DNA of 60,828 nucleotides, from positions 1 to 60,828 of the forward strand of contig JBFMDV010000012.1 of NCBI GenBank assembly GCA_040753875.1. The letters are read 5' to 3'. Shown here piece after piece: positions 1 to 60,828 of this stretch. This DNA comes from Candidatus Zixiibacteriota bacterium (GTDB taxonomy: Bacteria; Zixibacteria; MSB-5A5; GN15; FEB-12). The notes beneath the pieces were generated by a model. The model saw nothing but the letters and a program-made list of their open reading frames with translations, had not been told where the DNA came from and ran no database searches. Position numbers and translations under genes: made by a program. The number at the start of each line of letters is the position of its first letter. Within the stretch, counting starts at the first letter, position 1.

Positions 1-123
1 GGCGAATCTCTCTGGCGTTGACCGCCTCGACCGCTTCCGGATTCTTTACGAGGTCCGATTTCTCGATAGCGGACAACAACTCGCCTGTACCCTCATCCTG
101 CTAAAGCAATTTTGAGATAGGTT

Positions 124-3100
124 CTAGCGCTCGGCCGCACTTCGTCGGCCAAACACTGAGTACAACGCCGGCAACACAACCAGCGTGAGAGCGGTGGAGG
201 TAATGATGCCGCCAATGACCACGGTCGCCAGCGGCCGCTGCACTTCCGCGCCAACGCCATTCGACAACGCCATCGGTATAAACCCAAAGGCCGCCACCAG
301 AGCTGTCATCAGCACCGGGCGCAATCTCGCCAGCCCGCTTTCGCGAATGGCCATCTGCAGTTCCATTCCCTCGGATCGTAGGCGTTTAATCTGAGATACC
401 AGTACCAGACCATTGAGCACCGCTATGCCTGAGAGGGCGACAAAGCCGACACCAGCCGAGATTGAGAACGGCATGCCGCGAACGATTAATGCAATTACAC
501 CACCCAATGCCGCTAACGGCACACCTGTGAAAATGAGAATGGCGTCGCGAAAAGATGAATAGGTCCAATACAGCAGTCCGAAAATCAAGAACAGCGCCAG
601 CGGGACGACGATTGCCAGACGGCGCTGCGCGCGGATTAGATTTTCGAATTGTCCACCGAAACGCACATAGTAACCAGGTTCGAACTTGATGTCCTTGGCG
701 ATCCGTTCTCGCAGTTCCTGCACGAATGACCCGACATCGCGTCCGCGGACGTTACACTGTATAACGGCCCTCCGTTTGCCCCACTCGCGCGAGATGGTCG
801 AGTAGCCAGGGGCAAGGGAAGGAATAGTCACGCGATCCAGCGTCATTTGCACATCGCCTGATCGAAGCGGGATCCGCTGCACGTCTTCAGGCACCGAGGC
901 ATACAATGAATCCATCTTCACCGCCAGATCGAAGCGCCGCTGGCCTTCATAGACTTCGCCGACATGGATACCGCCGATGCTTTGAACGTAGGTCAGGACT
1001 TCAGAGGCCGGGACGCCGAGCCGGGACAACCGCTCCCGGTCGACAACCAACTGAAACGAGGGTTGGCCCGTCAACTGTTCGACGGAAACATCAGCGCTGC
1101 CGCGTAGCGTCTTCGCCAGCGTGGCGATCTCCTCGGCTTTTTCCTCAAGCACTTTCAGATCATCGCCGAACAGCTTGATGCCGATATCTCCGCGTATGCC
1201 GGCGATCATTTCGTTGACACGCATCTCAATCGGTTGCGTGAAGACGCGGTTTTGACCAGGAAGGTCGGAAAGTTCGACATCGAGGGCCGCGACCAACTCG
1301 TCCTGCGTTTTGACTCGCTTCCAAAGATCCCGCGGCTTGAGAGTGAGAAAGATGTCAGTCAGTTCGAGGCCCATGGGATCGGTCGCCAGCTCGGCGCTGC
1401 CGGAACGCGACCAGATATGATCAATTTCGTCTGGAAATTTTCGCAGCAGAATCCGTTCGATACGGGTGTTATCGTCAGTAGACTGTTCGACGGCGACCCC
1501 GGCCAAGCGAATCGTGTTGATGACGATACTACCTTCGCTGAGTCGCGGTATGAACTCCGTTCCGATATGATTGAAGGCGACTGTCCCTAAGCCGAGCGCG
1601 ACAATTGACGCCCCAACAACCATCAGTCGATACTTGATGGCCCAATCGAGTACCGGGCGATATAAGCGCTGAGCCAGGCGCACGACAATCGGTTCGCGCT
1701 CTTTGATCGGTTTGGTCAGCATTGTGGCGATCAGCGCCGGAATAACGGTGAAGGACATTATGAGTGAGCCAACCAGCACGAATACAACCGTCAGGGCCAT
1801 CGGGCGAAAGAGTTTTCCTTCGACGCCCTGAAGAGTCAGAATGGGCAGGTAAACGAGTATAACAATGAGTTCGCCAAAAAGGGTCGGCTTACGTACTTCC
1901 ATAATTGCTTGTTTGATAATGTCAAGACGTGACACGTGTGCGGTCATGTGACCCAGACGTCGCACGGTATTTTCAACCTGAATTACGGCGTTATCGACCG
2001 CCAGGCCGAAATCAATCGCGCCCAAGCTCATGAGACTGCCTATAATCCCCACGCGAGACATCACGTCGAAGGCAAACAGCATCGAGAGGGGAATAGCCGA
2101 TGCAACGATCAGTCCGGCCCTCACGTTGCCCAAAAACACGAAGAGGATGGTGATAACCAGCACGGCTCCGAAAAGCAAGTTGTGCTCCACAGTCTTGAGC
2201 ACGTGGTCAACCAAATCTGTACGCACATACACCGGCTTCACTTCGACGTCGGCGGGCAGACTCGCTTTGACTTCCTCGAGCTGTTTTGACAGGCGCTGAG
2301 CCACCTCGTGGGAATTCTGGCCAGTGATCAGAAATCCCAACCCTAGGACTGCTTCACCAGTGCCCTGATAGGTTGCAGCGCCACGGCGAATCTCGTGACC
2401 GACAATCACATCGGCAAAGTCGCTGATGCGGATCGGCACGCCGTTGCGAGTATCGACCACGAGCGACTCGATTTGTTCGCGACGGCTCACTGTTCCCACC
2501 CCACGGACCACCATTTGTTCGCCGCCGCGTACCATCTGACCACCCGCGACGTTACCAAGATTGTCACGGAGTATCGTAACCACCGCGGCCAAATTCAGGC
2601 CATAGTGCATGAGCCTGTTGGGATCGACCACAACCTGGTACTGCTTCTCGTAGCCGCCCCAGCTGTTGACCTCGGCGACGCCCGGGACCGATTGCAGCTG
2701 CGGTCTGATGATCCAATCCTGTACAGTACGGAGGTCGGTGGGATCGGCCGTCTTGCCGATCACTACGTATTGAAAGATCTCACCGAGACCGGTCGAGATG
2801 GGGCCGAGTTTTGGTGCCGGAATGCCGTCGGGCAGTTCGACGCTAACCAATCGCTCAGTCACCTGTTGGCGTGCCAGGTAAATATCGACAGCGTCACTGA
2901 ACACCAGCGTAACCTGCGAAAGACCAAATTTCGAGATCGAGCGAACTTCGGTCAGCCCGGTCAACCCGGAGAGTTCGCGCTCAATCGGAAAGGTTACCTG
3001 CCGCTCCAATTCTTCGGGAGACCAGCCCTCGGCTGACACGTTCACCTGTACCATGACCGGCGTTGTGTCAGGAAATGCATCGAACGGCAGATTGATGAAA

Positions 3101-3189
3101 GCCGAGACACCCAGAATGACCAGGATGACGGCCAGGCACAGCACGACAATGCGGCGCCTTATAACAAGATCAACAAGCTTTTCGAGCAT
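124..3189 (-). CDS. CusA/CzcA-type heavy-metal efflux RND transporter
   Basis: This is the inner-membrane pump subunit of a tripartite metal efflux system. It exports monovalent or divalent metal ions (Cu, Ag, Zn, Co or Cd class) from periplasm or cytoplasm, driven by protons. The 1021-residue length is normal for the HME-RND family. The N-terminal transmembrane helix is visible (LVDLVIRRRIVVLCLAVILV). The TM4 proton-relay motif DFGLAVDNAVIQVEN places acidic residues at D393 and D399. The pore-domain half-repeats and a second membrane block near residues 860-1015 are present. The start is the ATG 6 nt after the adaptor stop, so the two are co-transcribed. No TolC-type outer-membrane gene lies in the window. 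Substrate metal is not decidable from sequence alone; copper is favoured by the neighbouring copper genes (inference). Confidence 0.95.
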   Translation of the reverse strand: MLEKLVDLVIRRRIVVLCLAVILVILGVSAFINLPFDAFPDTTPVMVQVNVSAEGWSPEELERQVTFPIERELSGLTGLTEVRSISKFGLSQVTLVFSDAVDIYLARQQVTERLVSVELPDGIPAPKLGPISTGLGEIFQYVVIGKTADPTDLRTVQDWIIRPQLQSVPGVAEVNSWGGYEKQYQVVVDPNRLMHYGLNLAAVVTILRDNLGNVAGGQMVRGGEQMVVRGVGTVSRREQIESLVVDTRNGVPIRISDFADVIVGHEIRRGAATYQGTGEAVLGLGFLITGQNSHEVAQRLSKQLEEVKASLPADVEVKPVYVRTDLVDHVLKTVEHNLLFGAVLVITILFVFLGNVRAGLIVASAIPLSMLFAFDVMSRVGIIGSLMSLGAIDFGLAVDNAVIQVENTVRRLGHMTAHVSRLDIIKQAIMEVRKPTLFGELIVILVYLPILTLQGVEGKLFRPMALTVVFVLVGSLIMSFTVIPALIATMLTKPIKEREPIVVRLAQRLYRPVLDWAIKYRLMVVGASIVALGLGTVAFNHIGTEFIPRLSEGSIVINTIRLAGVAVEQSTDDNTRIERILLRKFPDEIDHIWSRSGSAELATDPMGLELTDIFLTLKPRDLWKRVKTQDELVAALDVELSDLPGQNRVFTQPIEMRVNEMIAGIRGDIGIKLFGDDLKVLEEKAEEIATLAKTLRGSADVSVEQLTGQPSFQLVVDRERLSRLGVPASEVLTYVQSIGGIHVGEVYEGQRRFDLAVKMDSLYASVPEDVQRIPLRSGDVQMTLDRVTIPSLAPGYSTISREWGKRRAVIQCNVRGRDVGSFVQELRERIAKDIKFEPGYYVRFGGQFENLIRAQRRLAIVVPLALFLIFGLLYWTYSSFRDAILIFTGVPLAALGGVIALIVRGMPFSISAGVGFVALSGIAVLNGLVLVSQIKRLRSEGMELQMAIRESGLARLRPVLMTALVAAFGFIPMALSNGVGAEVQRPLATVVIGGIITSTALTLVVLPALYSVFGRRSAAER

Positions 3190-3195
3190 GGCAAC

Positions 3196-4917
3196 TCATG
3201 ACTTGCCGCCGACATCGCAGCAACCGGCGCCGAGGCTACCCTTGCGCAATTCTGTCTTAAGCTGATAACTCCCATTTACTACCACCATGTCGCCCTCTTT
3301 CAGGCCAGATGAGACGTTGTACATGCCGCGGTCGCCGCGCGAAAGCGTAACCTTGTGGGGACGATAGCGACCGATTGCCTCCTGGACAAATACGACATTA
3401 CAACACCCTTCCCATTGCACGGCATCACGAGGAACCGCAACCTGCGTCGTTGTAGCGGAAACGGGCAGGACCAGTCGGCCGAAGCTGTGAGCTTGAAGCT
3501 CTCCAGCATTGCCGATCACTTCGGCCCTGATCGTAGCAGTTCTTGTTTGCTGATCGATGAATTGGGAGACCCAGATCACACGGCCGGTGACGCGATTAAG
3601 GGCATCGCCATCAGCAGCGAATTCAACCGGCTGATAGGTCTTGAATGCGGGGAGATCTGATTCACTCACGTTAGCTTCAATCCACAACGCCGACGGATCC
3701 CCGATGAGAGCGATGGTCGATCCGGGTTGCAGTAGCCCCCCGAGCGGCGCACTGCGGTCAAGCAGCGACGCGTCAACCGCTGCCCTCAACAGGAATCGCG
3801 AGGAAATCTTCTTGCCGTTCTCAAGAATGGTTATATCCTCGTCGTTGAGCCCGGCCGACTTGAGCAGACCCAATGTACCCGCCAGGTGCGCTTGCGCTCC
3901 TTTGCTCTCTCCGTCGATTCGCTGATGCTCTGCGGCGGAAATGAGTTCTCGCTGTTTCAAGCTGTCGGCACGGTCCTTCTCCTGTGTTTTCACGTCGGCA
4001 TCGGCTGCAGCCTCCAGGTAATCCGCTTGAAGCCTGGGCATGTCGGGCGATTCCAGCAATGCCAGCGGCTGACCCCTTTCGAGCCGCTGGCCCGGCTCAG
4101 CCAGCCAGCGCACGACCGTTGTCGGAATCGTGGTCGTGACGGCATACGATTTCGTTTCGTCGAATACGATTTCCGCCGGAGCATCGATCGAGACCGATAC
4201 CGCCACGTCGATTGCGGGAACGACATCAATTCCGGCCCGTTCAGCGGTTTCGGCTGAAGCAAATTGAATGATGGCGTCGTCGGTGGTACATTTTGCTTTG
4301 TTCCTGGGGAAGAAGACCGATGGTCTGCTGGTCTCGGTCAGGGAAGCATCCGACTTGGGTTCCTGCGGAAACGCCAGCTTGGGGTTGCAGAGTCGGTCGT
4401 GCGACTCCGGAAGCTGATGCTCATTACACCAATCACCTTTGGCCTTGAAGGCGGCGATCAGGTCGGAATGACACTGGGTGCACTCGGATTCCGGGACCAG
4501 GTGTTCTGCGCACCAGTCAGCGGCAATTTCATGTGTTTCCGTTTGGAGACTCGCCTCGGTGCCGTTCGCTTTCTCTTGTGGGAAAGAGAGGCCTGGGTGG
4601 CACAGCCGGCAGTGCGACTCGGGCAGATTGTGTTCGTTGCACCAGTCGTTCCTGGCTTTGAACTGAGCGATCAGGCTCGGTTTGCACTGGGTGCACTCGG
4701 ATTCCGGGACGCGGTGTTCGACGCACCAATCCGACCCCTTCACGGAACTGTCCGACCGTAGCTCCTTGGGATCGTGCCGGGCAGGATCGTTCGACGGGGC
4801 CGCCGCGGGGTTCTCGACAACCTTCTCAGACCTGCTCCCTCCAGCTACCATTGTCACTGTCGCGCCGATCCCAATGCCGATCAACAGCACGACCAGAAGA
4901 ATACCTGTTCGTTTCAT
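3196..4917 (-). CDS. RND efflux periplasmic adaptor (CusB/CzcB-like) with N-terminal Cys/His repeats
   Basis: This HlyD/MFP-type adaptor bridges the RND pump at 124-3189 to an outer-membrane channel. With the ATG at 4917 it has 573 residues and begins with an uncleaved or signal-type hydrophobic helix (residues 5-25). A GGAG lies 11 nt upstream; an alternative TTG at 4941 is less likely. Residues 63-181 hold four copies of a WCxEHxxPESxCxxC-like metal-binding unit. Residues about 200-560 are the classic adaptor: a lipoyl/hairpin/barrel order with VVRWLAEPGQRLERGQPLA and a coiled-coil hairpin rich in Lys, Glu and Gln. The late motif AVQWEGCCNVVFV and the C-terminal GAGCCDVGGKS add further Cys pairs. 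Family assignment is firm. Metal capture by the repeats before handover to the pump is inferred. Confidence 0.93.
   Translation of the reverse strand: MKRTGILLVVLLIGIGIGATVTMVAGGSRSEKVVENPAAAPSNDPARHDPKELRSDSSVKGSDWCVEHRVPESECTQCKPSLIAQFKARNDWCNEHNLPESHCRLCHPGLSFPQEKANGTEASLQTETHEIAADWCAEHLVPESECTQCHSDLIAAFKAKGDWCNEHQLPESHDRLCNPKLAFPQEPKSDASLTETSRPSVFFPRNKAKCTTDDAIIQFASAETAERAGIDVVPAIDVAVSVSIDAPAEIVFDETKSYAVTTTIPTTVVRWLAEPGQRLERGQPLALLESPDMPRLQADYLEAAADADVKTQEKDRADSLKQRELISAAEHQRIDGESKGAQAHLAGTLGLLKSAGLNDEDITILENGKKISSRFLLRAAVDASLLDRSAPLGGLLQPGSTIALIGDPSALWIEANVSESDLPAFKTYQPVEFAADGDALNRVTGRVIWVSQFIDQQTRTATIRAEVIGNAGELQAHSFGRLVLPVSATTTQVAVPRDAVQWEGCCNVVFVQEAIGRYRPHKVTLSRGDRGMYNVSSGLKEGDMVVVNGSYQLKTELRKGSLGAGCCDVGGKS
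4375..4731 (-). repeat. Four tandem Cys/His metal-binding repeats inside the adaptor gene
   Basis: The encoded residues 63-82, 91-110, 134-153 and 162-181 each start with DWC and follow the pattern DWCxEHx(V/L)PESxCxxC. Repeats 1 and 3 share PESECTQC; repeats 2 and 4 share WCNEH and the flanking SFPQEK/AFPQEP. This shows the array arose by duplicating a two-repeat block about 71 residues long. Repeat 4 has lost a cysteine (ESHDRLC in place of ESHCRLC), so it probably binds less well or not at all. The repeats sit between the membrane anchor and the adaptor core, in the periplasm. Confidence 0.85.
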
Positions 4918-5029
4918 AGTAACAATTTCTCCATGTAACAATCAACCGGCGACAATCGCGAACGACCGCACTACCGATTAGAATTTTCCTTGTGTTGTGG
5001 ATTATGCCCGGTTAAGGGCATGCGTTTCT

Positions 5030-5326
5030 TTATGCCGAGAAACGGGGAGGATGGTCAGGGTTGTTTTCGAGTTCTTCGATCAGAGCGAAGCTATCAGCGA
5101 TCTTGATGGTAGCCGACTCACCGATCTGGTTCGAGTGTTCGATGCGTGAGGAGACGATGGTCATCGCTTGACAGTTGCAGCGGCAGGTCAGGTAGTTACA
5201 CGTGGTATCGTCATCACAGCAATCGCCGACATGCGTGAACGACGCAAATAGCGGGAGCACCATGGCAACGGCTATTGCGAATACGGCCGTCCTGAGGAGC
5301 GGCATATATCGTCTGCTGATCAGCAT
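5030..5326 (-). CDS. Small secreted Cys-rich protein of unknown function, upstream of metal efflux genes
   Basis: About 98 residues from the ATG at 5326; an internal ATG at 5305 is an equally plausible start, since neither has a convincing ribosome-binding site. A signal-peptide-like stretch (LLRTAVFAIAVAMVLPLFAS) is followed by a cluster of six cysteines, GDCCDDDTTCNYLTCRCNCQ, and an acidic and polar tail. It is the first gene of the - strand run leading into the adaptor and RND pump, about 110 nt upstream of the adaptor start. Location and Cys density suggest periplasmic metal binding or sensing (inference). I do not recognise the family. Confidence 0.6.
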   Translation of the reverse strand: MLISRRYMPLLRTAVFAIAVAMVLPLFASFTHVGDCCDDDTTCNYLTCRCNCQAMTIVSSRIEHSNQIGESATIKIADSFALIEELENNPDHPPRFSA

Positions 5327-5337
5327 ACCTTGGGCAT

Positions 5338-5365
5338 AAGATACCAAATAGGTCAATTTAGTCAA
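5338..5365 (-). promoter_or_regulatory. Candidate sigma70-type promoter of the metal efflux operon
   Basis: Read on the - strand there is TTGACT (5360-5365), a 16-nt spacer and TATCTT (5338-5343), close to -35/-10 consensus. The -35 is part of a direct repeat, TTGACTAAATTGACC, that could be an operator. The predicted transcript would begin almost at the ATG at 5326. That would make that start nearly leaderless, or argue for the ATG at 5305. Pattern match only. Confidence 0.4.
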
Positions 5366-5595
5366 CTGGTAATGTCTGGTTTTCAAGTCCAGTAAAAGCA
5401 CGGAGCCGCCGTAGTTCCCATACAGTTCCTGGTCAGGACGGTTATGTTATGCATGCTCGATACAGGTAAGAATTCGGTATCAAAACCCCTTGCCGACTAC
5501 CGACATCGCCTCTATATTGGTCCGCAGAAAACGAGTAAACAAGGACTATGTCGCACTACTTAGTACATTTTTTCACAAACGGCAATCACTAAGCG

Positions 5596-8019
5596 ATGAC
5601 AGTCAATACCACCCAGCAGAAAACAGCCTGTTTCCACTGCGGTCAGCCCTGCCTTCAAGATACAACGGTGCAGGACGGCAATTCGTTCTGTTGCGCCGGG
5701 TGCCGGTCTGTTTACCAGCTTTTGTCGGGCGCGCGGTTAAGTCAATACTACCAGGCCGAGCAGGCTCCTGGAGTAAGACCAGCAGCGGACCGGACCGGCC
5801 GTCACGCCTATCTGGACGATGCTCAGGTTCAAGACCAACTGCTCGATTATGCAGGTGAGGCTCGCGCCCGTATCACACTTTCGATCCCGCAGATGCACTG
5901 CGCTTCGTGCGTCTGGCTGCTCGAAAACCTCTATCGGCTGGAGTCAGGTGTACTCCGTTCTGAAGTCAGTCTGCCGGACCGTCGATTGGTACTGACGTTC
6001 GATAAGCAGCGTATCAGTCTCCGGCAGATCGTCGAACTGCTCACGCGACTTGGCTACGAGCCCGAAATCAAGTTAGCGAACCTGGACCGAAAACCGGAAC
6101 GCAGAACGAACTGGCGTCTGTACGCCAGGACCGGCGTCGCAGGATTTTCGTTCGCCAATATCATGCTGTTCAGCTTTCCGGAATATTTGTCTTCCGATGG
6201 CATACAGGAAACAGGCCTCTCCCTCACGTTTAGGATCGCCAGTCTTATCCTGGCGATTCCGGTCCTGTTGTATTCGTCTGCCGATTATTTCCGTTCCGCC
6301 TTGACAGGCCTGAGGCAGCGGACTATCAATCTCGATGTGCCAATCGCGCTGGGTATCGGCATGCTGTTTCTCCGCAGCAGTTTTGACATCATCGCAGGGA
6401 TAGGCCCCGGATATCTCGACTCATTCACCGGTCTGGTGTTTTTCCTCCTGCTGGGTCGGTTGTTTCAGCAGAAAACATTCGATCGGCTCTCGTTCGACCG
6501 CGACTATCGCGCCTATTTCCCAATCTCGTGTGTGAAGCGAGCCGGCGATGCCGAGAGCACGGTACCGATCACCCAGTTGCGTCCGGGAGATCGGATACTC
6601 GTTCGCAATCAGGAGCTGGTGCCGGCCGATGCGGTCCTGATCAATGGTCAGGGGAGTATCGATTACAGCTTCGTCACCGGCGAATCTCACCCCAAAGAGT
6701 TGATCTCTGGTGACAGAGTTTATGCCGGTGGCAGGCAGACCGGTGAGGCGATCGATCTGGAGGTCATTCGCGAAGTCTCCGACAGCTATCTGATCTCACT
6801 GTGGCAGGATAGTCGCCTGGCAGCACACAATCGTCCCAGTCTGACCACATTGGCGAATAGTATTGGTAAGCACTTCATAGCCCTGGTCCTCGCTACCGCA
6901 GCAGGGGCCGCCGTGTACTGGGGATTCCACGATTCCACCCGTCTTGCCCACGTGGTGACCTCGGTGTTGATTGTTGCCTGTCCGTGTGCATTGGCGCTGG
7001 CGAGTCCGTTTGTTCTTGGGACAGCTGCCCGCATTTGGGGGGACCAGCGCTTCTTCGTGCGAACACCGCAGGTCATCGAGAATCTCTCGCAGATCGACAC
7101 TATCGTATTCGACAAGACAGGCACACTCACACAGGCTGACCGGCAGAGCGTTACGTATGAAGGCGTACCGCTCACATCGTACCAGAAGAAATGTGTGGCG
7201 GCATTGGCTCGACAATCCACGCACCCCTCCAGCCGCGTTTTGGCGCAGACGCTGCCGGCTTCGATCGAGTCAGCGGTAACCGACTTCGCCGAGATTCCGG
7301 GCAAGGGGATTTCGGGTACGGTCGACAGTCGACAGATTCGGCTCGGCAGCCGCTCCTGGGTACAGGGCGAGGGCTCTGCTGTCGACGATCCCGTGACTCC
7401 CCCTGTTGACTCGTCAGTGACATTCGTCTCTGTGGACGGTCGCGTGTTGGGCTACTATCGCTTTGAGAATGTGTATCGCGAAGGAGTGCACGTGACTATG
7501 GCCGAGCTTGGCGCAGAGTACCGACTGGCGCTGCTCTCGGGGGATGGTTCGCGTGAACGGGAACGGATGAGCGCCATTCTCGGAAGCAATGCGGAGTTAT
7601 CGTTCCAACAGTCGCCGCACGACAAGCTTGACTATATAAGTCGGCTGCATGATCGAGGACGCCAGGTACTGATGCTTGGGGATGGTCTCAACGATGCCGG
7701 AGCGCTTCGTGCCGCGACAGTCGGCGTGGCGGTAACCGAAGATTCATCGTCATTTGCCCCGGCGTGTGATGGGATACTCGAAGCTTCCTCCCTGGGGAGT
7801 CTGCCGCGCTTTCTCGCGATGGCGCGGCGGGGGCGCACCGTGATCATCGCGGCTTTCGGCCTCTCACTGATATACAACATTGTCGGCCTCGGCTTTGCCG
7901 TGAGTGGTAAATTGTCGCCACTGGTATCGGCCGTGCTCATGCCAATCAGTTCCGTTTCAGTGGTACTATTTTCGACCATCGCCACTCGGCTGGTAGCCCG
8001 AAGAGAAGGGTTGTGTTGA
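5596..8019 (+). CDS. ccoI: Copper-translocating P1B-type ATPase for cbb3 oxidase assembly
   Basis: P-type ATPase (807 residues) of the FixI/CcoI class, which moves copper across the inner membrane for the cbb3 oxidase CuB centre. Order seen: an N-terminal Cys-rich zinc-ribbon-like segment (CFHCGQPC at residues 11-18, then FCCAGC); an HMA domain with MHCASC at residues 100-105; membrane helices; the actuator motif VTGESHP; the ion-binding CPC at 462-464; the phosphorylation site DKTGTLT with D506; and the hinge GDGLNDAGA. All catalytic motifs are intact. The start is the first ATG after an in-frame TAA; no clear ribosome-binding site is visible. Its stop lies 1 nt before ccoS, and the whole oxidase operon follows, which fixes the role as CcoI rather than a general copper exporter. 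Confidence 0.93.
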   Translation: MTVNTTQQKTACFHCGQPCLQDTTVQDGNSFCCAGCRSVYQLLSGARLSQYYQAEQAPGVRPAADRTGRHAYLDDAQVQDQLLDYAGEARARITLSIPQMHCASCVWLLENLYRLESGVLRSEVSLPDRRLVLTFDKQRISLRQIVELLTRLGYEPEIKLANLDRKPERRTNWRLYARTGVAGFSFANIMLFSFPEYLSSDGIQETGLSLTFRIASLILAIPVLLYSSADYFRSALTGLRQRTINLDVPIALGIGMLFLRSSFDIIAGIGPGYLDSFTGLVFFLLLGRLFQQKTFDRLSFDRDYRAYFPISCVKRAGDAESTVPITQLRPGDRILVRNQELVPADAVLINGQGSIDYSFVTGESHPKELISGDRVYAGGRQTGEAIDLEVIREVSDSYLISLWQDSRLAAHNRPSLTTLANSIGKHFIALVLATAAGAAVYWGFHDSTRLAHVVTSVLIVACPCALALASPFVLGTAARIWGDQRFFVRTPQVIENLSQIDTIVFDKTGTLTQADRQSVTYEGVPLTSYQKKCVAALARQSTHPSSRVLAQTLPASIESAVTDFAEIPGKGISGTVDSRQIRLGSRSWVQGEGSAVDDPVTPPVDSSVTFVSVDGRVLGYYRFENVYREGVHVTMAELGAEYRLALLSGDGSRERERMSAILGSNAELSFQQSPHDKLDYISRLHDRGRQVLMLGDGLNDAGALRAATVGVAVTEDSSSFAPACDGILEASSLGSLPRFLAMARRGRTVIIAAFGLSLIYNIVGLGFAVSGKLSPLVSAVLMPISSVSVVLFSTIATRLVARREGLC

Positions 8020-8020
8020 C

Positions 8021-8194
8021 ATGAGTGTCGTACTTCTGCTCCTCCTGGCATCGGTGCTCGTAGCCGGCGGATTTCTGGTGGCGTTCCTGTGGGCGGCTCG
8101 GAGCGGGCAGTATGACGACATGGTGACGCCATCGATGCGCATGTTGTTCGACGACGACAAGCCTGGAGGGGAGACGAACAAGAAGATACAATGA
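8021..8194 (+). CDS. ccoS: cbb3 oxidase maturation protein CcoS
   Basis: A 57-residue protein with one N-terminal transmembrane helix (VVLLLLLASVLVAGGFLVAF), then LWAARSGQYDDMVTPSMRML and an acidic and lysine-rich tail. The sequence W-x-x-R-x-G-Q-Y-D-D and its length match the CcoS/FixS family, needed for cofactor insertion into cbb3 oxidase. It begins one base after the ccoI stop codon and is followed 22 nt later by ccoNO. ccoI-ccoS adjacency is standard for the family. Confidence 0.88.
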   Translation: MSVVLLLLLASVLVAGGFLVAFLWAARSGQYDDMVTPSMRMLFDDDKPGGETNKKIQ

Positions 8195-8216
8195 CTCGCC
8201 TGTGGAGATACAATAC

Positions 8217-10349
8217 ATGGCTGTAGAATCGTTTCAGTACGACAACAAGCTGGTACGGGATTTCGGGATCGCAACCATGGTCTGGGGCGCAGTCGGGATG
8301 CTGGTTGGGCTCGTTATCGCCATCCAGCTCTTCTTCCCTGCACTGAATCTTGGACTGGCGATCACCACCTTCTCCCATCTTCGACCGCTGCACACCAACG
8401 CGGTGATATTCGCCTTTGTCGGCAACGCCATTTTCATGTCGGTGTACTATTCACTGCCACGACTATGCAAGGCAGCGATGTTTTCGGAACTGCTGGGGAA
8501 GATCCACTTCTGGGGCTGGCAGTTAATTATCGTGGCCGCGGCGCTGACACTCCCGACCGGATTCACCACCAGCAAAGAATACGCCGAACTGGAGTGGCCG
8601 ATCGATATCGCCATCGCGCTCGTGTGGATCGTGTTCGGCATCAACATGTTCGGCACGATCCTCAAGCGGCGCGAAAAGCACATGTACGTGGCGGTCTGGT
8701 TCTATATTGCAACCTGGGTGACGGTCACAGTGCTGCATGTGGTCAACTCGCTCGAACTGCCGGTCACGTTCCTCAAGAGTTATCCGGTGTATGCGGGGGT
8801 GCAGGATGCGCTGGTGCAATGGTGGTACGGCCATAATGCGGTGGCGTTCTTTCTGACCACACCGTACTTGGGCATGATGTATTACTTTTTGCCGAAAGCA
8901 GCAAACCGCCCGGTGTTTTCATACCGGCTCTCGATCGTTCACTTCTGGGCGCTCATATTCATTTATATCTGGGCCGGCCCGCACCACCTGTTGTATTCGG
9001 CGCTGCCGGACTGGGCGCAGTCACTCGGCTCCGTATTCTCCATCATGCTGATCGCGCCATCATGGGGCGGCATGTTGAACGGGCTGTTGACGCTCCGCGG
9101 CGCATGGGACAAAGTGCGGGAAAGCGCGGTATTGAAATTCATGGTGGTCGCAGTGACAGCGTACGGTATGGCGACATTCGAGGGACCCACGCTATCTGTC
9201 AAGAGTGTCAATGCCTTGTCGCACTTTACCGACTGGACAATAGCGCACGTCCACGTGGGAGCGCTGGGATGGAACGGATTTCTGACGTTCGGCATCCTGT
9301 ACTGGCTCATCCCCAGGCTATACCGGACCAATCTGTATTCAGAAAAGATGGCGAATCTGCATTTTTGGATTGGGTTTTTGGGAATTGTCATCTATGCATT
9401 GCCTCTGTATTTCGCCGGGATCACACAGGGGCTTATGTGGAAGGAGTTCACGCCGGAGGGGCTGCTGCGGTACCCCAATTTCCTCCAGACCGTACTTCAG
9501 GTGATACCGATGTATGTGATCCGCTCGATTGGCGGCGCTCTGTTCCTCGCGGGTGTCATCATGATGATGTACAACCTGGTCAAGACCATCAAGCAGGGAA
9601 AGCTCGAAGCACGTGAGAACGCCGAAGCACCGGCGATCTTGCGCGATCCAAAGCCCGTTAAGCTTGCAGTCAGTCATCGCTGGCTCGAGAGCAAACCAGT
9701 GCTGTTCTTGGGGCTCACCACGATCGCAATCCTGTTCGGGGGCATTATTGAGATGATCCCCACGTTTCTCATCAAGTCGAACATCCCGACAATCTCTGCG
9801 GTGACACCGTATACGCCGCTGGAACTTCAAGGGCGGGATATTTATGTGCGGGAAGGCTGTTACACCTGCCATTCGCAGTTGATCCGGCCGTTCCGCTCGG
9901 AGACAGAACGATATGGCGAGTATTCGAAGGCTGGCGAATATGTCTATGACCACCCGTTCCAATGGGGTTCGAAACGGACGGGACCGGACCTTCAGCGCGA
10001 AGGAGGCAAGTACCCGGATGCCTGGCATTACAACCATATGAAGGACCCGACCTCTATGTCTCCCGGTTCCATTATGCCGCCGTTCCCATGGCTATTGACA
10101 GACAAGTTGGATACGACTACTACGGCCGCCAAGATCCGAGCGCTGCAAACACTGGGAGTGCCGTATCCGCCGGGCTATGACAAGACGGCCAATCAGGACC
10201 TGGCAGCTCAGGCGGTCAGGATAAGTGCCGGGTTGAAAGAGGCGAATATCGCAAGCGAACCAGATCGCGAAATAATCGCACTGATAGCGTATCTCCAACG
10301 GCTCGGCACCGACATAAAAGCCGGAACGACCGCACGGGCCGGGATGTAG
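8217..10349 (+). CDS. ccoNO: Fused cbb3-type cytochrome c oxidase subunits I and II (CcoN-CcoO)
   Basis: One 710-residue polypeptide combines both core subunits of the high-affinity terminal oxidase. Residues 1 to about 465 are CcoN: a 12-helix haem-copper subunit with conserved histidines in THLRPLHTN-type, WYGHNAVAFF and GPHHLLY segments. After a charged linker and one more helix, residues about 525-710 are CcoO, with the haem c site CYTCH at C548-H552 and a distal Met segment (GSIMPPFPW). The ATG at 8217 is chosen because GGAG lies 9 nt upstream; a GTG at 8202 is in frame but has no such site. Fused CcoNO is known in Bacteroidetes and related groups. No frameshift separates the halves. Confidence 0.94.
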   Translation: MAVESFQYDNKLVRDFGIATMVWGAVGMLVGLVIAIQLFFPALNLGLAITTFSHLRPLHTNAVIFAFVGNAIFMSVYYSLPRLCKAAMFSELLGKIHFWGWQLIIVAAALTLPTGFTTSKEYAELEWPIDIAIALVWIVFGINMFGTILKRREKHMYVAVWFYIATWVTVTVLHVVNSLELPVTFLKSYPVYAGVQDALVQWWYGHNAVAFFLTTPYLGMMYYFLPKAANRPVFSYRLSIVHFWALIFIYIWAGPHHLLYSALPDWAQSLGSVFSIMLIAPSWGGMLNGLLTLRGAWDKVRESAVLKFMVVAVTAYGMATFEGPTLSVKSVNALSHFTDWTIAHVHVGALGWNGFLTFGILYWLIPRLYRTNLYSEKMANLHFWIGFLGIVIYALPLYFAGITQGLMWKEFTPEGLLRYPNFLQTVLQVIPMYVIRSIGGALFLAGVIMMMYNLVKTIKQGKLEARENAEAPAILRDPKPVKLAVSHRWLESKPVLFLGLTTIAILFGGIIEMIPTFLIKSNIPTISAVTPYTPLELQGRDIYVREGCYTCHSQLIRPFRSETERYGEYSKAGEYVYDHPFQWGSKRTGPDLQREGGKYPDAWHYNHMKDPTSMSPGSIMPPFPWLLTDKLDTTTTAAKIRALQTLGVPYPPGYDKTANQDLAAQAVRISAGLKEANIASEPDREIIALIAYLQRLGTDIKAGTTARAGM

Positions 10350-10366
10350 GGAGAAGGAGACCACAC

Positions 10367-10564
10367 ATGTTCAAAGATATTATAGGGCAGATCGAGGGGT
10401 CCGAACTGTACTCGATCGTCGCCATGCTGTTACTCGTTGCCGCCTTTGTGGCCATCATAATCCGAGTGATCCGGATGGACCGGCGGCATCTGGCTCACAT
10501 GGAGCGGCTGCCGCTCGATCCCGTCGCTTCGGGCGATAGACACAGAGAGGATCGCCATGTCTGA
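10367..10564 (+). CDS. ccoQ: Small cbb3 oxidase subunit (CcoQ-like)
   Basis: A 65-residue protein with a single membrane helix (YSIVAMLLLVAAFVAIIIRV) followed by a basic and polar tail. It sits between ccoNO and ccoP, the usual CcoQ position, and AAGGAG lies 8 nt before the ATG. CcoQ stabilises the assembled oxidase. Sequence conservation of CcoQ is low, so the call rests on size, topology and location. Its end overlaps the start of ccoP by 8 bp, indicating translational coupling. Confidence 0.78.
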   Translation: MFKDIIGQIEGSELYSIVAMLLLVAAFVAIIIRVIRMDRRHLAHMERLPLDPVASGDRHREDRHV

Positions 10565-11225
10565 TGAAAGATTGATGCTCGACCACGAATACGATGGCAT
10601 TCGCGAGCTCGATAACGACCTGCCGCGTTGGTGGGTCTGGTTATTCTACATCACGATCTTCTGGGCGGCGGTCTACCTGCTGTACTACCACGTGTTCGCT
10701 ATCGGTTATCTGAGCCGCGATGAGTACCTTCAGGAAGTGGACCCCAATTACACGCGTGTCGAACCGGCCGGGAGCAAGTTTATGGGACTTGTATCAGAGT
10801 ATCATCCGCCCGTCTATGACCCGGTGCGAGATTACGCGCTCATGGGAGGCGTTAAAAAGAAAGCGGCGGTGACGTTCAAAGTCGAACGCCGCGAAACCGA
10901 CACCACTACCTATGTCGCGCTTACCGATCCGGAGAATCTGGAGCACGGAAAAGAGATTTTTCTGCTACGCTGCGCCTCCTGTCACGGGCGGCTCGGCGAA
11001 GGGAATATCGGGCCTAACCTCACTGATGATTACTGGCTGCATGGCGCCGGTATGAGCAACGTGGTCAAGACCATAAAGTATGGCGTCCCGGCCAAGGGGA
11101 TGCTTTCCTGGCGCGGCGAGCTCAAACCGGATGAGATCATGCAGGCAGCCAGTTATATTCTCACCCTGCACGGCACGGCGCCGCCAAACGCCAAGGCACC
11201 GCAGGGGGAGCTGGTGACCGAATAG
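10557..11225 (+). CDS. ccoP: cbb3 oxidase subunit III, one-haem CcoP
   Basis: Membrane-anchored c-type cytochrome of 222 residues. The N-terminal region has the CcoP hallmark DHEYDGIRELDNDLPRWW followed by one helix (VWLFYITIFWAAVYLLYYHV). The C-terminal half is a single cytochrome c domain with CASCHG (C139-H143) and a distal-Met segment around GMLSW. Classical proteobacterial CcoP is about 300 residues with two haems; only one is present here, so the second domain is absent rather than mutated. It relays electrons from soluble cytochrome c to CcoO. GAGG precedes the ATG by 6-7 nt. Confidence 0.93.
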   Translation: MSDERLMLDHEYDGIRELDNDLPRWWVWLFYITIFWAAVYLLYYHVFAIGYLSRDEYLQEVDPNYTRVEPAGSKFMGLVSEYHPPVYDPVRDYALMGGVKKKAAVTFKVERRETDTTTYVALTDPENLEHGKEIFLLRCASCHGRLGEGNIGPNLTDDYWLHGAGMSNVVKTIKYGVPAKGMLSWRGELKPDEIMQAASYILTLHGTAPPNAKAPQGELVTE

Positions 11226-11228
11226 GCC

Positions 11229-12644
11229 ATGCCGGAACCACAGCACGACAAACGCGGCTCATTCCGCGATTCGCTTGCAACGATCGACAGACGCGGCCAC
11301 CGGATCTGGGTCTACCCCACCAAGCCAAAAGGGAAACTACACCGCGCGCGGGCGATTGTTGCCATTTTCCTGTTGGCCTTTCTGTTCGGAGCGCCGTTTA
11401 TCAAGTTACACGGCAACCCGCTGTTTCAGCTGGATGTCATCAACCGCAAGTTCTTCATTCTCGGGTTCATCTTCTGGCCACAGGATATCTATCTGTTTGT
11501 CCTCGGCACGATCGCCCTGGTTGTGTTCATCATTCTGTTCACCGCCGCGTACGGTCGTCTGTTCTGTGGCTGGATCTGTCCCCAGACCGTTTTCCTCGAA
11601 ATGGTGTTTCGGAAAATTGAGTTTCTTATCGAGGGAGCCGGCCCGCGCCAGCGCGAACTCAACCGCGCGCCGATGTCTTCATCCAAGTTCGGCAAGAAAG
11701 CCCTCAAACACACCATCTTCTTTGGACTGGCGTTCCTGATCGGCAATACGTTCCTGGCCTACTTCATCGGCATCGACGCCCTGCTGGACCTGGTGACCTC
11801 CCCCCCGGCAGAGCACGTCACGGGCTTCATATTCATGGTGCTCTTTTCTCTTGTGTTCTACTGGGTCTTTTCGTGGTTCCGGGAGCAGGCGTGCACGCTG
11901 GTATGCCCGTACGGCCGATTACAGTCAGTTCTACTCGATTCGAATTCGATCGTCGTGGCATACGATTTCAAGCGTGGTGAGCCGCGTGGACCGATACCGC
12001 GCGCCGGGGAGCGTGTGGGTAAAAGGGACTGTATCGACTGCGGCGCCTGCGTGCGGGTTTGTCCGACCGGTATAGATATTCGCAATGGCACCCAACTGGA
12101 ATGTGTTAATTGCACCGCCTGCATCGATGTCTGCAACCGGGCCATGCACGGAGTGGGATTCCCGCCGGGGTTGATCCGATACGCATCATATGATTCCATC
12201 GCCCACGGCACACCGCTTCGGTTCACACCTCGCATGAAATTGTATACTGCGGTGCTGAGCGTGCTGGTGATAGTCATCACCGCTTTATTGATTTTCCGGA
12301 CGCCGGTGGAGGCAACCATCCTCCGAGCTACCGGGTCGATGTATGAAGAACTGAGCGACGGCAACATTCGCAACGTGTACACGATCACCGTTACCAACAA
12401 GACTGCCGACCAATTACCGGTGACGCTGAAGCTGACGAATGTATCCGGCAAGCTAACAATACTTGGTCCGGAATTGAACATTCCACCGCAAGGGCAACGC
12501 GAATCAGTCTTTTCGATAGAGATTCCCAAGTCCAACTTGTTCACGGCCAACAGCCTGATCACAATCGAGGTAATGTCGGGGGACAAGCAGCTTGAATCCG
12601 TGAGGACGACGTTTGTCGGACCGGAGCTCCGGAGGAACCAGTGA
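11229..12644 (+). CDS. ccoG: cbb3 oxidase accessory ferredoxin-type membrane protein CcoG
   Basis: A 471-residue RdxA/FixG/CcoG protein. It has several membrane helices and the polyferredoxin motifs FCGWICPQTVF, CTLVCPYGRLQ, CIDCGACVRVCPTG and CVNCTACIDVCNRAM, giving two 4Fe-4S clusters plus extra cysteines. The C-terminal about 130 residues form an Ig-like domain after the last helix. CcoG acts in copper reduction and delivery during cbb3 assembly. It lies 3 nt after ccoP, and its stop overlaps the GTG start of ccoH, so it is part of the operon. Confidence 0.94.
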   Translation: MPEPQHDKRGSFRDSLATIDRRGHRIWVYPTKPKGKLHRARAIVAIFLLAFLFGAPFIKLHGNPLFQLDVINRKFFILGFIFWPQDIYLFVLGTIALVVFIILFTAAYGRLFCGWICPQTVFLEMVFRKIEFLIEGAGPRQRELNRAPMSSSKFGKKALKHTIFFGLAFLIGNTFLAYFIGIDALLDLVTSPPAEHVTGFIFMVLFSLVFYWVFSWFREQACTLVCPYGRLQSVLLDSNSIVVAYDFKRGEPRGPIPRAGERVGKRDCIDCGACVRVCPTGIDIRNGTQLECVNCTACIDVCNRAMHGVGFPPGLIRYASYDSIAHGTPLRFTPRMKLYTAVLSVLVIVITALLIFRTPVEATILRATGSMYEELSDGNIRNVYTITVTNKTADQLPVTLKLTNVSGKLTILGPELNIPPQGQRESVFSIEIPKSNLFTANSLITIEVMSGDKQLESVRTTFVGPELRRNQ

Positions 12645-13099
12645 ACGAAACCAGACCAAGAAGCCGCTGGGGGATCGGGATCGCCGCCTTGTATGGGGGG
12701 TTTGTCCTGTTCGTTCTCGCGTGCGTGGGGTATGCATCGTTGCAGCACTTCGATCTGGTCGAACCGGAATACTATGAACGGACGCTGGTGTATCAGGAGC
12801 AGATCGACAGGCAGCGCCGGACCAATGCGCTTGCCGAACAGCCGTCTCTTGCCTTCGAGTCGGAGTCCCGGCTCCTGGTGCTACAGTTTCCTGCGTATTC
12901 GTCGGCGGTGACGGGTGTGATCAGATTCTACCGTCCGTCAGGAGCCGGAATGGACTTCTCTCTGCCGCTCGCGCTGGACCCGACAAACCGGCAGACAATT
13001 CTCGACCCCCGCCTTATTGCGGGATTCTGGCGAATGAAGCTTGACTGGCGCATGGACAGTCTTGACTACTATATTGAGCGCAGCGTAACGGTCGAATAA
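12641..13099 (+). CDS. ccoH: cbb3 oxidase assembly protein CcoH/FixH family
   Basis: A 152-residue protein that starts with GTG in a 4-bp GTGA overlap with the ccoG stop. One N-terminal helix (GIGIAALYGGFVLFVLACVG) is followed by the FixH signature LVEPEYYERTLVYQEQ. A small beta-rich periplasmic domain ends in W-x-M-K-L-D-W-R. FixH/CcoH proteins help assemble the oxidase. Family and context agree. Confidence 0.88.
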   Translation: MNETRPRSRWGIGIAALYGGFVLFVLACVGYASLQHFDLVEPEYYERTLVYQEQIDRQRRTNALAEQPSLAFESESRLLVLQFPAYSSAVTGVIRFYRPSGAGMDFSLPLALDPTNRQTILDPRLIAGFWRMKLDWRMDSLDYYIERSVTVE

Positions 13100-13110
13100 A
13101 GGGGCAATTG

Positions 13111-13827
13111 ATGGATACGTATTTCTGGTCGGCCATAGCTCTGGGATTTCTCGGCAGCGTGCACTGTATCGGTATGTGCGGCCCTATCGCGCTGGCTCTT
13201 CCGCGCAGCTTTTCATCTCGAACCGGCCTGCTTGTCAGCCGCGTGCTGTACAACACCGGACGGATCATCACGTACGGCGTGCTGGGAGCAATTGGCGGGC
13301 TTTTGGGCAAGATGGTGGCGCTGGCCGGGTTCCAGCAGTCGTTGTCTATCGTTGCCGGCGTATTGATACTGCTTGGGGTGTTTCTCCCCAGTCGCTTTGC
13401 CCGGAAGTTGCTGCCGATGCAACCTGTAGATAGCGCGATCGAACGAATCCGGGGATTCTGGGGGCGGTTGTTCGGCACGCACACACAGGCATCCCTTTTC
13501 ATGATTGGTCTGCTGAATGGTCTGCTTCCGTGCGGACTCGTATATGTGGCGCTGGCCGCAGCTGCAGCCAGCGGCAGTTCGGCCGGCGGCGCGCTATATA
13601 TGCTGCTTTTCGGCCTCGGCACCTACCCCGCAATCTTCGCAACATCGCTCTTCGGGAGCGTCATTCCCACCCGTATCCGACAGAATCTTCTTCGCCTTCT
13701 GCCCGTGGGAGCGGTCGTGCTTGCTCTTCTGCTCATTCTCAGGGGTTCATCGCTCGGCATACCATATCTGAGCCCCAAGCTTCACACGCCGACCGGCAGC
13801 ACTGCCGCGCACGACTGCTGCAAGTAG
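13111..13827 (+). CDS. DsbD_2/SafE-type membrane protein of the cbb3 operon
   Basis: A 238-residue polytopic protein of the sulfite exporter TauE/SafE / cytochrome-c-biogenesis-like group (Pfam DsbD_2 type). The first helix carries GSVHCIGMCGPIALAL, and a symmetric later segment carries GLLNGLLPCGLVYVAL; the paired Cys in these two repeats are typical. The C-terminus ends HDCCK. AAAGGGG lies 6 nt before the ATG at 13111; a TTG one codon earlier is unlikely. It is usually the last gene of ccoNOQP-ccoGHIS loci and is thought to handle copper or redox equivalents. True substrate unknown. Confidence 0.82.
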   Translation: MDTYFWSAIALGFLGSVHCIGMCGPIALALPRSFSSRTGLLVSRVLYNTGRIITYGVLGAIGGLLGKMVALAGFQQSLSIVAGVLILLGVFLPSRFARKLLPMQPVDSAIERIRGFWGRLFGTHTQASLFMIGLLNGLLPCGLVYVALAAAAASGSSAGGALYMLLFGLGTYPAIFATSLFGSVIPTRIRQNLLRLLPVGAVVLALLLILRGSSLGIPYLSPKLHTPTGSTAAHDCCK

Positions 13828-13839
13828 TCTTCGCTGCTG

Positions 13840-14475
13840 CTATTCGGTAACGCGAAGTCGTACCGTCCGCTCGAAGTAATTGGCGGTCATGCCCGCCTTG
13901 GCGTTCCCTTTTACCGATTCACCGCTGGTCAGCATAACCTGCAACTGAATGTCGGCGTTCTGGGCGGCATCGGTTGGGCGCACGGTCATGGGAAGCACCG
14001 TCACGGAGGCGTTTTCATATCCCTCAAATATGTCACCAACCAACCGACAGGCCATCGGCAGGTTGACCTCCCAACCCGGAGCAAATTTGGACAGGGACGA
14101 CGAACCGTTAGTCTTCGGATCCACATACAGCCAGGCATTGCGTTGTGGAGCCGCAATGGTGTCACCGCCGGCGCGTCCAATGATGGTCATCACTGTTTTA
14201 ACGGAACCGCGCTTCGCCTCGATGACGAAACTCCCATCGTCTCGTTTCAGGGACTGTTTGCTGTTCTTGTCAACGATGTCAATCACCGTGCGCGGGTCGT
14301 CCTTCCAGGGACCGTTGTCGATATGACACCCCAGGCAGTCTTTCGATGCGCCCAGAATGCCGACGGCCGGCGGGTAGGCTAAGGCCGGCCGCTGGAATGA
14401 AGCAAGCGCCATTAGTCCGGTCAGCATCAGAATCAGTGCCGCCGGATGGGACCATTTTCGTGCCGAACAGGTCAT
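13840..14475 (-). CDS. Secreted monohaem c-type cytochrome-like protein
   Basis: A 211-residue protein with a signal peptide (PAALILMLTGLMALASFQRPALA) and one haem c site, CLGCH, close to the mature N-terminus. No second CxxCH is seen. The remainder is a beta-rich domain of unknown family with a GDTIAAPQRNAWLYVDPKT segment. It faces the cbb3 operon convergently, with only 12 nt between stops. GGAGGT lies 8 nt before the ATG. It could donate electrons to the oxidase or sense redox state; both are guesses from location. Confidence 0.75.
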   Translation of the reverse strand: MTCSARKWSHPAALILMLTGLMALASFQRPALAYPPAVGILGASKDCLGCHIDNGPWKDDPRTVIDIVDKNSKQSLKRDDGSFVIEAKRGSVKTVMTIIGRAGGDTIAAPQRNAWLYVDPKTNGSSSLSKFAPGWEVNLPMACRLVGDIFEGYENASVTVLPMTVRPTDAAQNADIQLQVMLTSGESVKGNAKAGMTANYFERTVRLRVTE

Positions 14476-14675
14476 GATTGGGTACCTCCAAATATCTACA
14501 CGCCATGCGGTTCGATTGGAATTGGCCAGATGTCTGTGTGAGGGCAGTTATACGGCCAATACAATTATACGATATAGATCTTCAAGATGTTTGACCCAAA
14601 CCCCACTGCTAAACTCCCGGTCTGGCGTGAAAGCGACGCGTCCGATAACAATGCTGCTCACACGTGGTAGGCGCG

Positions 14676-17648
14676 TCAGAACGGTTTAAGGATAATGCCC
14701 CTGTTGGTACGACCGTTCATCTTGATAACGACCGGATGATCGAACCGATAATGGCGGACGAACTGTTTGTTGGTCACGGGACGTTGTCGACGCAACCAGC
14801 CCCAGTCCACAAACCCTTCCTGTGAGAACGCATTCACGCTGAAGTAACCGATCCGAGCCGATGTTATGTTCTGGAAGAAATGGCTCCCCTGCGATGGCGC
14901 CACATTGAAGTCCTTGAAACTTGATTCGACAATGGCGCGTACACCCGAAATCTGGTCCCAGGTCACCGGAATACCGAGCCATGGGTCGCTTGAGCCCCAT
15001 CGGCCCACCCCGATCAACGCGTAGGGGCGGCGGCGCAACACCAGGTCGGCGTTGAACTGACTCACCTCGCGGGCAACATCCATGCTTTTGTCGCGGCGAA
15101 ATCCATCCGGGTCAACAACTACCAGATCATATATCTCTGCCACCAACCCATTGCCCAGAACCTGCGGGCTCTGGCACAAGAGCCGCTCGGGCTCGACATT
15201 TTCGACATCGAGTTCTTCCAACTCGCGGCTCGTCACCAGCGGACGCATCTGCAAAAACGCGAACTCGCGCGGTGTGCCGCGTGGCACCGAGTGGTTGACG
15301 GCAAACTCTATTTCCACGGGCGAACTGAGTCCCCATCGCCCCATTTCCATGATCAGGTCGAGGATCTCGGCCAGTGGAAACAGCTCGTTTTTGAGAATCG
15401 GCGCAAATGTCACCAGCCGCACGCCGGGGCGCGAGAGTCCGTCCGTAATGGCATCGTTTTCACGAGAATAGGTCGAAGCCACGAGCGGAAGGGTACCATC
15501 CTGCTCGGCATATTCCAGCCCATAGCTGGTGAGTTTGATCTCCCGCGTGTGGTCGCTATTGCCGGCATATCGGCCCAAATCAAGCGCCCAGAACTCCCGC
15601 TGCGAATAGCGCAGGGTATCCTCCGTTCCGGAGAATTGCAGCAAGTGACGTGGGAATTTCGGACAGAACCGGATCGTGAAGCCGCCATCGACCACCGTCG
15701 TCCCAAGACCGAGTGCCACCGACGCAATGCCATCAGAGGGGATCATGGGGGGATGCGGATAAAAATTGTACGAGCGCACGACGCCGGCGAAGTCGGGATA
15801 GAAGCGTGAAGCGTGCCTGACACCGACCAGTTTCTGTATGATGACCGCCATCTTCTCTTCTTCGAGTCGATACGGAGTGGCGGCGATATAGGCTTTGGTC
15901 CGGGACGAAAACGTGGAGGCATACACTCGTTTGATGGCGCTGACCAGTTCCTGGAGACGGACAGCCGGATCCTCATGGTTGTTCGGCAGCATATACGTCT
16001 GGTAGATACCTGCGAACGGCTGGTATTTGGAGTCCTCAAGCAGGCTCGACGAGCGGACCGCAAGGGGATAGTCGACCATATCGATATATGCGGCCAGGTC
16101 GGCGGTTACGACTTCGGGCAAGTGCGCCGCCAGGAACCGGTCGTTGATCTCTGAGTCATTGGCAGCGTTGATAGCCCAATCGCGAAGATGGTTATGATCG
16201 AGGAACTGGTCGAATATGTCGGTAGCGACAATCACCGCCGGTGGGACATCGATACGCGTCCGCGGGAATCGTTCGTGCAGCTTGAAGTTTTTCAAAAGGG
16301 TGGTGACAAAGGCCAGCCCTCGTGCTTTGCCGCCAAGCGAGCCGGACCCGATACGGGCAAAACTGGCGTTTGGATCAAACGTGTCCGGATCGAAGTCCAT
16401 CACGGTACCCGTATGGCGCTCCCGTCGGAAATCACGAAGCGCCTTGATCAAGTCCTGACGAAGGTCTTCGACGGTGGGGAAATCGGTCACCTTGCGTGGA
16501 CGAAGCTGATGTGCCAGCCAGAACTCGGTACGGGCCTTGAGCCAGTTGGAAAAGTGGTTTCGTTCGGCGTGGTACTGAATCGACTCCTCCGGTACCACGG
16601 CCAGTTGTTCCTCCAGCGCTCGGAGATTTTCGGCATAGCCAACCGCCCGGCCATCAGAAAGTCGGAATACGAAGTCACCGAAGCTGAAATTCTCGATCAT
16701 GAATTGGCGCAACTGCTGTAGGAGAACGGGGGACCGTTTCCACAAAAATCCGGCGCCGATCTCACGCGCCCGCCCTTCGAACTGCGGGGAGTCCGACTGC
16801 AGGAGTATAGGAATGTCAAAATGGGCGGCCCGCACCTCGCGGGCGAGACGGATCCCGGCTTCGGGGTCCGGGTTTCCCCGGAACGGAAACTCGATATCCG
16901 AGATGACTCCCAGCACACAATCCTGGTACTTTTCATAGTACTGCCAGGCCTCTTCGTAGGTGGCACTGAGCAGAATCTTGGGGCGCGCACGCATGCGGAG
17001 GAGCTTGTGTGACAGGTTGACACTCTCGGCCATCAGGCTTTGGGAATGCTTGAACAGCTCGGTGTAAATGAGCGGCAGAAACGACGAGTAGTAGTTGATA
17101 TTATCCTCAATGACGATAATCGACTGCACACCGACCGCGTTGGTGTCATGATCCACATTCCGCTTGTCCTCGATATATTTCACCATGGCGATCAGGATGC
17201 GGAAATCTCCCTGCCAGACGAATATCTTCTCGAACACCGAGACATCGTGGTACGCGGTCAGCTCGATCAGTTCACGGTTGTCGTAGGTGAGCATGATGAC
17301 CGGAATGTCCAGTCCGGCTTTCTTGACCCGTCGGGCGAATTCGACGGCGTCCATATCCCCCAGATTCATGGTGGTGATGATCAGCCCGAACCGGCCTTCT
17401 TCGGCTGCTATGGTCAGCGCCTCAGCGCCGGTGGACACGCGTGTGATGCCCGGCGCATTGCTCAGATTGAGGTCAAGGTACTCGGAGAGGATCATCTCTG
17501 AGAGTCGCCCGTCCTCCTCGAGGATAAACGAGTCATATAAGCTGGAGACGAGCAATATCTCCCGTATCCGGAACCGCATCAGATTCTGGAACTGGTGGAA
17601 CCGGTTGGCGAATCCGTGCTCGGTCAGTAGCTTGTCAAAGTCCGACAT
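14676..17648 (-). CDS. Two receiver domains fused to a PPDK_N ATP-grasp domain and a GRWGS/GSHFF module
   Basis: A 990-residue cytoplasmic protein. Residues about 31-158 form a receiver-like domain whose phosphoacceptor position is Thr (LIITTMNLGDMD), so it is probably inactive. Residues about 176-310 form a second receiver with IIVIEDN, a candidate acceptor Asp near 251 (GVISDIEFPF) and Lys in FLWKRSP. Residues about 433-800 are PPDK_N, the nucleotide-binding domain of pyruvate phosphate dikinase/PEP synthase (GSGSLGGKARGLAFV; LAVRSSSLLED). Residues 882-990 carry GRWGSSDPW and SQGSHFF (His about 923), shared with the two neighbours at 20521 and 22272. No phosphohistidine swivelling domain or PEP barrel is seen. 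The ATG at 17648 has GAGG 9 nt upstream; the TTG at 17654 does not. Biochemical role unknown; a phospho-relay or phosphotransfer enzyme is inferred. Confidence 0.85.
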   Translation of the reverse strand: MSDFDKLLTEHGFANRFHQFQNLMRFRIREILLVSSLYDSFILEEDGRLSEMILSEYLDLNLSNAPGITRVSTGAEALTIAAEEGRFGLIITTMNLGDMDAVEFARRVKKAGLDIPVIMLTYDNRELIELTAYHDVSVFEKIFVWQGDFRILIAMVKYIEDKRNVDHDTNAVGVQSIIVIEDNINYYSSFLPLIYTELFKHSQSLMAESVNLSHKLLRMRARPKILLSATYEEAWQYYEKYQDCVLGVISDIEFPFRGNPDPEAGIRLAREVRAAHFDIPILLQSDSPQFEGRAREIGAGFLWKRSPVLLQQLRQFMIENFSFGDFVFRLSDGRAVGYAENLRALEEQLAVVPEESIQYHAERNHFSNWLKARTEFWLAHQLRPRKVTDFPTVEDLRQDLIKALRDFRRERHTGTVMDFDPDTFDPNASFARIGSGSLGGKARGLAFVTTLLKNFKLHERFPRTRIDVPPAVIVATDIFDQFLDHNHLRDWAINAANDSEINDRFLAAHLPEVVTADLAAYIDMVDYPLAVRSSSLLEDSKYQPFAGIYQTYMLPNNHEDPAVRLQELVSAIKRVYASTFSSRTKAYIAATPYRLEEEKMAVIIQKLVGVRHASRFYPDFAGVVRSYNFYPHPPMIPSDGIASVALGLGTTVVDGGFTIRFCPKFPRHLLQFSGTEDTLRYSQREFWALDLGRYAGNSDHTREIKLTSYGLEYAEQDGTLPLVASTYSRENDAITDGLSRPGVRLVTFAPILKNELFPLAEILDLIMEMGRWGLSSPVEIEFAVNHSVPRGTPREFAFLQMRPLVTSRELEELDVENVEPERLLCQSPQVLGNGLVAEIYDLVVVDPDGFRRDKSMDVAREVSQFNADLVLRRRPYALIGVGRWGSSDPWLGIPVTWDQISGVRAIVESSFKDFNVAPSQGSHFFQNITSARIGYFSVNAFSQEGFVDWGWLRRQRPVTNKQFVRHYRFDHPVVIKMNGRTNRGIILKPF

Positions 17649-17726
17649 GGTCAACGCCCTCAGGTGCGACAGCTATGATAGTTTATCGACAGAGCTGTCA
17701 CTCTCCGCATGGTGTGCCCATAATAT

Positions 17727-17761
17727 AAAACGGAGGGGCGGGTCGCCCACTCCGTTTTTTT
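17727..17761. terminator. Bidirectional-looking intrinsic terminator after gdhA
   Basis: The inverted repeat AACGGAG...CTCCGTT has an inner GGCG/CGCC pairing. It is followed on the + strand by seven T and on the - strand by TTTTATATT. It lies between the gdhA stop and the start of the receiver/PPDK_N gene, so it separates these two - strand transcripts. Confidence 0.75.
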
Positions 17762-17788
17762 CGCGAGATGTCGAATCAACAGAAGGAA

Positions 17789-19153
17789 TCAGACTAAGCC
17801 CTGGTCCATCATGGCATCGGCGACCTTCAGGAACCCGGCGATATTGGCGCCGTTGACGTAGTTCCCCGGAGTGCCGAACCGATTGGAGGCCTCAACGCAG
17901 GACTTATGGATCGACTTCATGATGAGGTGCAGACGGTTGTCCACTTCCTCCCGCGTCCAGCCGTACCGCATTGAGTTCTGCGACATTTCCAGACCGGAAG
18001 TAGCCACACCACCGGCGTTGGCCGCTTTGCCGGGACCGTACAGAATCCGGTGATCGAGAAACACTTTCACACCTTCCGGTGTAGTCGGCATATTGGCTCC
18101 CTCGGAGACAACTGAGACGCCGTTTTTCACCAGGTTCTGCGCGTCTTTGCCGTTAATCTCGTTCTGCGTGGCGCTGGGGAAAGCGCAGTCCGCTTTGTGA
18201 TTCCAAAGAGGATTGTAGTCCATCTTGGGATCAATCGGCGTGTAGGTGGCGGTACGATATTTATCGGCGTATTCTTTGATACGTCCGCGCTTGACATTCT
18301 TCAGTTCCATGACAAACGCCAGCTTGTCGGCGTTGATTCCTTCGGGGTCGTAGATGTACCCGCCGGAATCGGAGACCGTCACGCACTTTCCGCCGAGCTG
18401 GTTGACTTTTTCGATCGTGTACTGGGCCACGTTACCGGAGCCGGACACGAGACAGGTCTTCCCCTGCAGCGACTGGTTCTTAGTCCCAAGCATTTCGGCC
18501 GCGAAGTAGGTGGCACCATAGCCTGTGGCCTCGGGACGAATCAGTGAGCCACCCCAGTTGAGTCCTTTACCGGTCAGCACGCCGGTGAATTCGTTGCGGA
18601 GCTTCTTGTACTGCCCAAACAGGAACCCGATCTCACGGCCGCCGACGCCTATGTCGCCCGCCGGGACGTCGGTGTCTGGACCAATATGGCGGCTCAGCTC
18701 GCTCATGAACGCCTGGCAGAACCGCATGACTTCGTTGTCACTCTTCCCTTTGGGGTCGAAATCGGAGCCGCCTTTGCCGCCCCCCATCGGAAGTGTGGTA
18801 AGGCTGTTTTTGAACACCTGTTCGAACGCAAGAAATTTCAGAATGCCGAGGTTAACCGACGGATGGAACCGCAGCCCCCCCTTGTACGGGCCGATGGCAC
18901 TGTTCATCTCGATACGGAAGCCACGGTTGACATGGATTTCTCCCTGGTCGTCTTGCCACGGCACTCGGAACAGGATGACGCGCTCTGGCTCCGCGATTCT
19001 CTCGAGAATCTTGGCCTTTCGGTATTCGGGGTGACGGTCCATCACGAGGGCGAGCGACTCGACCACTTCCTGGACTGCCTGGTGAAATTCCGGCTCGGCC
19101 GGGTTCTTGGCTTTGATGTGAGCCATAAAGCTCTGCACGTAATCAGCCGACAT
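17789..19153 (-). CDS. gdhA: NADP-type glutamate dehydrogenase
   Basis: A 454-residue hexameric-type GDH that makes glutamate from 2-oxoglutarate and ammonium with NADPH. Diagnostic segments are GPYKGGLRFHPSVNLGILKF, the glycine-rich catalytic-Lys motif PMGGGKGGSDFDPKG, DVPAGDIGVGGREIGFLFGQ, and the nucleotide-binding VSGSGNVAQYTIEK. Length and order match E. coli GdhA (447 residues). The start is the ATG at 19153, with AGGAG 8 nt upstream; open frame continues further upstream to 19309 but lacks homology-like sequence. An unusually long 580-bp upstream region suggests regulated expression. Its placement inside the ATP-grasp island may be functional or chance. Confidence 0.96.
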   Translation of the reverse strand: MSADYVQSFMAHIKAKNPAEPEFHQAVQEVVESLALVMDRHPEYRKAKILERIAEPERVILFRVPWQDDQGEIHVNRGFRIEMNSAIGPYKGGLRFHPSVNLGILKFLAFEQVFKNSLTTLPMGGGKGGSDFDPKGKSDNEVMRFCQAFMSELSRHIGPDTDVPAGDIGVGGREIGFLFGQYKKLRNEFTGVLTGKGLNWGGSLIRPEATGYGATYFAAEMLGTKNQSLQGKTCLVSGSGNVAQYTIEKVNQLGGKCVTVSDSGGYIYDPEGINADKLAFVMELKNVKRGRIKEYADKYRTATYTPIDPKMDYNPLWNHKADCAFPSATQNEINGKDAQNLVKNGVSVVSEGANMPTTPEGVKVFLDHRILYGPGKAANAGGVATSGLEMSQNSMRYGWTREEVDNRLHLIMKSIHKSCVEASNRFGTPGNYVNGANIAGFLKVADAMMDQGLV

Positions 19154-19732
19154 GAAGCAACTCCTTAGAGGAACAATCTCACTCTGGTTGTATGTTGGTC
19201 TTTTGTTGCCATACGATCCGGCGCCACACGGCATCCGATAAAAGCTTCGGAACCGCCGTGGACACATAACTCCATGGTCCAGTAACGACAGGGAACTGAT
19301 CTTTGGCAATAAGGGGAACCCCTATATCGCATAGGGAAAAGACCTGAGGGAGGTCGTAACTATCTAAGTTGCAAGCCGTTAAACGGGCATCATCATGGTT
19401 GCACCAATCACTCATCCGGCCCTCGGCTGCGCTTGTGGCATGCTCTTCGGGCAACAACGCCCTAAGGGAGAAGGGATTTCATGGCAAGTTCGATGTTCAC
19501 TGTTCCGTCAGGCGACCATGCCGTACGACTTATACACGCTGTCGGGAGCCGGACGTAACACGCGAAAACATAGTGTCTTTCGCGTCTCGACTGCGCTCGA
19601 CGCGACGATGCGACAATGCGATGAGTAAGCATCCATAGTTGTCGGTTCGAGCGAAGTCGAGAACCGAATACCAATCGTTTTCCCATCCCTATGTGACCGG
19701 ATCTCACGAAGTGACAGGTGAGGGGGATTGTC
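19154..19732. other. Long non-coding region upstream of gdhA
   Basis: This 579-bp stretch separates the gdhA start from the end of the response regulator gene. No convincing gene is present: the open frames here are short and read like random sequence. Visible structure includes a short palindrome AGGGGAACCCCT (about 19314-19325), a small hairpin GACCTGAGGGAGGTC (about 19341-19355), and the repeat pair described at 19581-19666. The gdhA promoter must lie here, but I cannot pick a convincing -35/-10. No known riboswitch class was recognised. Confidence 0.5.
19581..19666. repeat. Inverted pair of a 16-bp TCTCGACTKCGCTCGA repeat
   Basis: The core TCTCGACTGCGCTCGA is on the + strand (19585-19600), flanked by CGCGTC/GACGCG. 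The same core with T instead of G, TCTCGACTTCGCTCGA, is on the - strand within 19643-19666, flanked by CGGTTC/GAACCG. Each copy forms its own hairpin, and the two together can form a larger one. Repeats of this look are dispersed in many environmental genomes; origin and role are unknown. Confidence 0.65.
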
Positions 19733-20407
19733 TTACGGCTCGATAATATGATTCCGGATGCAATACTTGACGATATCAGTCACGTTTTTCGCGTTCAACT
19801 TTTTCATTATCGAGGCACGGTGAGTCTCGGCAGTTTTGGGGCTGATATTGAGAATGTCCGCGGCTTCCTTGGTGGAATAACCATCGGCCAGAAGGCGTGC
19901 GAGCTCCCGCTCCCGCTTGGTCACTATCCCGCCCGGTTTCAAAACATTGAGTGCGGGTTTGACATACTCCGCGACTACATCGCTTCCCGCAGGGCCGGAG
20001 AGATAAAAGTCACCGTTGGACGCCTTGCGGAGAGCGTACGAGAGCTCTTCGAAATCGCATCCTTTCAGCAGATAGCCGCGCCCGCCCGCCTCGAACGCCT
20101 CCCGCACCTGGTCCTCGCTGTAGGCGGATGACAGAAACACTATTTCCGTGCGCAACTGGAGGTCCCGAATCCGGCGCGCGGCGAGGATACCATCGATTAC
20201 CGGCATTTGAATATCCAAGAGGAGCACATCAGGGCTATGGGTTGCGACCTGATCGATAGCCTCTTGTCCATTGTGCGCCTCAGCGACCACTTCGAACTCG
20301 GTCGACGCCTTGAACAGCGCCACCAGCCCTTGTCGAAAAAGGGCTTGATCGTCCGCGACAACGACGCGGATTTTTGGTTTTTCAAGCGGAACCATAGCGG
20401 CAAACAT
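19733..20407 (-). CDS. NarL/LuxR-family response regulator
   Basis: Two-domain transcription factor, 224 residues from the ATG at 20407. Alternatives are ATG 20395 and GTG 20455; none has a good ribosome-binding site. The receiver domain has IRVVVADDQALFRQG at the N-terminus, phosphoacceptor D65 in LLLDIQMP, and the switch Lys in GYLLKG. The LuxR-type helix-turn-helix reads VTKRERELARLLADGYSTKE, then ISPKTAETHRASIMKKL. No histidine kinase gene is in the window. It is divergent from the PPDK_N gene at 20521 with 113 bp between them and follows the same island, so it may control that gene or gdhA (inference). Confidence 0.9.
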   Translation of the reverse strand: MFAAMVPLEKPKIRVVVADDQALFRQGLVALFKASTEFEVVAEAHNGQEAIDQVATHSPDVLLLDIQMPVIDGILAARRIRDLQLRTEIVFLSSAYSEDQVREAFEAGGRGYLLKGCDFEELSYALRKASNGDFYLSGPAGSDVVAEYVKPALNVLKPGGIVTKRERELARLLADGYSTKEAADILNISPKTAETHRASIMKKLNAKNVTDIVKYCIRNHIIEP

Positions 20408-20520
20408 AGCATGTAACGTCCGGTATTTCAATGGGTTTGTGGCGGGACAAGCCACGTGCTCCTTCGCACCAGTATTGACTTCCTCCCCCCTTTTCGCTAC
20501 CCATACCGTAGAGGTGCTTC

Positions 20521-22275
20521 ATGCGCGGCAAGGGCTATAACGTCTCCATCGACAACCTGACCCATTTTGACCGTCACTTCTTCGACGGCAAGGAGACGTT
20601 CACCTACATCGGCACCGGTGAACTCGGCGGCAAGGCCCAGGGGCTCGCCTTTGTGCGTGACCTGCTCGCACGTCGATACGATCCGAACGAATTCCCCCAA
20701 ATCACCGTCGCCGTACCCACGCTCGCAGTGGTAGCAACTGGTGCGTTTGATTCGTTCATGGAAGAGAACAACCTGCGAGATATTGCGTCGTCCGACCTCC
20801 GCGACGACCAGATCGCCCATGCGTTCCAAAAAGCCAGTCTGCCGCCCGAACTGGTGGGGGACCTGCGCGCCTTGATCTCCAAAGTGCACACGCCATTGGC
20901 AATTCGGTCATCAAGTCTGCTTGAGGATGCACTGTACGAGCCGTTTGCCGGTGTCTATGCGACCAAGATGATCCCCAATAACCAATTCGATGAGGACTCC
21001 CGTTTCCACCGGCTGACGGAGGCGATCAAGTTCGTCTATGCCTCGACTTTCTTCAAGAGCGCCCGCGACTATGTCCGCGCCACCGCGCAGGACGTCTCAT
21101 CCGAAAAGATGGCGGTCATCATTCAGGAAACGGTGGGGCTACGGTACGGCGACCGGTTTTATCCGACCATTGCGGGCGTGGGGCGTTCGTTCAACTACTA
21201 TCCATCCGGCAAAGCACGCCCGGAGGAGGGTGTTGTGGACCTGGCACTTGGGTTGGGGAAGACGATCGTCGATGGCGGCGTTGCCTATAGTTACTCGCCT
21301 ACGTATCCGAATGCCAACCCGGTCTACGGCTCGATCGACGGATTACTGGACCAATCCCAAAACGACTTCTGGGCCGTGAACATGGGGAAACCGCCGGAAT
21401 ATGATCCCATCCGAGAAACGGAGTATCTCACGAAAGAGATGCTTGCGGTGGCGGAACAGGATGGCACGCTCAGATTCGTCGCATCGACCTACAAACCGCA
21501 GGAGGACCGGATCGTACTTGGCATCGGTACACCGGGGCCACGGTTGGTCGATTTTTCTCCTGTTCTCAAGGTGGACCAGATTCCGCTCAACAAACTCATC
21601 AAACGACTGCTGGCATTGTGTCAAGAGGAAGTGCGGAGCGCGGTGGAGATTGAATTTGCGGTCACAATCGATCCGGTGAATCCGTCGCGAGCCCGGTTCG
21701 GTTTCTTGCAGGTGCGTCCGATGGTAGTCTCCGACGCCGTAGTTGACGTGGATGAAAGCGAACTGGGCAGACCAGATGCCGTGATCGCTTCAGACCGCGT
21801 GATGGGGAACGGCGCGCTCGATACGATACGCGATATCGTGTACGTCGTGCCGGAGACGTTCAATGCCGCCAATACGCGGGAGATCGCGCTCGAACTCGAG
21901 CAGATGAATCGTTCGCTGCTGGATGCAGGCCGTCCGTATCTGCTGGTTGGATTCGGCCGCTGGGGGAGCTCCGATCCGTGGCTGGGGATACCGGTCAACT
22001 GGGGTCAGATTTCCGGCGCCCGGGTGATAGTCGAGGCCACTCTGCCGAACATGAATGTCGATCTGAGCCAGGGATCCCATTTTTTCCACAACATTTCCAG
22101 CTTTCAGGTCCTATATTTCTGCGTGCACCATCTCGGCAAACATACCATCAGGTGGGACTGGCTGGCGGCCCAGAGGACGATGTCCCAAGCCGCCCATGTA
22201 CGCCACGTCGCGCTCGAGAAGCCGCTGGGCGTTAAGGTCGATGGCCGCACCGGCAGGGGGGTGATCATCGCATGA
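20521..22275 (+). CDS. Stand-alone PPDK_N ATP-grasp protein with GRWGS/GSHFF module
   Basis: A 584-residue cytoplasmic protein, the minimal member of the three-gene family. Residues about 30-400 are the PPDK_N ATP-grasp domain (GTGELGGKAQGLAFV near 33-47; LAIRSSSLLEDALYEPFAG near 126). A bridge with EIEFAV and FLQVRPMV closes the ATP-grasp. Residues 479-584 hold GRWGSSDPW and SQGSHFF (H520). No His swivelling domain, PEP barrel or receiver is present. AGAGGTG lies just before the ATG. It overlaps the next gene by 4 bp (ATGA), so the two are translationally coupled. The true reaction is unknown; PEP synthase annotation would be wrong because two of its three domains are missing. Confidence 0.85.
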   Translation: MRGKGYNVSIDNLTHFDRHFFDGKETFTYIGTGELGGKAQGLAFVRDLLARRYDPNEFPQITVAVPTLAVVATGAFDSFMEENNLRDIASSDLRDDQIAHAFQKASLPPELVGDLRALISKVHTPLAIRSSSLLEDALYEPFAGVYATKMIPNNQFDEDSRFHRLTEAIKFVYASTFFKSARDYVRATAQDVSSEKMAVIIQETVGLRYGDRFYPTIAGVGRSFNYYPSGKARPEEGVVDLALGLGKTIVDGGVAYSYSPTYPNANPVYGSIDGLLDQSQNDFWAVNMGKPPEYDPIRETEYLTKEMLAVAEQDGTLRFVASTYKPQEDRIVLGIGTPGPRLVDFSPVLKVDQIPLNKLIKRLLALCQEEVRSAVEIEFAVTIDPVNPSRARFGFLQVRPMVVSDAVVDVDESELGRPDAVIASDRVMGNGALDTIRDIVYVVPETFNAANTREIALELEQMNRSLLDAGRPYLLVGFGRWGSSDPWLGIPVNWGQISGARVIVEATLPNMNVDLSQGSHFFHNISSFQVLYFCVHHLGKHTIRWDWLAAQRTMSQAAHVRHVALEKPLGVKVDGRTGRGVIIA

Positions 22276-25200
22276 ACAATCCGCACGACAATCTCGACAA
22301 TCTTATCTGGTTTCTCAAGGAACGCCAGAAAGAGCTCAACTGCCTGTACACGATCGAAGAGATCCTGAGCCGCCATGATACGGATATCGCCCACGTCTGC
22401 GAGGCAGTCATCAAGGCGATTCCGCCCGGCTGGCAGTACCCGGAAGTGTGCGACGCCACCATCACGCTGAACGACAAGACCTATCAGTCCCCCGGCTTTG
22501 TCGACTCCCCCTGGCGCCTCAGCGCTCCCATAACCGTCGGGGAGAAACCGGTGGGGCGCATTTGTGTTTATTACACTCATGAACGGCCGGTAGCTGATGA
22601 CGGCCCGTTCCTCAAGGAGGAGGCGAAGTTAATCCGCACGATCGCGGACCGTTTCGGACATTACCTCATGTACAGCCAGATGAAGCACGTTCTGCATGAG
22701 TGGCAGACGGCCAAAGACAACATGCCGGCCGACCGTCGCGGCGAGTGGCGGGTGGTGCTTGACCTGCTTCGCGAAACCGACAAGAACCTGTACCTGAGCA
22801 TATCGCACAAGATGCTCAACCATCTCTGCTGGAGCGGTGTCGAAGAGGCCAAGAAACTGGTCCGGTACTACAGCCCCGACGCCCGCCAGGAAGAGGACGA
22901 ATTGCTGCGTGACAGTAATATCCCGCACCAACGACGGTCGATGCTCCTCTCCAACGATTTCCTCAGCGATGAAACCTTCCAGATAGCGTCGGACCATATG
23001 AGCGACGACGAGATCCTCGCGTTCATCCAGGGCCGCATCCAGGAAGACAAGCTCAGTTTCCTGGTCCGGGCGCTCAATCGGAACCTTCCGCTGACTGAGA
23101 TCGCCGATGCCATCCGGCGGTACCATCGCATAGCACCCTCGGTCATGGAGTTCGGCCTGCCCACGCTGCGGGGCGTGCACGCGGCATTGATCCGGCGATT
23201 CTTTTCCGAGCAGATGCAGTTCGTCAACGTGGCAAAGAACTACATCGAGATCGAGGATTTCTACAAGGTACTTCAGAATATCATCTTTACAGCCGAAAGC
23301 AGCGGTAAGCTGGGGGGCAAGAGCGCCGGATTGTATCTGGCCGCCAGCATTCTCCGTCTCGCCGGCAAAACCAACGAGCTGCTGGCCAAGGTGAAGACCC
23401 CCAAGACCTGGTATATCACCTCTGACGCGCTCATGTCATTCATGCACTACAACAATCTTGAAGAGATAGTTGAGCAGAAGTACAAAGAGATCGACCAAGT
23501 GCGGCTGGAGTACCCACACGTGGTACAGACGTTCAAGAACTCGCATTTTCCGCCGGAGATCCTCAAAGGGCTGTCGGTGGCTCTCGACGATCTCGGCGAC
23601 CGCCCGCTGATCGTGCGAAGTTCCAGCCTGCTGGAGGATCGCATGGGGTCCGCATTCTCCGGAAAGTACAAGAGCCTGTTCCTGGCCAATCAGGGAGACA
23701 AGAAAGTGCGATTGGAAGCGCTCACGGATGCAATCGCAGAGGTGTACGCCTCGACTTTTGGCCCCGACCCTATCGAGTACCGCGCCGAAAGAAACCTGCT
23801 GGATTTCTATGAAGAGATGGGGATCATGATTCAGGAAGTGGTCGGCACTCGGATTGGCGACTACTTCCTGCCCGCCTACGCCGGAGTGGCGTTCAGCCAC
23901 AACGAATTTCGCTGGTCGCCCCGCATCAAGCGGGAAGACGGCCTGCTGCGCTTGGTTCCGGGGCTCGGCACTCGCGCGGTCGATCGACTGAGTGATGACT
24001 ACCCGGTTCTGATCGCCCCCGGCCAGCCCGGCTTGCGCGTAAACGTGACGATCGACGAGGCAATCCGGTACTCACCGAAAAAGGCAGATCTTATCAATCT
24101 AAGAACGAACCGGTTTGAAACGGTGGAGATGAATGATCTGATCAGACAACATGGTAACGCCATGCCGAACATAAGCGAGATCGTCTCCCTGTTCAGTGAT
24201 GACCACCTCCATTCCTATTTCGATCCCAGCGCGGACCTCACGACAGAACAGGCTTTGGTGACATTTGAAGGGCTGCTCACGCGCACGAGCTTTGTCAAAC
24301 AAATTCAGGCAATTCTGAGAGAGCTCGAGGAGAAGATTGGTACTCCGGTGGATATCGAATTCGCGTGTGACGGCCAGGATTTCTATTTGCTCCAGTGCCG
24401 ACCGCAGAGCTCATCCGAGATCGCCGGCGGGGCCGTCATACCGCATGACTTGCCGACCGAGCGGGTGGTTTTTTCTGCGAATAGGTATGTCTCCAATGGC
24501 CGGGTGCCCGATATCACCCACATCGTGTACGTTGACCCGCAGAAATACAACGAACTTACCGACCGCTCCACAATGCTGGAAGTGGGACGGGTGATCGGGC
24601 GGCTGAACAAGGTACTACCGAAACGGCAATTCATTCTGATGGGTCCCGGCCGATGGGGGAGCCGCGGCGATATCAAACTTGGCGTCAGCGTGACGTATTC
24701 GGACATAAACAACACGGCCTCACTCGTCGAGATCGCACGTAAGAAAGGGAATTACACACCGGACCTCTCATTCGGCACGCATTTCTTTCAGGATCTGGTT
24801 GAGGCCAACATCCGGTATCTGCCGCTGTACCCCGATGAGCCGGGTGTCATGTTCAACGAAGTATTTCTTACCGGTGCCGCGAACATCTTGCGCGATATTG
24901 TCCCCGAATACGAATATCTGTCCGACACGGTGCGGCTTATCGATATACCATCGAGCGCCAACGGTCAGGTGCTGCAACTATTGATGAATGCCGATTTAGA
25001 CCAGGCGATAGCCGTGCTGGCGCCGCCGCGGTCGTATGCCGACAAATCGGCCGCCCCGTGTCCGCAGGAAGAACAGGTCACCGAAAGCGCCTGGCGATGG
25101 CGGCTTCGCGCCGCGGAGCATATCGCCTCTCAGCTTGACCCGCAGCGGTTTGGCGTGAAGGGGCTTTATATCTTTGGCAGCACCAAGAACGCCACCGCCG

Positions 25201-25451
25201 GACCGCGCAGCGATATCGATCTGCTCATTCATGTCGGCGGGACTGACTTGCAGTGTGAAATGCTGAAAATCTGGCTTGAGGGGTGGAGCCTGGCGCTCGA
25301 CGACATGAACTACCGCCGCACCGGCTACAAGAGCGGCGGGCTACTGGACGTTCATATCATCACGGATGACGACATCGCGCGCAAGACCAGCTACGCGGCC
25401 AAGATCAACGCCGTCACTGATGCCGCCAGACCACTTCAGATGAGCCGGTAG
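22272..25451 (+). CDS. Sensor, PPDK_N ATP-grasp, GRWGS/GTHFF module and nucleotidyltransferase in one chain
   Basis: A 1059-residue cytoplasmic protein. Residues about 15-140 form a GAF-like sensor resembling those that precede histidine kinases (WQYPEVCDATITL, PVGRICVYYT, GPFLKEEAKLI). A helical linker follows. The ATP-grasp domain occupies about 340-720 (SGKLGGKSAGLYLA; LIVRSSSLLED). The shared module has GRWGSRGDIK at 793 and SFGTHFF with H837. Residues about 940-1059 are an MNT/Pol-beta-type nucleotidyltransferase: G969-S970, D981-x-D983 (RSDIDLLI) and a likely third carboxylate D1026. All nucleotidyltransferase acidic residues are present, so activity is plausible. Co-transcribed with the 20521 gene. 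I infer signal-dependent phospho- or nucleotidyl-transfer; substrate unknown. Confidence 0.85.
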   Translation: MNNPHDNLDNLIWFLKERQKELNCLYTIEEILSRHDTDIAHVCEAVIKAIPPGWQYPEVCDATITLNDKTYQSPGFVDSPWRLSAPITVGEKPVGRICVYYTHERPVADDGPFLKEEAKLIRTIADRFGHYLMYSQMKHVLHEWQTAKDNMPADRRGEWRVVLDLLRETDKNLYLSISHKMLNHLCWSGVEEAKKLVRYYSPDARQEEDELLRDSNIPHQRRSMLLSNDFLSDETFQIASDHMSDDEILAFIQGRIQEDKLSFLVRALNRNLPLTEIADAIRRYHRIAPSVMEFGLPTLRGVHAALIRRFFSEQMQFVNVAKNYIEIEDFYKVLQNIIFTAESSGKLGGKSAGLYLAASILRLAGKTNELLAKVKTPKTWYITSDALMSFMHYNNLEEIVEQKYKEIDQVRLEYPHVVQTFKNSHFPPEILKGLSVALDDLGDRPLIVRSSSLLEDRMGSAFSGKYKSLFLANQGDKKVRLEALTDAIAEVYASTFGPDPIEYRAERNLLDFYEEMGIMIQEVVGTRIGDYFLPAYAGVAFSHNEFRWSPRIKREDGLLRLVPGLGTRAVDRLSDDYPVLIAPGQPGLRVNVTIDEAIRYSPKKADLINLRTNRFETVEMNDLIRQHGNAMPNISEIVSLFSDDHLHSYFDPSADLTTEQALVTFEGLLTRTSFVKQIQAILRELEEKIGTPVDIEFACDGQDFYLLQCRPQSSSEIAGGAVIPHDLPTERVVFSANRYVSNGRVPDITHIVYVDPQKYNELTDRSTMLEVGRVIGRLNKVLPKRQFILMGPGRWGSRGDIKLGVSVTYSDINNTASLVEIARKKGNYTPDLSFGTHFFQDLVEANIRYLPLYPDEPGVMFNEVFLTGAANILRDIVPEYEYLSDTVRLIDIPSSANGQVLQLLMNADLDQAIAVLAPPRSYADKSAAPCPQEEQVTESAWRWRLRAAEHIASQLDPQRFGVKGLYIFGSTKNATAGPRSDIDLLIHVGGTDLQCEMLKIWLEGWSLALDDMNYRRTGYKSGGLLDVHIITDDDIARKTSYAAKINAVTDAARPLQMSR

Positions 25452-25453
25452 TC

Positions 25454-26332
25454 TTACAGCAGTTCTCGCGTCGCCGCCGACGGATTCTCAAGATCAAACC
25501 GAACCAGCGCCAGTTCCGGGCCATCGTGAGCGGCGGAAAACGACAGGGTCCTCCCAATCTGCTGGCGCCACTGACCGGTCAGACGGGCCGATTCGTGGAT
25601 GTGACCATGGAGTGTAATCAGGGGCTGCCGCTTCTCGATGAGTCGGCGAATAGCAATGCTCCCCACATGCACCGGAACCGGCACATAGTCAACCATCATG
25701 CCATCAAGACCGGCGCGGTCCAGACACGTATCGTGCGGCGGGGAATGAAGTAGAAGCACGCTTTGCGACAGATCATCGTCGGCTGTCAGCGCCGCCAGGT
25801 CTTTTTCGATAGTCCCGTATCGAATTTCGTGGGCTTCGACTGGCAATGAGCGATAGCCTTCCTCGGGCGAGATCGAGCCGGGATCAACATAACGAGACAC
25901 GTCGTACCGCTCCCAGTCTTTCATGAGAAACGGCGTCGGAGATACGCAAGCGTAGCCGTAGACGGAGTGCTTGCCCAATGTTATCTTCTTGTTGTGGATG
26001 TATTCCCACAGCCCCGCCTTCTCTCCCGCGATCATACCTTCTTCTTCACCCCGGCTGTCATCGTTGCCGAGAATGGCGAACACGCGAGGGTAGTTCGGCC
26101 CCATAGACCGTTTCAGCTCAGCGAAACTTGGCGCAAGAAAGTCGGCGATAAAATCCTCGTGCGGTGAATCGGGTGACGAGAACTGCCACAGTCCGGACGG
26201 CAACAGGTCACCGCCCAGAAACACGGCCACTGGTGTCTCCGCCTTGATTCGATGAAACAGCTTGCGATACCGCTCTTCGCTGCCGTGTAGGTCGGTGGCA
26301 AAAAGACAGGAATGTTGTGATATCTTGTCCAT
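25454..26332 (-). CDS. Calcineurin-type metallophosphoesterase
   Basis: A 292-residue protein with the full metal-site series: TDLHG, GGDLL, GNDDS, LLHSPPHDT and HGHIHES. It resembles the bacterial Icc/YfcE-like group, but its substrate (cyclic nucleotide, other phosphodiester or protein phosphate) cannot be told. It faces the 1059-residue protein convergently with only 2 nt between stop codons. This proximity to a predicted nucleotidyltransferase is suggestive but not evidence of a shared pathway. ATG at 26332. Confidence 0.88.
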   Translation of the reverse strand: MDKISQHSCLFATDLHGSEERYRKLFHRIKAETPVAVFLGGDLLPSGLWQFSSPDSPHEDFIADFLAPSFAELKRSMGPNYPRVFAILGNDDSRGEEEGMIAGEKAGLWEYIHNKKITLGKHSVYGYACVSPTPFLMKDWERYDVSRYVDPGSISPEEGYRSLPVEAHEIRYGTIEKDLAALTADDDLSQSVLLLHSPPHDTCLDRAGLDGMMVDYVPVPVHVGSIAIRRLIEKRQPLITLHGHIHESARLTGQWRQQIGRTLSFSAAHDGPELALVRFDLENPSAATRELL

Positions 26333-26431
26333 GGGTATGTCGATTAGCTCAGGCTAGCATTATACTCCAGCATTCTAACACAGTCAAACTGATATGAGGC
26401 TGATTCTGGTGGAGGATGACCAGAAACGAAT

Positions 26432-26461
26432 AAGGTCGGCAGCCTCGTGTCCACCGACCTT
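26432..26461. terminator. Hairpin downstream of the subtilase gene
   Basis: AAGGTCGG pairs with CCGACCTT around a 14-nt loop, 25 nt after the stop of the - strand subtilase gene. The T-tract on the - strand is weak (ATTCGTTTCT), so intrinsic termination is only probable. Confidence 0.45.
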
Positions 26462-26486
26462 CTATATAGTAGCCCAATTACTCAAT

Positions 26487-28334
26487 TCAGAGCTTGAAGC
26501 AGGGCTTTACTGGCAGTGGGCCACCGAAGGCAAACCAGTCTATAAAATACTGGAGGTCGCTGTTATCAACAGTACCATCGCAGTCACAGTCCGCGAGCGC
26601 TGCTGAAGGGAATATCTGCCCACCGAAAAAAAGGTAATCAACGATCACTGAAAGATCGCTAATGTCGAGCAGACCATCGTTACTGGCATCACCGTGCGAC
26701 AGTGACAGTACCGCCCCGAAGGCATCGACCCTGCCATAGCCATATTGGGTAGTGAAGCGGGAGTTAGTCCCCCAATCAAGCGTCGTATCCGCCGACTGTT
26801 TTAATATGTAGTAGACAGAGTTCGAAGAAAGGCCCGGATCCTTGGCCAGCACCAGGGCTGCCGCTCCTGCTACAAGAGGACCGGTGGCCGAAGTACCACC
26901 AAACTTGCAATCGTAGTCGACGTCATTCGGGCTGCTGCAGTTCCAGGTGACCGAGTAGCCACAAACTGACGTGACATTCGGGTTGAATCCTGCCGTACCC
27001 ATCTGATCTAACGTCCAGACGTCCCCCTGCAGACAGAAGTTACCGCTCGGCGCGACCACGTCCAGGTCACCACCATAGCAACTGTAGCTCCAACGGACGT
27101 CATTCAGTTGCAGCGCGCCAACGGCGAAACAGAACGGTTTGTTTGAAGGATATAGCACGTAACTGGTACCGGCGTTACCAGCCGCAAATATCACAGGGCA
27201 CCCCTTACCGCCTCTCCCAAACAGCGAAGCCCTCTCCAAGGCATCGTTGAGCACTGGGAATCCGTCTCCGGTAAATCCGTATCCCCAGCTATTCGAAAGC
27301 ACATCCGCACCGCTCTGGTAGGCATAGGATATTGCGTCTGCTACCCGGGTGACGTCTGATGTTCCAATGCCATTGTCATCGAATATCTTGACAGGCAGGA
27401 TCTCGACTGCGGGGGACATCGAGATGACCCCGCTGCCCGTGTTCACGCCCGAGAGGCTGTCCGTGGTGTGAGAGGCGCCAATGATACCTGCGCAGCCCAT
27501 ACCATGTGCCTCCAGATTGCCCGGAGCCGGATTGTCATCGTATGGAGTGCCTGCAATACCAGAGAAATCTCGGCCAGGAAGAACACGAGATTGCGGCAAA
27601 TCCTCGTGCGTGGTAACGCCGTCATCGACCACTGCAACTACGATAGTATCGATGGCACCGTGTATGTCCCAGACAGAAGCTGAATTGAAAGCTCCGATGA
27701 CCCGTTTCAGGTGAAACTGGCTCCCGTTGTAACGGTCATACAGTTTGTAGGTGAATCGCACCGGGCGAATCCCAAAAATCGGGTGCGAAAAACGCACTCC
27801 TGCCGCGTCGTGGAGATCGTTGGCCACAGTCAGCAGGCGTTTGCTGCCGGGGTCGGCGTTTCCCAGCACGTAGCAGTCCGGCAAGTACTCTAACTTTCGA
27901 GCAATAGCGGCACCATAATTCGCAGCAGTAGCAGCGACCGCTGATGAATCCATCCAGTCCTCAAAACCGGCCACCAGTTCACTTCCAACTGGAGCAGGCA
28001 CAGTGTCTGACAGGTAATAATACGGCTCGGCTGCCTCAATACCGATGGAATTGTTGAGCGTATCCAGAAAGGCATAGAGGTCACCTCCTGCTCCAATTAC
28101 CACGGCAAAAAAGCCGTTGATCATGTTGCTGTCCGGCGTCACGTAGCGAAGCCGGGAGTGCATGTCGAAAACCTGCTGCAGCGGAATCGTTGTGTCGAAC
28201 TTGATGGCAATCACGAAGCTGTCTACGCGAAGCGCTACCGGCCCGACGCTTCCGTAGTATGACTCGGCTTTGGCAAACACGAAGGTGGCCATAATGACCG
28301 AGCATGCCAAGCTTATCCATTTGAGAAATCGCAT
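26487..28334 (-). CDS. Secreted S8 (subtilisin-like) protease with dockerin-like tail
   Basis: A 615-residue secreted protein. It has a signal peptide (LKWISLACSVIMATFVFAKA), a pro-region of about 190 residues, the S8 catalytic domain and a dockerin-like C-terminus. The triad is visible as D237 (VVDDGV), H277 (EAHGMGC) and S482 (GGTSATGP). These motifs depart from the usual DTG/HGTH/GTSMA pattern, so it is a divergent but apparently complete enzyme. The tail has DASNDGLLDISDL...DYLFFGG, then CDGTVDNSDLQYFIDWFAFGG-like sequence, ending PCFKL. GAGGAGGG precedes the ATG. It lies 21 nt after the beta-propeller lipoprotein gene, so they are co-transcribed. The tail probably anchors or sorts the protein. 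Confidence 0.88.
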   Translation of the reverse strand: MRFLKWISLACSVIMATFVFAKAESYYGSVGPVALRVDSFVIAIKFDTTIPLQQVFDMHSRLRYVTPDSNMINGFFAVVIGAGGDLYAFLDTLNNSIGIEAAEPYYYLSDTVPAPVGSELVAGFEDWMDSSAVAATAANYGAAIARKLEYLPDCYVLGNADPGSKRLLTVANDLHDAAGVRFSHPIFGIRPVRFTYKLYDRYNGSQFHLKRVIGAFNSASVWDIHGAIDTIVVAVVDDGVTTHEDLPQSRVLPGRDFSGIAGTPYDDNPAPGNLEAHGMGCAGIIGASHTTDSLSGVNTGSGVISMSPAVEILPVKIFDDNGIGTSDVTRVADAISYAYQSGADVLSNSWGYGFTGDGFPVLNDALERASLFGRGGKGCPVIFAAGNAGTSYVLYPSNKPFCFAVGALQLNDVRWSYSCYGGDLDVVAPSGNFCLQGDVWTLDQMGTAGFNPNVTSVCGYSVTWNCSSPNDVDYDCKFGGTSATGPLVAGAAALVLAKDPGLSSNSVYYILKQSADTTLDWGTNSRFTTQYGYGRVDAFGAVLSLSHGDASNDGLLDISDLSVIVDYLFFGGQIFPSAALADCDCDGTVDNSDLQYFIDWFAFGGPLPVKPCFKL

Positions 28335-28355
28335 AATCCCTCCTCAGTCTGAGAT

Positions 28356-29426
28356 TCATCTCCCAGTCTGACATTTGATGTTACCAAACCATGCCTTCTG
28401 ATCAAAATAGTAGTAATTGGTTATGGTCTGACCTGGAACATCGAAAACGACCACATCCATGCCGTTCACCGCGCGCGCGCCCACCAGCGACTTGCCGTCG
28501 GGCGATATGGCGATCGGACCAACGGGTAAGTAGTCTCCCAGCACAGAGTCGTCGGCCAGACCTCGCGTACTCACCTCCTTTACCGTATTTGTGGGGATGT
28601 CATAAACATAGAAAGCCGAAGGGGCAGGCGGGCCGATCAGCATCGTCCCCGGATTAGTGAAGAACACATTGCTGCCGTCGGGTGAAACCACAATCCAGCC
28701 ACCTCCCGGAGAGAAATCTGTCCGGTAGATCAGCGAATCGCCGGCCACGTCGTAGACGCCAAAAGAGCACCCAAAGGCATCCCAGCGGGAGTACAAGAAC
28801 CACAGTTTCTCATCTATCGACGGAACTGCCTGGATGATGCCACCCGGCATAACTTGAACGCTCTTGCGGGACAACCGGAAACCACCGCAGAGGTCGAGCT
28901 TCGCTACTTCCCTTTCAGGCGTACTACCGTCTATGTAATAGAGCGTCTGACTATTCCTCGAGAAAACCCCATTGACAGCATACGCTGAATCGTCCGAGTA
29001 GATTTGTGAGTATTCAGGAATCTGATACAAGCGCACCCCAAGGCGCTGCTCGCCGAACAGGGCGACATATTTTCCATCCGGTGAGACAGCCGTGGTCCAA
29101 GTAGGATATGGCAAAGTACGGATGTACTCATCAGTTTCGATCTTGTACACGGACATATAGCCGCCAGATGTGACATAAAGGTATCTGCCGTCGGCTGATA
29201 CATTCTGTATTCCTACGTGCAACGTGTCATTGACTGTGTCCAGCACCCCTGTAGCGGGCGCAAATCGAAGCAGGATTGGCCCACTCATGTCGTTGGAGTA
29301 AAAATAGTAATTCTTCGCACCGGGTCTTGGCCCGACCGGGTTGTCGTCGCAACTTACCGGTAGTAGCACAACCACGCCGCACAGCAACAAACAGACACGT
29401 TGCAGTGTCTTCGTTCTCATGTCCAT
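28356..29426 (-). CDS. Beta-propeller lipoprotein
   Basis: A 356-residue predicted lipoprotein with lipobox LLPVSC after a short hydrophobic stretch. It has repeated propeller-blade sequences such as VSADGRYLYVTSGG, AVSPDGKYVALFG, VVSPDGSNVFFT and AISPDGKSLVGA, of the YVTN/WD40-like type, about 6-7 blades. ATG 29426 follows GGGAGG by 4-5 nt; ATG 29420 is also possible. It is probably anchored in the outer or inner membrane and acts as a binding scaffold. It is the first gene of a two-gene unit with the downstream subtilase. No enzymatic motif is seen. Confidence 0.8.
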   Translation of the reverse strand: MDMRTKTLQRVCLLLCGVVVLLPVSCDDNPVGPRPGAKNYYFYSNDMSGPILLRFAPATGVLDTVNDTLHVGIQNVSADGRYLYVTSGGYMSVYKIETDEYIRTLPYPTWTTAVSPDGKYVALFGEQRLGVRLYQIPEYSQIYSDDSAYAVNGVFSRNSQTLYYIDGSTPEREVAKLDLCGGFRLSRKSVQVMPGGIIQAVPSIDEKLWFLYSRWDAFGCSFGVYDVAGDSLIYRTDFSPGGGWIVVSPDGSNVFFTNPGTMLIGPPAPSAFYVYDIPTNTVKEVSTRGLADDSVLGDYLPVGPIAISPDGKSLVGARAVNGMDVVVFDVPGQTITNYYYFDQKAWFGNIKCQTGR

Positions 29427-29539
29427 TAAGCCTCCCGAGGTGTTCCCCTCGTCTTGTTTCAAATATAACGAATACCCCCGCGTGTCAAGAGGAAAATCAA
29501 GATTTTTTTGTCCATGCAACGGCGACCAAGGTGTTTTCT

Positions 29540-29668
29540 GAAACTGACAGAACCTGCCACAAACTGACAGAATCTGTCAGTGCGTGGCACCTCACAAACG
29601 GCAATCTTACTGCGTCACAATACATTGGTGAAATACATCCATTTGCATTCGCTGACAGATTCTGTCAG
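29540..29668. repeat. Palindromic CTGACAGAwTCTGTCAG elements upstream of the lipoprotein gene
   Basis: Perfect odd-centred palindromes occur at 29562-29580 (ACTGACAGA-A-TCTGTCAGT) and 29652-29668 (CTGACAGA-T-TCTGTCAG). A third, degenerate copy starts at 29540; it forms with the 29560 copy a 20-bp-period direct repeat, AAACTGACAGAAYCTGYCA. They lie between the NapC-type cytochrome terminator and the upstream flank of the lipoprotein-protease unit. Sharp palindromes in tandem look like operators for a dimeric regulator, but could also be a dispersed repeat. Confidence 0.7.
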
Positions 29669-29690
29669 TTTGCAGTCCCCATAAACAACA

Positions 29691-29710
29691 AGCCCGCCTT
29701 GCGGCGGGCT
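29691..29710 (-). terminator. Intrinsic terminator of the multihaem cytochrome gene
   Basis: AGCCCGCC-TTGC-GGCGGGCT is a perfect 8-bp stem with a tetraloop. On the - strand it is followed by TGTTGTTTATG. It lies 34 nt after the stop of the cytochrome gene. Confidence 0.7.
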
Positions 29711-29743
29711 ATGTTACAGATTCCACGGCAAATAAACTCTATC

Positions 29744-31258
29744 TCAATACCCCGACTCCGGCGTGTGGCAGTCGGTGCACTTGGCCTCTTTCCAGGCATC
29801 GTCGATATCCTCCGGATGCTGGAAATCAAGCCCGGCAATATCTTGCGCCAGATCGTGCACGTTCTCCGACGGCCCCTGCGCCACGATCAAGTGGCAAGTC
29901 CGGCAGTCGTTCTTGATCGTTTCCCCCTTGTCGTTCACTTTCTTGTTGTCGTGGCAACGGAAGCAGCCGTCGTTGACAAAGTGGCTCAGGTTGTTCTCCC
30001 GCGCCCGATAATCCGTTTTCATTTCCGGGAAGAAGTTCTCGGCATAGATAGTCTGAAGGGTTCTCGTGGCCTGCTCGATGTTTGCAGCCTGTGCTTGAGC
30101 CACATCGGGACTGTTCTCCTGATAATAATCCTTCAGCCCGCTGCCGATTTTCGTCTGCGCATCTTCCCGCGTGCTGTACTGCGCGTTCAGCAGATCGAGC
30201 CCCACCTGCCGCACCGACGGCAGCGTCGGCGATATCTGTCGCGTGGATAATGCCAGATTCAGTGCCGTCGCCGGAGCCAGAAACTTGTGGCTGGGCCGGT
30301 TGTGGCAGTCCATGCAATCGAACTTGCGGATTTCGACGGTCGGATCGGCTGTATCCGGTATGGATGCATCCGGGTCCGTGAACACGGATACCGTGCCGTC
30401 CCGTTTGGTGATGCGCACCCATGGGATGTTTTGTCGTTTGGCGTCGGTGGCAATGTATTCAACTTTGTTTTCCGCCAGCATGTGCCAGTGTATTCCTTCC
30501 AACCTGCCGGTGCGCGGATTGCCGCCGCCGATCTTCACCAGCAGATTGATCGTCCATGGCGAGTTGGCTTCATCGGTGCGGTAATAGGTCTTGGTGACCA
30601 GCTTCTCGCCGTAAAACTGCCGTGGCCAGTGACACCCCTCACAGGTCTGTTGCGCCGGGCGAAGGTTGCTTACCGGTGTCTGTATCGGCCGTTCGTAGGT
30701 ATCAAGCGCGGTGCGCCAGAGCTGACGGGTACCATCCAGTTTGGATTTTACATAGAACGATGCTCCGGGTCCGATATGACAATCGACGCAGGGAATTCGG
30801 GCATGCGGTGAATTCTGGTAGGTGACATATTGCGGCTCCATCACGGTGTGACAGGTCTTGCCGCAGAACGCCACCGAATCGGTGGCCTCATACGCGCGAT
30901 AGCCACTGTAGGCAACCAGAAGCACCAGCACGGCTGTCAGCCCCAGAAACAGCCACAGGTTGCGCATGTAGCTGGGGTCCGAGGGATCGATATAGAGATT
31001 GAACCGAACCCTCTCGCCGCGCCGGTGCGCCTGACGGACCTGGACCACGACCGCGATCAGGAATAGTACCACGCCAATCGTCACAACAGCCGGCGAGATA
31101 ACAAATGTCACCAGCGAGGTGTACGGATTCTCGGCCGGGGCCGCCAGGTCGATAAGGAGAAGAATCAGGAACAGGAACCCGCCGGCCATGACGAGGGCTC
31201 CACCCAATGCCGCCAGCGGGTGGCGATATAATGTCCGTTTTCTCAGTATCTCGTTCAC
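29744..31258 (-). CDS. NapC/NirT-family multihaem c-type cytochrome, seven haem sites
   Basis: A 504-residue membrane-anchored cytochrome. The N-terminal part has three hydrophobic helices (about 15-40, 48-75 and 100-122). The periplasmic part has one CX3CH site (CGKTCH, followed by TVMEP) and six CXXCH sites: CVDCH, CEGCH, CMDCH, CFRCH, CRTCH and CTDCH. The spacing FCGKTCHTVMEP...SPHARIPCVDCHIGPGAS is the NapC/NirT quinol-oxidase start, seen in delta-proteobacterial relatives. It probably takes electrons from menaquinol to periplasmic reductases or other cytochromes. No partner reductase is adjacent, so terminal acceptor is unknown. Confidence 0.9.
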   Translation of the reverse strand: MNEILRKRTLYRHPLAALGGALVMAGGFLFLILLLIDLAAPAENPYTSLVTFVISPAVVTIGVVLFLIAVVVQVRQAHRRGERVRFNLYIDPSDPSYMRNLWLFLGLTAVLVLLVAYSGYRAYEATDSVAFCGKTCHTVMEPQYVTYQNSPHARIPCVDCHIGPGASFYVKSKLDGTRQLWRTALDTYERPIQTPVSNLRPAQQTCEGCHWPRQFYGEKLVTKTYYRTDEANSPWTINLLVKIGGGNPRTGRLEGIHWHMLAENKVEYIATDAKRQNIPWVRITKRDGTVSVFTDPDASIPDTADPTVEIRKFDCMDCHNRPSHKFLAPATALNLALSTRQISPTLPSVRQVGLDLLNAQYSTREDAQTKIGSGLKDYYQENSPDVAQAQAANIEQATRTLQTIYAENFFPEMKTDYRARENNLSHFVNDGCFRCHDNKKVNDKGETIKNDCRTCHLIVAQGPSENVHDLAQDIAGLDFQHPEDIDDAWKEAKCTDCHTPESGY

Positions 31259-31449
31259 TGGCCTCTACTCTCTACGGTCCGGTATTTTGCTGGGGGGAAT
31301 ATACGTGCTCTGACGGTACGTGCAACAGGATTGCTGGCCCATTTTCCCCGTGAATCGGTGCCTGCGAACCGGGGCATTTTATCCGCAAATCCGGGAGAGT
31401 GCGTCGGTTGCACGAAATACATACGAGCTGGTATGTCAATGCTCGTGCA

Positions 31450-32004
31450 TCAGACGGCGACCCCTAAAGGGAAGCTGCGCACGGAAACCCACTGGCGGTC
31501 GGCGACCGGAGAGACCAGATTCAAGGTGGTCACCCTGAAACTCTCCTCAGGGAGGTACGGGACGATGCGCTCTTTGACCATCACCACGCGGTGGGGCGAG
31601 ATCTCACGGGCGACAGTCACGTGCGGGACAAACTGCTTGTGGGGAAGCGCCAGGTCCAGACCAGTGTACAGCGACTTGTACAGTTCATCCAGATTGGGGT
31701 GCCGATTGACCTGCCAGTATATCAAGGGAAACCCCGGATAGAAATCACCGATCGATGACAGCTCGAGCGGAAACGGGCCGATCCGGTCGGTTACGGGCTT
31801 GATAACGCGCGAAATATCGTCAAGCGACCTGGTGCACTGAAACGGAAAAACGACCGTCACATGTGCGGCGATGACCGAATGATCCGGGTCGTACTGGCGG
31901 CGGAGCGGCGCGATGACCTCGTCGAGCCCCTCGGGGAGCAGGATGACCACCGCGTACTTGTTGGTGACCCGGCGGTCCAGTTCATCGCTGTTGTAGCCAA
32001 ACAT
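31450..32004 (-). CDS. 2'-5' RNA ligase/cyclic phosphodiesterase family (2H) protein
   Basis: A 184-residue protein of the 2H phosphoesterase superfamily, defined by the paired HxT motifs AAHVTVVF (H48, T50) and PHVTVARE (H128, T130). Both are intact, so catalytic activity is plausible. Substrate may be 2',3'-cyclic phosphate RNA ends or another cyclic phosphodiester. ATG 32004 was chosen over GTG 32019; neither has a strong ribosome-binding site. It starts 36 nt after the OmpA-family gene and is the last member of that - strand run. Confidence 0.85.
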   Translation of the reverse strand: MFGYNSDELDRRVTNKYAVVILLPEGLDEVIAPLRRQYDPDHSVIAAHVTVVFPFQCTRSLDDISRVIKPVTDRIGPFPLELSSIGDFYPGFPLIYWQVNRHPNLDELYKSLYTGLDLALPHKQFVPHVTVAREISPHRVVMVKERIVPYLPEESFRVTTLNLVSPVADRQWVSVRSFPLGVAV

Positions 32005-32040
32005 ATTTTGGTGACCCACACAACCCGCGCCAGGGTGGTC

Positions 32041-33489
32041 TCATTTGAAAAACTGTATCTCGATCCGACGATTCCTGGCTCTTCCCTCGGCCGTGCTATT
32101 CGATGCCAGGGGATTGGTCTCGCCGCGACCGAACGGCTTCATTCGTTCGTCAGGCACCCCATACGCTACAAGGTAGTCACGCACGCGGTTGGCTCGCTTC
32201 TCGGATAGCCGCAAATTGGCCGCATCGGTGCCAATATCATCGGTGTAGGCACTGATTTCAAGCCGAATATCCGGCACCACCGACAACAGCGCCGCCAGTT
32301 TCTGAAGTTCGCTTTTCGCTTTGGCATCGACCTCAAACGAACCGGACATGTAATCGATATGGAGGATCATCGGCTTGGCGAAGATGGCCAGATCGACACA
32401 TCCGTATCGATCGACTTTGACACCAAACAGCGTATTGGGACAATCATCGAGTCCATCAGGCACCCCATCCTTGTCCGAATCGACGGGGCATCCGGTGGAA
32501 TCGATGACTGCACCGATCAGATTACCCGGACACTGATCGCGAAAATCGGGCACGCCGTCGAAATCGGAATCCACCGGGCAGCCATGAATGTCGACGCGCC
32601 CGCGCGCTTCACTTGAGGTGCCAGGACAATCATCGAGACCATCGGGCACGCCGTCCCGGTCGTTGTCGACCGGACAACCGTGGTTGTCGACAATCACGCC
32701 GCGCGGCGTAGCCAGGCAGGTATCGTCTTCGTCACGGACACCATCCCCGTCGGCATCGCCGACCGCACGCTGCGCCCGTCGTATGTCCGACGTTCTCTGG
32801 TTCTCCTGGTTCGCCTGCGGCAAGCGCCAGTCGTCGGCATGCTGGCTCCGTCCGAACCGCAGGTTAATCGACAGGGTACCGCCAATGAGCCAGCGATCGC
32901 GGGCAGCATCGATCTCAGAGGCAAAATTGGCTCCCGCGCCAGTGAAGTAATCGGCGCGCAGTCGACTCTCGATGAATGCGCGGGACGAGAGGGCAAAGAG
33001 AAACCCGGCAGAGGCGCCGACAAACAGTTCCGAAGCTTTGAAGGCGAGCTTTCCCTGATGCTCGTCGACCGTCTGGAACGTCGTGTCCCCCGCCGGGTCA
33101 ATTATCTTCCACAGCGTCATGCCGCCGCCGGCGCCAAGCGCAATGTTGAATCGACTCTGCGGTGATAAGAGCAGTCGCTGCAACGAACCCGCCACCCGCC
33201 AGGCGGTGAAGTCGACTGCCGCATTACTTTTCAAAGAGCCGATCGCGCTCGTCGAATCCCCCCCTGTTGTATTCGATAGTGTAACGCGGGAAGCATCGAG
33301 TGTCAAGCGCCAACTGCGGTCGAGATGATATTTGATGCTCGCACCATACGTCGCACCAATCTTGAAATCAAGAACCGAGCCGCCAGTCAACATATCGGCT
33401 CCGCCGTATGCGCCCAGCGAAAACTCTGCGCCGGAAGAGTCCAGTCCGAAACAGACAACCAAACTGACAAGCACAATCAGACTGCGCAT
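32041..33489 (-). CDS. OmpA-family outer-membrane protein with thrombospondin type 3 repeats
   Basis: A 482-residue protein. It has a signal peptide (SLIVLVSLVVCFGLDSSGA), a predicted beta-barrel of about 200 residues, a linker of Ca-binding TSP3 repeats (DADGDGVRDEDDTC, DNDRDGVPDGLDDCPG, DSDFDGVPDFRDQCPG and DSDKDGVPDGLDDCPN), and a C-terminal OmpA peptidoglycan-binding domain. That domain includes ISAYTDDIGTDAANLRLSEK and a GRGETNPLASN motif. It tethers the outer membrane to peptidoglycan. It follows the SpoIID-family gene in a run dominated by peptidoglycan genes, which suits the role. Confidence 0.93.
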   Translation of the reverse strand: MRSLIVLVSLVVCFGLDSSGAEFSLGAYGGADMLTGGSVLDFKIGATYGASIKYHLDRSWRLTLDASRVTLSNTTGGDSTSAIGSLKSNAAVDFTAWRVAGSLQRLLLSPQSRFNIALGAGGGMTLWKIIDPAGDTTFQTVDEHQGKLAFKASELFVGASAGFLFALSSRAFIESRLRADYFTGAGANFASEIDAARDRWLIGGTLSINLRFGRSQHADDWRLPQANQENQRTSDIRRAQRAVGDADGDGVRDEDDTCLATPRGVIVDNHGCPVDNDRDGVPDGLDDCPGTSSEARGRVDIHGCPVDSDFDGVPDFRDQCPGNLIGAVIDSTGCPVDSDKDGVPDGLDDCPNTLFGVKVDRYGCVDLAIFAKPMILHIDYMSGSFEVDAKAKSELQKLAALLSVVPDIRLEISAYTDDIGTDAANLRLSEKRANRVRDYLVAYGVPDERMKPFGRGETNPLASNSTAEGRARNRRIEIQFFK

Positions 33490-33538
33490 GACGACAACAT
33501 CGATAGATGAAATAGTGAAATCAAGAAAAACTCGGCGC

Positions 33539-34831
33539 TCAGTAGAGCTTCTTGAGATCGATCCCGGCGTAGTAGTGCTTCAGAATCTGGTCGTATGTCC
33601 AGCCGGTGCGCGACCAGCCGATCGCGCCGCATTGACACATCCCGACCCCGTGACCGTAGCCGCGCCCTTTGATGGTCACCTCGTTCAGTCTTCCCGCGGC
33701 ATCGTGCTCCGTCAGCGCATCGAATCGATCCGAAGGGAGGATGAGATCCGGGTTTGACGTTCGGCCGATCACCCACCGTATGCGGTCCTTGTTGAAATGG
33801 TAGACATCGGTTTCCGTCCGCACCACCAGCCGCTCGACGCGGCCGCCGGGTGTGCGAGACTGCACAGTAATATCGGTGATCGGTGCGATGCGGATATCAC
33901 GACCCCGATCGCCGGACAGATATTGCTCGATCCGCCCCCGCAGCTGCTTCTCGGTGAATACCTCCTGCCAGGTGTAGTATTTCGACCAGGAACAGGCGGC
34001 GCTGTCATCGACAGGCTGCAGGTAGGGCAGCTCTTTTTTGTCCCACACCTCGGCAATGTCATCGGTCATCCCGCCGCAGGTGGAGTGGTAGTAGGCGCTT
34101 ATGAAATCTCCCTGATACATTGCCACGTGGCCGGCCGTCTGCTCCACGCCTCGATTAACCAGCTTGTCCTCAACCTCCATCCCTTCGTAGAGCTGATCGA
34201 CGACCGTCGACTTGACATCGAATGGTTCGCCAACATACTGCTGCAAATGAGCGATAGCGTAGGTCCGGGCCGCTACCGCCTGCGCCTTGATGGCTTCCAG
34301 TTCGTTTTCATTCCGCTTGCCGATCTCGGGAGGCACCACACCCTTGAGGTAATCCTCCATGTAGACGACATTGATCACCCGGATATTCTGACCGTACGGC
34401 AGCACCTTGAGAATGCCGCGGTATCGTTTTTCATCGATGCGAAGCGGCGAGTTGTTGCCGCGCGGAATCAGGTTGACCTCGTCCAGTCCCTCCTGGATCG
34501 GATTTCCCCGATTGTCCTCGACACGAAGTTTTCGGCCGTCGACAGCCACCCGAACCGATCGGCTGGAGAAATAGACTGCTTGCTGTTCGCCGGTCAGACA
34601 CTCGACAGCGAATGACCCCTCGCCCCCCAGCGTGACATCGGCGTTGTTCTGGTCGATCAGCACCCGCACGAACGGCACGCGGATCACGGGCGTGACCAAC
34701 TCGTCTTTGAGTCCCGGCACCGAGGCGCAGCTCCAGATGAGCACCATAAGAAACAGCGCCATGCCGAGGCGAAGAGACCATTTGCCAACGGTCGTCACGA
34801 CTGCGATTCCTTGTCTAAGAAAGGTCCTCAT
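33539..34831 (-). CDS. SpoIID/LytB-family peptidoglycan-acting lipoprotein
   Basis: A 430-residue SpoIID-domain protein. The family cleaves glycan strands (lytic transglycosylase on denuded glycan). Characteristic segments are YLKGVVPPEIGKR, IKAQAVAARTYAIAHLQ, YYHSTCGGMTDDIAEVW, and the C-terminal GRGYGHGVGMCQCGAIGWS followed by QILKHYY. The N-terminus has a hydrophobic stretch with a weak lipobox LIWSC. ATG at 34831 overlaps the anmK stop by 4 bp. Outside endospore formers SpoIID proteins act in cell-wall remodelling; the anhydro-sugar product would feed the adjacent nagZ/anmK. Confidence 0.92.
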   Translation of the reverse strand: MRTFLRQGIAVVTTVGKWSLRLGMALFLMVLIWSCASVPGLKDELVTPVIRVPFVRVLIDQNNADVTLGGEGSFAVECLTGEQQAVYFSSRSVRVAVDGRKLRVEDNRGNPIQEGLDEVNLIPRGNNSPLRIDEKRYRGILKVLPYGQNIRVINVVYMEDYLKGVVPPEIGKRNENELEAIKAQAVAARTYAIAHLQQYVGEPFDVKSTVVDQLYEGMEVEDKLVNRGVEQTAGHVAMYQGDFISAYYHSTCGGMTDDIAEVWDKKELPYLQPVDDSAACSWSKYYTWQEVFTEKQLRGRIEQYLSGDRGRDIRIAPITDITVQSRTPGGRVERLVVRTETDVYHFNKDRIRWVIGRTSNPDLILPSDRFDALTEHDAAGRLNEVTIKGRGYGHGVGMCQCGAIGWSRTGWTYDQILKHYYAGIDLKKLY

Positions 34832-36030
34832 GCCATTCTTGTCGGCGGTTGAACGATTTTCCCGAGCACCGGCAGCATCCTTTGCTTTTGGCCGGGCACA
34901 AAACGCGTTTGGAGCGGCTCGGATCGAAGGCAGGCATATCCCATCGCAGCGTATGACGAGGCCTCGACCAGACCCGGGTCAATGCCGAGCGAGGATATCG
35001 ATTCAATCGACAGCCCCGGAAATAGTTCGGCCAACCGTCGTTTGAAATATGCGTTATGTACCCCACCTCCGGTCAAATACAATTTGTCGACCCGCCGGTC
35101 CCTTTGAACAATCGGTTTCAGCCGGGTATATATCCTCGCCACGGTCAATTCCGCCGCCGTGGCCATCAGATCGTACTTGGCAAGACGAAGCCTGCGACCG
35201 ATCTTTACAATATCGGCGATCAGCGCGGGCCCAAACTCCTCTCGTCCGGTTGACATTCTCCTACCCCCGAAGAATCCGTGTGACAGCAGGATAGAGAGAA
35301 GCCTTTCGGATACGGCTCCGCGCATAGCGAAATGCCCACGGCTGTCATACGACTTGCCAAACAGCCTTGAGGCCAGCAGGTCGCACAGGACATTGCCGGG
35401 CCCGGTGTCTGCCGCCTGGACGTCAAGTCCGGAACGGTCGGACGGGAAATAGAAGAAATTGGCCATGCCGCCAATATTGACAATCACGCGCGATTCTTGC
35501 GGATGACCGAACAGCTTTGCCATCGCCGCCACCGTAATCGGCGCCCCTTCATGTCCCAGCGCTATATCGGCTTGGCGGAAATCTCCCACCACCGGGAGGC
35601 CGGTCGCCACAGCAATGCAGTCAAGAGAACCAAGCTGCATCGTTCCGTTTACTCGATAACCGGCGAAAGAGATTTTCCGCGGAAGATGTCTCACGGTCTG
35701 TCCGTGTGACGCCACGGCATCGATCGCAATTCCCTGTCGCCTGAGTTTCAACATCAACGCTTCTGCGGTCCGGCCATAGAACTGACCCAGAGCGTTGTCC
35801 AGATGGAGAATGGAACCAATGTCGGCGCTTGCCATCGACGCCGCACTCAGCACGGCCGTTCGAAGTGCCTTTGGATAACGCACCATGTGACCGGCAACAA
35901 ACCGGATTGCAGGTCCGCTCGGATTGGTAGTGAACCGTAACACCGACAGGTCAACACCATCGGCCGAGGTACCGGAGTTCATGCCCAGAACGGTCAGGCG
36001 GTAGCGACGCGACAATGCCGTCAGTGTCAT
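34828..36030 (-). CDS. anmK: Anhydro-N-acetylmuramic acid kinase
   Basis: A 400-residue AnmK that converts 1,6-anhydroMurNAc to MurNAc-6-phosphate with ATP. Key sequence is GMNSGTSADGVDLSVL at the start, SHGQTVRHLP, ITVAAMAKLF, the glycine-rich VIVNIGGMANF, TGPGNVLCDLLA, and the late phosphate-binding TGGGVHN. The start is ATG 36030, one base after the nagZ stop; open frame upstream is inside nagZ. Length matches the family (about 370-400). Part of a tightly coupled nagZ-anmK-spoIID set. Confidence 0.95.
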   Translation of the reverse strand: MTLTALSRRYRLTVLGMNSGTSADGVDLSVLRFTTNPSGPAIRFVAGHMVRYPKALRTAVLSAASMASADIGSILHLDNALGQFYGRTAEALMLKLRRQGIAIDAVASHGQTVRHLPRKISFAGYRVNGTMQLGSLDCIAVATGLPVVGDFRQADIALGHEGAPITVAAMAKLFGHPQESRVIVNIGGMANFFYFPSDRSGLDVQAADTGPGNVLCDLLASRLFGKSYDSRGHFAMRGAVSERLLSILLSHGFFGGRRMSTGREEFGPALIADIVKIGRRLRLAKYDLMATAAELTVARIYTRLKPIVQRDRRVDKLYLTGGGVHNAYFKRRLAELFPGLSIESISSLGIDPGLVEASSYAAMGYACLRSEPLQTRFVPGQKQRMLPVLGKIVQPPTRMA

Positions 36031-36031
36031 G

Positions 36032-37033
36032 TCAGCGCAGCACCGACCGTCCAAGCTTGAATTTGAGTCCGGCGATCCGGTCGAGCGACATGGTCACTAA
36101 TGTCGTATCAATCTCGCCGCGCCGCAAGGCATCAGTGAAGAAGTCATAGGCCTGAAACGCGGCTTCATAGTCTTGGCCGAACAACAGCAGGTCATGCCCG
36201 GCAGTGAACGCCGCCAGTGTCCGCTCGCCGATATCACCCAATGCCGCCGCCCCTTTCATGGTCAGGTCATCCGTGATGACGGGACCGTCAAATCCCAGTC
36301 CATCGCGCAAGAGGCGATTGATGATCTTCGCCGATCCGGTCACGATCCTGTCATCGAGGGCAGGCAGAAGCAGATGCGTGGTCATGATCAGATCGGCGCC
36401 GGCCTCCACCCCGGCCACAAATGGCCGTTTTTCCCGCTGTTCCCAGACGAATTCATCATAGTCCGCAACACTTGTTTGAAGGTGCGGATCGTTCCTGGCG
36501 GCGCCGAGCCCGGGGAAATGTTTCAAACAAGACAAGAGACCCCGCTCCTGCGAGATACGCACCGAGGCCCGTACAAACGGACTGACCTGTTCGGCGCTCG
36601 AGCCGAAACACCGGTCGCGCAAACAGGCATTCTTTGAATCCAGGTACAGGTCGGCTACCGGCGCCAGGTTTAGGTTGATACCCAGCGCTTCCATATAGAC
36701 GGCGGCGCGGGAATATTCTTCCTCGAATCGCTCTATACCTTCGATGGCATACGCTGATGCCGCACGGTACTCCACCGGCGCCTGCCTGAGGCGGCACACC
36801 CGCCCCCCTTCCTGATCGATGGCGATGAACGGCAGGTAATTGTTATAGCATGACTTGATGGTCTCAATGTTCTGGCGGGCGAGTTGATGCGTGGCACAGT
36901 TATCGGCAAACAGAATTACGCCGCCGATCCGCTCTTCGGCAATGAAGCTGAGGAACGGGGATGGCGGGCGCTCGCCCGGAAACCCCATCACAAAGAGCTG
37001 CCCGATCTGCTTTCTGAGTTTGTCAACTGTCAT
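36032..37033 (-). CDS. nagZ: Beta-N-acetylhexosaminidase NagZ (GH3)
   Basis: A 333-residue GH3 enzyme removing GlcNAc from GlcNAc-anhydroMurNAc muropeptides. Diagnostic segments are QLFVMGFPGE, FIAIDQEGGRVCRL, NLNLAPVADL, CLKHFPGLG, NDPHLQTSV (His of the Asp-His dyad), and VITDDLTMKG with the nucleophile Asp. The motif KHFPGLG has Leu where most NagZ have His, a modest variation. ATG 37033 is chosen because homology starts there; the upstream ATG at 37165 overlaps the diguanylate cyclase gene. No strong ribosome-binding site. No signal peptide, consistent with a cytoplasmic recycling role. Confidence 0.93.
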   Translation of the reverse strand: MTVDKLRKQIGQLFVMGFPGERPPSPFLSFIAEERIGGVILFADNCATHQLARQNIETIKSCYNNYLPFIAIDQEGGRVCRLRQAPVEYRAASAYAIEGIERFEEEYSRAAVYMEALGINLNLAPVADLYLDSKNACLRDRCFGSSAEQVSPFVRASVRISQERGLLSCLKHFPGLGAARNDPHLQTSVADYDEFVWEQREKRPFVAGVEAGADLIMTTHLLLPALDDRIVTGSAKIINRLLRDGLGFDGPVITDDLTMKGAAALGDIGERTLAAFTAGHDLLLFGQDYEAAFQAYDFFTDALRRGEIDTTLVTMSLDRIAGLKFKLGRSVLR

Positions 37034-37073
37034 ATGCCCGCGTCCGTTTCTGCCGCCCTTTTTTCGGCGCCGT

Positions 37074-38633
37074 CTAAATTGTACACACGGCGTTCTTGCC
37101 TGATCCCTTGGCACGGTAGAGGGCCTGGTCGGCCACCGAGACGAGTTCCTCGTGCGAGCGTCCATTCTCGGGGAACGCGCTCACACCCACCGACACGGTC
37201 ACTTTGACCTTGCCGGCCGCTCCGGTGTCGATCACCGTCTTCTCGATCTGCTCGCGTATCCGCTCGCCGATATTGGCGGCCTCCCCTTCCGGCGTCTGCG
37301 GCAGAATGACGACGAACTCTTCACCGCCATACCGCGCGAAAATATCAACGTCGCGGATGCACTTCTTGATTACCCGCGACAACTCCTTCAACACCAGATT
37401 GCCGACCTCGTGCCCGTACGAATCGTTCAGCTTCTTGAACCAGTCGATATCGACCATGATGATCGACAAAGGCAGGTTGTACCGAAGGGCACGTTTCTTC
37501 TCCTCCTGGAGTTTCTGGATGAAATAGCGATAATTAAACGTCTCCGTCAATTCATCGATCATGGTCAGCTCTTCGGTGCGCTTGTGAAGCTCGGCGTTCT
37601 CGAGCGCCAGCGCCGCCGATCGCGCCACGATCGACAACATCTGGACATCCCGTTCCTTGAAATGATCCGTCTGGTCGGCTTCCGCGATCAGAATACCGTT
37701 GGTATGCCCGTGCGTGGTCATCGGCACGATCATCACGGAGTGGGCTCCCTCGTGGATTGGCCGGTGATCCTGGCGATCCCGCACGTTTTTGATACGGATC
37801 GCTTCATGCTGCTGCGACACCCGGCGCAAGAGCTCGGTGTCCTTGTCGTCGATCGCTTTCAGGTGAAAATTGTGGTTCCGGTCATGCGCCCGGGCCCGGT
37901 AATAGAAATGCCCCCACTTATCGGTGAACACGAGCGCGTAATGGCTGTATTGGAGGGTCGAACCCATGATCCGCATGACCTCGTGCACGACGCCGTCGGT
38001 ATCGAGGATGGCGGCCAGAATTCGGCTGTTTTCATAGATGACCTCAAGCTGTGCCTGCGATTTCTCAAGTTCGGAGGTTCGAAGGTTCAGCGTGTCGAAC
38101 AGCTTCATGAGCCGGGTCTCTGATTTGCGCAGGAACTCAGAAGCATACGACAGTGCCAGATAGAACACCCACATGAATCCAAGCCGCATGGAGAAATCGA
38201 ACAGATTGTTTACGTCGATCTCGGACATCACGACAACAACATACAGCGCGGTGGTCGCCACGACCACCGCCGAGGCCAGCCAGACACTGAGCATATAAGC
38301 CGCCACCGCGACCGTCAGATAGAAGAGCAAATAAAACGACGAGTTGACGCCGCCGGTCAGCAGAACGAACGCCGGCACGAAGATGAGGTCATAGACGATA
38401 GTTGCCAGATATGCCAGCTTGACATCGAATTTCCCTTTGATCGCCACGAAGAAGACCAGAAGATGCGCTGCGAAGGTGCCGCCGAGGATATAGAGGAAGG
38501 TGGCATCTTCTTCACGGTAATCCCCCACGACCAAAAACCAGGTGACACCGAGAAGGGTCATCAGCCTGGTAAGCAGATAGATAACATCTATCCGCGGCAA
38601 GAGGGTCTTGTTGCGGTCAAGAAAAAGCTTCAT
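37074..38633 (-). CDS. Membrane diguanylate cyclase with GAF domain
   Basis: A 519-residue protein. The N-terminal 180 residues hold about six membrane helices, followed by a coiled-coil linker (ESRT-type, residues 180-215), a GAF-type domain (about 220-345) and a GGDEF domain (about 365-519). The active site is GGEEF at 436-440, and an intact inhibitory I-site RDVD is at 427-430, so c-di-GMP synthesis with product inhibition is expected. It is the first gene of the - strand run ahead of nagZ, 40 nt apart, and it is divergent from cstA. A link between c-di-GMP and wall recycling here is only positional. Confidence 0.92.
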   Translation of the reverse strand: MKLFLDRNKTLLPRIDVIYLLTRLMTLLGVTWFLVVGDYREEDATFLYILGGTFAAHLLVFFVAIKGKFDVKLAYLATIVYDLIFVPAFVLLTGGVNSSFYLLFYLTVAVAAYMLSVWLASAVVVATTALYVVVVMSEIDVNNLFDFSMRLGFMWVFYLALSYASEFLRKSETRLMKLFDTLNLRTSELEKSQAQLEVIYENSRILAAILDTDGVVHEVMRIMGSTLQYSHYALVFTDKWGHFYYRARAHDRNHNFHLKAIDDKDTELLRRVSQQHEAIRIKNVRDRQDHRPIHEGAHSVMIVPMTTHGHTNGILIAEADQTDHFKERDVQMLSIVARSAALALENAELHKRTEELTMIDELTETFNYRYFIQKLQEEKKRALRYNLPLSIIMVDIDWFKKLNDSYGHEVGNLVLKELSRVIKKCIRDVDIFARYGGEEFVVILPQTPEGEAANIGERIREQIEKTVIDTGAAGKVKVTVSVGVSAFPENGRSHEELVSVADQALYRAKGSGKNAVCTI

Positions 38634-38823
38634 CGTTCCCTGCCGGACATCTATGAGAATATCGGCATTCGGTGCGGTTTATTTATTGCAGGGAAAGAAG
38701 TTAGAACGAGTGCCGGATTATCCTCAATTGACCTGATAGACCTGGCGCCGCGGCGAGATTCGCTTGGTTTAACCGTAAACAACGTCTATATTGGCGGCAA
38801 TAACACAGCCGTCGATTTGACCC

Positions 38824-40488
38824 ATGAGTCTTGTTCTCCTCGCGATTGTCTTCCTTACGGTCTTGACCCTGGCATATCGCTTTTATGGCGGCTGGGTGGC
38901 ACGGCAGGTGAGTCTTGATGACGCCAAACCAACCCCTGCCCACGAGGTCAACGATGGTCGCGATTATGTCCCCACGCGACTAATCTATCTGTTTCCTCAG
39001 CATTTTTCTGCTATCGCGGCCGCGGGGCCGATCGCGGGGCCGATCTACGCGTGCATGTCGTTCGGATGGCTCCCCTGCCTTCTGTGGATCGGACTGGGCG
39101 TAGTCTTGATTGGAGCCGTGCATGATTTCTCGAGTCTCACGGCTTCGGTTCGACACGGCGCCGGGTCAATTGCGGAGATCGTCCGGCAACATCTCGGAAA
39201 ACGGGCCGGCATTGCCATTATGCTATTCATCTGGATCACCCTCGTGTACGTCGCAGTGGCGTTCACCGCCATGATCGCATCGAGTTTTGTCACAGCGCCG
39301 GAGGAACTGCAGGGAATCCAGACCAATTTTCACCCAGGAGGTGCTGTTGCGGCGGCCAGTGTGATGTATCTGCTGCTCTCAGTCGTGATGGGGTTCGTTC
39401 AGCGGTTCCTCAAGCCCCCCATGTGGCTGTTGACCGTTATATTCGTCCCCGGAACGCTGGTTGTTGTGTGGCTGGGGACGTACTTGTCTCATGTGCTTCA
39501 ATTTGGCATCGGAACATGGGGAATTCTGATACTGGCGTACTGCGCGGTCGCATCGGTAGTGCCGATGTGGTCGCTTCTGCAACCGCGCGGTTATCTCGGC
39601 GGGTTCATCCTTTTCATGGCGCTCGGTCTGGGCGTGATCGGCATCTTCTTCGGCGGTTACGAAATCAAACAGAGCGCGTTTACGTCGTGGAATATCGAGG
39701 GGGCCACCGGCGCGCTGTTTCCATTCCTGTTTGTCACTATCGCCTGTGGCGCCTGTTCGGGGTTCCACGGTCTGGTCTGTTCGGGGACAACATCGAAGCA
39801 GGTTGATCGCGAATCGCATATCCGACCGGTCGGATATGGGGCCATGCTGGCCGAGGGATTCGTGGCGTTTATCTCGCTGGTGACTATCATGATCGTTTCT
39901 TCGAGTGATATCAAAGGGCTCGGCCCGGCCACCATCTACGGTCGTGGGTTGGGGGAATTCCTGACACTGATAATCGGAAAAGAACATCTCGGATTCGCCA
40001 TCACGTTCGGCGCGATGGCGTTCTCGACGTTCGTGTTCGACACGCTCGATGTCTGCACCCGTCTGGGACGCTACCTGCTTCAGGAACTGACCGGCTGGCG
40101 CGGACGATGGGGGGCCCTGTTCGGCACTCTGGTGACAGTCGCGATTCCGCTGCTCCTTGTCTGGTCCTCGCAGGAACAGGGCTGGCGGGCATATTGGACA
40201 CTGTTCGGAGCCGCCAACCAGTTGCTTGCGGCAATGACGTTGCTTGCTGTCAGTGTATGGCTATACAAGGCCGGACGGCGAGTCGCCTACGTGTTGCTGC
40301 CGATGTTGTTTGTGCTGGTGATTACACTATGGGCGCTGGTCAGGCTGTCGATTTCTAACTTCGCGTCGTCGGCCACGAGCCAAGTGGCGATTGTGAATGG
40401 TGTTGCAGCGGTGACGCTGATTTGTTTGGCGCTGTATCTGACAGTCCGGTCGACTCTGCGGCTCAGACAGCCGGCTGCGAGCAGCTAA
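38824..40488 (+). CDS. cstA: Carbon starvation protein A-type transporter
   Basis: A 554-residue membrane protein of the CstA/pyruvate-peptide permease family with about 15 hydrophobic helices. Motifs include YRFYGGWVA, DYVPT, SAIAAAGPIAGPIYACMSFG (family signature), and ACGACSGFHGLVCSGTTSKQ. It is shorter than E. coli CstA (701), matching the short subfamily. The proteins take up pyruvate or peptides under carbon limitation. It overlaps the convergent DUF3592 gene by 4 bp at the stop codons (CTAA). The upstream 190 bp is shared with the diguanylate cyclase gene. Confidence 0.93.
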   Translation: MSLVLLAIVFLTVLTLAYRFYGGWVARQVSLDDAKPTPAHEVNDGRDYVPTRLIYLFPQHFSAIAAAGPIAGPIYACMSFGWLPCLLWIGLGVVLIGAVHDFSSLTASVRHGAGSIAEIVRQHLGKRAGIAIMLFIWITLVYVAVAFTAMIASSFVTAPEELQGIQTNFHPGGAVAAASVMYLLLSVVMGFVQRFLKPPMWLLTVIFVPGTLVVVWLGTYLSHVLQFGIGTWGILILAYCAVASVVPMWSLLQPRGYLGGFILFMALGLGVIGIFFGGYEIKQSAFTSWNIEGATGALFPFLFVTIACGACSGFHGLVCSGTTSKQVDRESHIRPVGYGAMLAEGFVAFISLVTIMIVSSSDIKGLGPATIYGRGLGEFLTLIIGKEHLGFAITFGAMAFSTFVFDTLDVCTRLGRYLLQELTGWRGRWGALFGTLVTVAIPLLLVWSSQEQGWRAYWTLFGAANQLLAAMTLLAVSVWLYKAGRRVAYVLLPMLFVLVITLWALVRLSISNFASSATSQVAIVNGVAAVTLICLALYLTVRSTLRLRQPAASS

Positions 40489-41033
40489 TTTCCCTTCTTC
40501 ATTCGTCCCGCTCCATACCCCACCACCCAAAACACTCCGAAGCCAAACAGCAATCCGCCAAGACCGAGTTTGCCGTAGACGTCCCAGGTCGGACCAACAC
40601 GGAGGCCCGATCGAGCGGGATTCAATGGGTCATAATGCACAGTCACAGGGCGTCCTGGTGGATACTCCTTCGCCAATGTCTCCGCCACGTTGTACTTGCT
40701 GTTGCGACCGCCGAACGGGGGCGTCTCAAGAGTCGTGCTGTCCGTGTATACCACTCCGTTCACCGCGTATTGGTACACGATATCGGGTCGAAAGGCACGG
40801 GTCCCGATAACACGCGATGATACCACTTCCCCCTCAGTAGTGGGCCAAGACCGATGGGACATGAAGACCGTGAGTGTCCGCGATTCGGTGTATGTCAGAA
40901 CCGGCCCCGCGACGAGCAACAGTATTCCGAACACGAGGGTCACAGGACGAAGGTTAACGAGCCATCGACGGGCACCAATTGCGGCCAACAGTCCGACTAT
41001 CCCAGCCAATCCCAGAAACACAAGCCCGATCAT
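40485..41033 (-). CDS. DUF3592 membrane protein
   Basis: A 182-residue protein with an N-terminal helix pair (LVFLGLAGIVGLLAAI and LVFGILLLVAGPVLTY), a DUF3592-type beta domain and a C-terminal helix. The recognisable part is TTEGEVVSSRVIGTR, IVYQYAVNGVVYTDSTTLE, and the closing PPGRPVTVHYDPLNPARSGL. Function is unknown for the family. AGGG lies 4-5 nt before the ATG at 41033. Stop codon overlaps that of cstA. Confidence 0.82.
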   Translation of the reverse strand: MIGLVFLGLAGIVGLLAAIGARRWLVNLRPVTLVFGILLLVAGPVLTYTESRTLTVFMSHRSWPTTEGEVVSSRVIGTRAFRPDIVYQYAVNGVVYTDSTTLETPPFGGRNSKYNVAETLAKEYPPGRPVTVHYDPLNPARSGLRVGPTWDVYGKLGLGGLLFGFGVFWVVGYGAGRMKKGN

Positions 41034-41226
41034 ATATCCCTATAATGCGCAAACCCGTTTACTTGTGCCAGCGGCCCGTCCAGCTGACCTTGCTATCAAT
41101 ACCTGACATCAGCCGGCAATCCGCCCCTTGACAACAGCTTTCAAACATCCTTTTCTTTCCCTATGGCAACTCGATCCGGCTGTCCCCGTAAAGAGAAGAA
41201 GTGAGAGAAGTTAGCACAGGCTATCG

Positions 41227-42498
41227 ATGAGACTTTCAGGTATCCTCAGATTTCGTTGGTCGTTCTTTGTGATAGCTGTAACGCTCCTGGCGGCGGCATG
41301 TGTAGCTACCGCGTCAGTCTTCAAGAAGGGGGACCATGTCGATATCGGGAAACTGGACATAATCGATGACGACGTCTATGCCTACGGCCAGCGGGTAACG
41401 GCCGATGGCATCATCAGCGGCGACCTGAGCGCCTTCGCCTACCAAGTAACCCTGACCGGAGAGGTGGGGCAGTCCGCTAACCTGTTCGGCCGTACTGTCC
41501 AGATGAACGGCAAGGTGAACGGCACGTTTCGAGGTGGCGCTGAAATGCTCACTTTGGCTGGTTACGTCAATCGTTCGGCCGTGTTGTTCGCCCGCGACGT
41601 TACTACGGATAAGGGCTCGGTTGTACAACGCGACCTCACCGTGTTCGGCGACCGCATCGAGTTGGCGGGCACGGTCACGGGGAATGTCTACGCATCCGGA
41701 GAGATCGTTCAGATCACCGGAGTTCTCACGGGCGATGTAAAGCTCAGAGCCAGCAAGATCATCATTTCGCCGCCGGCCACTATCGGAGGGAACCTAACAT
41801 ATATTTCCGAGAAGCCTGCGCAGATCGACACCACTGGCGGCGTCGTGATTGCCGGTCAGACCACCTGGAACCTGCCGGAGAAGGACGACGAAGAAAAGGA
41901 CAGAGGAAGCGGGTTGAAAACTCTCGTGATGAAGATCTCCAGCCTGTTTGCGGCTTTCCTGTTTGGAATCATCGTGGTTGCCATGTTCCGTCCGTATGCA
42001 GAAGAATCGGTGCAACAGCTCCGGACGCGCTTTACAGCGTCGATTGCATCGGGGCTGCTTGGGGTCGCCCTGCTGGTGGTGAGCCTGGTTGTTCTGGTAT
42101 TTGCCATTCTGTCGGCCATGGCCGGGCTGATACTGGTTTCTGGAGATCTGGCGCCAATCGGCGCGCTGGTGATGATATTCTCGATCTTGATGTTGCCCAT
42201 CACCAGTTTTGCAGGTATCTCCGGCGCTATTATGTTCTATTCTGGGAAGATCGTAATTGCGTTGGTGATAGGATATTTGATCCTGGCCCGGGCCAAGCCC
42301 GGCACGAGCATGCTCAGCAAGTCCGCCATGTTCCTCGGACTGGCAATATTGACCGCACTATTCTTTGTCCCAATTTTGGGAACGGTGGTCTATTTGGCGG
42401 CGAGTGTGATCGGCTTCGGCGCCATCCTGCTCGGCATCAAGAGCTGCCGTCAACACCATGGGATGCCAAGGTCCGACCAGTCCCAAGCCTCCACTTAG
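41227..42498 (+). CDS. Bactofilin-like beta-helix protein with membrane segments
   Basis: A 423-residue protein with an N-terminal signal or helix (FFVIAVTLLAAACVATASV). Residues about 50-215 form short repeated beta turns in the bactofilin style (ISGDLSAFAYQVTLTGEVGQ, MNGKVNGTFRGG, VTGNVYASGEIVQITG and VLTGDVKLRAS). Four C-terminal hydrophobic helices follow (about 238-415). Cytoplasmic bactofilins are polymerising scaffold proteins; here the topology suggests a periplasmic beta-helix on a membrane platform. Function unknown. Overlaps the convergent ggt by 4 bp at the stops. Confidence 0.72.
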   Translation: MRLSGILRFRWSFFVIAVTLLAAACVATASVFKKGDHVDIGKLDIIDDDVYAYGQRVTADGIISGDLSAFAYQVTLTGEVGQSANLFGRTVQMNGKVNGTFRGGAEMLTLAGYVNRSAVLFARDVTTDKGSVVQRDLTVFGDRIELAGTVTGNVYASGEIVQITGVLTGDVKLRASKIIISPPATIGGNLTYISEKPAQIDTTGGVVIAGQTTWNLPEKDDEEKDRGSGLKTLVMKISSLFAAFLFGIIVVAMFRPYAEESVQQLRTRFTASIASGLLGVALLVVSLVVLVFAILSAMAGLILVSGDLAPIGALVMIFSILMLPITSFAGISGAIMFYSGKIVIALVIGYLILARAKPGTSMLSKSAMFLGLAILTALFFVPILGTVVYLAASVIGFGAILLGIKSCRQHHGMPRSDQSQAST

Positions 42499-44276
42499 AA
42501 CCCCCCAGCCTCACCGTTTCTTCTCGGATCCGAAACGGCTGTCATAACGCCCAAAGAATCGATCGCCACCATCTGAATGTCGCACCACGCCGGGATCTTC
42601 TCGACAGTGTGGCCCTTCTGCTCGAGCGCTTCTTTGATGCCCGGTGCGAAACTGGCTTCTTCGAGATACAGCCTGTCCGGCAGCCACTGGTGATGGAAAC
42701 GGGGCATGGCTGCCGCTTCATCGAGCGGACGACCGAACCGGACACAGACCAGAATGGCCTCGGCAACCGTAGTGATAATCTTCGAGCCGCCCGGTGTACC
42801 GAGTATCAAATATGGCTTGCTGTCTTTGAGTACGACCGTGGGAGACATCGACGACAGCATGTGTTTGTTGGGCGCGACCTTATTCGCTTCTCCCCCTACC
42901 AGACCGTACACATTGGGAACACCCGGTTTGATGGAGAAGTCATCCATTTCGTTGTTCAGAAGGAACCCCGCCCCGGCCACCACTAACTTCGAGCCATAAC
43001 TTGTGTTGAGCGTGTAGGTGATCGCCACCATGTTGCCGGTGCTGTCGGCGATCGAGAAATGCGTCGTCTGCGTTGATTCGCGATCGGCTGGTTCGCCCGG
43101 CAGGACCTGTCTGGACGGAGTGGCTCTAATCGTATCGATTAGCGTTCGTCTCGCACTCAAATAACCACTGTCGAGCAGTCCGGTCGGGACATAATAGAAG
43201 TCCGGATCCCCAAGGTGGGTGGCGCGGTCGGCGTACGCCAGCCGAGCAGCTTCACAGAACAGATGAATGTATTCGGGTGAACTCGACGTGAAGAGCGAAA
43301 GGTCATACGGTTCGAGCAGCTTGAGGATCTGGCCGACAATAATCCCGCCGGAACTGGGAGGCGCCATAGAGTAGATATCGAGACCATCGAACCGGAAACG
43401 AACCGGTTCACGCCACTTCGGATGATACGCTTTCAAATCCTCATGAGTGATCAACCCACCGTGATTCTGCATGCAGGCCACGATCTTATCGGCCACCGAG
43501 CCAGAATAGAACACGGTCGGTCCGGAGGCGGCAATCAGGCGAAGCGTGCCCGCCAGATCCTTTTGGACAAACCTGTCGCCGGTTGCATGCGGTCTATCAT
43601 TCGGAAAGAAGATCGATTTCGTTTCGGGGAAACTCCCGAGACCGGACTCCTCTTCGGCAAGTGATTCCGCCAGAGCATCATCCACAATGAATCCGGTGTC
43701 AGCCAGCGCGATGGCCGGCGCGAGCAGATTCTTCCAGGGTAAAGTCGCATACTTGTGCCAGAGTTCATACAACCCGGCCACCGTGCCCGGCACACCGGCC
43801 GCTTTGGCCCCCAGTGTCGAGAGATTCTCGATTACGTCTCCGGCACTGTTCAGATACATCTGTTCGGTAGCGTTCCCCGGGGCGACCTCACGAAAATCAA
43901 GCGACTCAATCCGGCCCGTTTTGCCATCGCGCAGGACCGCGAACCCGCCGCCACCGATATTCCCAGCCTGCGGATAGCATACCGCCAGGGCAATCCCTAC
44001 CGCCACGGCAACGTCGAAGGCATTCCCACCGTCTTTGAATGTCCGGACTCCAATATCAGTAGCAATAGGCGAAGCCGTCGCGAGCGCGCCCTGGCGATAC
44101 TGCGTGGTGTCAGCCCGGACAAACTGCGCAAAGCAGAGCAGACAGGCAAGTGCGGCAATCGGGAACGCTATCGAATAGCGGATTCCGGGAGTTTTTAGAC
44201 TCGGCCTACGACGGCCTTTTCGACCATGGCCGGACCGTCCCCACAACATGTTCCGCCGCATCCGTCTCAATTGCAT
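42495..44276 (-). CDS. ggt: Gamma-glutamyltransferase
   Basis: A 593-residue N-terminal-nucleophile hydrolase that cleaves gamma-glutamyl bonds such as in glutathione. It is made as a precursor cleaved before T404 (QTTHFSIADSTGNMV), the catalytic Thr of the small subunit. Downstream substrate-binding segments include YTLNTSYGSKLV, LNNEMDDFS and SSMSPTVVLKD; GNIGGGGFAVLRDGK lies in the large subunit. A hydrophobic stretch at residues 34-55 serves as export signal after a basic 30-residue leader. ATG 44276 has GGAG 6 nt upstream and overlaps the previous gene by 71 bp; ATG 44249 is an alternative. Confidence 0.94.
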   Translation of the reverse strand: MQLRRMRRNMLWGRSGHGRKGRRRPSLKTPGIRYSIAFPIAALACLLCFAQFVRADTTQYRQGALATASPIATDIGVRTFKDGGNAFDVAVAVGIALAVCYPQAGNIGGGGFAVLRDGKTGRIESLDFREVAPGNATEQMYLNSAGDVIENLSTLGAKAAGVPGTVAGLYELWHKYATLPWKNLLAPAIALADTGFIVDDALAESLAEEESGLGSFPETKSIFFPNDRPHATGDRFVQKDLAGTLRLIAASGPTVFYSGSVADKIVACMQNHGGLITHEDLKAYHPKWREPVRFRFDGLDIYSMAPPSSGGIIVGQILKLLEPYDLSLFTSSSPEYIHLFCEAARLAYADRATHLGDPDFYYVPTGLLDSGYLSARRTLIDTIRATPSRQVLPGEPADRESTQTTHFSIADSTGNMVAITYTLNTSYGSKLVVAGAGFLLNNEMDDFSIKPGVPNVYGLVGGEANKVAPNKHMLSSMSPTVVLKDSKPYLILGTPGGSKIITTVAEAILVCVRFGRPLDEAAAMPRFHHQWLPDRLYLEEASFAPGIKEALEQKGHTVEKIPAWCDIQMVAIDSLGVMTAVSDPRRNGEAGGF

Positions 44277-44775
44277 GAATCACTCCGTCGCATATTTCCT
44301 CATCGGTTAACCAGCGTGACCTCACGCCATCGGTCTTGAAACCGAGGACTATGGAATGATATGTCAGTCTGGTCCTTCCGGCAAACAGAAGCGCTGACTG
44401 ATCGGCATGTTTCGAGGGGTCGGCAGCACAGCTCCCCATAATGTGAAAGAGGTTACACTCCGACCCCTGCGCTCCCAGTGTTTCGGCAACGACGACCAGT
44501 GCCCTCGGCGAATCCGAGTGAATCCAGATCACGGCCAACCGAAACGGTCCGCGGGCCGCTACCGCATCTGCTAACGCGAGTCGGAGCGCCGATTCGTTCG
44601 AGTAGTCCACGATAATCGGATCAATCTGTCCAGTGGCCGCGCGTGACTCAGCTAAGAGTTGCGTCATTGACTCACTGGTCCTGGCCACAACTGATACCCA
44701 GCACCCCTGTCTTGCGAAGTGCAGCACTACCTTGCGGAGCATTCCGGTTCCCCCGACGACTAGCACGTGCGACAT
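44206..44775 (-). CDS. NAD(P)-binding Rossmann-fold (SDR-like) protein
   Basis: A 189-residue protein with an N-terminal dinucleotide-binding motif, VLVVGGTGMLRKVVLHFARQ, and alternating beta-alpha pattern. It is smaller than classical SDRs (about 250) and no YxxxK catalytic pair is evident. NADP-dependent regulatory or reductase-like roles are possible; substrate unknown. It starts 9 nt after the antiporter stop codon and runs into the ggt start. Confidence 0.68.
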   Translation of the reverse strand: MSHVLVVGGTGMLRKVVLHFARQGCWVSVVARTSESMTQLLAESRAATGQIDPIIVDYSNESALRLALADAVAARGPFRLAVIWIHSDSPRALVVVAETLGAQGSECNLFHIMGSCAADPSKHADQSALLFAGRTRLTYHSIVLGFKTDGVRSRWLTDEEICDGVIHAIETDAAEHVVGTVRPWSKRPS

Positions 44776-44783
44776 GACAGTGA

Positions 44784-45974
44784 TTACTCCGACGCGGGGC
44801 GTTCCAGCACGCGAAGTGGGTCCTCGGCATACTCGGGCTCGGACTTCTTAAAGGCAAACGAGACAACGAGGGCGCTTCCGACAGCGTATATGGACAGGGC
44901 TGCAACGATAGCGTGATTGACCGCAAACCGTTCCTGCAGGATCTCCGCAATGACCAGGGTAAAGACCAGGGTTGGAAGCATGGGAACCCCGATGCGAATG
45001 CTGTCTTTGAATCCCTCGCGAAGCGCCAGGCGACGATGAAGCAGGACCGAGCCGAGCCGGAACGGAATCGCCACGGCCAGAAACAACACCGCCATCAGCA
45101 CTGTGTCGAGCGTAAAACCCTGCACTGCCACTTTCGAGCCGGCGTAGAAGAAATAGAATGGTACGAAGAACGACGCGAACACTTCGAGTGAATCGAGAAC
45201 CTTGCGCGAAGCCACAGCAGGAAGTTGTTCGCGGAACTGACGCGCTGCCAGACCGACCAGAAAAGCCCCTACCAAATAATAAACACCCAGCTTGCGGGTT
45301 ATGAAAGCGCAGACCGTGGCGAACATGATCAGGAAGGCGAACTCCGACTTGGGGGCATATGGAATGATCAGGCGGGCAAAGATGCGAAACACAACCGGCA
45401 CGATAAACACCAGTACCAGCATGATACCCACCGATGCGAGAAACAAGGAGAGGGTCAGCGTTTGCAGCACTACGAACATGGCGCACAGCGCCAGTAATTC
45501 ACTGGCTATTGCCTTCGTCTTGACCCACTGCCGTTCCTCGGCCGAAAGTCCGAACGAATCGAGCGAATCAAGGATGAAACCGGTGGAGGGTGTGGCGAGT
45601 GCCAGCGCGACCAGCAGCGCTTCGCGTCGCGGGACCCCCAGCCAGATTGCGAGCGCGGCCGCTCCTAGCGCCAGCGTTACAGACAGGATGACCAGATGCT
45701 GTGTCAGGATACGGGCATTGGCCTGCAGATCGGCGATGTTGATTTCCAGCCCCGCGAAAAGGAAAAGTGACACTATCCCCAGCGTCGAGAGCAAATGAAT
45801 AGTCTGATCGTGTTCGAACCAGCCGAGTGCGGCGGATACCACGCCGAGCGCAAAACTGCTGACGGCCGAGGGGAGTCGAAAGCGCTGAAGATACCGGGGA
45901 ATGACGAAGATCACGAAGACGAGGGCTATGTAGCCCACGTCGGGAGTGATCCATTGGGAAATCAGTTCGCGCAT
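44784..45974 (-). CDS. CPA2-family cation:proton antiporter (Kef-type membrane domain)
   Basis: A 396-residue integral membrane protein with 11-12 helices, of the monovalent cation:proton antiporter-2/KefB group. Seen are GIVSLFLFAGLEINIADLQA (helix with the ion-site Asn/Glu-rich pattern), LALATPSTGFILDSLDSFGL, and LGVYYLVGAFLVGLAARQF. It has no cytosolic RCK/TrkA-N domain, so regulation differs from Kef channels. Placement in a trehalose/osmolyte run suggests osmotic or pH homeostasis (inference). It begins 6 nt after treT. Confidence 0.88.
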   Translation of the reverse strand: MRELISQWITPDVGYIALVFVIFVIPRYLQRFRLPSAVSSFALGVVSAALGWFEHDQTIHLLSTLGIVSLFLFAGLEINIADLQANARILTQHLVILSVTLALGAAALAIWLGVPRREALLVALALATPSTGFILDSLDSFGLSAEERQWVKTKAIASELLALCAMFVVLQTLTLSLFLASVGIMLVLVFIVPVVFRIFARLIIPYAPKSEFAFLIMFATVCAFITRKLGVYYLVGAFLVGLAARQFREQLPAVASRKVLDSLEVFASFFVPFYFFYAGSKVAVQGFTLDTVLMAVLFLAVAIPFRLGSVLLHRRLALREGFKDSIRIGVPMLPTLVFTLVIAEILQERFAVNHAIVAALSIYAVGSALVVSFAFKKSEPEYAEDPLRVLERPASE

Positions 45975-45980
45975 TCCAAC

Positions 45981-47219
45981 CTAAACGAATATCATCCTAG
46001 CCTCGCGCTCCTGGCGAAGAGTCAGTAACAATGTAAGATATTCGCGTAGATGCCGCGACAACAGAAAGTTCTCTCTGACAAACCCTCGCCCCGCCTGTCC
46101 CATCCGGAGGGCGTCCGCCCTATGGTCGAGCAGGTATCGAACGCGGTGCGCCGCTCCCTCGGGCGTCGACACTAGAAAACCGGTGTGATGGTTCACCACC
46201 TGCAGGCGGATTCCACCGGTGTCGCCGCCGATCACCGGCTTCCCTTTCCAGAGGGCTTCGGTGACTGTCAGCCCGAACCCTTCACGGGTCGACTTCTGCA
46301 GCACAATGTCGGCGAGCCGTTGCAGCGCGTTGATGGTGCGACTGGCATTAGACGGCAGCAGAAGCACATGAATATCCGGGTCACCGTCGGCGGCAGCGAG
46401 CACCTCGTCCAGTATCGCCTTTCCTTCGGGATCGTCGTTGGCTCCGCCTCCTGCCAGCACCAGTTGCACTGGTCGCACTTTCTTAACGAGACGATACGTC
46501 TGAATCACCCCAAGGGGGTCCTTGAACCGGTCGTATCGCGATATCTGCACCAAAAGTGGCCGGTCCGGGTCGAGCTTGAACTCCGCACGGACACGATCCG
46601 TCTCGCTTTCGGTCAAATCCATGTTTTTGTCGCTGAGGGGATCAATACTCGGCGCTACGATAACTTGCTGATGAGGCAAAGGCTGGGCAAACTCGGCCAT
46701 CGAAAAAATACTGGCGTCGTATCCGTGCACGAATGTCCGCAACCGCTTCCAGGTCTGACGATACGGTCTGCTGATATCGATATGTGCGCGCCAGACCCAC
46801 TTTCCCGTCCGGGCCGGGCATAACTGCAAAAGGGGCGCCGGCTGCGGGTCATGTATGATGACAAAATCGGCTCCTTCCAGAAGCGGTCGCAAACGTTCCG
46901 CGTTTTGCGCGTTGGTTTCCACGTACATGTCCCAATCAGCACGCTCCAATGGTGCCACCTGTCCCTGGAGACCGTTGTGGATCGACTTTGTGATCTCAAA
47001 GAACTTTCCGTTGCCGTCGATCACTTCCCAGCTTGCATCCAGACCCAGTTCGATCATCAGCGAGACCATCCAGTCAAGTATTTCCGCGACGCCACCTCCT
47101 TCACGCGTCGAGTTTACGTTCACCACGCGAGCGCCGGCGAGGCGTTCACCGAGCTGGCGAAGCTGGCGGATCGTCGACGGTCCCACCACCGATTCATAGG
47201 CGTCAAGAGAACGCTTCAT
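45981..47219 (-). CDS. treT: Trehalose synthase TreT (GT4 glycosyltransferase)
   Basis: A 412-residue GT4 enzyme that makes trehalose from an NDP-glucose and glucose, or the reverse. Features are VVNVNSTREGGGVAEILDWM near the start, the sugar-nucleotide segment GKWVWRAHIDISRP, QISRYDRFKDPLGVIQTYRL, QKSTREGFGLTVTEALWKGK (E-x7-E type), and KPVIGGDTGGIRLQV. It overlaps the DUF5752 stop by 4 bp (ATGA). Trehalose phosphorylase is a close alternative in the same group. Confidence 0.88.
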   Translation of the reverse strand: MKRSLDAYESVVGPSTIRQLRQLGERLAGARVVNVNSTREGGGVAEILDWMVSLMIELGLDASWEVIDGNGKFFEITKSIHNGLQGQVAPLERADWDMYVETNAQNAERLRPLLEGADFVIIHDPQPAPLLQLCPARTGKWVWRAHIDISRPYRQTWKRLRTFVHGYDASIFSMAEFAQPLPHQQVIVAPSIDPLSDKNMDLTESETDRVRAEFKLDPDRPLLVQISRYDRFKDPLGVIQTYRLVKKVRPVQLVLAGGGANDDPEGKAILDEVLAAADGDPDIHVLLLPSNASRTINALQRLADIVLQKSTREGFGLTVTEALWKGKPVIGGDTGGIRLQVVNHHTGFLVSTPEGAAHRVRYLLDHRADALRMGQAGRGFVRENFLLSRHLREYLTLLLTLRQEREARMIFV

Positions 47220-47875
47220 GGCACTATGCCGATCGCATCCAGTGTCTGGCTGAGGACTTCACGCAGTCCGGCCAAAGTGTGAAAGTAAAAATCGATGGAG
47301 CCGATGGCGCCGGTGTAGGCTGACCAGTCGCCCGGGTAATCTTTCAACCAGGCCGTGAAATCATCTTCATGTAACGGCGGTCGCCTAAGCCCTTCGAGAA
47401 AATGATAGTGAATACTGCCGATCGTCATGTCACGGATAGATTGGGCAAGTTGTGACGGATGCGCAATCCGCTGGCCCGTGTCAAACGCCACCGTGGTCGC
47501 CTGCATAAAGAACATTTCATTGCCGGGCCGGGCCGTGGGTACCCACGGTGACAACTCGGCCAGTCGCTCGTCGAGAATCTCGTGCACGACCGCCCGAAGC
47601 TCTTCCATATTCTCGAACTCATAGGGGTCCAGAATCCCCAATCGCTCCGCAAGCACGCGATCCCCAATACTCTGTTTTGCCCATACCGCAAAGTCGTTGC
47701 GATATTCGGGATTGTCAAACGATGCGCGCAAAGAGGACTCGCAGAAGTGATGATACAGCGTCTCCTGTCCGCAGGCGGCGATACGATCCCGGAATTCACG
47801 CAGATTGAAAGCCGGCGGCAAGCCGCTCATCCGCGTCAGCAGGGCGCAGTCCATGATGGTGAACGGAGTCATCAA
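47216..47875 (-). CDS. DUF5752 protein of the trehalose operon
   Basis: A 219-residue cytoplasmic protein with FNLREFRDRIAACGQETLYH, FAVWAKQSIGDRVLAERLG and GSIHYHFLEGLRRPPLHEDD. I recognise this as the DUF5752 family, of unknown function, often next to TreT-type glycosyltransferases. No catalytic or membrane motif is visible. It lies between otsB (25 nt) and treT (4-bp overlap), so co-expression is very likely, and a role in trehalose metabolism or regulation is inferred from position. Confidence 0.78.
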   Translation of the reverse strand: MMTPFTIMDCALLTRMSGLPPAFNLREFRDRIAACGQETLYHHFCESSLRASFDNPEYRNDFAVWAKQSIGDRVLAERLGILDPYEFENMEELRAVVHEILDERLAELSPWVPTARPGNEMFFMQATTVAFDTGQRIAHPSQLAQSIRDMTIGSIHYHFLEGLRRPPLHEDDFTAWLKDYPGDWSAYTGAIGSIDFYFHTLAGLREVLSQTLDAIGIVP

Positions 47876-47900
47876 TTATCGCTCATCCGTCTCGCGCCGA

Positions 47901-48647
47901 TCATTCCCGCTCGCCCAGACATTTCCGGAGCGCCCGCGCCAAGCCGGGCGGATCCTCAACACGGATCGCTCCCGGCACCGAAACACGATTTCCCACGATA
48001 TACGCCGTTCCTTTTCGCTGCAGCACCCACCGCATGGCACAGGCATCGTTTTGGTCGTCCCCAGCATACACGAGGGAACGTCCCCCGTTCTCTCCCTTGA
48101 ATAGCTGGGCCAGCGTCTGGATCGCCATTTCTTTGCTCATATCCGGCAGGAACTGCAGCTCGGCTACTTCCGGTCCATAGTGCACCGATATGCCATGTTT
48201 AGAGACCAGGTCCTCAATGGACCTCGCCAGTCCCACGCGGTCGTCAGCCGTGACACTGCGGAAATGGATCGAGGCTGACCAGCTCTTGTCTTCTAATTCC
48301 ACTCCGGGAATGTTCTCAACAGAGCGCAGATCCGGCACGATCAACTGGCGTTGGCGGTGGAGCCTCTCTTCGACCCGCTGGTTCGGTCTCAGACGATGAC
48401 CGCCGGGGATCCGCCACTCCAGTCCGCTCGAACCGGCCAGCAGGAGTTCCGGGATCTGAACGCGTGCCGCCAGATCGTCGAGCGTCCGACTTGAAATGAT
48501 CGCCACTGCCTGGCGAGGGTCGGCCGCGAGTGCCATCAGAAGCCGGCGACATTCCGGGTCCAGACGGGCTGCCGAACGGTCCGGCACCAAAGGGGACAGC
48601 GTGCCATCGAAATCAAATCCCCAGATGGCTGATGTGGTACCTTTCAT
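47901..48647 (-). CDS. otsB: Trehalose-6-phosphate phosphatase
   Basis: A 248-residue HAD-superfamily phosphatase. Motif I is WGFDFDGTLSPLVPD (nucleophile Asp), motif II ISSRTLDD, and motif IV VYAGDDQNDACAM; SSGLEWRIPGG is the substrate cap. It dephosphorylates trehalose-6-phosphate. The start is the ATG at 48647, in an ATGA overlap with the otsA stop; the open frame further upstream to 48707 is antisense-free overlap within otsA and unlikely. OtsA/OtsB adjacent gives the classical pathway. Confidence 0.93.
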   Translation of the reverse strand: MKGTTSAIWGFDFDGTLSPLVPDRSAARLDPECRRLLMALAADPRQAVAIISSRTLDDLAARVQIPELLLAGSSGLEWRIPGGHRLRPNQRVEERLHRQRQLIVPDLRSVENIPGVELEDKSWSASIHFRSVTADDRVGLARSIEDLVSKHGISVHYGPEVAELQFLPDMSKEMAIQTLAQLFKGENGGRSLVYAGDDQNDACAMRWVLQRKGTAYIVGNRVSVPGAIRVEDPPGLARALRKCLGERE

Positions 48648-50134
48648 ACGCCTGCCGCCACTTGGAGCCGCGTCTTTCGAAGCTCCTCGAAAATTCGTAT
48701 CCCCCACTGATAAATATCGTTGGCGGCCAGTTCCTCTCGGAGTCGAGCCATACGCTGCCGCTGCTCTGCAATCGGCATGGTCAGCGCCTGATACATCGTC
48801 TCGGCGAGTGAGTCGATATCGAACGGATTCACCTGCAACGCTTCCGCCAGTTCGCGGGCGGCACCCGTGTAACTCGAAAGCACCAGCACACCAGTCTCGT
48901 CTGTGCGCGCGGACACGAACTCCTTCGCCACCAGATTCATGCCGTCGTGGAGCGATGTGACCACCAGGACATCAGCCATGCGATACGCGGCCAGAACGGT
49001 GGCATAGTCGTGATGCGCCCGAAGAAATCGAACCGGCTGACCATGTTCAGTCTGGTGTCGCTGGTTGATCTCATCCACCAGAATATCGATGCGTCCGTTC
49101 AATTCATGGTATGCCCCCACGTTTTCGCGGCTCGGCGCACAAAAATTGAGAAACGTGACCCGGCCGCGAAGTTCGGGATGGCATTTGAGCAGCAGATCGA
49201 AAGCCCGCAGCCGCTCGGGAATTCCCTTGGTGTAGTCGATTCGATCGACACCGACGATGAACTGCTGCTCCAGTGAAGGCTGCGCAAACTCCCGTCGCAG
49301 TTCCGCCACCCGCGTGCGTACCTCCGGCTGCTCGACATCGCGCGTTATCTGCTCACTGTCGACGCTGATGGGAAACGGCCGCACGCTGGTAGGGCGACCG
49401 CCTCTGAACACCCGAAAATGCTCATAATCCACACGCGCTTCTAAGGCCCGGTCGATCGTGTCGAGAAAATTATTGCAGTGATACTGCAGATGAAATCCGA
49501 GCAGGTCGTTTCCCAGTAGCCCGTCCAGCAATTCTTCTCCCCAGGGCAACACACGAAACGCTTCGCGATTCGGCCACGGAATATGCCAGAACTGCATGAC
49601 GGTAAGATCAGGCCGGGCATTCTTGAGCATGCGCGGAAGCAACGCCAGATGATAATCCTGTATGAAGACGATCGCCTGGTCGCTGTCCACCTCCTCAAGC
49701 ACCGCTTCACAGAATTTGCGATTGACTTCCCGATAAACTTCCCATTCAGCTCGACTGAACAACGGTCGCGTGTAAACGATATGGCAAAGCGGCCAAAGCG
49801 CATTGTTGGACACGCCATAATAGTAGCCAGCCTCTTCGGCGCGCGTGAGCCAGACTCGCCGGAGCGTGTATCCAGCACCATCGCGCATGATCCCCACACG
49901 ATCGCGTGCATCTACGACATCACGATCGGCCGAACCTGAACCGTGTGCCACCCAGATTCCATGAACGGCACGTACGAGCGGCTCGATAGCATTCACCAGG
50001 CCGCTCGCCGGCCGGACTGCTCTGATGGACTGCGACGATTGCTCGTGGAGCACCGGCTCACGATTGGATACCACCACTACACGGCTATCGCCTGCGACGG
50101 AGGCTACCGTTTTCATGAGGTCGTCGGCGTTCAT
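48644..50134 (-). CDS. otsA: Trehalose-6-phosphate synthase
   Basis: A 496-residue GT20 glycosyltransferase transferring glucose from UDP- or GDP-glucose to glucose-6-phosphate. Key sequence is VVVSNREPV, WPLCHIVYTRPLFSRAEW, VFIQDYHLALLPRM, FWHIPWPNREAFRVLPW, GVDRIDYTKGIPERL (nucleotide-sugar site) and SLHDGMNLVAKEFV. All family blocks are intact. AAGGAGGC lies 6-7 nt before the ATG. It is the first gene of the seven-gene - strand run to ggt. Confidence 0.95.
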   Translation of the reverse strand: MNADDLMKTVASVAGDSRVVVVSNREPVLHEQSSQSIRAVRPASGLVNAIEPLVRAVHGIWVAHGSGSADRDVVDARDRVGIMRDGAGYTLRRVWLTRAEEAGYYYGVSNNALWPLCHIVYTRPLFSRAEWEVYREVNRKFCEAVLEEVDSDQAIVFIQDYHLALLPRMLKNARPDLTVMQFWHIPWPNREAFRVLPWGEELLDGLLGNDLLGFHLQYHCNNFLDTIDRALEARVDYEHFRVFRGGRPTSVRPFPISVDSEQITRDVEQPEVRTRVAELRREFAQPSLEQQFIVGVDRIDYTKGIPERLRAFDLLLKCHPELRGRVTFLNFCAPSRENVGAYHELNGRIDILVDEINQRHQTEHGQPVRFLRAHHDYATVLAAYRMADVLVVTSLHDGMNLVAKEFVSARTDETGVLVLSSYTGAARELAEALQVNPFDIDSLAETMYQALTMPIAEQRQRMARLREELAANDIYQWGIRIFEELRKTRLQVAAGV

Positions 50135-50351
50135 CCCGTTGCCTCCTTCCTAATACCAGATCGCCCAGAGCGATCAATAGGGTTCGAATGCGCCCCTATA
50201 ATCTCTTACGCGGGCGGTACGGAAAATCTCCGTGGAAAAATGCAGCGGTTCAAGATAGTTGGATGCAGGTGGCACCCCTCGTAAACGGGAACCCGCGACC
50301 GCAAAGGCGTTCGAGCTGTCGAATCAGATAAGAGATTTTACCGCCTGCCGA

Positions 50352-52532
50352 TCAGCGCTTCTCCACCAGGTAGATCATACCGTCGGGGAATGATACCGAC
50401 AACGGGATTCCCTCTTTGAGTTCCTTGGCGCTCGTTTTGATGACTTCCGCCTGCTCGCCCATGAGGATATTCGTCATCTTGACGTTCGCAGCCGAGAAAC
50501 CATGTTCTTTGAGATCAACCTTGACGATGATCTCCTTGCGAGCCGCCTCGTATCCGACCGACAACTCTCCCGCAGGAGGAACGACCACAAACAAGAGCCC
50601 TTTTTTCTCGCCGTGCTGAAACGAGAGATCGGCCGACGGGTCACTGCAATAGACGAGCGGCTGGATGTTCTCACCGGCCAGGATCGAATCGATAAACGAC
50701 AGTTTCTGATGGTTGCCGCCAGAGGCAATATCGTAGCTGAACAGATAGAATGTCCCTTTGAAGCGGCTGGAACTGACCCCTACAACTTTCGCGCCCTCCG
50801 TCACCAACTTTCTGGATTTGCCGTCATCGGACGGCCGGATAGCGCCATAGATATAACTCGGGAACGAACCGTGTTTGTGAGTGATCGACCCGATATGAAA
50901 ATCCTCGGTCGTCTTGATACGGAAATGATTGGCCAGCACTTGGCATTCCTTCAGATGCTCATCGAACCGAGGCATCAGGCCGCACAGCACCAGCGTCACA
51001 CCTGCCTTGGCCAGTTCGACCAACGCCTCCTGGTCTTTCTCCGGCATGATCTCGGTCGACGGAATGAACAGCATCTTGTACTGATTCATGGTGCTGAAAT
51101 CGCGATTCTCGCGAATGCCGTAGTTGAGTTTGAGGCGCATGAGGTCGCGGCAGAATCCGGAGGCGGAGTCCGACATCAGATGTCTGACATAGGTGAATTC
51201 CTTGGGGCTCGTGGTACGCGCCAGCCAGTAGTACATCCGGTTCACCATCACTGCCACGTCCTGCCTGGTCTCCATGTCATCGAACCCGAGTGTCGAAACG
51301 GCCAGATTGAAATTCTTGGCCACTTCGTATCCCTCGGACACCGTGCCGTCTTTGTGCAGCGGCGCGCCGTACCAGAAATCGCGGTCGACGAACATGTAAT
51401 GATTCATCCCTTTGAGGCCGGCCGACAGCCCTGCGGTCAGATAGAAACGGCGCGTGTTGTCGGTAACAGGGGCCATCTGGGCTTCCCGCGCCGGGTCGGC
51501 AGCGGCGGCGCCCGACGTAAATGAGGTGGCGTAGGCGAAGTTGTATTCTGCACGAAGGAAACGCGCCTTGTTGGACAGGTCGAAATAGCTTCCCTCGGGA
51601 AAGATATTCGCACCCAGAAACGGAGCGCGATCTTCGGGCACAAGATTAAACGCCGGGATCAACTCCCCTGATCTGAAATACAACGACCGGAAAAAGAGCG
51701 GCTCGACCGTGTACGACTTAAACACATCCTCGAGAGCATCGAGATACTGGGAGAGTACATGATCGCGAAAGCGGAACCAATCGAGGACCTTGGGATAATC
51801 GTCGAAATGAAGGTCGGTGAACTTCTTTGGCGGCTCCACGGTCTGAAAACTCTCGTTCTTCTCATGGTACCGGGAATTGAGCTTCTTGATCTCGCCGTAC
51901 AGGTTCTCGAGGAACGGGCCGTAGTATCGCAACAGCACTTCGGGATTATAGTCGGCGCTGCCGGGGTCGAGCTGGCGACCGAACGAGGTTTCGTAATCAA
52001 GTTCCACCATGAATATCGGCCCGCGCGGATGCACGTAGTTCTTGGTGATCTCTATGAAAGCCTTGAAATAGTTCTTGAGGTGAAACTGGAAATTGGGGTG
52101 CAGATAGCTGGGAAGATAACCACCATCAATACCATACGCATCAGGCAGCTTGACCTCCTGACCCGAAGCATCGCGGGCGAACAGCTTGATGTCATTGAAC
52201 AGATATTTCGGCAGCCCGCCGTACGGCACCTGCGAGGCTACCCAGGGGCCGGGGCGCAGGATGACTTTGAAGGCAAACTCGCGCGCCAGTTCCAGAAAGA
52301 CGATCAGGTCTTTGCGAGGATCACCGTGGCCGGCAAAATCCAGGTACTTGTTGTCTTCCTGATGAATGTTCCACGGCACGGTGGTGCTGATTATGCGGAA
52401 GCCTGCTCGTTTGATGCGCTCAAAGCAGATCGACCAGTACCGTTTGTCAATTCGGAAATAGTGGAGTTCAGCCGCATACGGCTGATATGTCTCTTTGCCG
52501 ATAGAGAATTTGTTGCCAATCACCCCTAACAT
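50352..52532 (-). CDS. GH35-like glycoside hydrolase (beta-galactosidase-type)
   Basis: A 726-residue protein without signal peptide. Residues 1-330 match the GH35 TIM barrel start: AELHYFRIDKRYW, FRIISTTVPWNIHQ, FKVILRPGPWVASQVPYGGL and PIFMVELDYETSFG. In typical GH35 the last block contains ENEYG; here the Glu is kept but the Asn is replaced by Tyr. Residues 330-726 are a C-terminal region of beta domains including YMFVDRDFWYGAP. Beta-galactosidase or related exo-glycosidase activity is inferred. AAGG lies 7 nt before the ATG at 52532. Stands alone between the trehalose run and the secreted-protein genes. Confidence 0.72.
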   Translation of the reverse strand: MLGVIGNKFSIGKETYQPYAAELHYFRIDKRYWSICFERIKRAGFRIISTTVPWNIHQEDNKYLDFAGHGDPRKDLIVFLELAREFAFKVILRPGPWVASQVPYGGLPKYLFNDIKLFARDASGQEVKLPDAYGIDGGYLPSYLHPNFQFHLKNYFKAFIEITKNYVHPRGPIFMVELDYETSFGRQLDPGSADYNPEVLLRYYGPFLENLYGEIKKLNSRYHEKNESFQTVEPPKKFTDLHFDDYPKVLDWFRFRDHVLSQYLDALEDVFKSYTVEPLFFRSLYFRSGELIPAFNLVPEDRAPFLGANIFPEGSYFDLSNKARFLRAEYNFAYATSFTSGAAAADPAREAQMAPVTDNTRRFYLTAGLSAGLKGMNHYMFVDRDFWYGAPLHKDGTVSEGYEVAKNFNLAVSTLGFDDMETRQDVAVMVNRMYYWLARTTSPKEFTYVRHLMSDSASGFCRDLMRLKLNYGIRENRDFSTMNQYKMLFIPSTEIMPEKDQEALVELAKAGVTLVLCGLMPRFDEHLKECQVLANHFRIKTTEDFHIGSITHKHGSFPSYIYGAIRPSDDGKSRKLVTEGAKVVGVSSSRFKGTFYLFSYDIASGGNHQKLSFIDSILAGENIQPLVYCSDPSADLSFQHGEKKGLLFVVVPPAGELSVGYEAARKEIIVKVDLKEHGFSAANVKMTNILMGEQAEVIKTSAKELKEGIPLSVSFPDGMIYLVEKR

Positions 52533-52763
52533 ATTAAGACCTTGTCAATCAACGTGTTACGAAGCCAATATACGACATGCGAACCACAACAATACAATAC
52601 GTGTATCACATTGTCAATAGGAATCGTGTAATCCAATACTATTCAATAAGTTGCATGGTGGCGTTGGTCACTGGAAACGTACTTTGGCGTACTTTGTGAT
52701 GTACTTGTCCGCCTTTGGCCTATAGGCAGGACTCGGAATTCTGGTTATGCGAGATGGAGAGCA

Positions 52764-52796
52764 ACAAAAAAGCCCCTCCGATAATTCGGAGGGGCT
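52764..52796 (-). terminator. Intrinsic terminator of the T9SS-like sorting-domain gene
   Basis: The near-perfect 11-bp stem AGCCCCTCCGA/TTCGGAGGGGCT is followed on the - strand by a run of six T. It lies 24 nt after the stop of the 52820-53737 gene. A strong intrinsic terminator. Confidence 0.85.
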
Positions 52797-52819
52797 CTTA
52801 CTCGTGATCGACATGCTTC

Positions 52820-53737
52820 TTATTTGAGAAGCATCATTTTCTTGGTCTGTACGAAGTTGTCGGCTTCGATCTTATAGAAGTAGATCCCCGATGCTACCTT
52901 GGCGCCGCTATCGGATGTCCCGTCCCAGTCTGCCTGATACTTGCCCGCGGTCATATCCTTGTCGACAAGCACCTTCACCAACTGGCCGAGTACGTTATAG
53001 ACGGAGAGATTCACTTTCGAATTCCGAGGAATATCGAAGTTGATGAGCGTGACCGGGTTGAAGGGATTGGGGTAGTTCTGGCCGAGGGTGAACTCTGTCG
53101 GCAACTGCCCATCAATTTCCTTGACATCCGTCAGCTGTGCAGTATCCACAATCAGAAAACAATACGGGCCATCCCAGGCCGGAAAGGCGTTCACGCCTCC
53201 GGAGGCAGCCCATTTCCATGTGCCGCCCGGGCGGAACCAAGCCGAATCCACGCAAATATGCAGACCATGCTCAGCGTTGTCGAACGAGCCGATTCTTAGG
53301 CCATAGGGCACGCCGTCAAATCCCGCCGGAAGACCGCTGCTCGATATCTTGGCACCGATGATTCCAATAGTATCGGTATCCTTCGGGGTATCGACAGCTG
53401 CCAGCGTGTCAAAGACATTCATCTGAAATTGAATGTCCCAATTTGAGCGTGGGACGGCTCCCGTCAACGTGTCACCAGCCACCGGGCCGGACCACGTGGC
53501 ACCATCCGGCGAATAGATCTCAAACCCGTTGGAAATCGCTTCGTTCAGTCCCTCGCCATTGACATAACGTAATTTGAAAATGAGATTTGGCTCGTAGCTG
53601 ACGGTTCCCACCGTGTCAAGAGTTGCATCGCCATACTTACCCTGGATATCGTCAACCGAAATTGACGACTGCGCAAACGCAGGTGCCGCCGCCAGCACCA
53701 GCAGCACCGCACCAGCTATACCCAATAATCTCCTCAT
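52820..53737 (-). CDS. Secreted protein with T9SS-type/FlgD-like C-terminal sorting domain
   Basis: A 305-residue protein with a clear signal peptide (LLGIAGAVLLVLAAAPAFA). Its middle region (about 25-215) is unrecognised. Its last about 85 residues are the sorting fold: NYPNPFNPVTLINFDI, VNLSVYNVLGQLVKVL, GTSDSGAKVASGIYFYKIEA and TKKMMLLK. That domain targets the protein to the type IX or a similar outer-membrane secretion and anchoring route. AGGAG lies 5-6 nt before the ATG at 53737. Unlike its downstream neighbours it lacks a dockerin-like tail, so two sorting signals are in use here. Confidence 0.85.
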   Translation of the reverse strand: MRRLLGIAGAVLLVLAAAPAFAQSSISVDDIQGKYGDATLDTVGTVSYEPNLIFKLRYVNGEGLNEAISNGFEIYSPDGATWSGPVAGDTLTGAVPRSNWDIQFQMNVFDTLAAVDTPKDTDTIGIIGAKISSSGLPAGFDGVPYGLRIGSFDNAEHGLHICVDSAWFRPGGTWKWAASGGVNAFPAWDGPYCFLIVDTAQLTDVKEIDGQLPTEFTLGQNYPNPFNPVTLINFDIPRNSKVNLSVYNVLGQLVKVLVDKDMTAGKYQADWDGTSDSGAKVASGIYFYKIEADNFVQTKKMMLLK

Positions 53738-54082
53738 GCTCGCTCCTATGTTATTCGTTCGTATTCGTCGTAAGGTGCGTCTGCCTCCAGGCAATCCGCC
53801 GCAGGCATGTGACGCTGTGCCAAGGCCGCATCCATGCTTTTACCATTAAACGTCATAAATCACAAAACAGTTCAACACGTTATCAATACGTTTGCGTGTC
53901 ACCTCCTGACATGGCAGGTCGTTGCAGTCCTTGCAGTTGCTTCTCGGTCATAACTCACCTGTTGTCCAACATAGGGCGGGCCCGAGGGGGAGTCAATAAA
54001 AAAAGTGGCGGTCTTTGAGGAGACAAAGGGCGGGGCAGGCGCCGTGTCCTGCCCCGCAGAAAGCTAAAAAACTACGGCAAAA
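53738..54082. other. Non-coding gap between secreted-protein genes, with a short possible leader
   Basis: No long gene is present. On the - strand a 22-codon frame (53883-53951) follows AGGTGAGTT; its status is uncertain. The hairpin CGGGGCAGG...CCTGCCCCG at 54031-54056 lies after the subtilase stop and probably ends that transcript, although its T-run is weak. The remaining sequence shows no promoter I can defend. Confidence 0.4.
54031..54056 (-). terminator. Hairpin downstream of the second subtilase
   Basis: CGGGGCAGG and CCTGCCCCG form a perfect 9-bp stem with an 8-nt loop, 27 nt after the - strand stop. The following sequence on the - strand is CCCTTTGTC, so termination is probable but not certain. 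Confidence 0.55.
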
Positions 54083-56458
54083 TCACGCCGGGGGCGGCGG
54101 ACCGCCGAAGAACAGGTAATCGACCAGATACGAAAGGTCGCTGATATCGATACCACCAAGCCCATCAACGTTTCCGGCGTACGGGTCAGGCGCTGGACCG
54201 CCGAAAAACAGGAAATCGATCATCGCCTGGAGGTCCGAAATATCCACGGCGCCATCGTTGGTCAGATCACCCCGCAGAGTCTGCCGGACTTTGATTTTCG
54301 GGATCTTCCAGACTGGCCAGTAGCTCCCCCAAATCGAAGCCATGTACGGTGTCCGAGTTCCGATGGTGATGGTGTCAAATGTGACCACCGTGCCCTTGGG
54401 GGCGTTGGACGGCACATTGATAAAGAGCTTCAACACCACTCCCGTGTCGGCGGGAAGATAGTTGGAATTGGTGCCGGAATACGACTTCAGGAAGATGGCG
54501 TATTGTTTCAGGGATGGCACAAACGACGAATACTGGGCCTGCGCGAAATACGAAGCACGAGTTCCGACAACCGAGAAAGAGTCGAGCGTGATGTTGGCCG
54601 TATTCTGCATGCTGAAGGCATACTGCAGTTCCTTGATTGGCGACGTATTGTGGAGGTAAATGGGGATTGTCACCTTGGACGGCCGTTCTACAATCATTGA
54701 GTCGGTGCCAGCCGTGTCGGCCCGCGCCCAGATGTAGCTCAGCAATTGCTCTTCACCATCGCCGACCGCATCGGTGATTCTCAGCCCAACATCGTAGACG
54801 CCATTCGGTCCGGCCGTCGTATAGGTATGCAACGGGTTTTGCGCCATCGAGGTGCCCCCGTCGCCGAATGTCCAATCCCACGAGCTCGGCGTGTTGGGCG
54901 AAAGGTCGGAGAAATTCACCGTCAGCGGCACATTTCCGGACAATACGTCGCCGCTGAATTTGGCGTTGCCCACGCTCGACAGGGCGGTATTCGCATTCAC
55001 GCGCCCCCAGCCAAGCTGGCCGGCATAGGTGGGATTGATGGCGTCGATCGGATCGGCAGTCATCATGATCAATGAATCGACCTGGTTCCTTGTCAACGAT
55101 GGGTTCGCCGAGCGAATAAGCGCGTTAAGACCGGTTACAACCGGCGCGGACATGGAAGTACCGTCCAGAATTGCCGTGGTGGGTGTGTAGAAATTCGAGT
55201 ACGTGGAGAGGATACTCACGCCCGGCGCACAGACATCGATCCAACTCCCGTAGTTCGAGAAGTCAGCCAGAAAATCACCTGAATTGGTAGCTGCCACCGA
55301 CATGACACCTGTGCGAACGTCCTCCCAGCCGGCCACGCTCGATGTATCGTTCCCAGCCGAGTGAATGAACGAACAGCCGCTGGTGATGGCGTTGTCAATC
55401 GCAGCCGCTTCGGTCGAATTAAACGACCCGCCACCAAAACTGGCGTTGATCGCTTTCGCGCCATTGGCAACGGCATAGTTTATGGCGTTGGCGACGTCAT
55501 TGCTGTTCAGCGTGCCGCGACCGTCGGCGCGTGTCCCACCGGCTCGGACGCACATGATACGCACGCCCCGAAATGAGCGATGTCCACCGAACCAGCCTCC
55601 GGCCATACCGGTGACATTAAGTGTATTGTTAGTCATCGCGGCAGCAATACCGGCAACATGCGTGCCGTGCCCATTGTGGTCATTGGGATCCCAGTCCGGC
55701 GTGCCGCCATCCTCACCCGGATAGGTGCCGCCGGAAATACTGGTGACGAAATCCCAACCGATCAGATCATCAATGAAACCGTTGCCGTCATCATCGATAT
55801 TGTTCCGGTCGTCCAGACTATCGGCGACCACGCCATCGTGGTCAAGATCTTCGCCCGGGTTCACCCAGATGTTCCCGGTGAGATCGGTATGCTTGAAGTT
55901 CACCCCGGTGTCTATAATGGCGATCTTGATGGTGTCGGCGCCAGTCTCAATGTCCCACGCTGTGTACACGTTGGGGTCAGGTCCGGGTGGCTCCATGTGC
56001 CACTGGCTCGGCCACTGGGGGTCGTTGGGCGATGCATCGACCGTCATAGTCCAGACCGGTTCGGCGACCCGCACGTGGGGGTTCTGCATGAGATCGGTGA
56101 TGACCGCGCGAACATCGCGACTTTCCGGGAAAGAAAGCTCGTAGAAACGGGTCAGGTCTTTCAGCCCGGAGTTGATCTCCGGCTTGCGTGCATTGGTGAA
56201 CACCGGCCGGGCATTGTCTACCTGGTTGTCATCGAGGATCTTGTCGAGCGAAGCGACCCCAAACCTCACCTTCCCGAAGCTGAGGGCCATCCTAGCAACA
56301 TCCACACCGTCCTCCATCTGAACGGTGACTTTCCCCTTGACCATTTCCGTTTTGAACGGCGCCTGCCCCGGGTAGACCCGGGCCGACGCGTCTGACCCCA
56401 TTAGGGCCAGTCCGAGTACGGCAGGGGCGAGGGCGCGCAGAGCCAACCATCGTGTCAT
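54083..56458 (-). CDS. Secreted S8 protease with PKD and dockerin-like domains
   Basis: A 791-residue secreted subtilase. A signal peptide (WLALRALAPAVLGLALMGSD, cleaved near ASA) starts at the ATG at 56458, which has GGAG 9 nt upstream; ATG 56491 is also open. The catalytic triad is D183 (IAIIDTGVN), H264 (GHGTHVAG) and S435 (GTSMSAPVV), all canonical. A PKD domain follows (near LTVNFSDLSPNTPSSWDWTF), then a beta domain. The dockerin-like tail reads DLTNDGAVDISDLQAMIDFL then GGIDISDLSYLVDYLFFGG. It likely degrades external protein while cell-bound or assembled by the tail. Confidence 0.92.
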   Translation of the reverse strand: MTRWLALRALAPAVLGLALMGSDASARVYPGQAPFKTEMVKGKVTVQMEDGVDVARMALSFGKVRFGVASLDKILDDNQVDNARPVFTNARKPEINSGLKDLTRFYELSFPESRDVRAVITDLMQNPHVRVAEPVWTMTVDASPNDPQWPSQWHMEPPGPDPNVYTAWDIETGADTIKIAIIDTGVNFKHTDLTGNIWVNPGEDLDHDGVVADSLDDRNNIDDDGNGFIDDLIGWDFVTSISGGTYPGEDGGTPDWDPNDHNGHGTHVAGIAAAMTNNTLNVTGMAGGWFGGHRSFRGVRIMCVRAGGTRADGRGTLNSNDVANAINYAVANGAKAINASFGGGSFNSTEAAAIDNAITSGCSFIHSAGNDTSSVAGWEDVRTGVMSVAATNSGDFLADFSNYGSWIDVCAPGVSILSTYSNFYTPTTAILDGTSMSAPVVTGLNALIRSANPSLTRNQVDSLIMMTADPIDAINPTYAGQLGWGRVNANTALSSVGNAKFSGDVLSGNVPLTVNFSDLSPNTPSSWDWTFGDGGTSMAQNPLHTYTTAGPNGVYDVGLRITDAVGDGEEQLLSYIWARADTAGTDSMIVERPSKVTIPIYLHNTSPIKELQYAFSMQNTANITLDSFSVVGTRASYFAQAQYSSFVPSLKQYAIFLKSYSGTNSNYLPADTGVVLKLFINVPSNAPKGTVVTFDTITIGTRTPYMASIWGSYWPVWKIPKIKVRQTLRGDLTNDGAVDISDLQAMIDFLFFGGPAPDPYAGNVDGLGGIDISDLSYLVDYLFFGGPPPPA

Positions 56459-56684
56459 AGTGGCTTTCTCCATATATCTGAGAGCATCCATTTCTTCGTT
56501 CTCTTGACTATAACGACACAAAGGGGCCGATTTTTAACGGCCGGAACGCAGGCACCACAAGGGGTTGATTGTCCGGCAGGAAGTGAGGATCTGCCGCAGA
56601 CGACATCCTGCCCGCCGGTGGCAGACTTCCATCGACCTGCGAGAGTACGGCTCTAATATACGGCAACTGACCGCCCGTTCCAAG

Positions 56685-56721
56685 CAAAAAAAGAACGGCC
56701 ACCCCGGTTTCCGGGGTGGCC
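56685..56721 (-). terminator. Strong intrinsic terminator of the dockerin-tailed protein gene
   Basis: GGCCACCCCGG-TTT-CCGGGGTGGCC is a perfect 11-bp stem (56697-56721) followed on the - strand by GTTCTTTTTTTG. It lies 33 nt past the stop codon of the 56755-60060 gene. Confidence 0.9.
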
Positions 56722-56754
56722 GCGTCAGTCAATTCGACAGCGTGCAGAACTGGC

Positions 56755-59700
56755 TTAGCAGTTCGGGAGCGACGCGCCGAAGAACAGGAAGTCGATCAAC
56801 AACTGCAGGTCCGAGATGTCCACAGACAACGATTTGTCGACATCGTTCTCCTCAGCGCAATCCGAGATGGCGCCGCCAAAGAACAGATAGTCCACCATCG
56901 CCGACAGGTCGGAAATGTCGACCAGATCGCCAGGATCACCGTCAACGTTACCCGTCGTGCCGTTGCAGCAGCTCTCGATCAACACTGGACAGGCCCGTAC
57001 GTTCCAGCGATACCATTCTCTCGCTTTCTGGACCGACTGTATAAGATCCGTCGTGGTGCCGTTTCTTACAGTGATGAGCACCGAGTACACCACCACCGTG
57101 TCGCCGGCAGCCAGCGAGAAGTTGTTCTTGAACGTCATGGCCAGGTGCTGGTCATCCTTCGTCGGCTCAGCCGAGTAGCCCGGATTCTGCATGTTGGCCC
57201 AGAGTTCCGACGCCACAAAGCCGTTGTTGCCGAACACGAAGTCACTGTTCAGCGCCGTATAAGCACCGTACAGATCTCTCTTATTCGAGCACGGCTCGCT
57301 GGCAAACTGCGCATCGGTATACATGCCGAGTAGGGCGATACCGGCGAACCGGCGATCGTTATCCTGGCACTCATGCCCCGGCTTATCCTGATTGTACTCA
57401 CCACCCTGCTGATACATCAGCCGCAGTGAATCAATAAAGCCGGCGGTGTTGTCCGCGCCGGAGTCGGACGGCACATCCCAGTCAAACGCTTCACCCATCG
57501 TGATGTTGCTGACGGTGGCGTTCTTGTACGGGAACAGCGTCCATTTCTGGATCATGAAGTTACAGCTATCGCCATCCAGCGGCGCCCAGACTGTCTCTTC
57601 CAACGCCAGCGAAGAGTCGACCGTCACCATCTGGTCGGTCTGGTACTTCTGGTACTTGGATGTGATGGTCTTGCCGCGGCTGAAGATCGGGGCAACCTTG
57701 TCGGCCACCGGCTTGAAACCGGTCGTGTCGATGTAGTTGTCGCCGAAAATGGCCCAGCTGGCGCGATACGTGGACGGAGTCGGCTTGGTGATGATGATCG
57801 GCGAGCCGTCATACATGTACACCTTGGAATTGCCGAGCACCGAGTCGAGCTGGTCGCAGTCGCCGAAGTCGAAGTAATCCAGGTTGACCTTCTCCTTGCC
57901 TTCGGCGCCCATATTGCCACCATTGGTGAACACTAGACGCGTACAGGCCGTGGAGACGGTGTCACGATAGAGCGGGACCACCGTATCGGCCACCAGGGCG
58001 TCGATCGGGACAACGATTGAATCCAACGGATCCGGTGAATTCGACTTCAAAAAGACATAGCCGGTCAGGTGCACGTTGGTGCCGGGCGTATTGATGGCGC
58101 CCCCCACGTTCAACGTGATGTCCATGGTCGCGGTATTGCCCACGCCGGCCGGAATGTTGATACCACCCGTGGTCGAGATACCCAGCCAGGTGCCTGGACC
58201 AAGCGTCTGCACCTTGCCGATACCACCAGCCGGTATGTTGCAGGTCACGTTACCGGAATTCTCCATGGTAACTGTGATCGTCTTCGCCTGGCCATGTTTG
58301 GCATAGTTCGGGAAAACGATCTGAGCCGGCGAGACGTTCAGAATCGGGTTCGGGACGGCAGGGACACACTTGAAGCGAACCCACTTCATGGTATTCGGCG
58401 TCAGAACGCCCTGGTCGATGGTCGGAATGCCCGAGCCGGCGATCTTGTCGTTCAGAAACAGGATGTGTGTGTAGTAGTTGGTCGTGAACGACGGATCCAG
58501 GTCTACGGTCGCTTCGACCGGCCAGGTCAGCCCGCCGAATGCCGCTTCATCCATACCGTACGGAGCGATCGACGGATAGTTGTCGTCATCGCACACGCCG
58601 TTGAATCCGGCCGAGTCGCAACCAGGCGTACGGCTGTTAGTGATGTCACGGGCGCGATCCCATAACGTGCCGGTGACTGAGTCAGAAACGGACACATAGA
58701 TATCGCCGTTGGCCGCCCAGAACGCATCGGCACCGGCCAGGTTGGCGCAGTCGTTCAGCACGCCAGCCGGACGGTCGTTGTACTGCTCGAACGTCACATA
58801 GAACCGGTTGCTGCACTGGCCGATCTGGACACGGCCGACGTTCATGACGTTAATGCCACCGGCGCAAGTGCCCGGGGCCCACTCGGCGTTGTGCACGGTG
58901 CTGATGGTGCCGGTACCACCGCTCGTCTGCGCCCACGCCAGCACACGGCACTCACGGCCGACCGTGGCGCCAGTCGCATAAGCGTCCGCCGGGAACACCC
59001 AGGCGTTCCACACCAGGCGGACTTTGTCGTTCTGATCGATAAGGCCGGCGCATTCGAGCCATGGACGATGACCAGCCGTGTTCGGCGGGTTGTTCGTCAC
59101 GTTGTACCGGGGGCTCCAGGTCAGACCGGCGTCCGTCGACTCCATCATGTAGATGTCGTTGTCGTCGGAGTTATTCTTGATCTTTCCTTCCGGTGACTTG
59201 TTGACCCAGGCGAGTGCCACCTTCTTGGAGGTCCGGGACGTCATCACGGTCTGCGAAATGAAGTCTCCGGTATCAACCGCCATCCCGGTCCAGGTGCCGG
59301 CATCCTTTTTCCCCTGCTTGCGTGCCAGTTGATACGCGTTGGCGCCGTCACCGCAGCTAAAGGTAAACGTGACAGTATCGGTCCCGTTCACCAGATAGGC
59401 CACCTGGGGCCATATGATCTGGTCGCCAGCCGGCAGGCCGCCGATGTGCGAGACAGCGTCCGGGACAGCCGAACCAGCACCCCAGAAGCAGCTCGCTGCG
59501 AAACCGTCGTAATAGGTATGGGTACGAAACGGATCGGCATCGGTGGCACGACGGTGTCCGGACACAATACCGGCGGCATCCGACGGGTCGACCGATATAG
59601 CTATGAATCCGCCACGCTCGCCAGGACCCTGAATCAAACAGCCGGTGCCGGCGGTCTGCGGCCAGGTTCCCGATGATGCATCAAACACGTTGTAGCCATA

Positions 59701-60060
59701 GACACGACCGGTGTTATAGTCGGTAGTTGGCAGGAACGTGTATGCAAAGTGAATATACGGATCTTTTTCCCAGGTGATCGCGCGGGGAAGACTCCCGTTG
59801 GTCATCAGGTCCATATAGTTGTTCACCCGCACGTTGGAGCCTGGCGAAGCCGACGGCTGCGCTCCGCCCAGGGAGATGGCCGGAGCGTTCTTGTCCATAC
59901 TGGAACTGGTCGCGGTCGCAGGCTCCTGGACGATGAACGCGCGCGGCGCCAGCTTGTACCGGTTGAGCAATTCCGGACGGCTCACCGCTTCGGCCGCCGC
60001 GGCAATCAGTGTCACCAGCAGCACGGCTACCAGCAACAATGACCAAAGTTTTCTTGTCAT
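56755..60060 (-). CDS. Large secreted protein with Asp-box propeller and dockerin-like tail
   Basis: A 1101-residue secreted protein. The signal peptide is LWSLLLVAVLLVTLIAAAAEA. Residues about 60-560 look like a beta-propeller, with an Asp-box (STDAGLTW near 310) as in sialidase-type folds. About 570-690 is an Ig-like domain (LNVSPAQIVFPNYAKHGQAK). About 700-1010 is unassigned. The final 70 residues are the dockerin-like tail: LVDISDLSAMVDYLFFGGAI, then SVDISDLQLLIDFLFFGASL and C-terminal PNC. AAGGAG lies 6-7 nt before the ATG. No enzymatic residue set can be assigned; binding or structural role likely. Confidence 0.85.
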   Translation of the reverse strand: MTRKLWSLLLVAVLLVTLIAAAAEAVSRPELLNRYKLAPRAFIVQEPATATSSSMDKNAPAISLGGAQPSASPGSNVRVNNYMDLMTNGSLPRAITWEKDPYIHFAYTFLPTTDYNTGRVYGYNVFDASSGTWPQTAGTGCLIQGPGERGGFIAISVDPSDAAGIVSGHRRATDADPFRTHTYYDGFAASCFWGAGSAVPDAVSHIGGLPAGDQIIWPQVAYLVNGTDTVTFTFSCGDGANAYQLARKQGKKDAGTWTGMAVDTGDFISQTVMTSRTSKKVALAWVNKSPEGKIKNNSDDNDIYMMESTDAGLTWSPRYNVTNNPPNTAGHRPWLECAGLIDQNDKVRLVWNAWVFPADAYATGATVGRECRVLAWAQTSGGTGTISTVHNAEWAPGTCAGGINVMNVGRVQIGQCSNRFYVTFEQYNDRPAGVLNDCANLAGADAFWAANGDIYVSVSDSVTGTLWDRARDITNSRTPGCDSAGFNGVCDDDNYPSIAPYGMDEAAFGGLTWPVEATVDLDPSFTTNYYTHILFLNDKIAGSGIPTIDQGVLTPNTMKWVRFKCVPAVPNPILNVSPAQIVFPNYAKHGQAKTITVTMENSGNVTCNIPAGGIGKVQTLGPGTWLGISTTGGINIPAGVGNTATMDITLNVGGAINTPGTNVHLTGYVFLKSNSPDPLDSIVVPIDALVADTVVPLYRDTVSTACTRLVFTNGGNMGAEGKEKVNLDYFDFGDCDQLDSVLGNSKVYMYDGSPIIITKPTPSTYRASWAIFGDNYIDTTGFKPVADKVAPIFSRGKTITSKYQKYQTDQMVTVDSSLALEETVWAPLDGDSCNFMIQKWTLFPYKNATVSNITMGEAFDWDVPSDSGADNTAGFIDSLRLMYQQGGEYNQDKPGHECQDNDRRFAGIALLGMYTDAQFASEPCSNKRDLYGAYTALNSDFVFGNNGFVASELWANMQNPGYSAEPTKDDQHLAMTFKNNFSLAAGDTVVVYSVLITVRNGTTTDLIQSVQKAREWYRWNVRACPVLIESCCNGTTGNVDGDPGDLVDISDLSAMVDYLFFGGAISDCAEENDVDKSLSVDISDLQLLIDFLFFGASLPNC

Positions 60061-60782
60061 GCGTTGCTCCTTTCGAGCACTTAGAATAGTTCCCAGCTTA
60101 CTTTCTGAAAGACCACTTCACGATCAGATGATCGGAAATGTGAGCAATGGCGCAGTCGCATTTCAGACACACACGACCGCGTATCGGCTACTCTTCGCTG
60201 TGAATTCACCTCCTTTCGGCACGTCCTAATGACTTTGCCCTGCACATATGGGAGCTGGTTTCCCTTCGCAGTGAAGTAATGTGGCTGCTTCTGTAGTAAT
60301 CGCTCAATAAAGCTCAGTATGGTCCGGAAAAGACATAATGTAGATGCGCCCCCACGTCATCCCGGCTTCCGCGTGGTCCGCGCGGAAGTACCAATGTCTC
60401 AGCCCCGGTGGGTGAGCGAAGGGTATAGGCGCTGTTCCCAACCGGACCGTTAATAATATATACCTACCCTCTCTCTTTTACAAGAAAAAAAGCACCCTCC
60501 TCCCCTCCCCAAAAGGCCAGCTGGCATACCCCTATTCCGCGCCTACGGGTACGCTTCCCAACCATTCCGCACCTCCAACGAGGGCCTTGCTGCCCCTGGG
60601 CCAGGACTGTAGTCCCAAGCCCGCTGGCGGTTGGGGGCTCGGCTCAATTGGCCCGGAGGGGCCGGGCGCTTTGATTGGCCGACCTGAGCCGCCCGCCAAA
60701 CAAAATGGCCGCCCCCGGAGTATCCGGGGACGGCCGAGCTCTCGGCTGACGCCTCACGGCGTCACCGCGTTCTGCCCCTGTC
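60061..60782. other. Long non-coding region upstream of the large secreted-protein gene
   Basis: 722 bp without a supported gene. Structures: the hairpin CTTCCGCG/CGCGGAAG at 60366-60388, of a shape common in dispersed repeats; a GC-rich, pyrimidine-rich stretch at 60460-60680; and a terminator for the upstream gene at 60707-60735. On the - strand a strong Shine-Dalgarno-like sequence, AAAGGAGGTGAATTCA (60201-60216), lies about 140 nt before the ATG with no proper start codon at normal spacing. Confidence 0.5.
60701..60735 (-). terminator. Intrinsic terminator of the partial right-edge gene
   Basis: GGCCGCCCCCGGAG...CCGGGGACGGCC forms a long GC stem with one mismatch. It is followed on the - strand by ATTTTGTTT, 48 nt after the stop at 60783. 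Similar in style to the 56697 terminator. Confidence 0.75.
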
Positions 60783-60828
60783 CTAACAGTTCGGCAAAGA
60801 AGCCCCAAAGAACAGGAAGTCGATCAAC
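60783..60828 (-). CDS. Partial gene: C-terminus of a second dockerin-tailed secreted protein
   Basis: Only the last 14 codons and stop are inside the window. The translated end is LIDFLFFGASLPNC, identical in protein sequence to the end of the 56755-60060 protein. The DNA differs at seven codons including the stop (TAG against TAA), all without changing an amino acid. A dedicated terminator follows. It is probably a tandem paralogue of the large secreted protein; the rest lies beyond the edge. Confidence 0.8.
   Translation of the reverse strand, partial: LIDFLFFGASLPNC

Follow-up and report, generated by a model that had tools for sequence, protein, structure and literature searches.

The window analyzed here, a 60,828-nucleotide stretch of a Candidatus Zixiibacteriota genome (contig JBFMDV010000012.1), contains a gene (P1; 22272..25451, + strand) that forms an uninterrupted open reading frame of 1059 codons. 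As judged from this frame, Pfam matches and full-length relatives, its product joins a sensor-like N-terminus, an ATP-grasp domain of the PPDK_N type, a conserved C domain and a nucleotidyltransferase (NTase) domain. Residues 1–150 (22272..22721, +) resemble a domain of sensor histidine kinases encoded in the same and in related genomes. The first-pass annotation had described this region as a GAF-like sensor; the likeness to sensors held, but the GAF label was weak, the Pfam match (E = 0.054) lying under its cut-off, and "sensor-like" seems a fair name given the similarity found. The PPDK_N domain named in the same annotation was confirmed at residues 346–715 (23307..24416, +; PF01326, E = 1.6e-59). 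Within it, K350, R449, E696, Q708 and R710, which we take to be the counterparts of PPDK ATP-site residues, were invariant in 26 relatives.

The C-terminus of P1 matched NTP_transf_2 (PF01909) at residues 958–989, with an E-value of 3.7e-5 and 24.5 bits against a cut-off of 21. An NTase had previously been placed at 24960-25451; its location proved correct, while the conserved domain, delimited by the Pfam match, the alignment and the fold match to MNT, AAD(9) and ANT enzymes, is somewhat narrower, at about residues 934–1057 (25071..25442, +). In line with the earlier claim of a complete MNT-type active site, G969-S970 (25176..25181), D981-x-D983 (25212..25220) and D1026, the predicted third catalytic Asp (25347..25349), were read from the + strand at exactly the residues proposed. 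The stretches GSTKN, SDIDLL and LLDVHI begin at residues 969, 980 and 1024, respectively, and ten residues separate S970 from D981, so that the motif reads GSX10DXD, which in MntA has been shown by mutation to be needed for adenylylation (PMC7641770). The G, the S and the first and third Asp were invariant across 27 aligned NTase domains from related genomes, and all five active-site residues were kept in 96 of 102 distinct NTase domains, the exceptions being D983N (four), S970R (one) and D1026N (one); the motif in P1 is therefore beyond chance. Further, an AlphaFold model of residues 716–1059 (mean pLDDT 81.7) gave MNT, AAD(9), AadA and ANT nucleotidyltransferases as its top PDB matches. These matches were modest (E-values from 1.5e-3 to 0.05; TM-score by target about 0.5 at best), and the predicted model thus lends moderate support to an NTase fold. 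We regard the domain as a predicted active MNT-type nucleotidyltransferase and probably an adenylyltransferase. A GlnE identity for P1 was rejected, no PF03710 match being present in the protein.

P1 lies in a compact neighborhood. Upstream, and overlapping the P1 start by 4 bases at its 3' end, is P2 (20521..22275, +), a 584-residue protein composed of PPDK_N (Pfam, E = 1.4e-33) and a C domain. Convergent with the NTase end of P1 is a gene for a calcineurin-like metallophosphoesterase, MPE (25454..26332, −; PF00149, E = 2.1e-9), in which the motifs DxHG, GGD, GNDD, H and GHxH are conserved. Divergent from P2 is a LuxR-type response regulator identified by Pfam (19733..20455, −), and next to it an NADP-type glutamate dehydrogenase (GDH), GdhA (17789..19309, −; NCBIfam NF006929, 761.9 bits against a cut-off of 536), whose true start is probably inside the open reading frame given. 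A further gene, RRPPDK (14676..17654, −), located 3' of gdhA, encodes a receiver, DUF5752 and PPDK_N, as assigned by Pfam, and a C domain. Beyond MPE, a 615-residue frame (26487-28334, −) has, by eye, the look of a secreted protease of the subtilisin type that ends in a dockerin-like region, and a 504-residue frame (29744-31258, −), in which several CxxCH heme motifs are visible by eye, is likely a multiheme cytochrome.

The C domain of P1 (residues 715–915; 24414..25016, +), defined from an alignment and an AlphaFold model, spans up to 200 residues after PPDK_N and recurs in both P2 and RRPPDK. It had no Pfam match. G793, R794 and H837 were invariant in 135 sequences, and the model built from these sequences was of high confidence (pLDDT 95, pTM 0.91), with no convincing match in a Foldseek search of the PDB (best E-value 0.014, probability 0.20). 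Its location C-terminal to PPDK_N, the invariant histidine and the succession of its secondary-structure elements had raised the idea of a phospho-histidine swiveling domain. This candidate was rejected, as HHalign gave a probability of 0.2 against PPDK His domains (a thin template from one enzyme type) and no such domain appeared among the 50 Foldseek matches listed.

The distribution of P1 was determined in a first sample of 61 genomes (its own, and others of the same family and order), in a second sample of 119 genomes from the phylum of one Aminicenantes genome, and by a pattern scan of bacterial and archaeal genomes that returned at least 518 NTase relatives, from which 80 loci were kept. 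The first sample held many full-length copies, mostly 55–67% identical. By their record titles, the kept loci belong to Zixiibacteriota, Aminicenantes, Krumholzibacteriota, Latescibacterota, Spirochaetes, Chloroflexi, Planctomycetes, Acidobacteria, Ignavibacteria, Bacteroidetes and others. In the fetched loci, in which some genomes occur twice, 89 NTase frames showed the complete order of N-terminus, middle, PPDK_N, C and NTase; the shorter ones are mostly cut off where the contig stops, and in two cases the NTase forms a gene of its own. The P1 fusion, with about 80 distinct near-full-length copies in many phyla, is a real family.

A GDH gene was found near P1 in 59 of 66 flank-complete loci, irrespective of the presence of MPE (44 of 47 loci with MPE and 15 of 19 without), and it is often directly upstream of P2-P1 or of P1. 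Across many phyla the recurrent order is GDH > P2 > P1 with MPE convergent to P1, and P2 immediately precedes P1 in 56 of 79 loci. The two copies of the operonic GDH (GDH2) that were scanned came nearest to archaeal-type GDH models, but under the cut-offs of those models. In the window the NADP-type GdhA, encoded on the other strand and separated by the response regulator, stands in for the operonic GDH, and a GDH of the 428-residue type sits elsewhere in the same genome (G000:C30, 77% identity). Relatives often carry a parallel operon ordered LuxR-type response regulator > GdhA > RRPPDK (loci L176-L191), and gdhA is directly upstream of RRPPDK (receiver-DUF5752-PPDK_N) in most loci seen. In three GDH2 copies (L041:7417-8748, L104:2124-3458 and L112:487-1779) the Lys of GGxKGG is replaced (GGAMGG, GGSSGG), and such copies are perhaps no longer catalytic.

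The partner that travels with the NTase itself is a specific MPE, not GDH. MPE was detected at good score in 20 of the 61 genomes, 19 of which hold the NTase (Fisher p = 1e-6), and in seven of the 119 genomes, each of them one of the 12 that carry the NTase (p = 1.4e-8), the relatives entering these Fisher tests not being statistically independent. The exception in the first sample, G036, carries at locus L209 a GDH2 followed by a truncated MPE, and neither P1, P2 nor the NTase was detected in that stretch. In the second sample MPE adjoins the NTase in six of the seven genomes that have it. Further, five genomes possess a free NTase gene, away from GDH and in each case convergent with MPE (L034, L036, L196, L197 and L198), and in L199 MPE lies 3' of P1 in the same orientation, the two genes overlapping by 4 bases, so the pairing survives changes of both fusion and orientation. 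Conversely, two P1 homologs that lack the NTase (L062 and L064) still adjoin GDH. The genomes of L196-L198 carry, together at another site, a gene resembling RRPPDK and an open frame with PPDK_N that is 793–921 residues long, which would fit an NTase split from P1. On the P1 tree, NTase and MPE provided only two independent pairs for comparison.

The presence of MPE also followed that of P2. Near P1, in the 66 flank-complete loci, both were present in 39, only P2 in three, only MPE in eight and neither in 16 (p = 5e-7). On supported branches of the tree of 92 P1 sequences, P2-or-RRPPDK and MPE changed together in eight of eight independent pairs (p = 0.008). MPE thus tracks P2/RRPPDK as well as the NTase, which counts against the writer/eraser reading set out below: in L200 it follows RRPPDK at a distance of 10 kb from P1, and in L195 it adjoins a P2 where P1 is missing. 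Among the flank-complete loci, D983N was limited to those without MPE nearby (0 of 47 against 3 of 19, p = 0.02), and the copies with this substitution are scattered on the tree; together with the association between P2 and MPE, this pattern agrees with an NTase that needs MPE and a P2-type protein for its function. However, the NTase is intact in 13 of the 16 loci with neither neighbor, where it may work without P2 and MPE or these may lie elsewhere in the genome, and L138 has kept MPE and P2 yet carries D1026N. As a counterpoint to a writer/eraser pair, convergent neighbors can persist for reasons besides a common substrate.

Building on the domain, motif, fold match, family-wide conservation and gene linkage directly observed for the P1 NTase, we tentatively propose a reversible nucleotidylylation switch on the GDH-linked PPDK_N machinery, with a P2-type protein as the likeliest target, and give it slightly less than an even chance. 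The P1 NTase would act as the writer that attaches a nucleotide to the target and the neighboring MPE as the eraser that takes it off again. The target would most likely be a P2-type PPDK_N protein, either P2 or RRPPDK, and the N-terminal domain of P1 would supply the signal. Nucleotidylylation would then tune the GDH-linked ATP-grasp activity, GDH being the metabolic partner. An action of the NTase/MPE pair with P2-type PPDK_N proteins is suggested by the free NTases, which retain MPE but lie away from GDH, and by L062 and L064, which lack the NTase yet adjoin GDH. That a switch of this kind on proteins with PPDK_N and C domains, coupled to GDH, is widespread and performs a job comparable to that of GlnE/GlnD is possible rather than probable.

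Alternatively, the NTase might make a nucleotidylated metabolite or a nucleotide signal that MPE degrades and that the P2-type proteins bind or use, a reading which we consider rather unlikely, albeit with several points in its favor. MPE is a calcineurin-like phosphoesterase, a family that includes many nucleotide phosphodiesterases, and the closest folds of the NTase include the antibiotic nucleotidyltransferases AAD(9), AadA and ANT, which modify small molecules. An adenylyltransferase whose substrate is the metabolite 3-phosphoglycerate has also been reported (PMC13431035). However, no metabolite-binding site or product was identified, and modification of a protein would accord just as well with the fusion of the NTase to a polypeptide that has conserved protein partners.

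The first-pass annotation had suggested that the NTase modifies partner proteins or GDH in the manner of GlnE. The link to GDH was borne out by the 59 of 66 loci and the directly upstream position that GDH often takes with respect to P1, and GdhA to RRPPDK. GlnE (PF03710) was absent from all 61 genomes (the own genome and 60 relatives) in a search that was positive in the E. coli, Caulobacter and Corynebacterium controls, which leaves room for a GlnE-like job, and PII was found in just 12 of the 61, the own genome included. A direct version of this idea, in which the NTase adenylylates GdhA or the archaeal-type GDH2 and MPE reverses the reaction, nonetheless appears unlikely: GDH goes with the PPDK_N part (L062, L064) and MPE with the NTase, the free NTases being away from GDH, and the loss of the GGxKGG Lys in a few operonic GDH2 copies would be odd for a regulated enzyme. 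The partner that emerged is MPE, with a putative P2-type target, rather than GDH as the substrate of a simple GlnE analog.

Two other explanations are weaker still. A catalytically dead NTase, or a purely structural NTP-binding domain, could account for the D983N, S970R and D1026N substitutions, but the active site is intact in 96 of the 102 domains, over many phyla and with the window copy included, which renders this highly improbable. The chance that the domain is a type VII toxin–antitoxin antitoxin (MntA-like) fused to an enzyme is negligible, since, the fold match to HEPN-MNT antitoxins notwithstanding, the MntA antitoxin model NF047752 matched P1 and a free NTase at 19.1 and 21.7 bits, far under the NCBIfam cut-off of 60 bits, the identified conserved neighbors (P2, GDH, MPE, RRPPDK and the response regulator) are not HEPN proteins, and no HEPN toxin was found among the scanned window neighbors (P2, GdhA, response regulator, RRPPDK, MPE) or the recurrent synteny partners.

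Returning to the proposed writer and eraser, the gene and domain data suggest a reversible switch on nitrogen metabolism that is as yet undescribed. GDH is one of the main routes by which ammonium enters metabolism. The conserved NTase and MPE unit tied to GDH-linked PPDK_N proteins offers a candidate mechanism of nitrogen control for many phyla that have received little study. To our knowledge, a calcineurin-like phosphoesterase that removes protein-bound nucleotide would be a new type of eraser. In the literature searched, to which most subscription journals did not belong, there was no description of an NTase/MPE/PPDK_N system, no paper on DUF5752, no paper joining deAMPylation with a metallophosphoesterase and no PF00149 protein that removes protein-bound nucleotide.

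Among known systems, the P1 NTase has the MNT fold and GSX10DXD in common with MntA, the antitoxin of type VII HEPN-MNT systems (PDB 7ae9, 7bxo, 8xeh), whose known activity is adenylyl transfer to a protein (PMC7641770). Unlike MntA, it is fused to PPDK_N, paired with a metallophosphoesterase and has no HEPN among its conserved neighbors. It shares the polymerase-beta-like NTase fold with the aminoglycoside nucleotidyltransferases AAD(9), AadA and ANT, although the structural match is weak, with about 12–22% identity in the structural alignments, and P1 lacks a drug-modifying context. The likeness to GlnE/GlnD would consist in a sensor region and a nucleotidylylation step connected with nitrogen metabolism, whereas, in contrast to GlnE, P1 has no PF03710 match and its eraser would be a separate phosphoesterase. 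With PPDK and PEP synthase P1 shares the PPDK_N ATP-grasp domain and its conserved residues, but it is devoid of the PEP-utilizers phospho-His domain (no PF00391) and of the PEP/pyruvate-binding TIM barrel, in the place of which it has the unannotated C domain. Finally, MPE displays the metal-site motifs of the calcineurin-like metallophosphoesterases (PF00149) and differs from other members of that family in forming a subfamily linked to P1-type NTases.

Follow-up and report, generated by a model that had tools for sequence, protein, structure and literature searches.

Genes and features of the locus

The window analysed here is the entire contig C12 (C12:1-60828), a stretch of 60,828 nucleotides from an uncultured Candidatus Zixiibacteriota bacterium, and no RNA family was found in it at gathering score. 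Near its right-hand end lies gene A (56755..60060, minus strand), which encodes a protein of 1101 residues with a signal-like N-terminus, judged by eye, and a dockerin-like module at its end. This protein matched no Pfam family (E ≤ 1) and no NCBIfam family (E ≤ 0.01), and its first 1000 residues had no PDB relatives at E 0.1. Matches to gene A are present in 60 of the 61 genomes searched, its own genome counted, and a full-length paralogue (44%), C28, is located on another contig. The window closes inside a further frame, the edge gene (60783..60828, minus strand), of which the last 14 codons and the stop TAG are contained before it runs off the contig.

Both frames end in LIDFLFFGASLPNC followed by a stop (in gene A, 56758..56799, minus strand), and the same 14 terminal residues are found in C28. 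The preliminary description had stated that these residues are identical while seven codons, including the stop, differ synonymously, and this was confirmed: six sense codons differ between gene A and the edge gene (F TTC/TTT, G GGC/GGG, A GCG/GCT, S TCG/TCT, L CTC/TTG and C TGC/TGT), as does the stop (TAA/TAG), and every change is synonymous. The first six of the 14 codons (LIDFLF) are identical in DNA, and an exact identity of 21 nt reaches the contig end (56780..56800 in gene A and 60808..60828 at the end, both minus strand). Since the contig ends inside this 21-mer, which is also the likely cause of the assembly break, the edge gene upstream of it is not comparable with gene A. Nor can the edge gene be completed, because no other contig of the bin carries the exact 21-mer and the N-terminal half of gene A was found elsewhere in the bin only on C28 (E ≤ 0.01).

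Terminator-like hairpins past the stops of gene A (56695..56723, minus strand) and of the edge gene (60707..60735, minus strand) are consensus matches only, and the region holds five such hairpins vs a mean of 3.3 (sd 1.9) in shuffles. Other minus-strand genes of the window are a subtilase (S8) that has a PKD domain and, at its C-terminus, a Cys-free dockerin-like module (54083..56521), a second subtilase whose C-terminal dockerin-like module has a loop-2 Cys and an end Cys (26487..28334), and a T9SS type A sorting-domain protein (52820..53794, with the domain at 52832-53074), the N-domain of which is also found on dockerin-tagged proteins.

The dockerin-like module and its cysteines

By its residue pattern, the LIDFLFFGASLPNC tail is the second calcium-loop/helix repeat of a putative divergent type I dockerin-like module. 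A tandem pair of calcium-loop and helix repeats, each about 22 residues long and with Asp/Asn as ligands, was recognised as a sequence pattern only: repeat 1, GNVDGDPGDLVDISDLSAMVDYLFFGG, at 56872..56952 and repeat 2, DVDKSLSVDISDLQLLIDFLFFGA, at 56773..56844 (both minus strand). In profile A1, built from 38 members of the CC type, D21, D24, D54 and D57 are invariant, and D13 and D15 occur in 90% or more. The module was found at 25 bits or more in 74 ORFs of the genome, on different bodies, and is C-terminal in 66 of them (the fetched set of 66 ORFs lacks at least two strong PF00404 places on C21). The idea that a tail of this kind is unique to two neighbouring genes was therefore rejected, the more so as C28 has an identical one. 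Among the 38 CC-type tails (703 pairs, the edge copy not included), the last 14 residues agree at 6.7 positions on average; eight pairs share 13 and a single pair, gene A and C28, shares all 14. That is to say, within the tail family the LIDFLFFGASLPNC match is the upper end of a distribution.

The similarity to known dockerins is weak. The module of gene A scores 13.6 to 14.3 bits against PF00404, under the Pfam gathering cut-off of 22.9, and even at E 0.05 only 12 of the 38 A1 members are matched by this family. Genome-wide, PF00404 gave 46 rows at E ≤ 10, 15 of them over the cut-off (10 alone and 5 with neighbours in frame), while nine of the 14 control genomes gave matches, two over the cut-off. 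When the A1 profile was compared with solved chains, the weak similarities were to 4fl4 (E 0.0095), 2ccl (0.26) and 1ohz (0.68); 4fl4_A is presumably a dockerin. According to passages of PMC5864761, 1ohz and 2ccl are cohesin-dockerin complexes. The AlphaFold model of the module, made from an input alignment of four rows, is poor (mean pLDDT 48.9), with two helices only (29-41 and 62-74), and is uninformative on disulfide geometry.

Three further features of the module of gene A are formed by Cys: the CC pair just before the module (56965..56970; columns C4, in 90% or more, and C5, invariant, of A1), the linker Cys at the end of repeat 1 (56857..56859) and the terminal Cys, the last residue of the protein (56758..56760), all on the minus strand and the latter two invariant in A1. 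Counted as N-side, linker, loop 2 and end, the Cys sets of the 66 modules are (2,1,0,1) in 39, (0,0,1,1) in 14, (1,0,0,1) in five and (0,0,0,0) in two, with six others that do not pair neatly; these classes rest on automatic alignment, and two N-side Cys need not be adjacent. One of the two modules without Cys in the counted places is that of the window's own subtilase. The end Cys is present in 64 of the 66 modules, in agreement with the earlier view that selection covers the terminal Cys, and it always occurs alongside another Cys of the module, which suggests that the end Cys and a partner form a cystine. For the CC type, the pair is proposed as the cystine partners of the linker Cys and the end Cys, on the strength of their co-occurrence. 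A role of the terminal Cys in lipidation or as a sortase site was rejected, because this residue tracks the other Cys of the module.

Cohesins, type IX secretion and cargo

Candidate receptors are present in the same genome. The cohesin family PF00963 gave 14 matches at E ≤ 10 in nine ORFs; six matches in four ORFs are over the cut-off and eight of the 14 are below it. Among the four stronger ORFs, three end in a T9SS sorting domain and one in a dockerin, and three of the five weaker ones also end in a T9SS domain. Two of the 14 control genomes gave PF00963 matches, one of them over the cut-off. Several cohesins per protein, as in the scaffoldin of a cellulosome, are found in the 814-aa ORF of C22 (two matches, both over the cut-off), in the 911-aa ORF of C22 (three, two over) and in the ORFs of C37 and C4 (two each, one over in each; the C4 ORF reaches 46.7 bits as a whole protein). 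SprA_N is also present in the genome, and in none of the 14 controls.

In the phylum, module and cohesin occur together in 114 of 132 genomes, the module without a cohesin match at E 0.001 in eight, including three single-contig genomes of one genus, and the cohesin without the module in four; these are raw counts uncorrected for kinship, with at most about 43 module candidates scored per genome. As for the cargo, a Pfam scan of 40 of the 66 dockerin ORFs (38 at E 1e-4 and two at E 1) found 16 peptidases, eight ORFs without any family and no glycoside hydrolase family; one of the 40, L049, combines a beta-helix with a rhamnosidase-type Ig domain.

Genome-specific spelling of the tail

Each of five genomes has its own version of the tag, in both repeats. 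Tail likeness was 0.628 within and 0.399 between genomes, the largest of 2000 permuted differences being 0.019, for 20 tails each from G026, G007, G034 and G027 (the first three with 78, 94 and 94 matches), taken down the match lists of a G000-built profile, which favours G000-like tails, and 20 of the 38 CC-type tails of G000, drawn at random. The nearest neighbour of a tail came from the same genome in 100 of 100 cases. Repeat 1 and repeat 2 are 0.757 alike in one protein and 0.431 across genomes, and the strongest genome-specific positions are 22, 24 and 11 in both repeats; positions 11 and 22 are classical dockerin recognition positions. The own spelling of each genome probably serves matching to its own surface receptors.

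The strongest competing explanation holds that the likeness comes from lineage-specific bursts of module copying, so that no receptor-driven selection on spelling is needed. Lineage-specific expansion does occur, as is seen from gene-A bodies, which are also closer within genomes (0.534) than between them (0.311). However, the dialect is common to both repeats, and at a body identity of 25-50% the tails are still 0.715 alike within (12 pairs) vs 0.390 between genomes (616 pairs), although mean body identity remains unequal in this comparison (0.41 vs 0.32) and three of 37 gene-A-family ORFs of relatives were left out of it (no module match or a cut module; one with masked letters). Moreover, the tail protein is conserved with its codons near saturation in all five genomes: at identical residues the codon match over the 703 pairs of this genome is 0.424 vs 0.401 expected, and it is near expectation in the four others too, which means that purifying selection must have maintained the tail proteins after any such burst. 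Copying bursts as the whole explanation are thus rather unlikely, though they deserve to be taken seriously.

Selection, exchange and possible tandem copies

The same codon evidence bears on the identical ends of gene A and the edge gene, which could have arisen recently, by tandem duplication or local gene conversion, instead of through long-term selection. Their codon agreement is 8 of 14, no more than codon usage predicts (5.8 expected; P(≥8) = 0.18), and is read as old divergence with the protein kept constant; C28, with the third identical tail, is on a different contig, which speaks against a local event as well. For gene A and C28, the tail was compared with the rest of the gene: the last 65 codons have pN 0.020 and pS 0.482, the body pN 0.395 and pS 0.699, which, with the near-saturated codons of the five genomes, supports the earlier claim of selection on the protein tail. 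For this closest pair, however, selection is not the whole story. Of the residues identical between the two, 42 of 64 in the tail use the same codon vs 97 of 206 in the body (p = 0.010), so that their tail was exchanged or copied after the bodies diverged; the rankings also disagree, the body placing gene A with the C5 protein (0.497) over C28 (0.445) and the tail doing the reverse (C28 0.985, C5 0.723). Any identity upstream of the contig end is out of view, and gene-A relatives are adjacent on one strand in at least nine of the 60 relatives (among the matches listed). Weighing both sides, recent duplication or conversion is improbable as the source of the shared end.

The preliminary description thus stands in its first half, selection on the protein tail, while its second half, a tandem paralogue pair, does not follow: because tails of this kind are attached to many different bodies, a shared tail does not identify the edge gene as a paralogue. 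With the contig ending inside the common 21-mer the pair is unproven, and it stays plausible, as gene-A relatives do adjoin in related genomes.

Alternatively, the tail might itself be a sorting or anchoring signal, T9SS-like and C-terminal, or of the lipid or sortase type through its last Cys, and not a cohesin ligand. Its C-terminal place in 66 of 74 ORFs, the homologous N-domains, combined in some proteins with this tail and in others with a T9SS sorting domain, and the eight genomes with tail but without cohesin match are in keeping with such a role. Against it, the duplicated loop/helix with invariant Asp matches dockerins, though weakly; no T9SS sorting domain (Por_Secre_tail), the mark of T9SS cargo, was found in gene A; the end Cys goes with the other module Cys; and in L054 (C33) the module is internal, with a T9SS domain after it. 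We give this reading little credence. Chance is rejected as the source of the match between gene A and the edge gene, which in the own-genome search is 100% over 14 aa with E 0.008, beyond chance vs unrelated sequence.

Proposed mechanism and significance

In our judgement the tail is quite probably one of the two repeats of a divergent type I dockerin, a calcium-binding docking module at the C-terminus that tags many peptidases and is bound by T9SS-anchored cohesins. Such a module would bind calcium, and disulfides between its Cys may hold it closed, a covalent counterpart of the terminal clasp known from dockerins; its two near-identical helices would allow cohesin binding in two orientations. 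The partners would be the cohesins on T9SS sorting-domain proteins and hence on the cell surface, where exported proteins, many of them peptidases, would gather by a genome-specific address. The edge gene would end like gene A because both use the same address, held constant by a shared receptor.

A broader and more tentative proposal, which we rate somewhat below even, is that a cystine-stapled dockerin serves the Zixibacteria as an address code specific to each genome. A shared set of T9SS-anchored cohesins would exert selection at the protein level that maintains one spelling in dozens of unrelated exported proteins, and with the divergence of lineages all of these tags would be respelled in step, without any recent copying of DNA. 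The Cys architecture would further sort the cargo, peptidases mostly having versions that lack the four-Cys set. If true, this would extend cohesin-dockerin assembly to the Zixibacteria phylum and link it to type IX secretion, and it would supply candidate docking pairs as a natural series, with one probably disulfide-stabilised pair for each genome. A general question would become testable, namely how a ligand sequence common to dozens of genes changes in step with its receptors. No paper naming both Zixibacteria and cohesin-dockerin assembly was found, in a search that could have missed one with Zixibacteria and dockerin alone; metagenome-based genomes were left out of PMC11557425, according to a passage of it.

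Comparison with known systems

Like the type I dockerins of clostridial cellulosomes (PF00404; 1ohz, 2ccl, 4fl4), the module would consist of two near-symmetric calcium-loop and helix repeats; it is C-terminal on exported proteins, has cohesins in the same genome and shows genome-specific positions. Unlike them, it falls below the Pfam cut-off in gene A and has conserved N-side, linker and end Cys, and, unlike in clostridial cellulosomes, the scan of 40 of the 66 dockerin ORFs gave no glycoside hydrolase family and the genome has a T9SS.

A parallel is found in Cloacimonadota. Passages of PMC8542988 on Ca. Stygibacter report dockerins on peptidases among others, infer that a scaffoldin-like cohesin protein is attached to the cell via a conserved C-terminal domain, and infer a complex resembling a cellulosome, with homologues of GH18 and GH57 among its members. 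The peptidase dockerins and the scaffoldin-like protein with a C-terminal attachment domain resemble the present system, whereas those passages, with their GH18 and GH57, are silent on Cys sets and genome-wide spellings, both of which are described here. In the ScaA dockerin of R. flavefaciens, an N-terminal Trp contacts a C-terminal Pro for stability, as a passage of PMC5864761 describes; the module ends are likewise proposed to meet here, but through a putative cystine where the ScaA contact is non-covalent. Finally, according to passages of PMC5748583, putative recognition residues are common to the dockerins of a clostridial group and distinct from those in other cellulosome producers, and most mesophilic clostridia share one general set, whereas the genomes compared here represent five genera that each differ, with near-saturation of the codons measured.

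Shared ending at the contig edge

Gene A (56755–60060, minus strand) and the frame cut by the right edge of the window (60783–60827, minus strand) both end in LIDFLFFGASLPNC. The preliminary description claimed that these ends were identical with purely synonymous DNA changes, and the codon comparison bears this out: the stop codon and six sense codons differ, every change is silent, and the first six codons are identical. The same codon is used at 8 of the 14 residues (5.8 expected from codon usage), a comparison of the tail alone, as the sequence upstream of it in the edge gene lies beyond the contig. The window spans all of contig C12, one of 39 in a 3.29-Mb genome. The DNA identity with gene A is exactly 21 nt long and runs into the contig end; the genome has two exact copies of this 21-mer, both on C12, and we infer that the assembly broke at the repeat. 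Similar 13-pair terminator-like hairpins, identified by consensus match only, lie downstream of both genes (56695–56723 and 60707–60735), and a hairpin after each gene would fit separate transcription units.

A probable docking tag spread through the genome

The two neighbours probably have a common tail because dozens of the genome's exported proteins bear the same kind of predicted docking tag, and tandem pairing is not required. A search with 65 residues of the gene A C-terminus yields matches at 80 genomic places (E ≤ 10); in the fetched stretches, the module scores 25 bits or more in 74 ORFs and lies at most 8 residues from the stop in 66. That the tail is unique to the two neighbours is ruled out, for the gene-A paralogue on contig C28 has the same 14 terminal residues. 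Among the CC-type tails, which carry a Cys pair before the module, a mean of 6.7 of these 14 residues is identical (703 pairs).

By its predicted architecture, the module consists of two repeats, each a calcium loop plus helix, as in type I dockerin, and the shared stretch of 14 residues covers the latter half of the repeat 2 helix and the protein end. At E ≤ 10, PF00404 (dockerin) has 46 matches in the genome, 15 of them over the cut-off; at that threshold 9 of 14 control genomes also match, 2 of them over the cut-off. Since the gene A module scores under the cut-off, it is named dockerin-like. The profile of 38 CC-type tails has weak similarity to solved dockerins, with E 0.0095 for 4fl4 and values above 0.1 for the others.

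Five of the 80 module places, counted by hand, lie no more than 500 nt from the end of a contig (C12, C5, C3, C20 and C27), where 0.95 would be expected, and module repeats may be a cause of fragmented assemblies. At the right end of C5, 2.5 kb (L014:424–2930) holds three module-bearing frames, two of them short ORFs (113 and 130 aa) that are mostly tail. In L060 (273 aa) and L059 (339 aa) the module matches overlap in the N-terminal half, and these proteins possibly have more than two repeats.

Tagged proteins and cysteine pattern

The family scan covered 40 of the 66 dockerin ORFs; 16 of these encode peptidases, and no glycoside hydrolase family was found in any of them. Thrombospondin type 3 repeats occur in dockerin-tagged L018, L015 (under the Pfam cut-off) and L012, in the first two a short way ahead of the CC pair. 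The N-domain of the protein at 52820–53794, which bears a type IX secretion (T9SS) tag, is also found on T9SS-tagged L023 and L065 and on dockerin-tagged L053, L032, L045 and L046, so that the two C-terminal tags seem to be exchangeable on one and the same body.

Written as Cys counts (N-side, linker, loop 2, end), the 66 modules of the genome comprise (2,1,0,1) in 39, (0,0,1,1) in 14, (1,0,0,1) in 5, (0,0,0,0) in 2 and other sets in 6. Of the 66 modules, 64 have the end Cys, each time with another Cys. When 80 tails from four other genomes are added, 119 of the 120 modules with at least two N-side Cys have the linker Cys, which is missing from 23 of the 26 with fewer (p = 1.6e-22, relatedness ignored); one G007 tail has a single N-side Cys and no linker Cys, and the remaining 79 of the 80 keep both. 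The co-occurring Cys are read as predicted cystines; the structure model of the module is poor and speaks neither for nor against them. According to PMC5864761, N- and C-terminal residues of one dockerin are in stabilising contact. The four-Cys form (2,1,0,1) is absent from 15 of 16 peptidases versus 6 of 24 others (p = 1.8e-5); that is, 18 of the 24 non-peptidases carry it.

Selection and copying

The preliminary description was right to propose selection on the protein tail: between gene A and its C28 paralogue, pN is 0.020 and pS 0.482 over the last 65 codons, against 0.395 and 0.699 in the remainder, and the low tail pN supports selection on the protein. At identical residues, codons of this pair match at 42/64 in the tail versus 97/206 in the body shared with the C5 relative (p = 0.010). 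Moreover, the body of gene A is closer to C5 (0.497) than to C28 (0.445), whereas its tail is closer to C28 (0.985) than to C5 (0.723). The codon excess and the different closest relatives of body and tail indicate that the tails of gene A and C28 were shared more recently than their bodies diverged. Over the 703 tail pairs of the genome, mean codon match is 0.424 observed versus 0.401 expected, with the gene A/C28 pair among the highest; in four other genomes (190 pairs each) it is 0.436/0.400 (G026), 0.509/0.479 (G007), 0.390/0.387 (G034) and 0.417/0.406 (G027).

Genome-specific spelling of the tail

Of 61 genomes searched, the own genome included, 60 have relatives of gene A, and at least 9 of the 60, among the matches listed, have neighbouring family copies on one strand. 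The tail comparison covers 39 members, 34 from relatives (3 of 37 left out) and 5 from the own genome, and all 39 usable tails have the CC pair. Tail similarity is 0.713 for the 44 pairs from the same genome and 0.387 for the 697 pairs from different genomes, with 0.534 and 0.311 for the bodies; at body identity of 25–50%, tails still give 0.715 (12 pairs) and 0.390 (616 pairs). In a sample of five genomes (five genera, one family) with 20 tails each, identity is 0.628 within versus 0.399 between genomes, and this difference of 0.229 compares with at most 0.019 in 2000 permutations; all 100 tails have their closest match in their own genome. Repeat 1 resembles repeat 2 at 0.757 in the same protein, 0.715 in the same genome and 0.431 across genomes, so both repeats carry the same spelling. 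The strongest genome signal is at positions 22, 24 and 11 in either repeat, of which 11 and 22 are among the classical dockerin recognition sites. Cohesin–dockerin binding is, in the general view given in PMC12484212, species-specific.

Candidate cohesin partners and type IX secretion

PF00963 (cohesin) has 14 matches (E ≤ 10) across 9 ORFs of the genome; 6 of these matches pass the cut-off, and they fall in 4 ORFs. Among 14 control genomes, 2 match, 1 of them above the cut-off. A T9SS sorting domain closes three of the four strong cohesin ORFs, the two on C22 and the one on C37; the fourth, on C4, ends in a dockerin. This sorting domain is also terminal in 3 of the 5 weaker ORFs (C20, C1 and C16), and it was looked for and not found in the other 2. 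The genome contains SprA_N and, at E 0.01, 43 places with a T9SS sorting domain, of which 41 exceed the cut-off.

Across 132 genomes of the phylum, the own counted, the module (E 1e-4) is found in 122 and cohesin (E 0.001) in 118: both in 114, module only in 8, cohesin only in 4 and neither in 6 (p = 7.7e-5, phylogeny ignored). Three single-contig genomes of one genus (G074, G075 and G076) have 26–43 module matches each, and no cohesin was found in them at E 0.001.

The literature searched, with subscription papers mostly outside it, yielded nothing on Zixibacteria with dockerin or with type IX secretion. For Cloacimonadota, a related arrangement has been inferred, in which, according to PMC8542988, a cohesin scaffoldin is attached via a conserved C-terminal domain.
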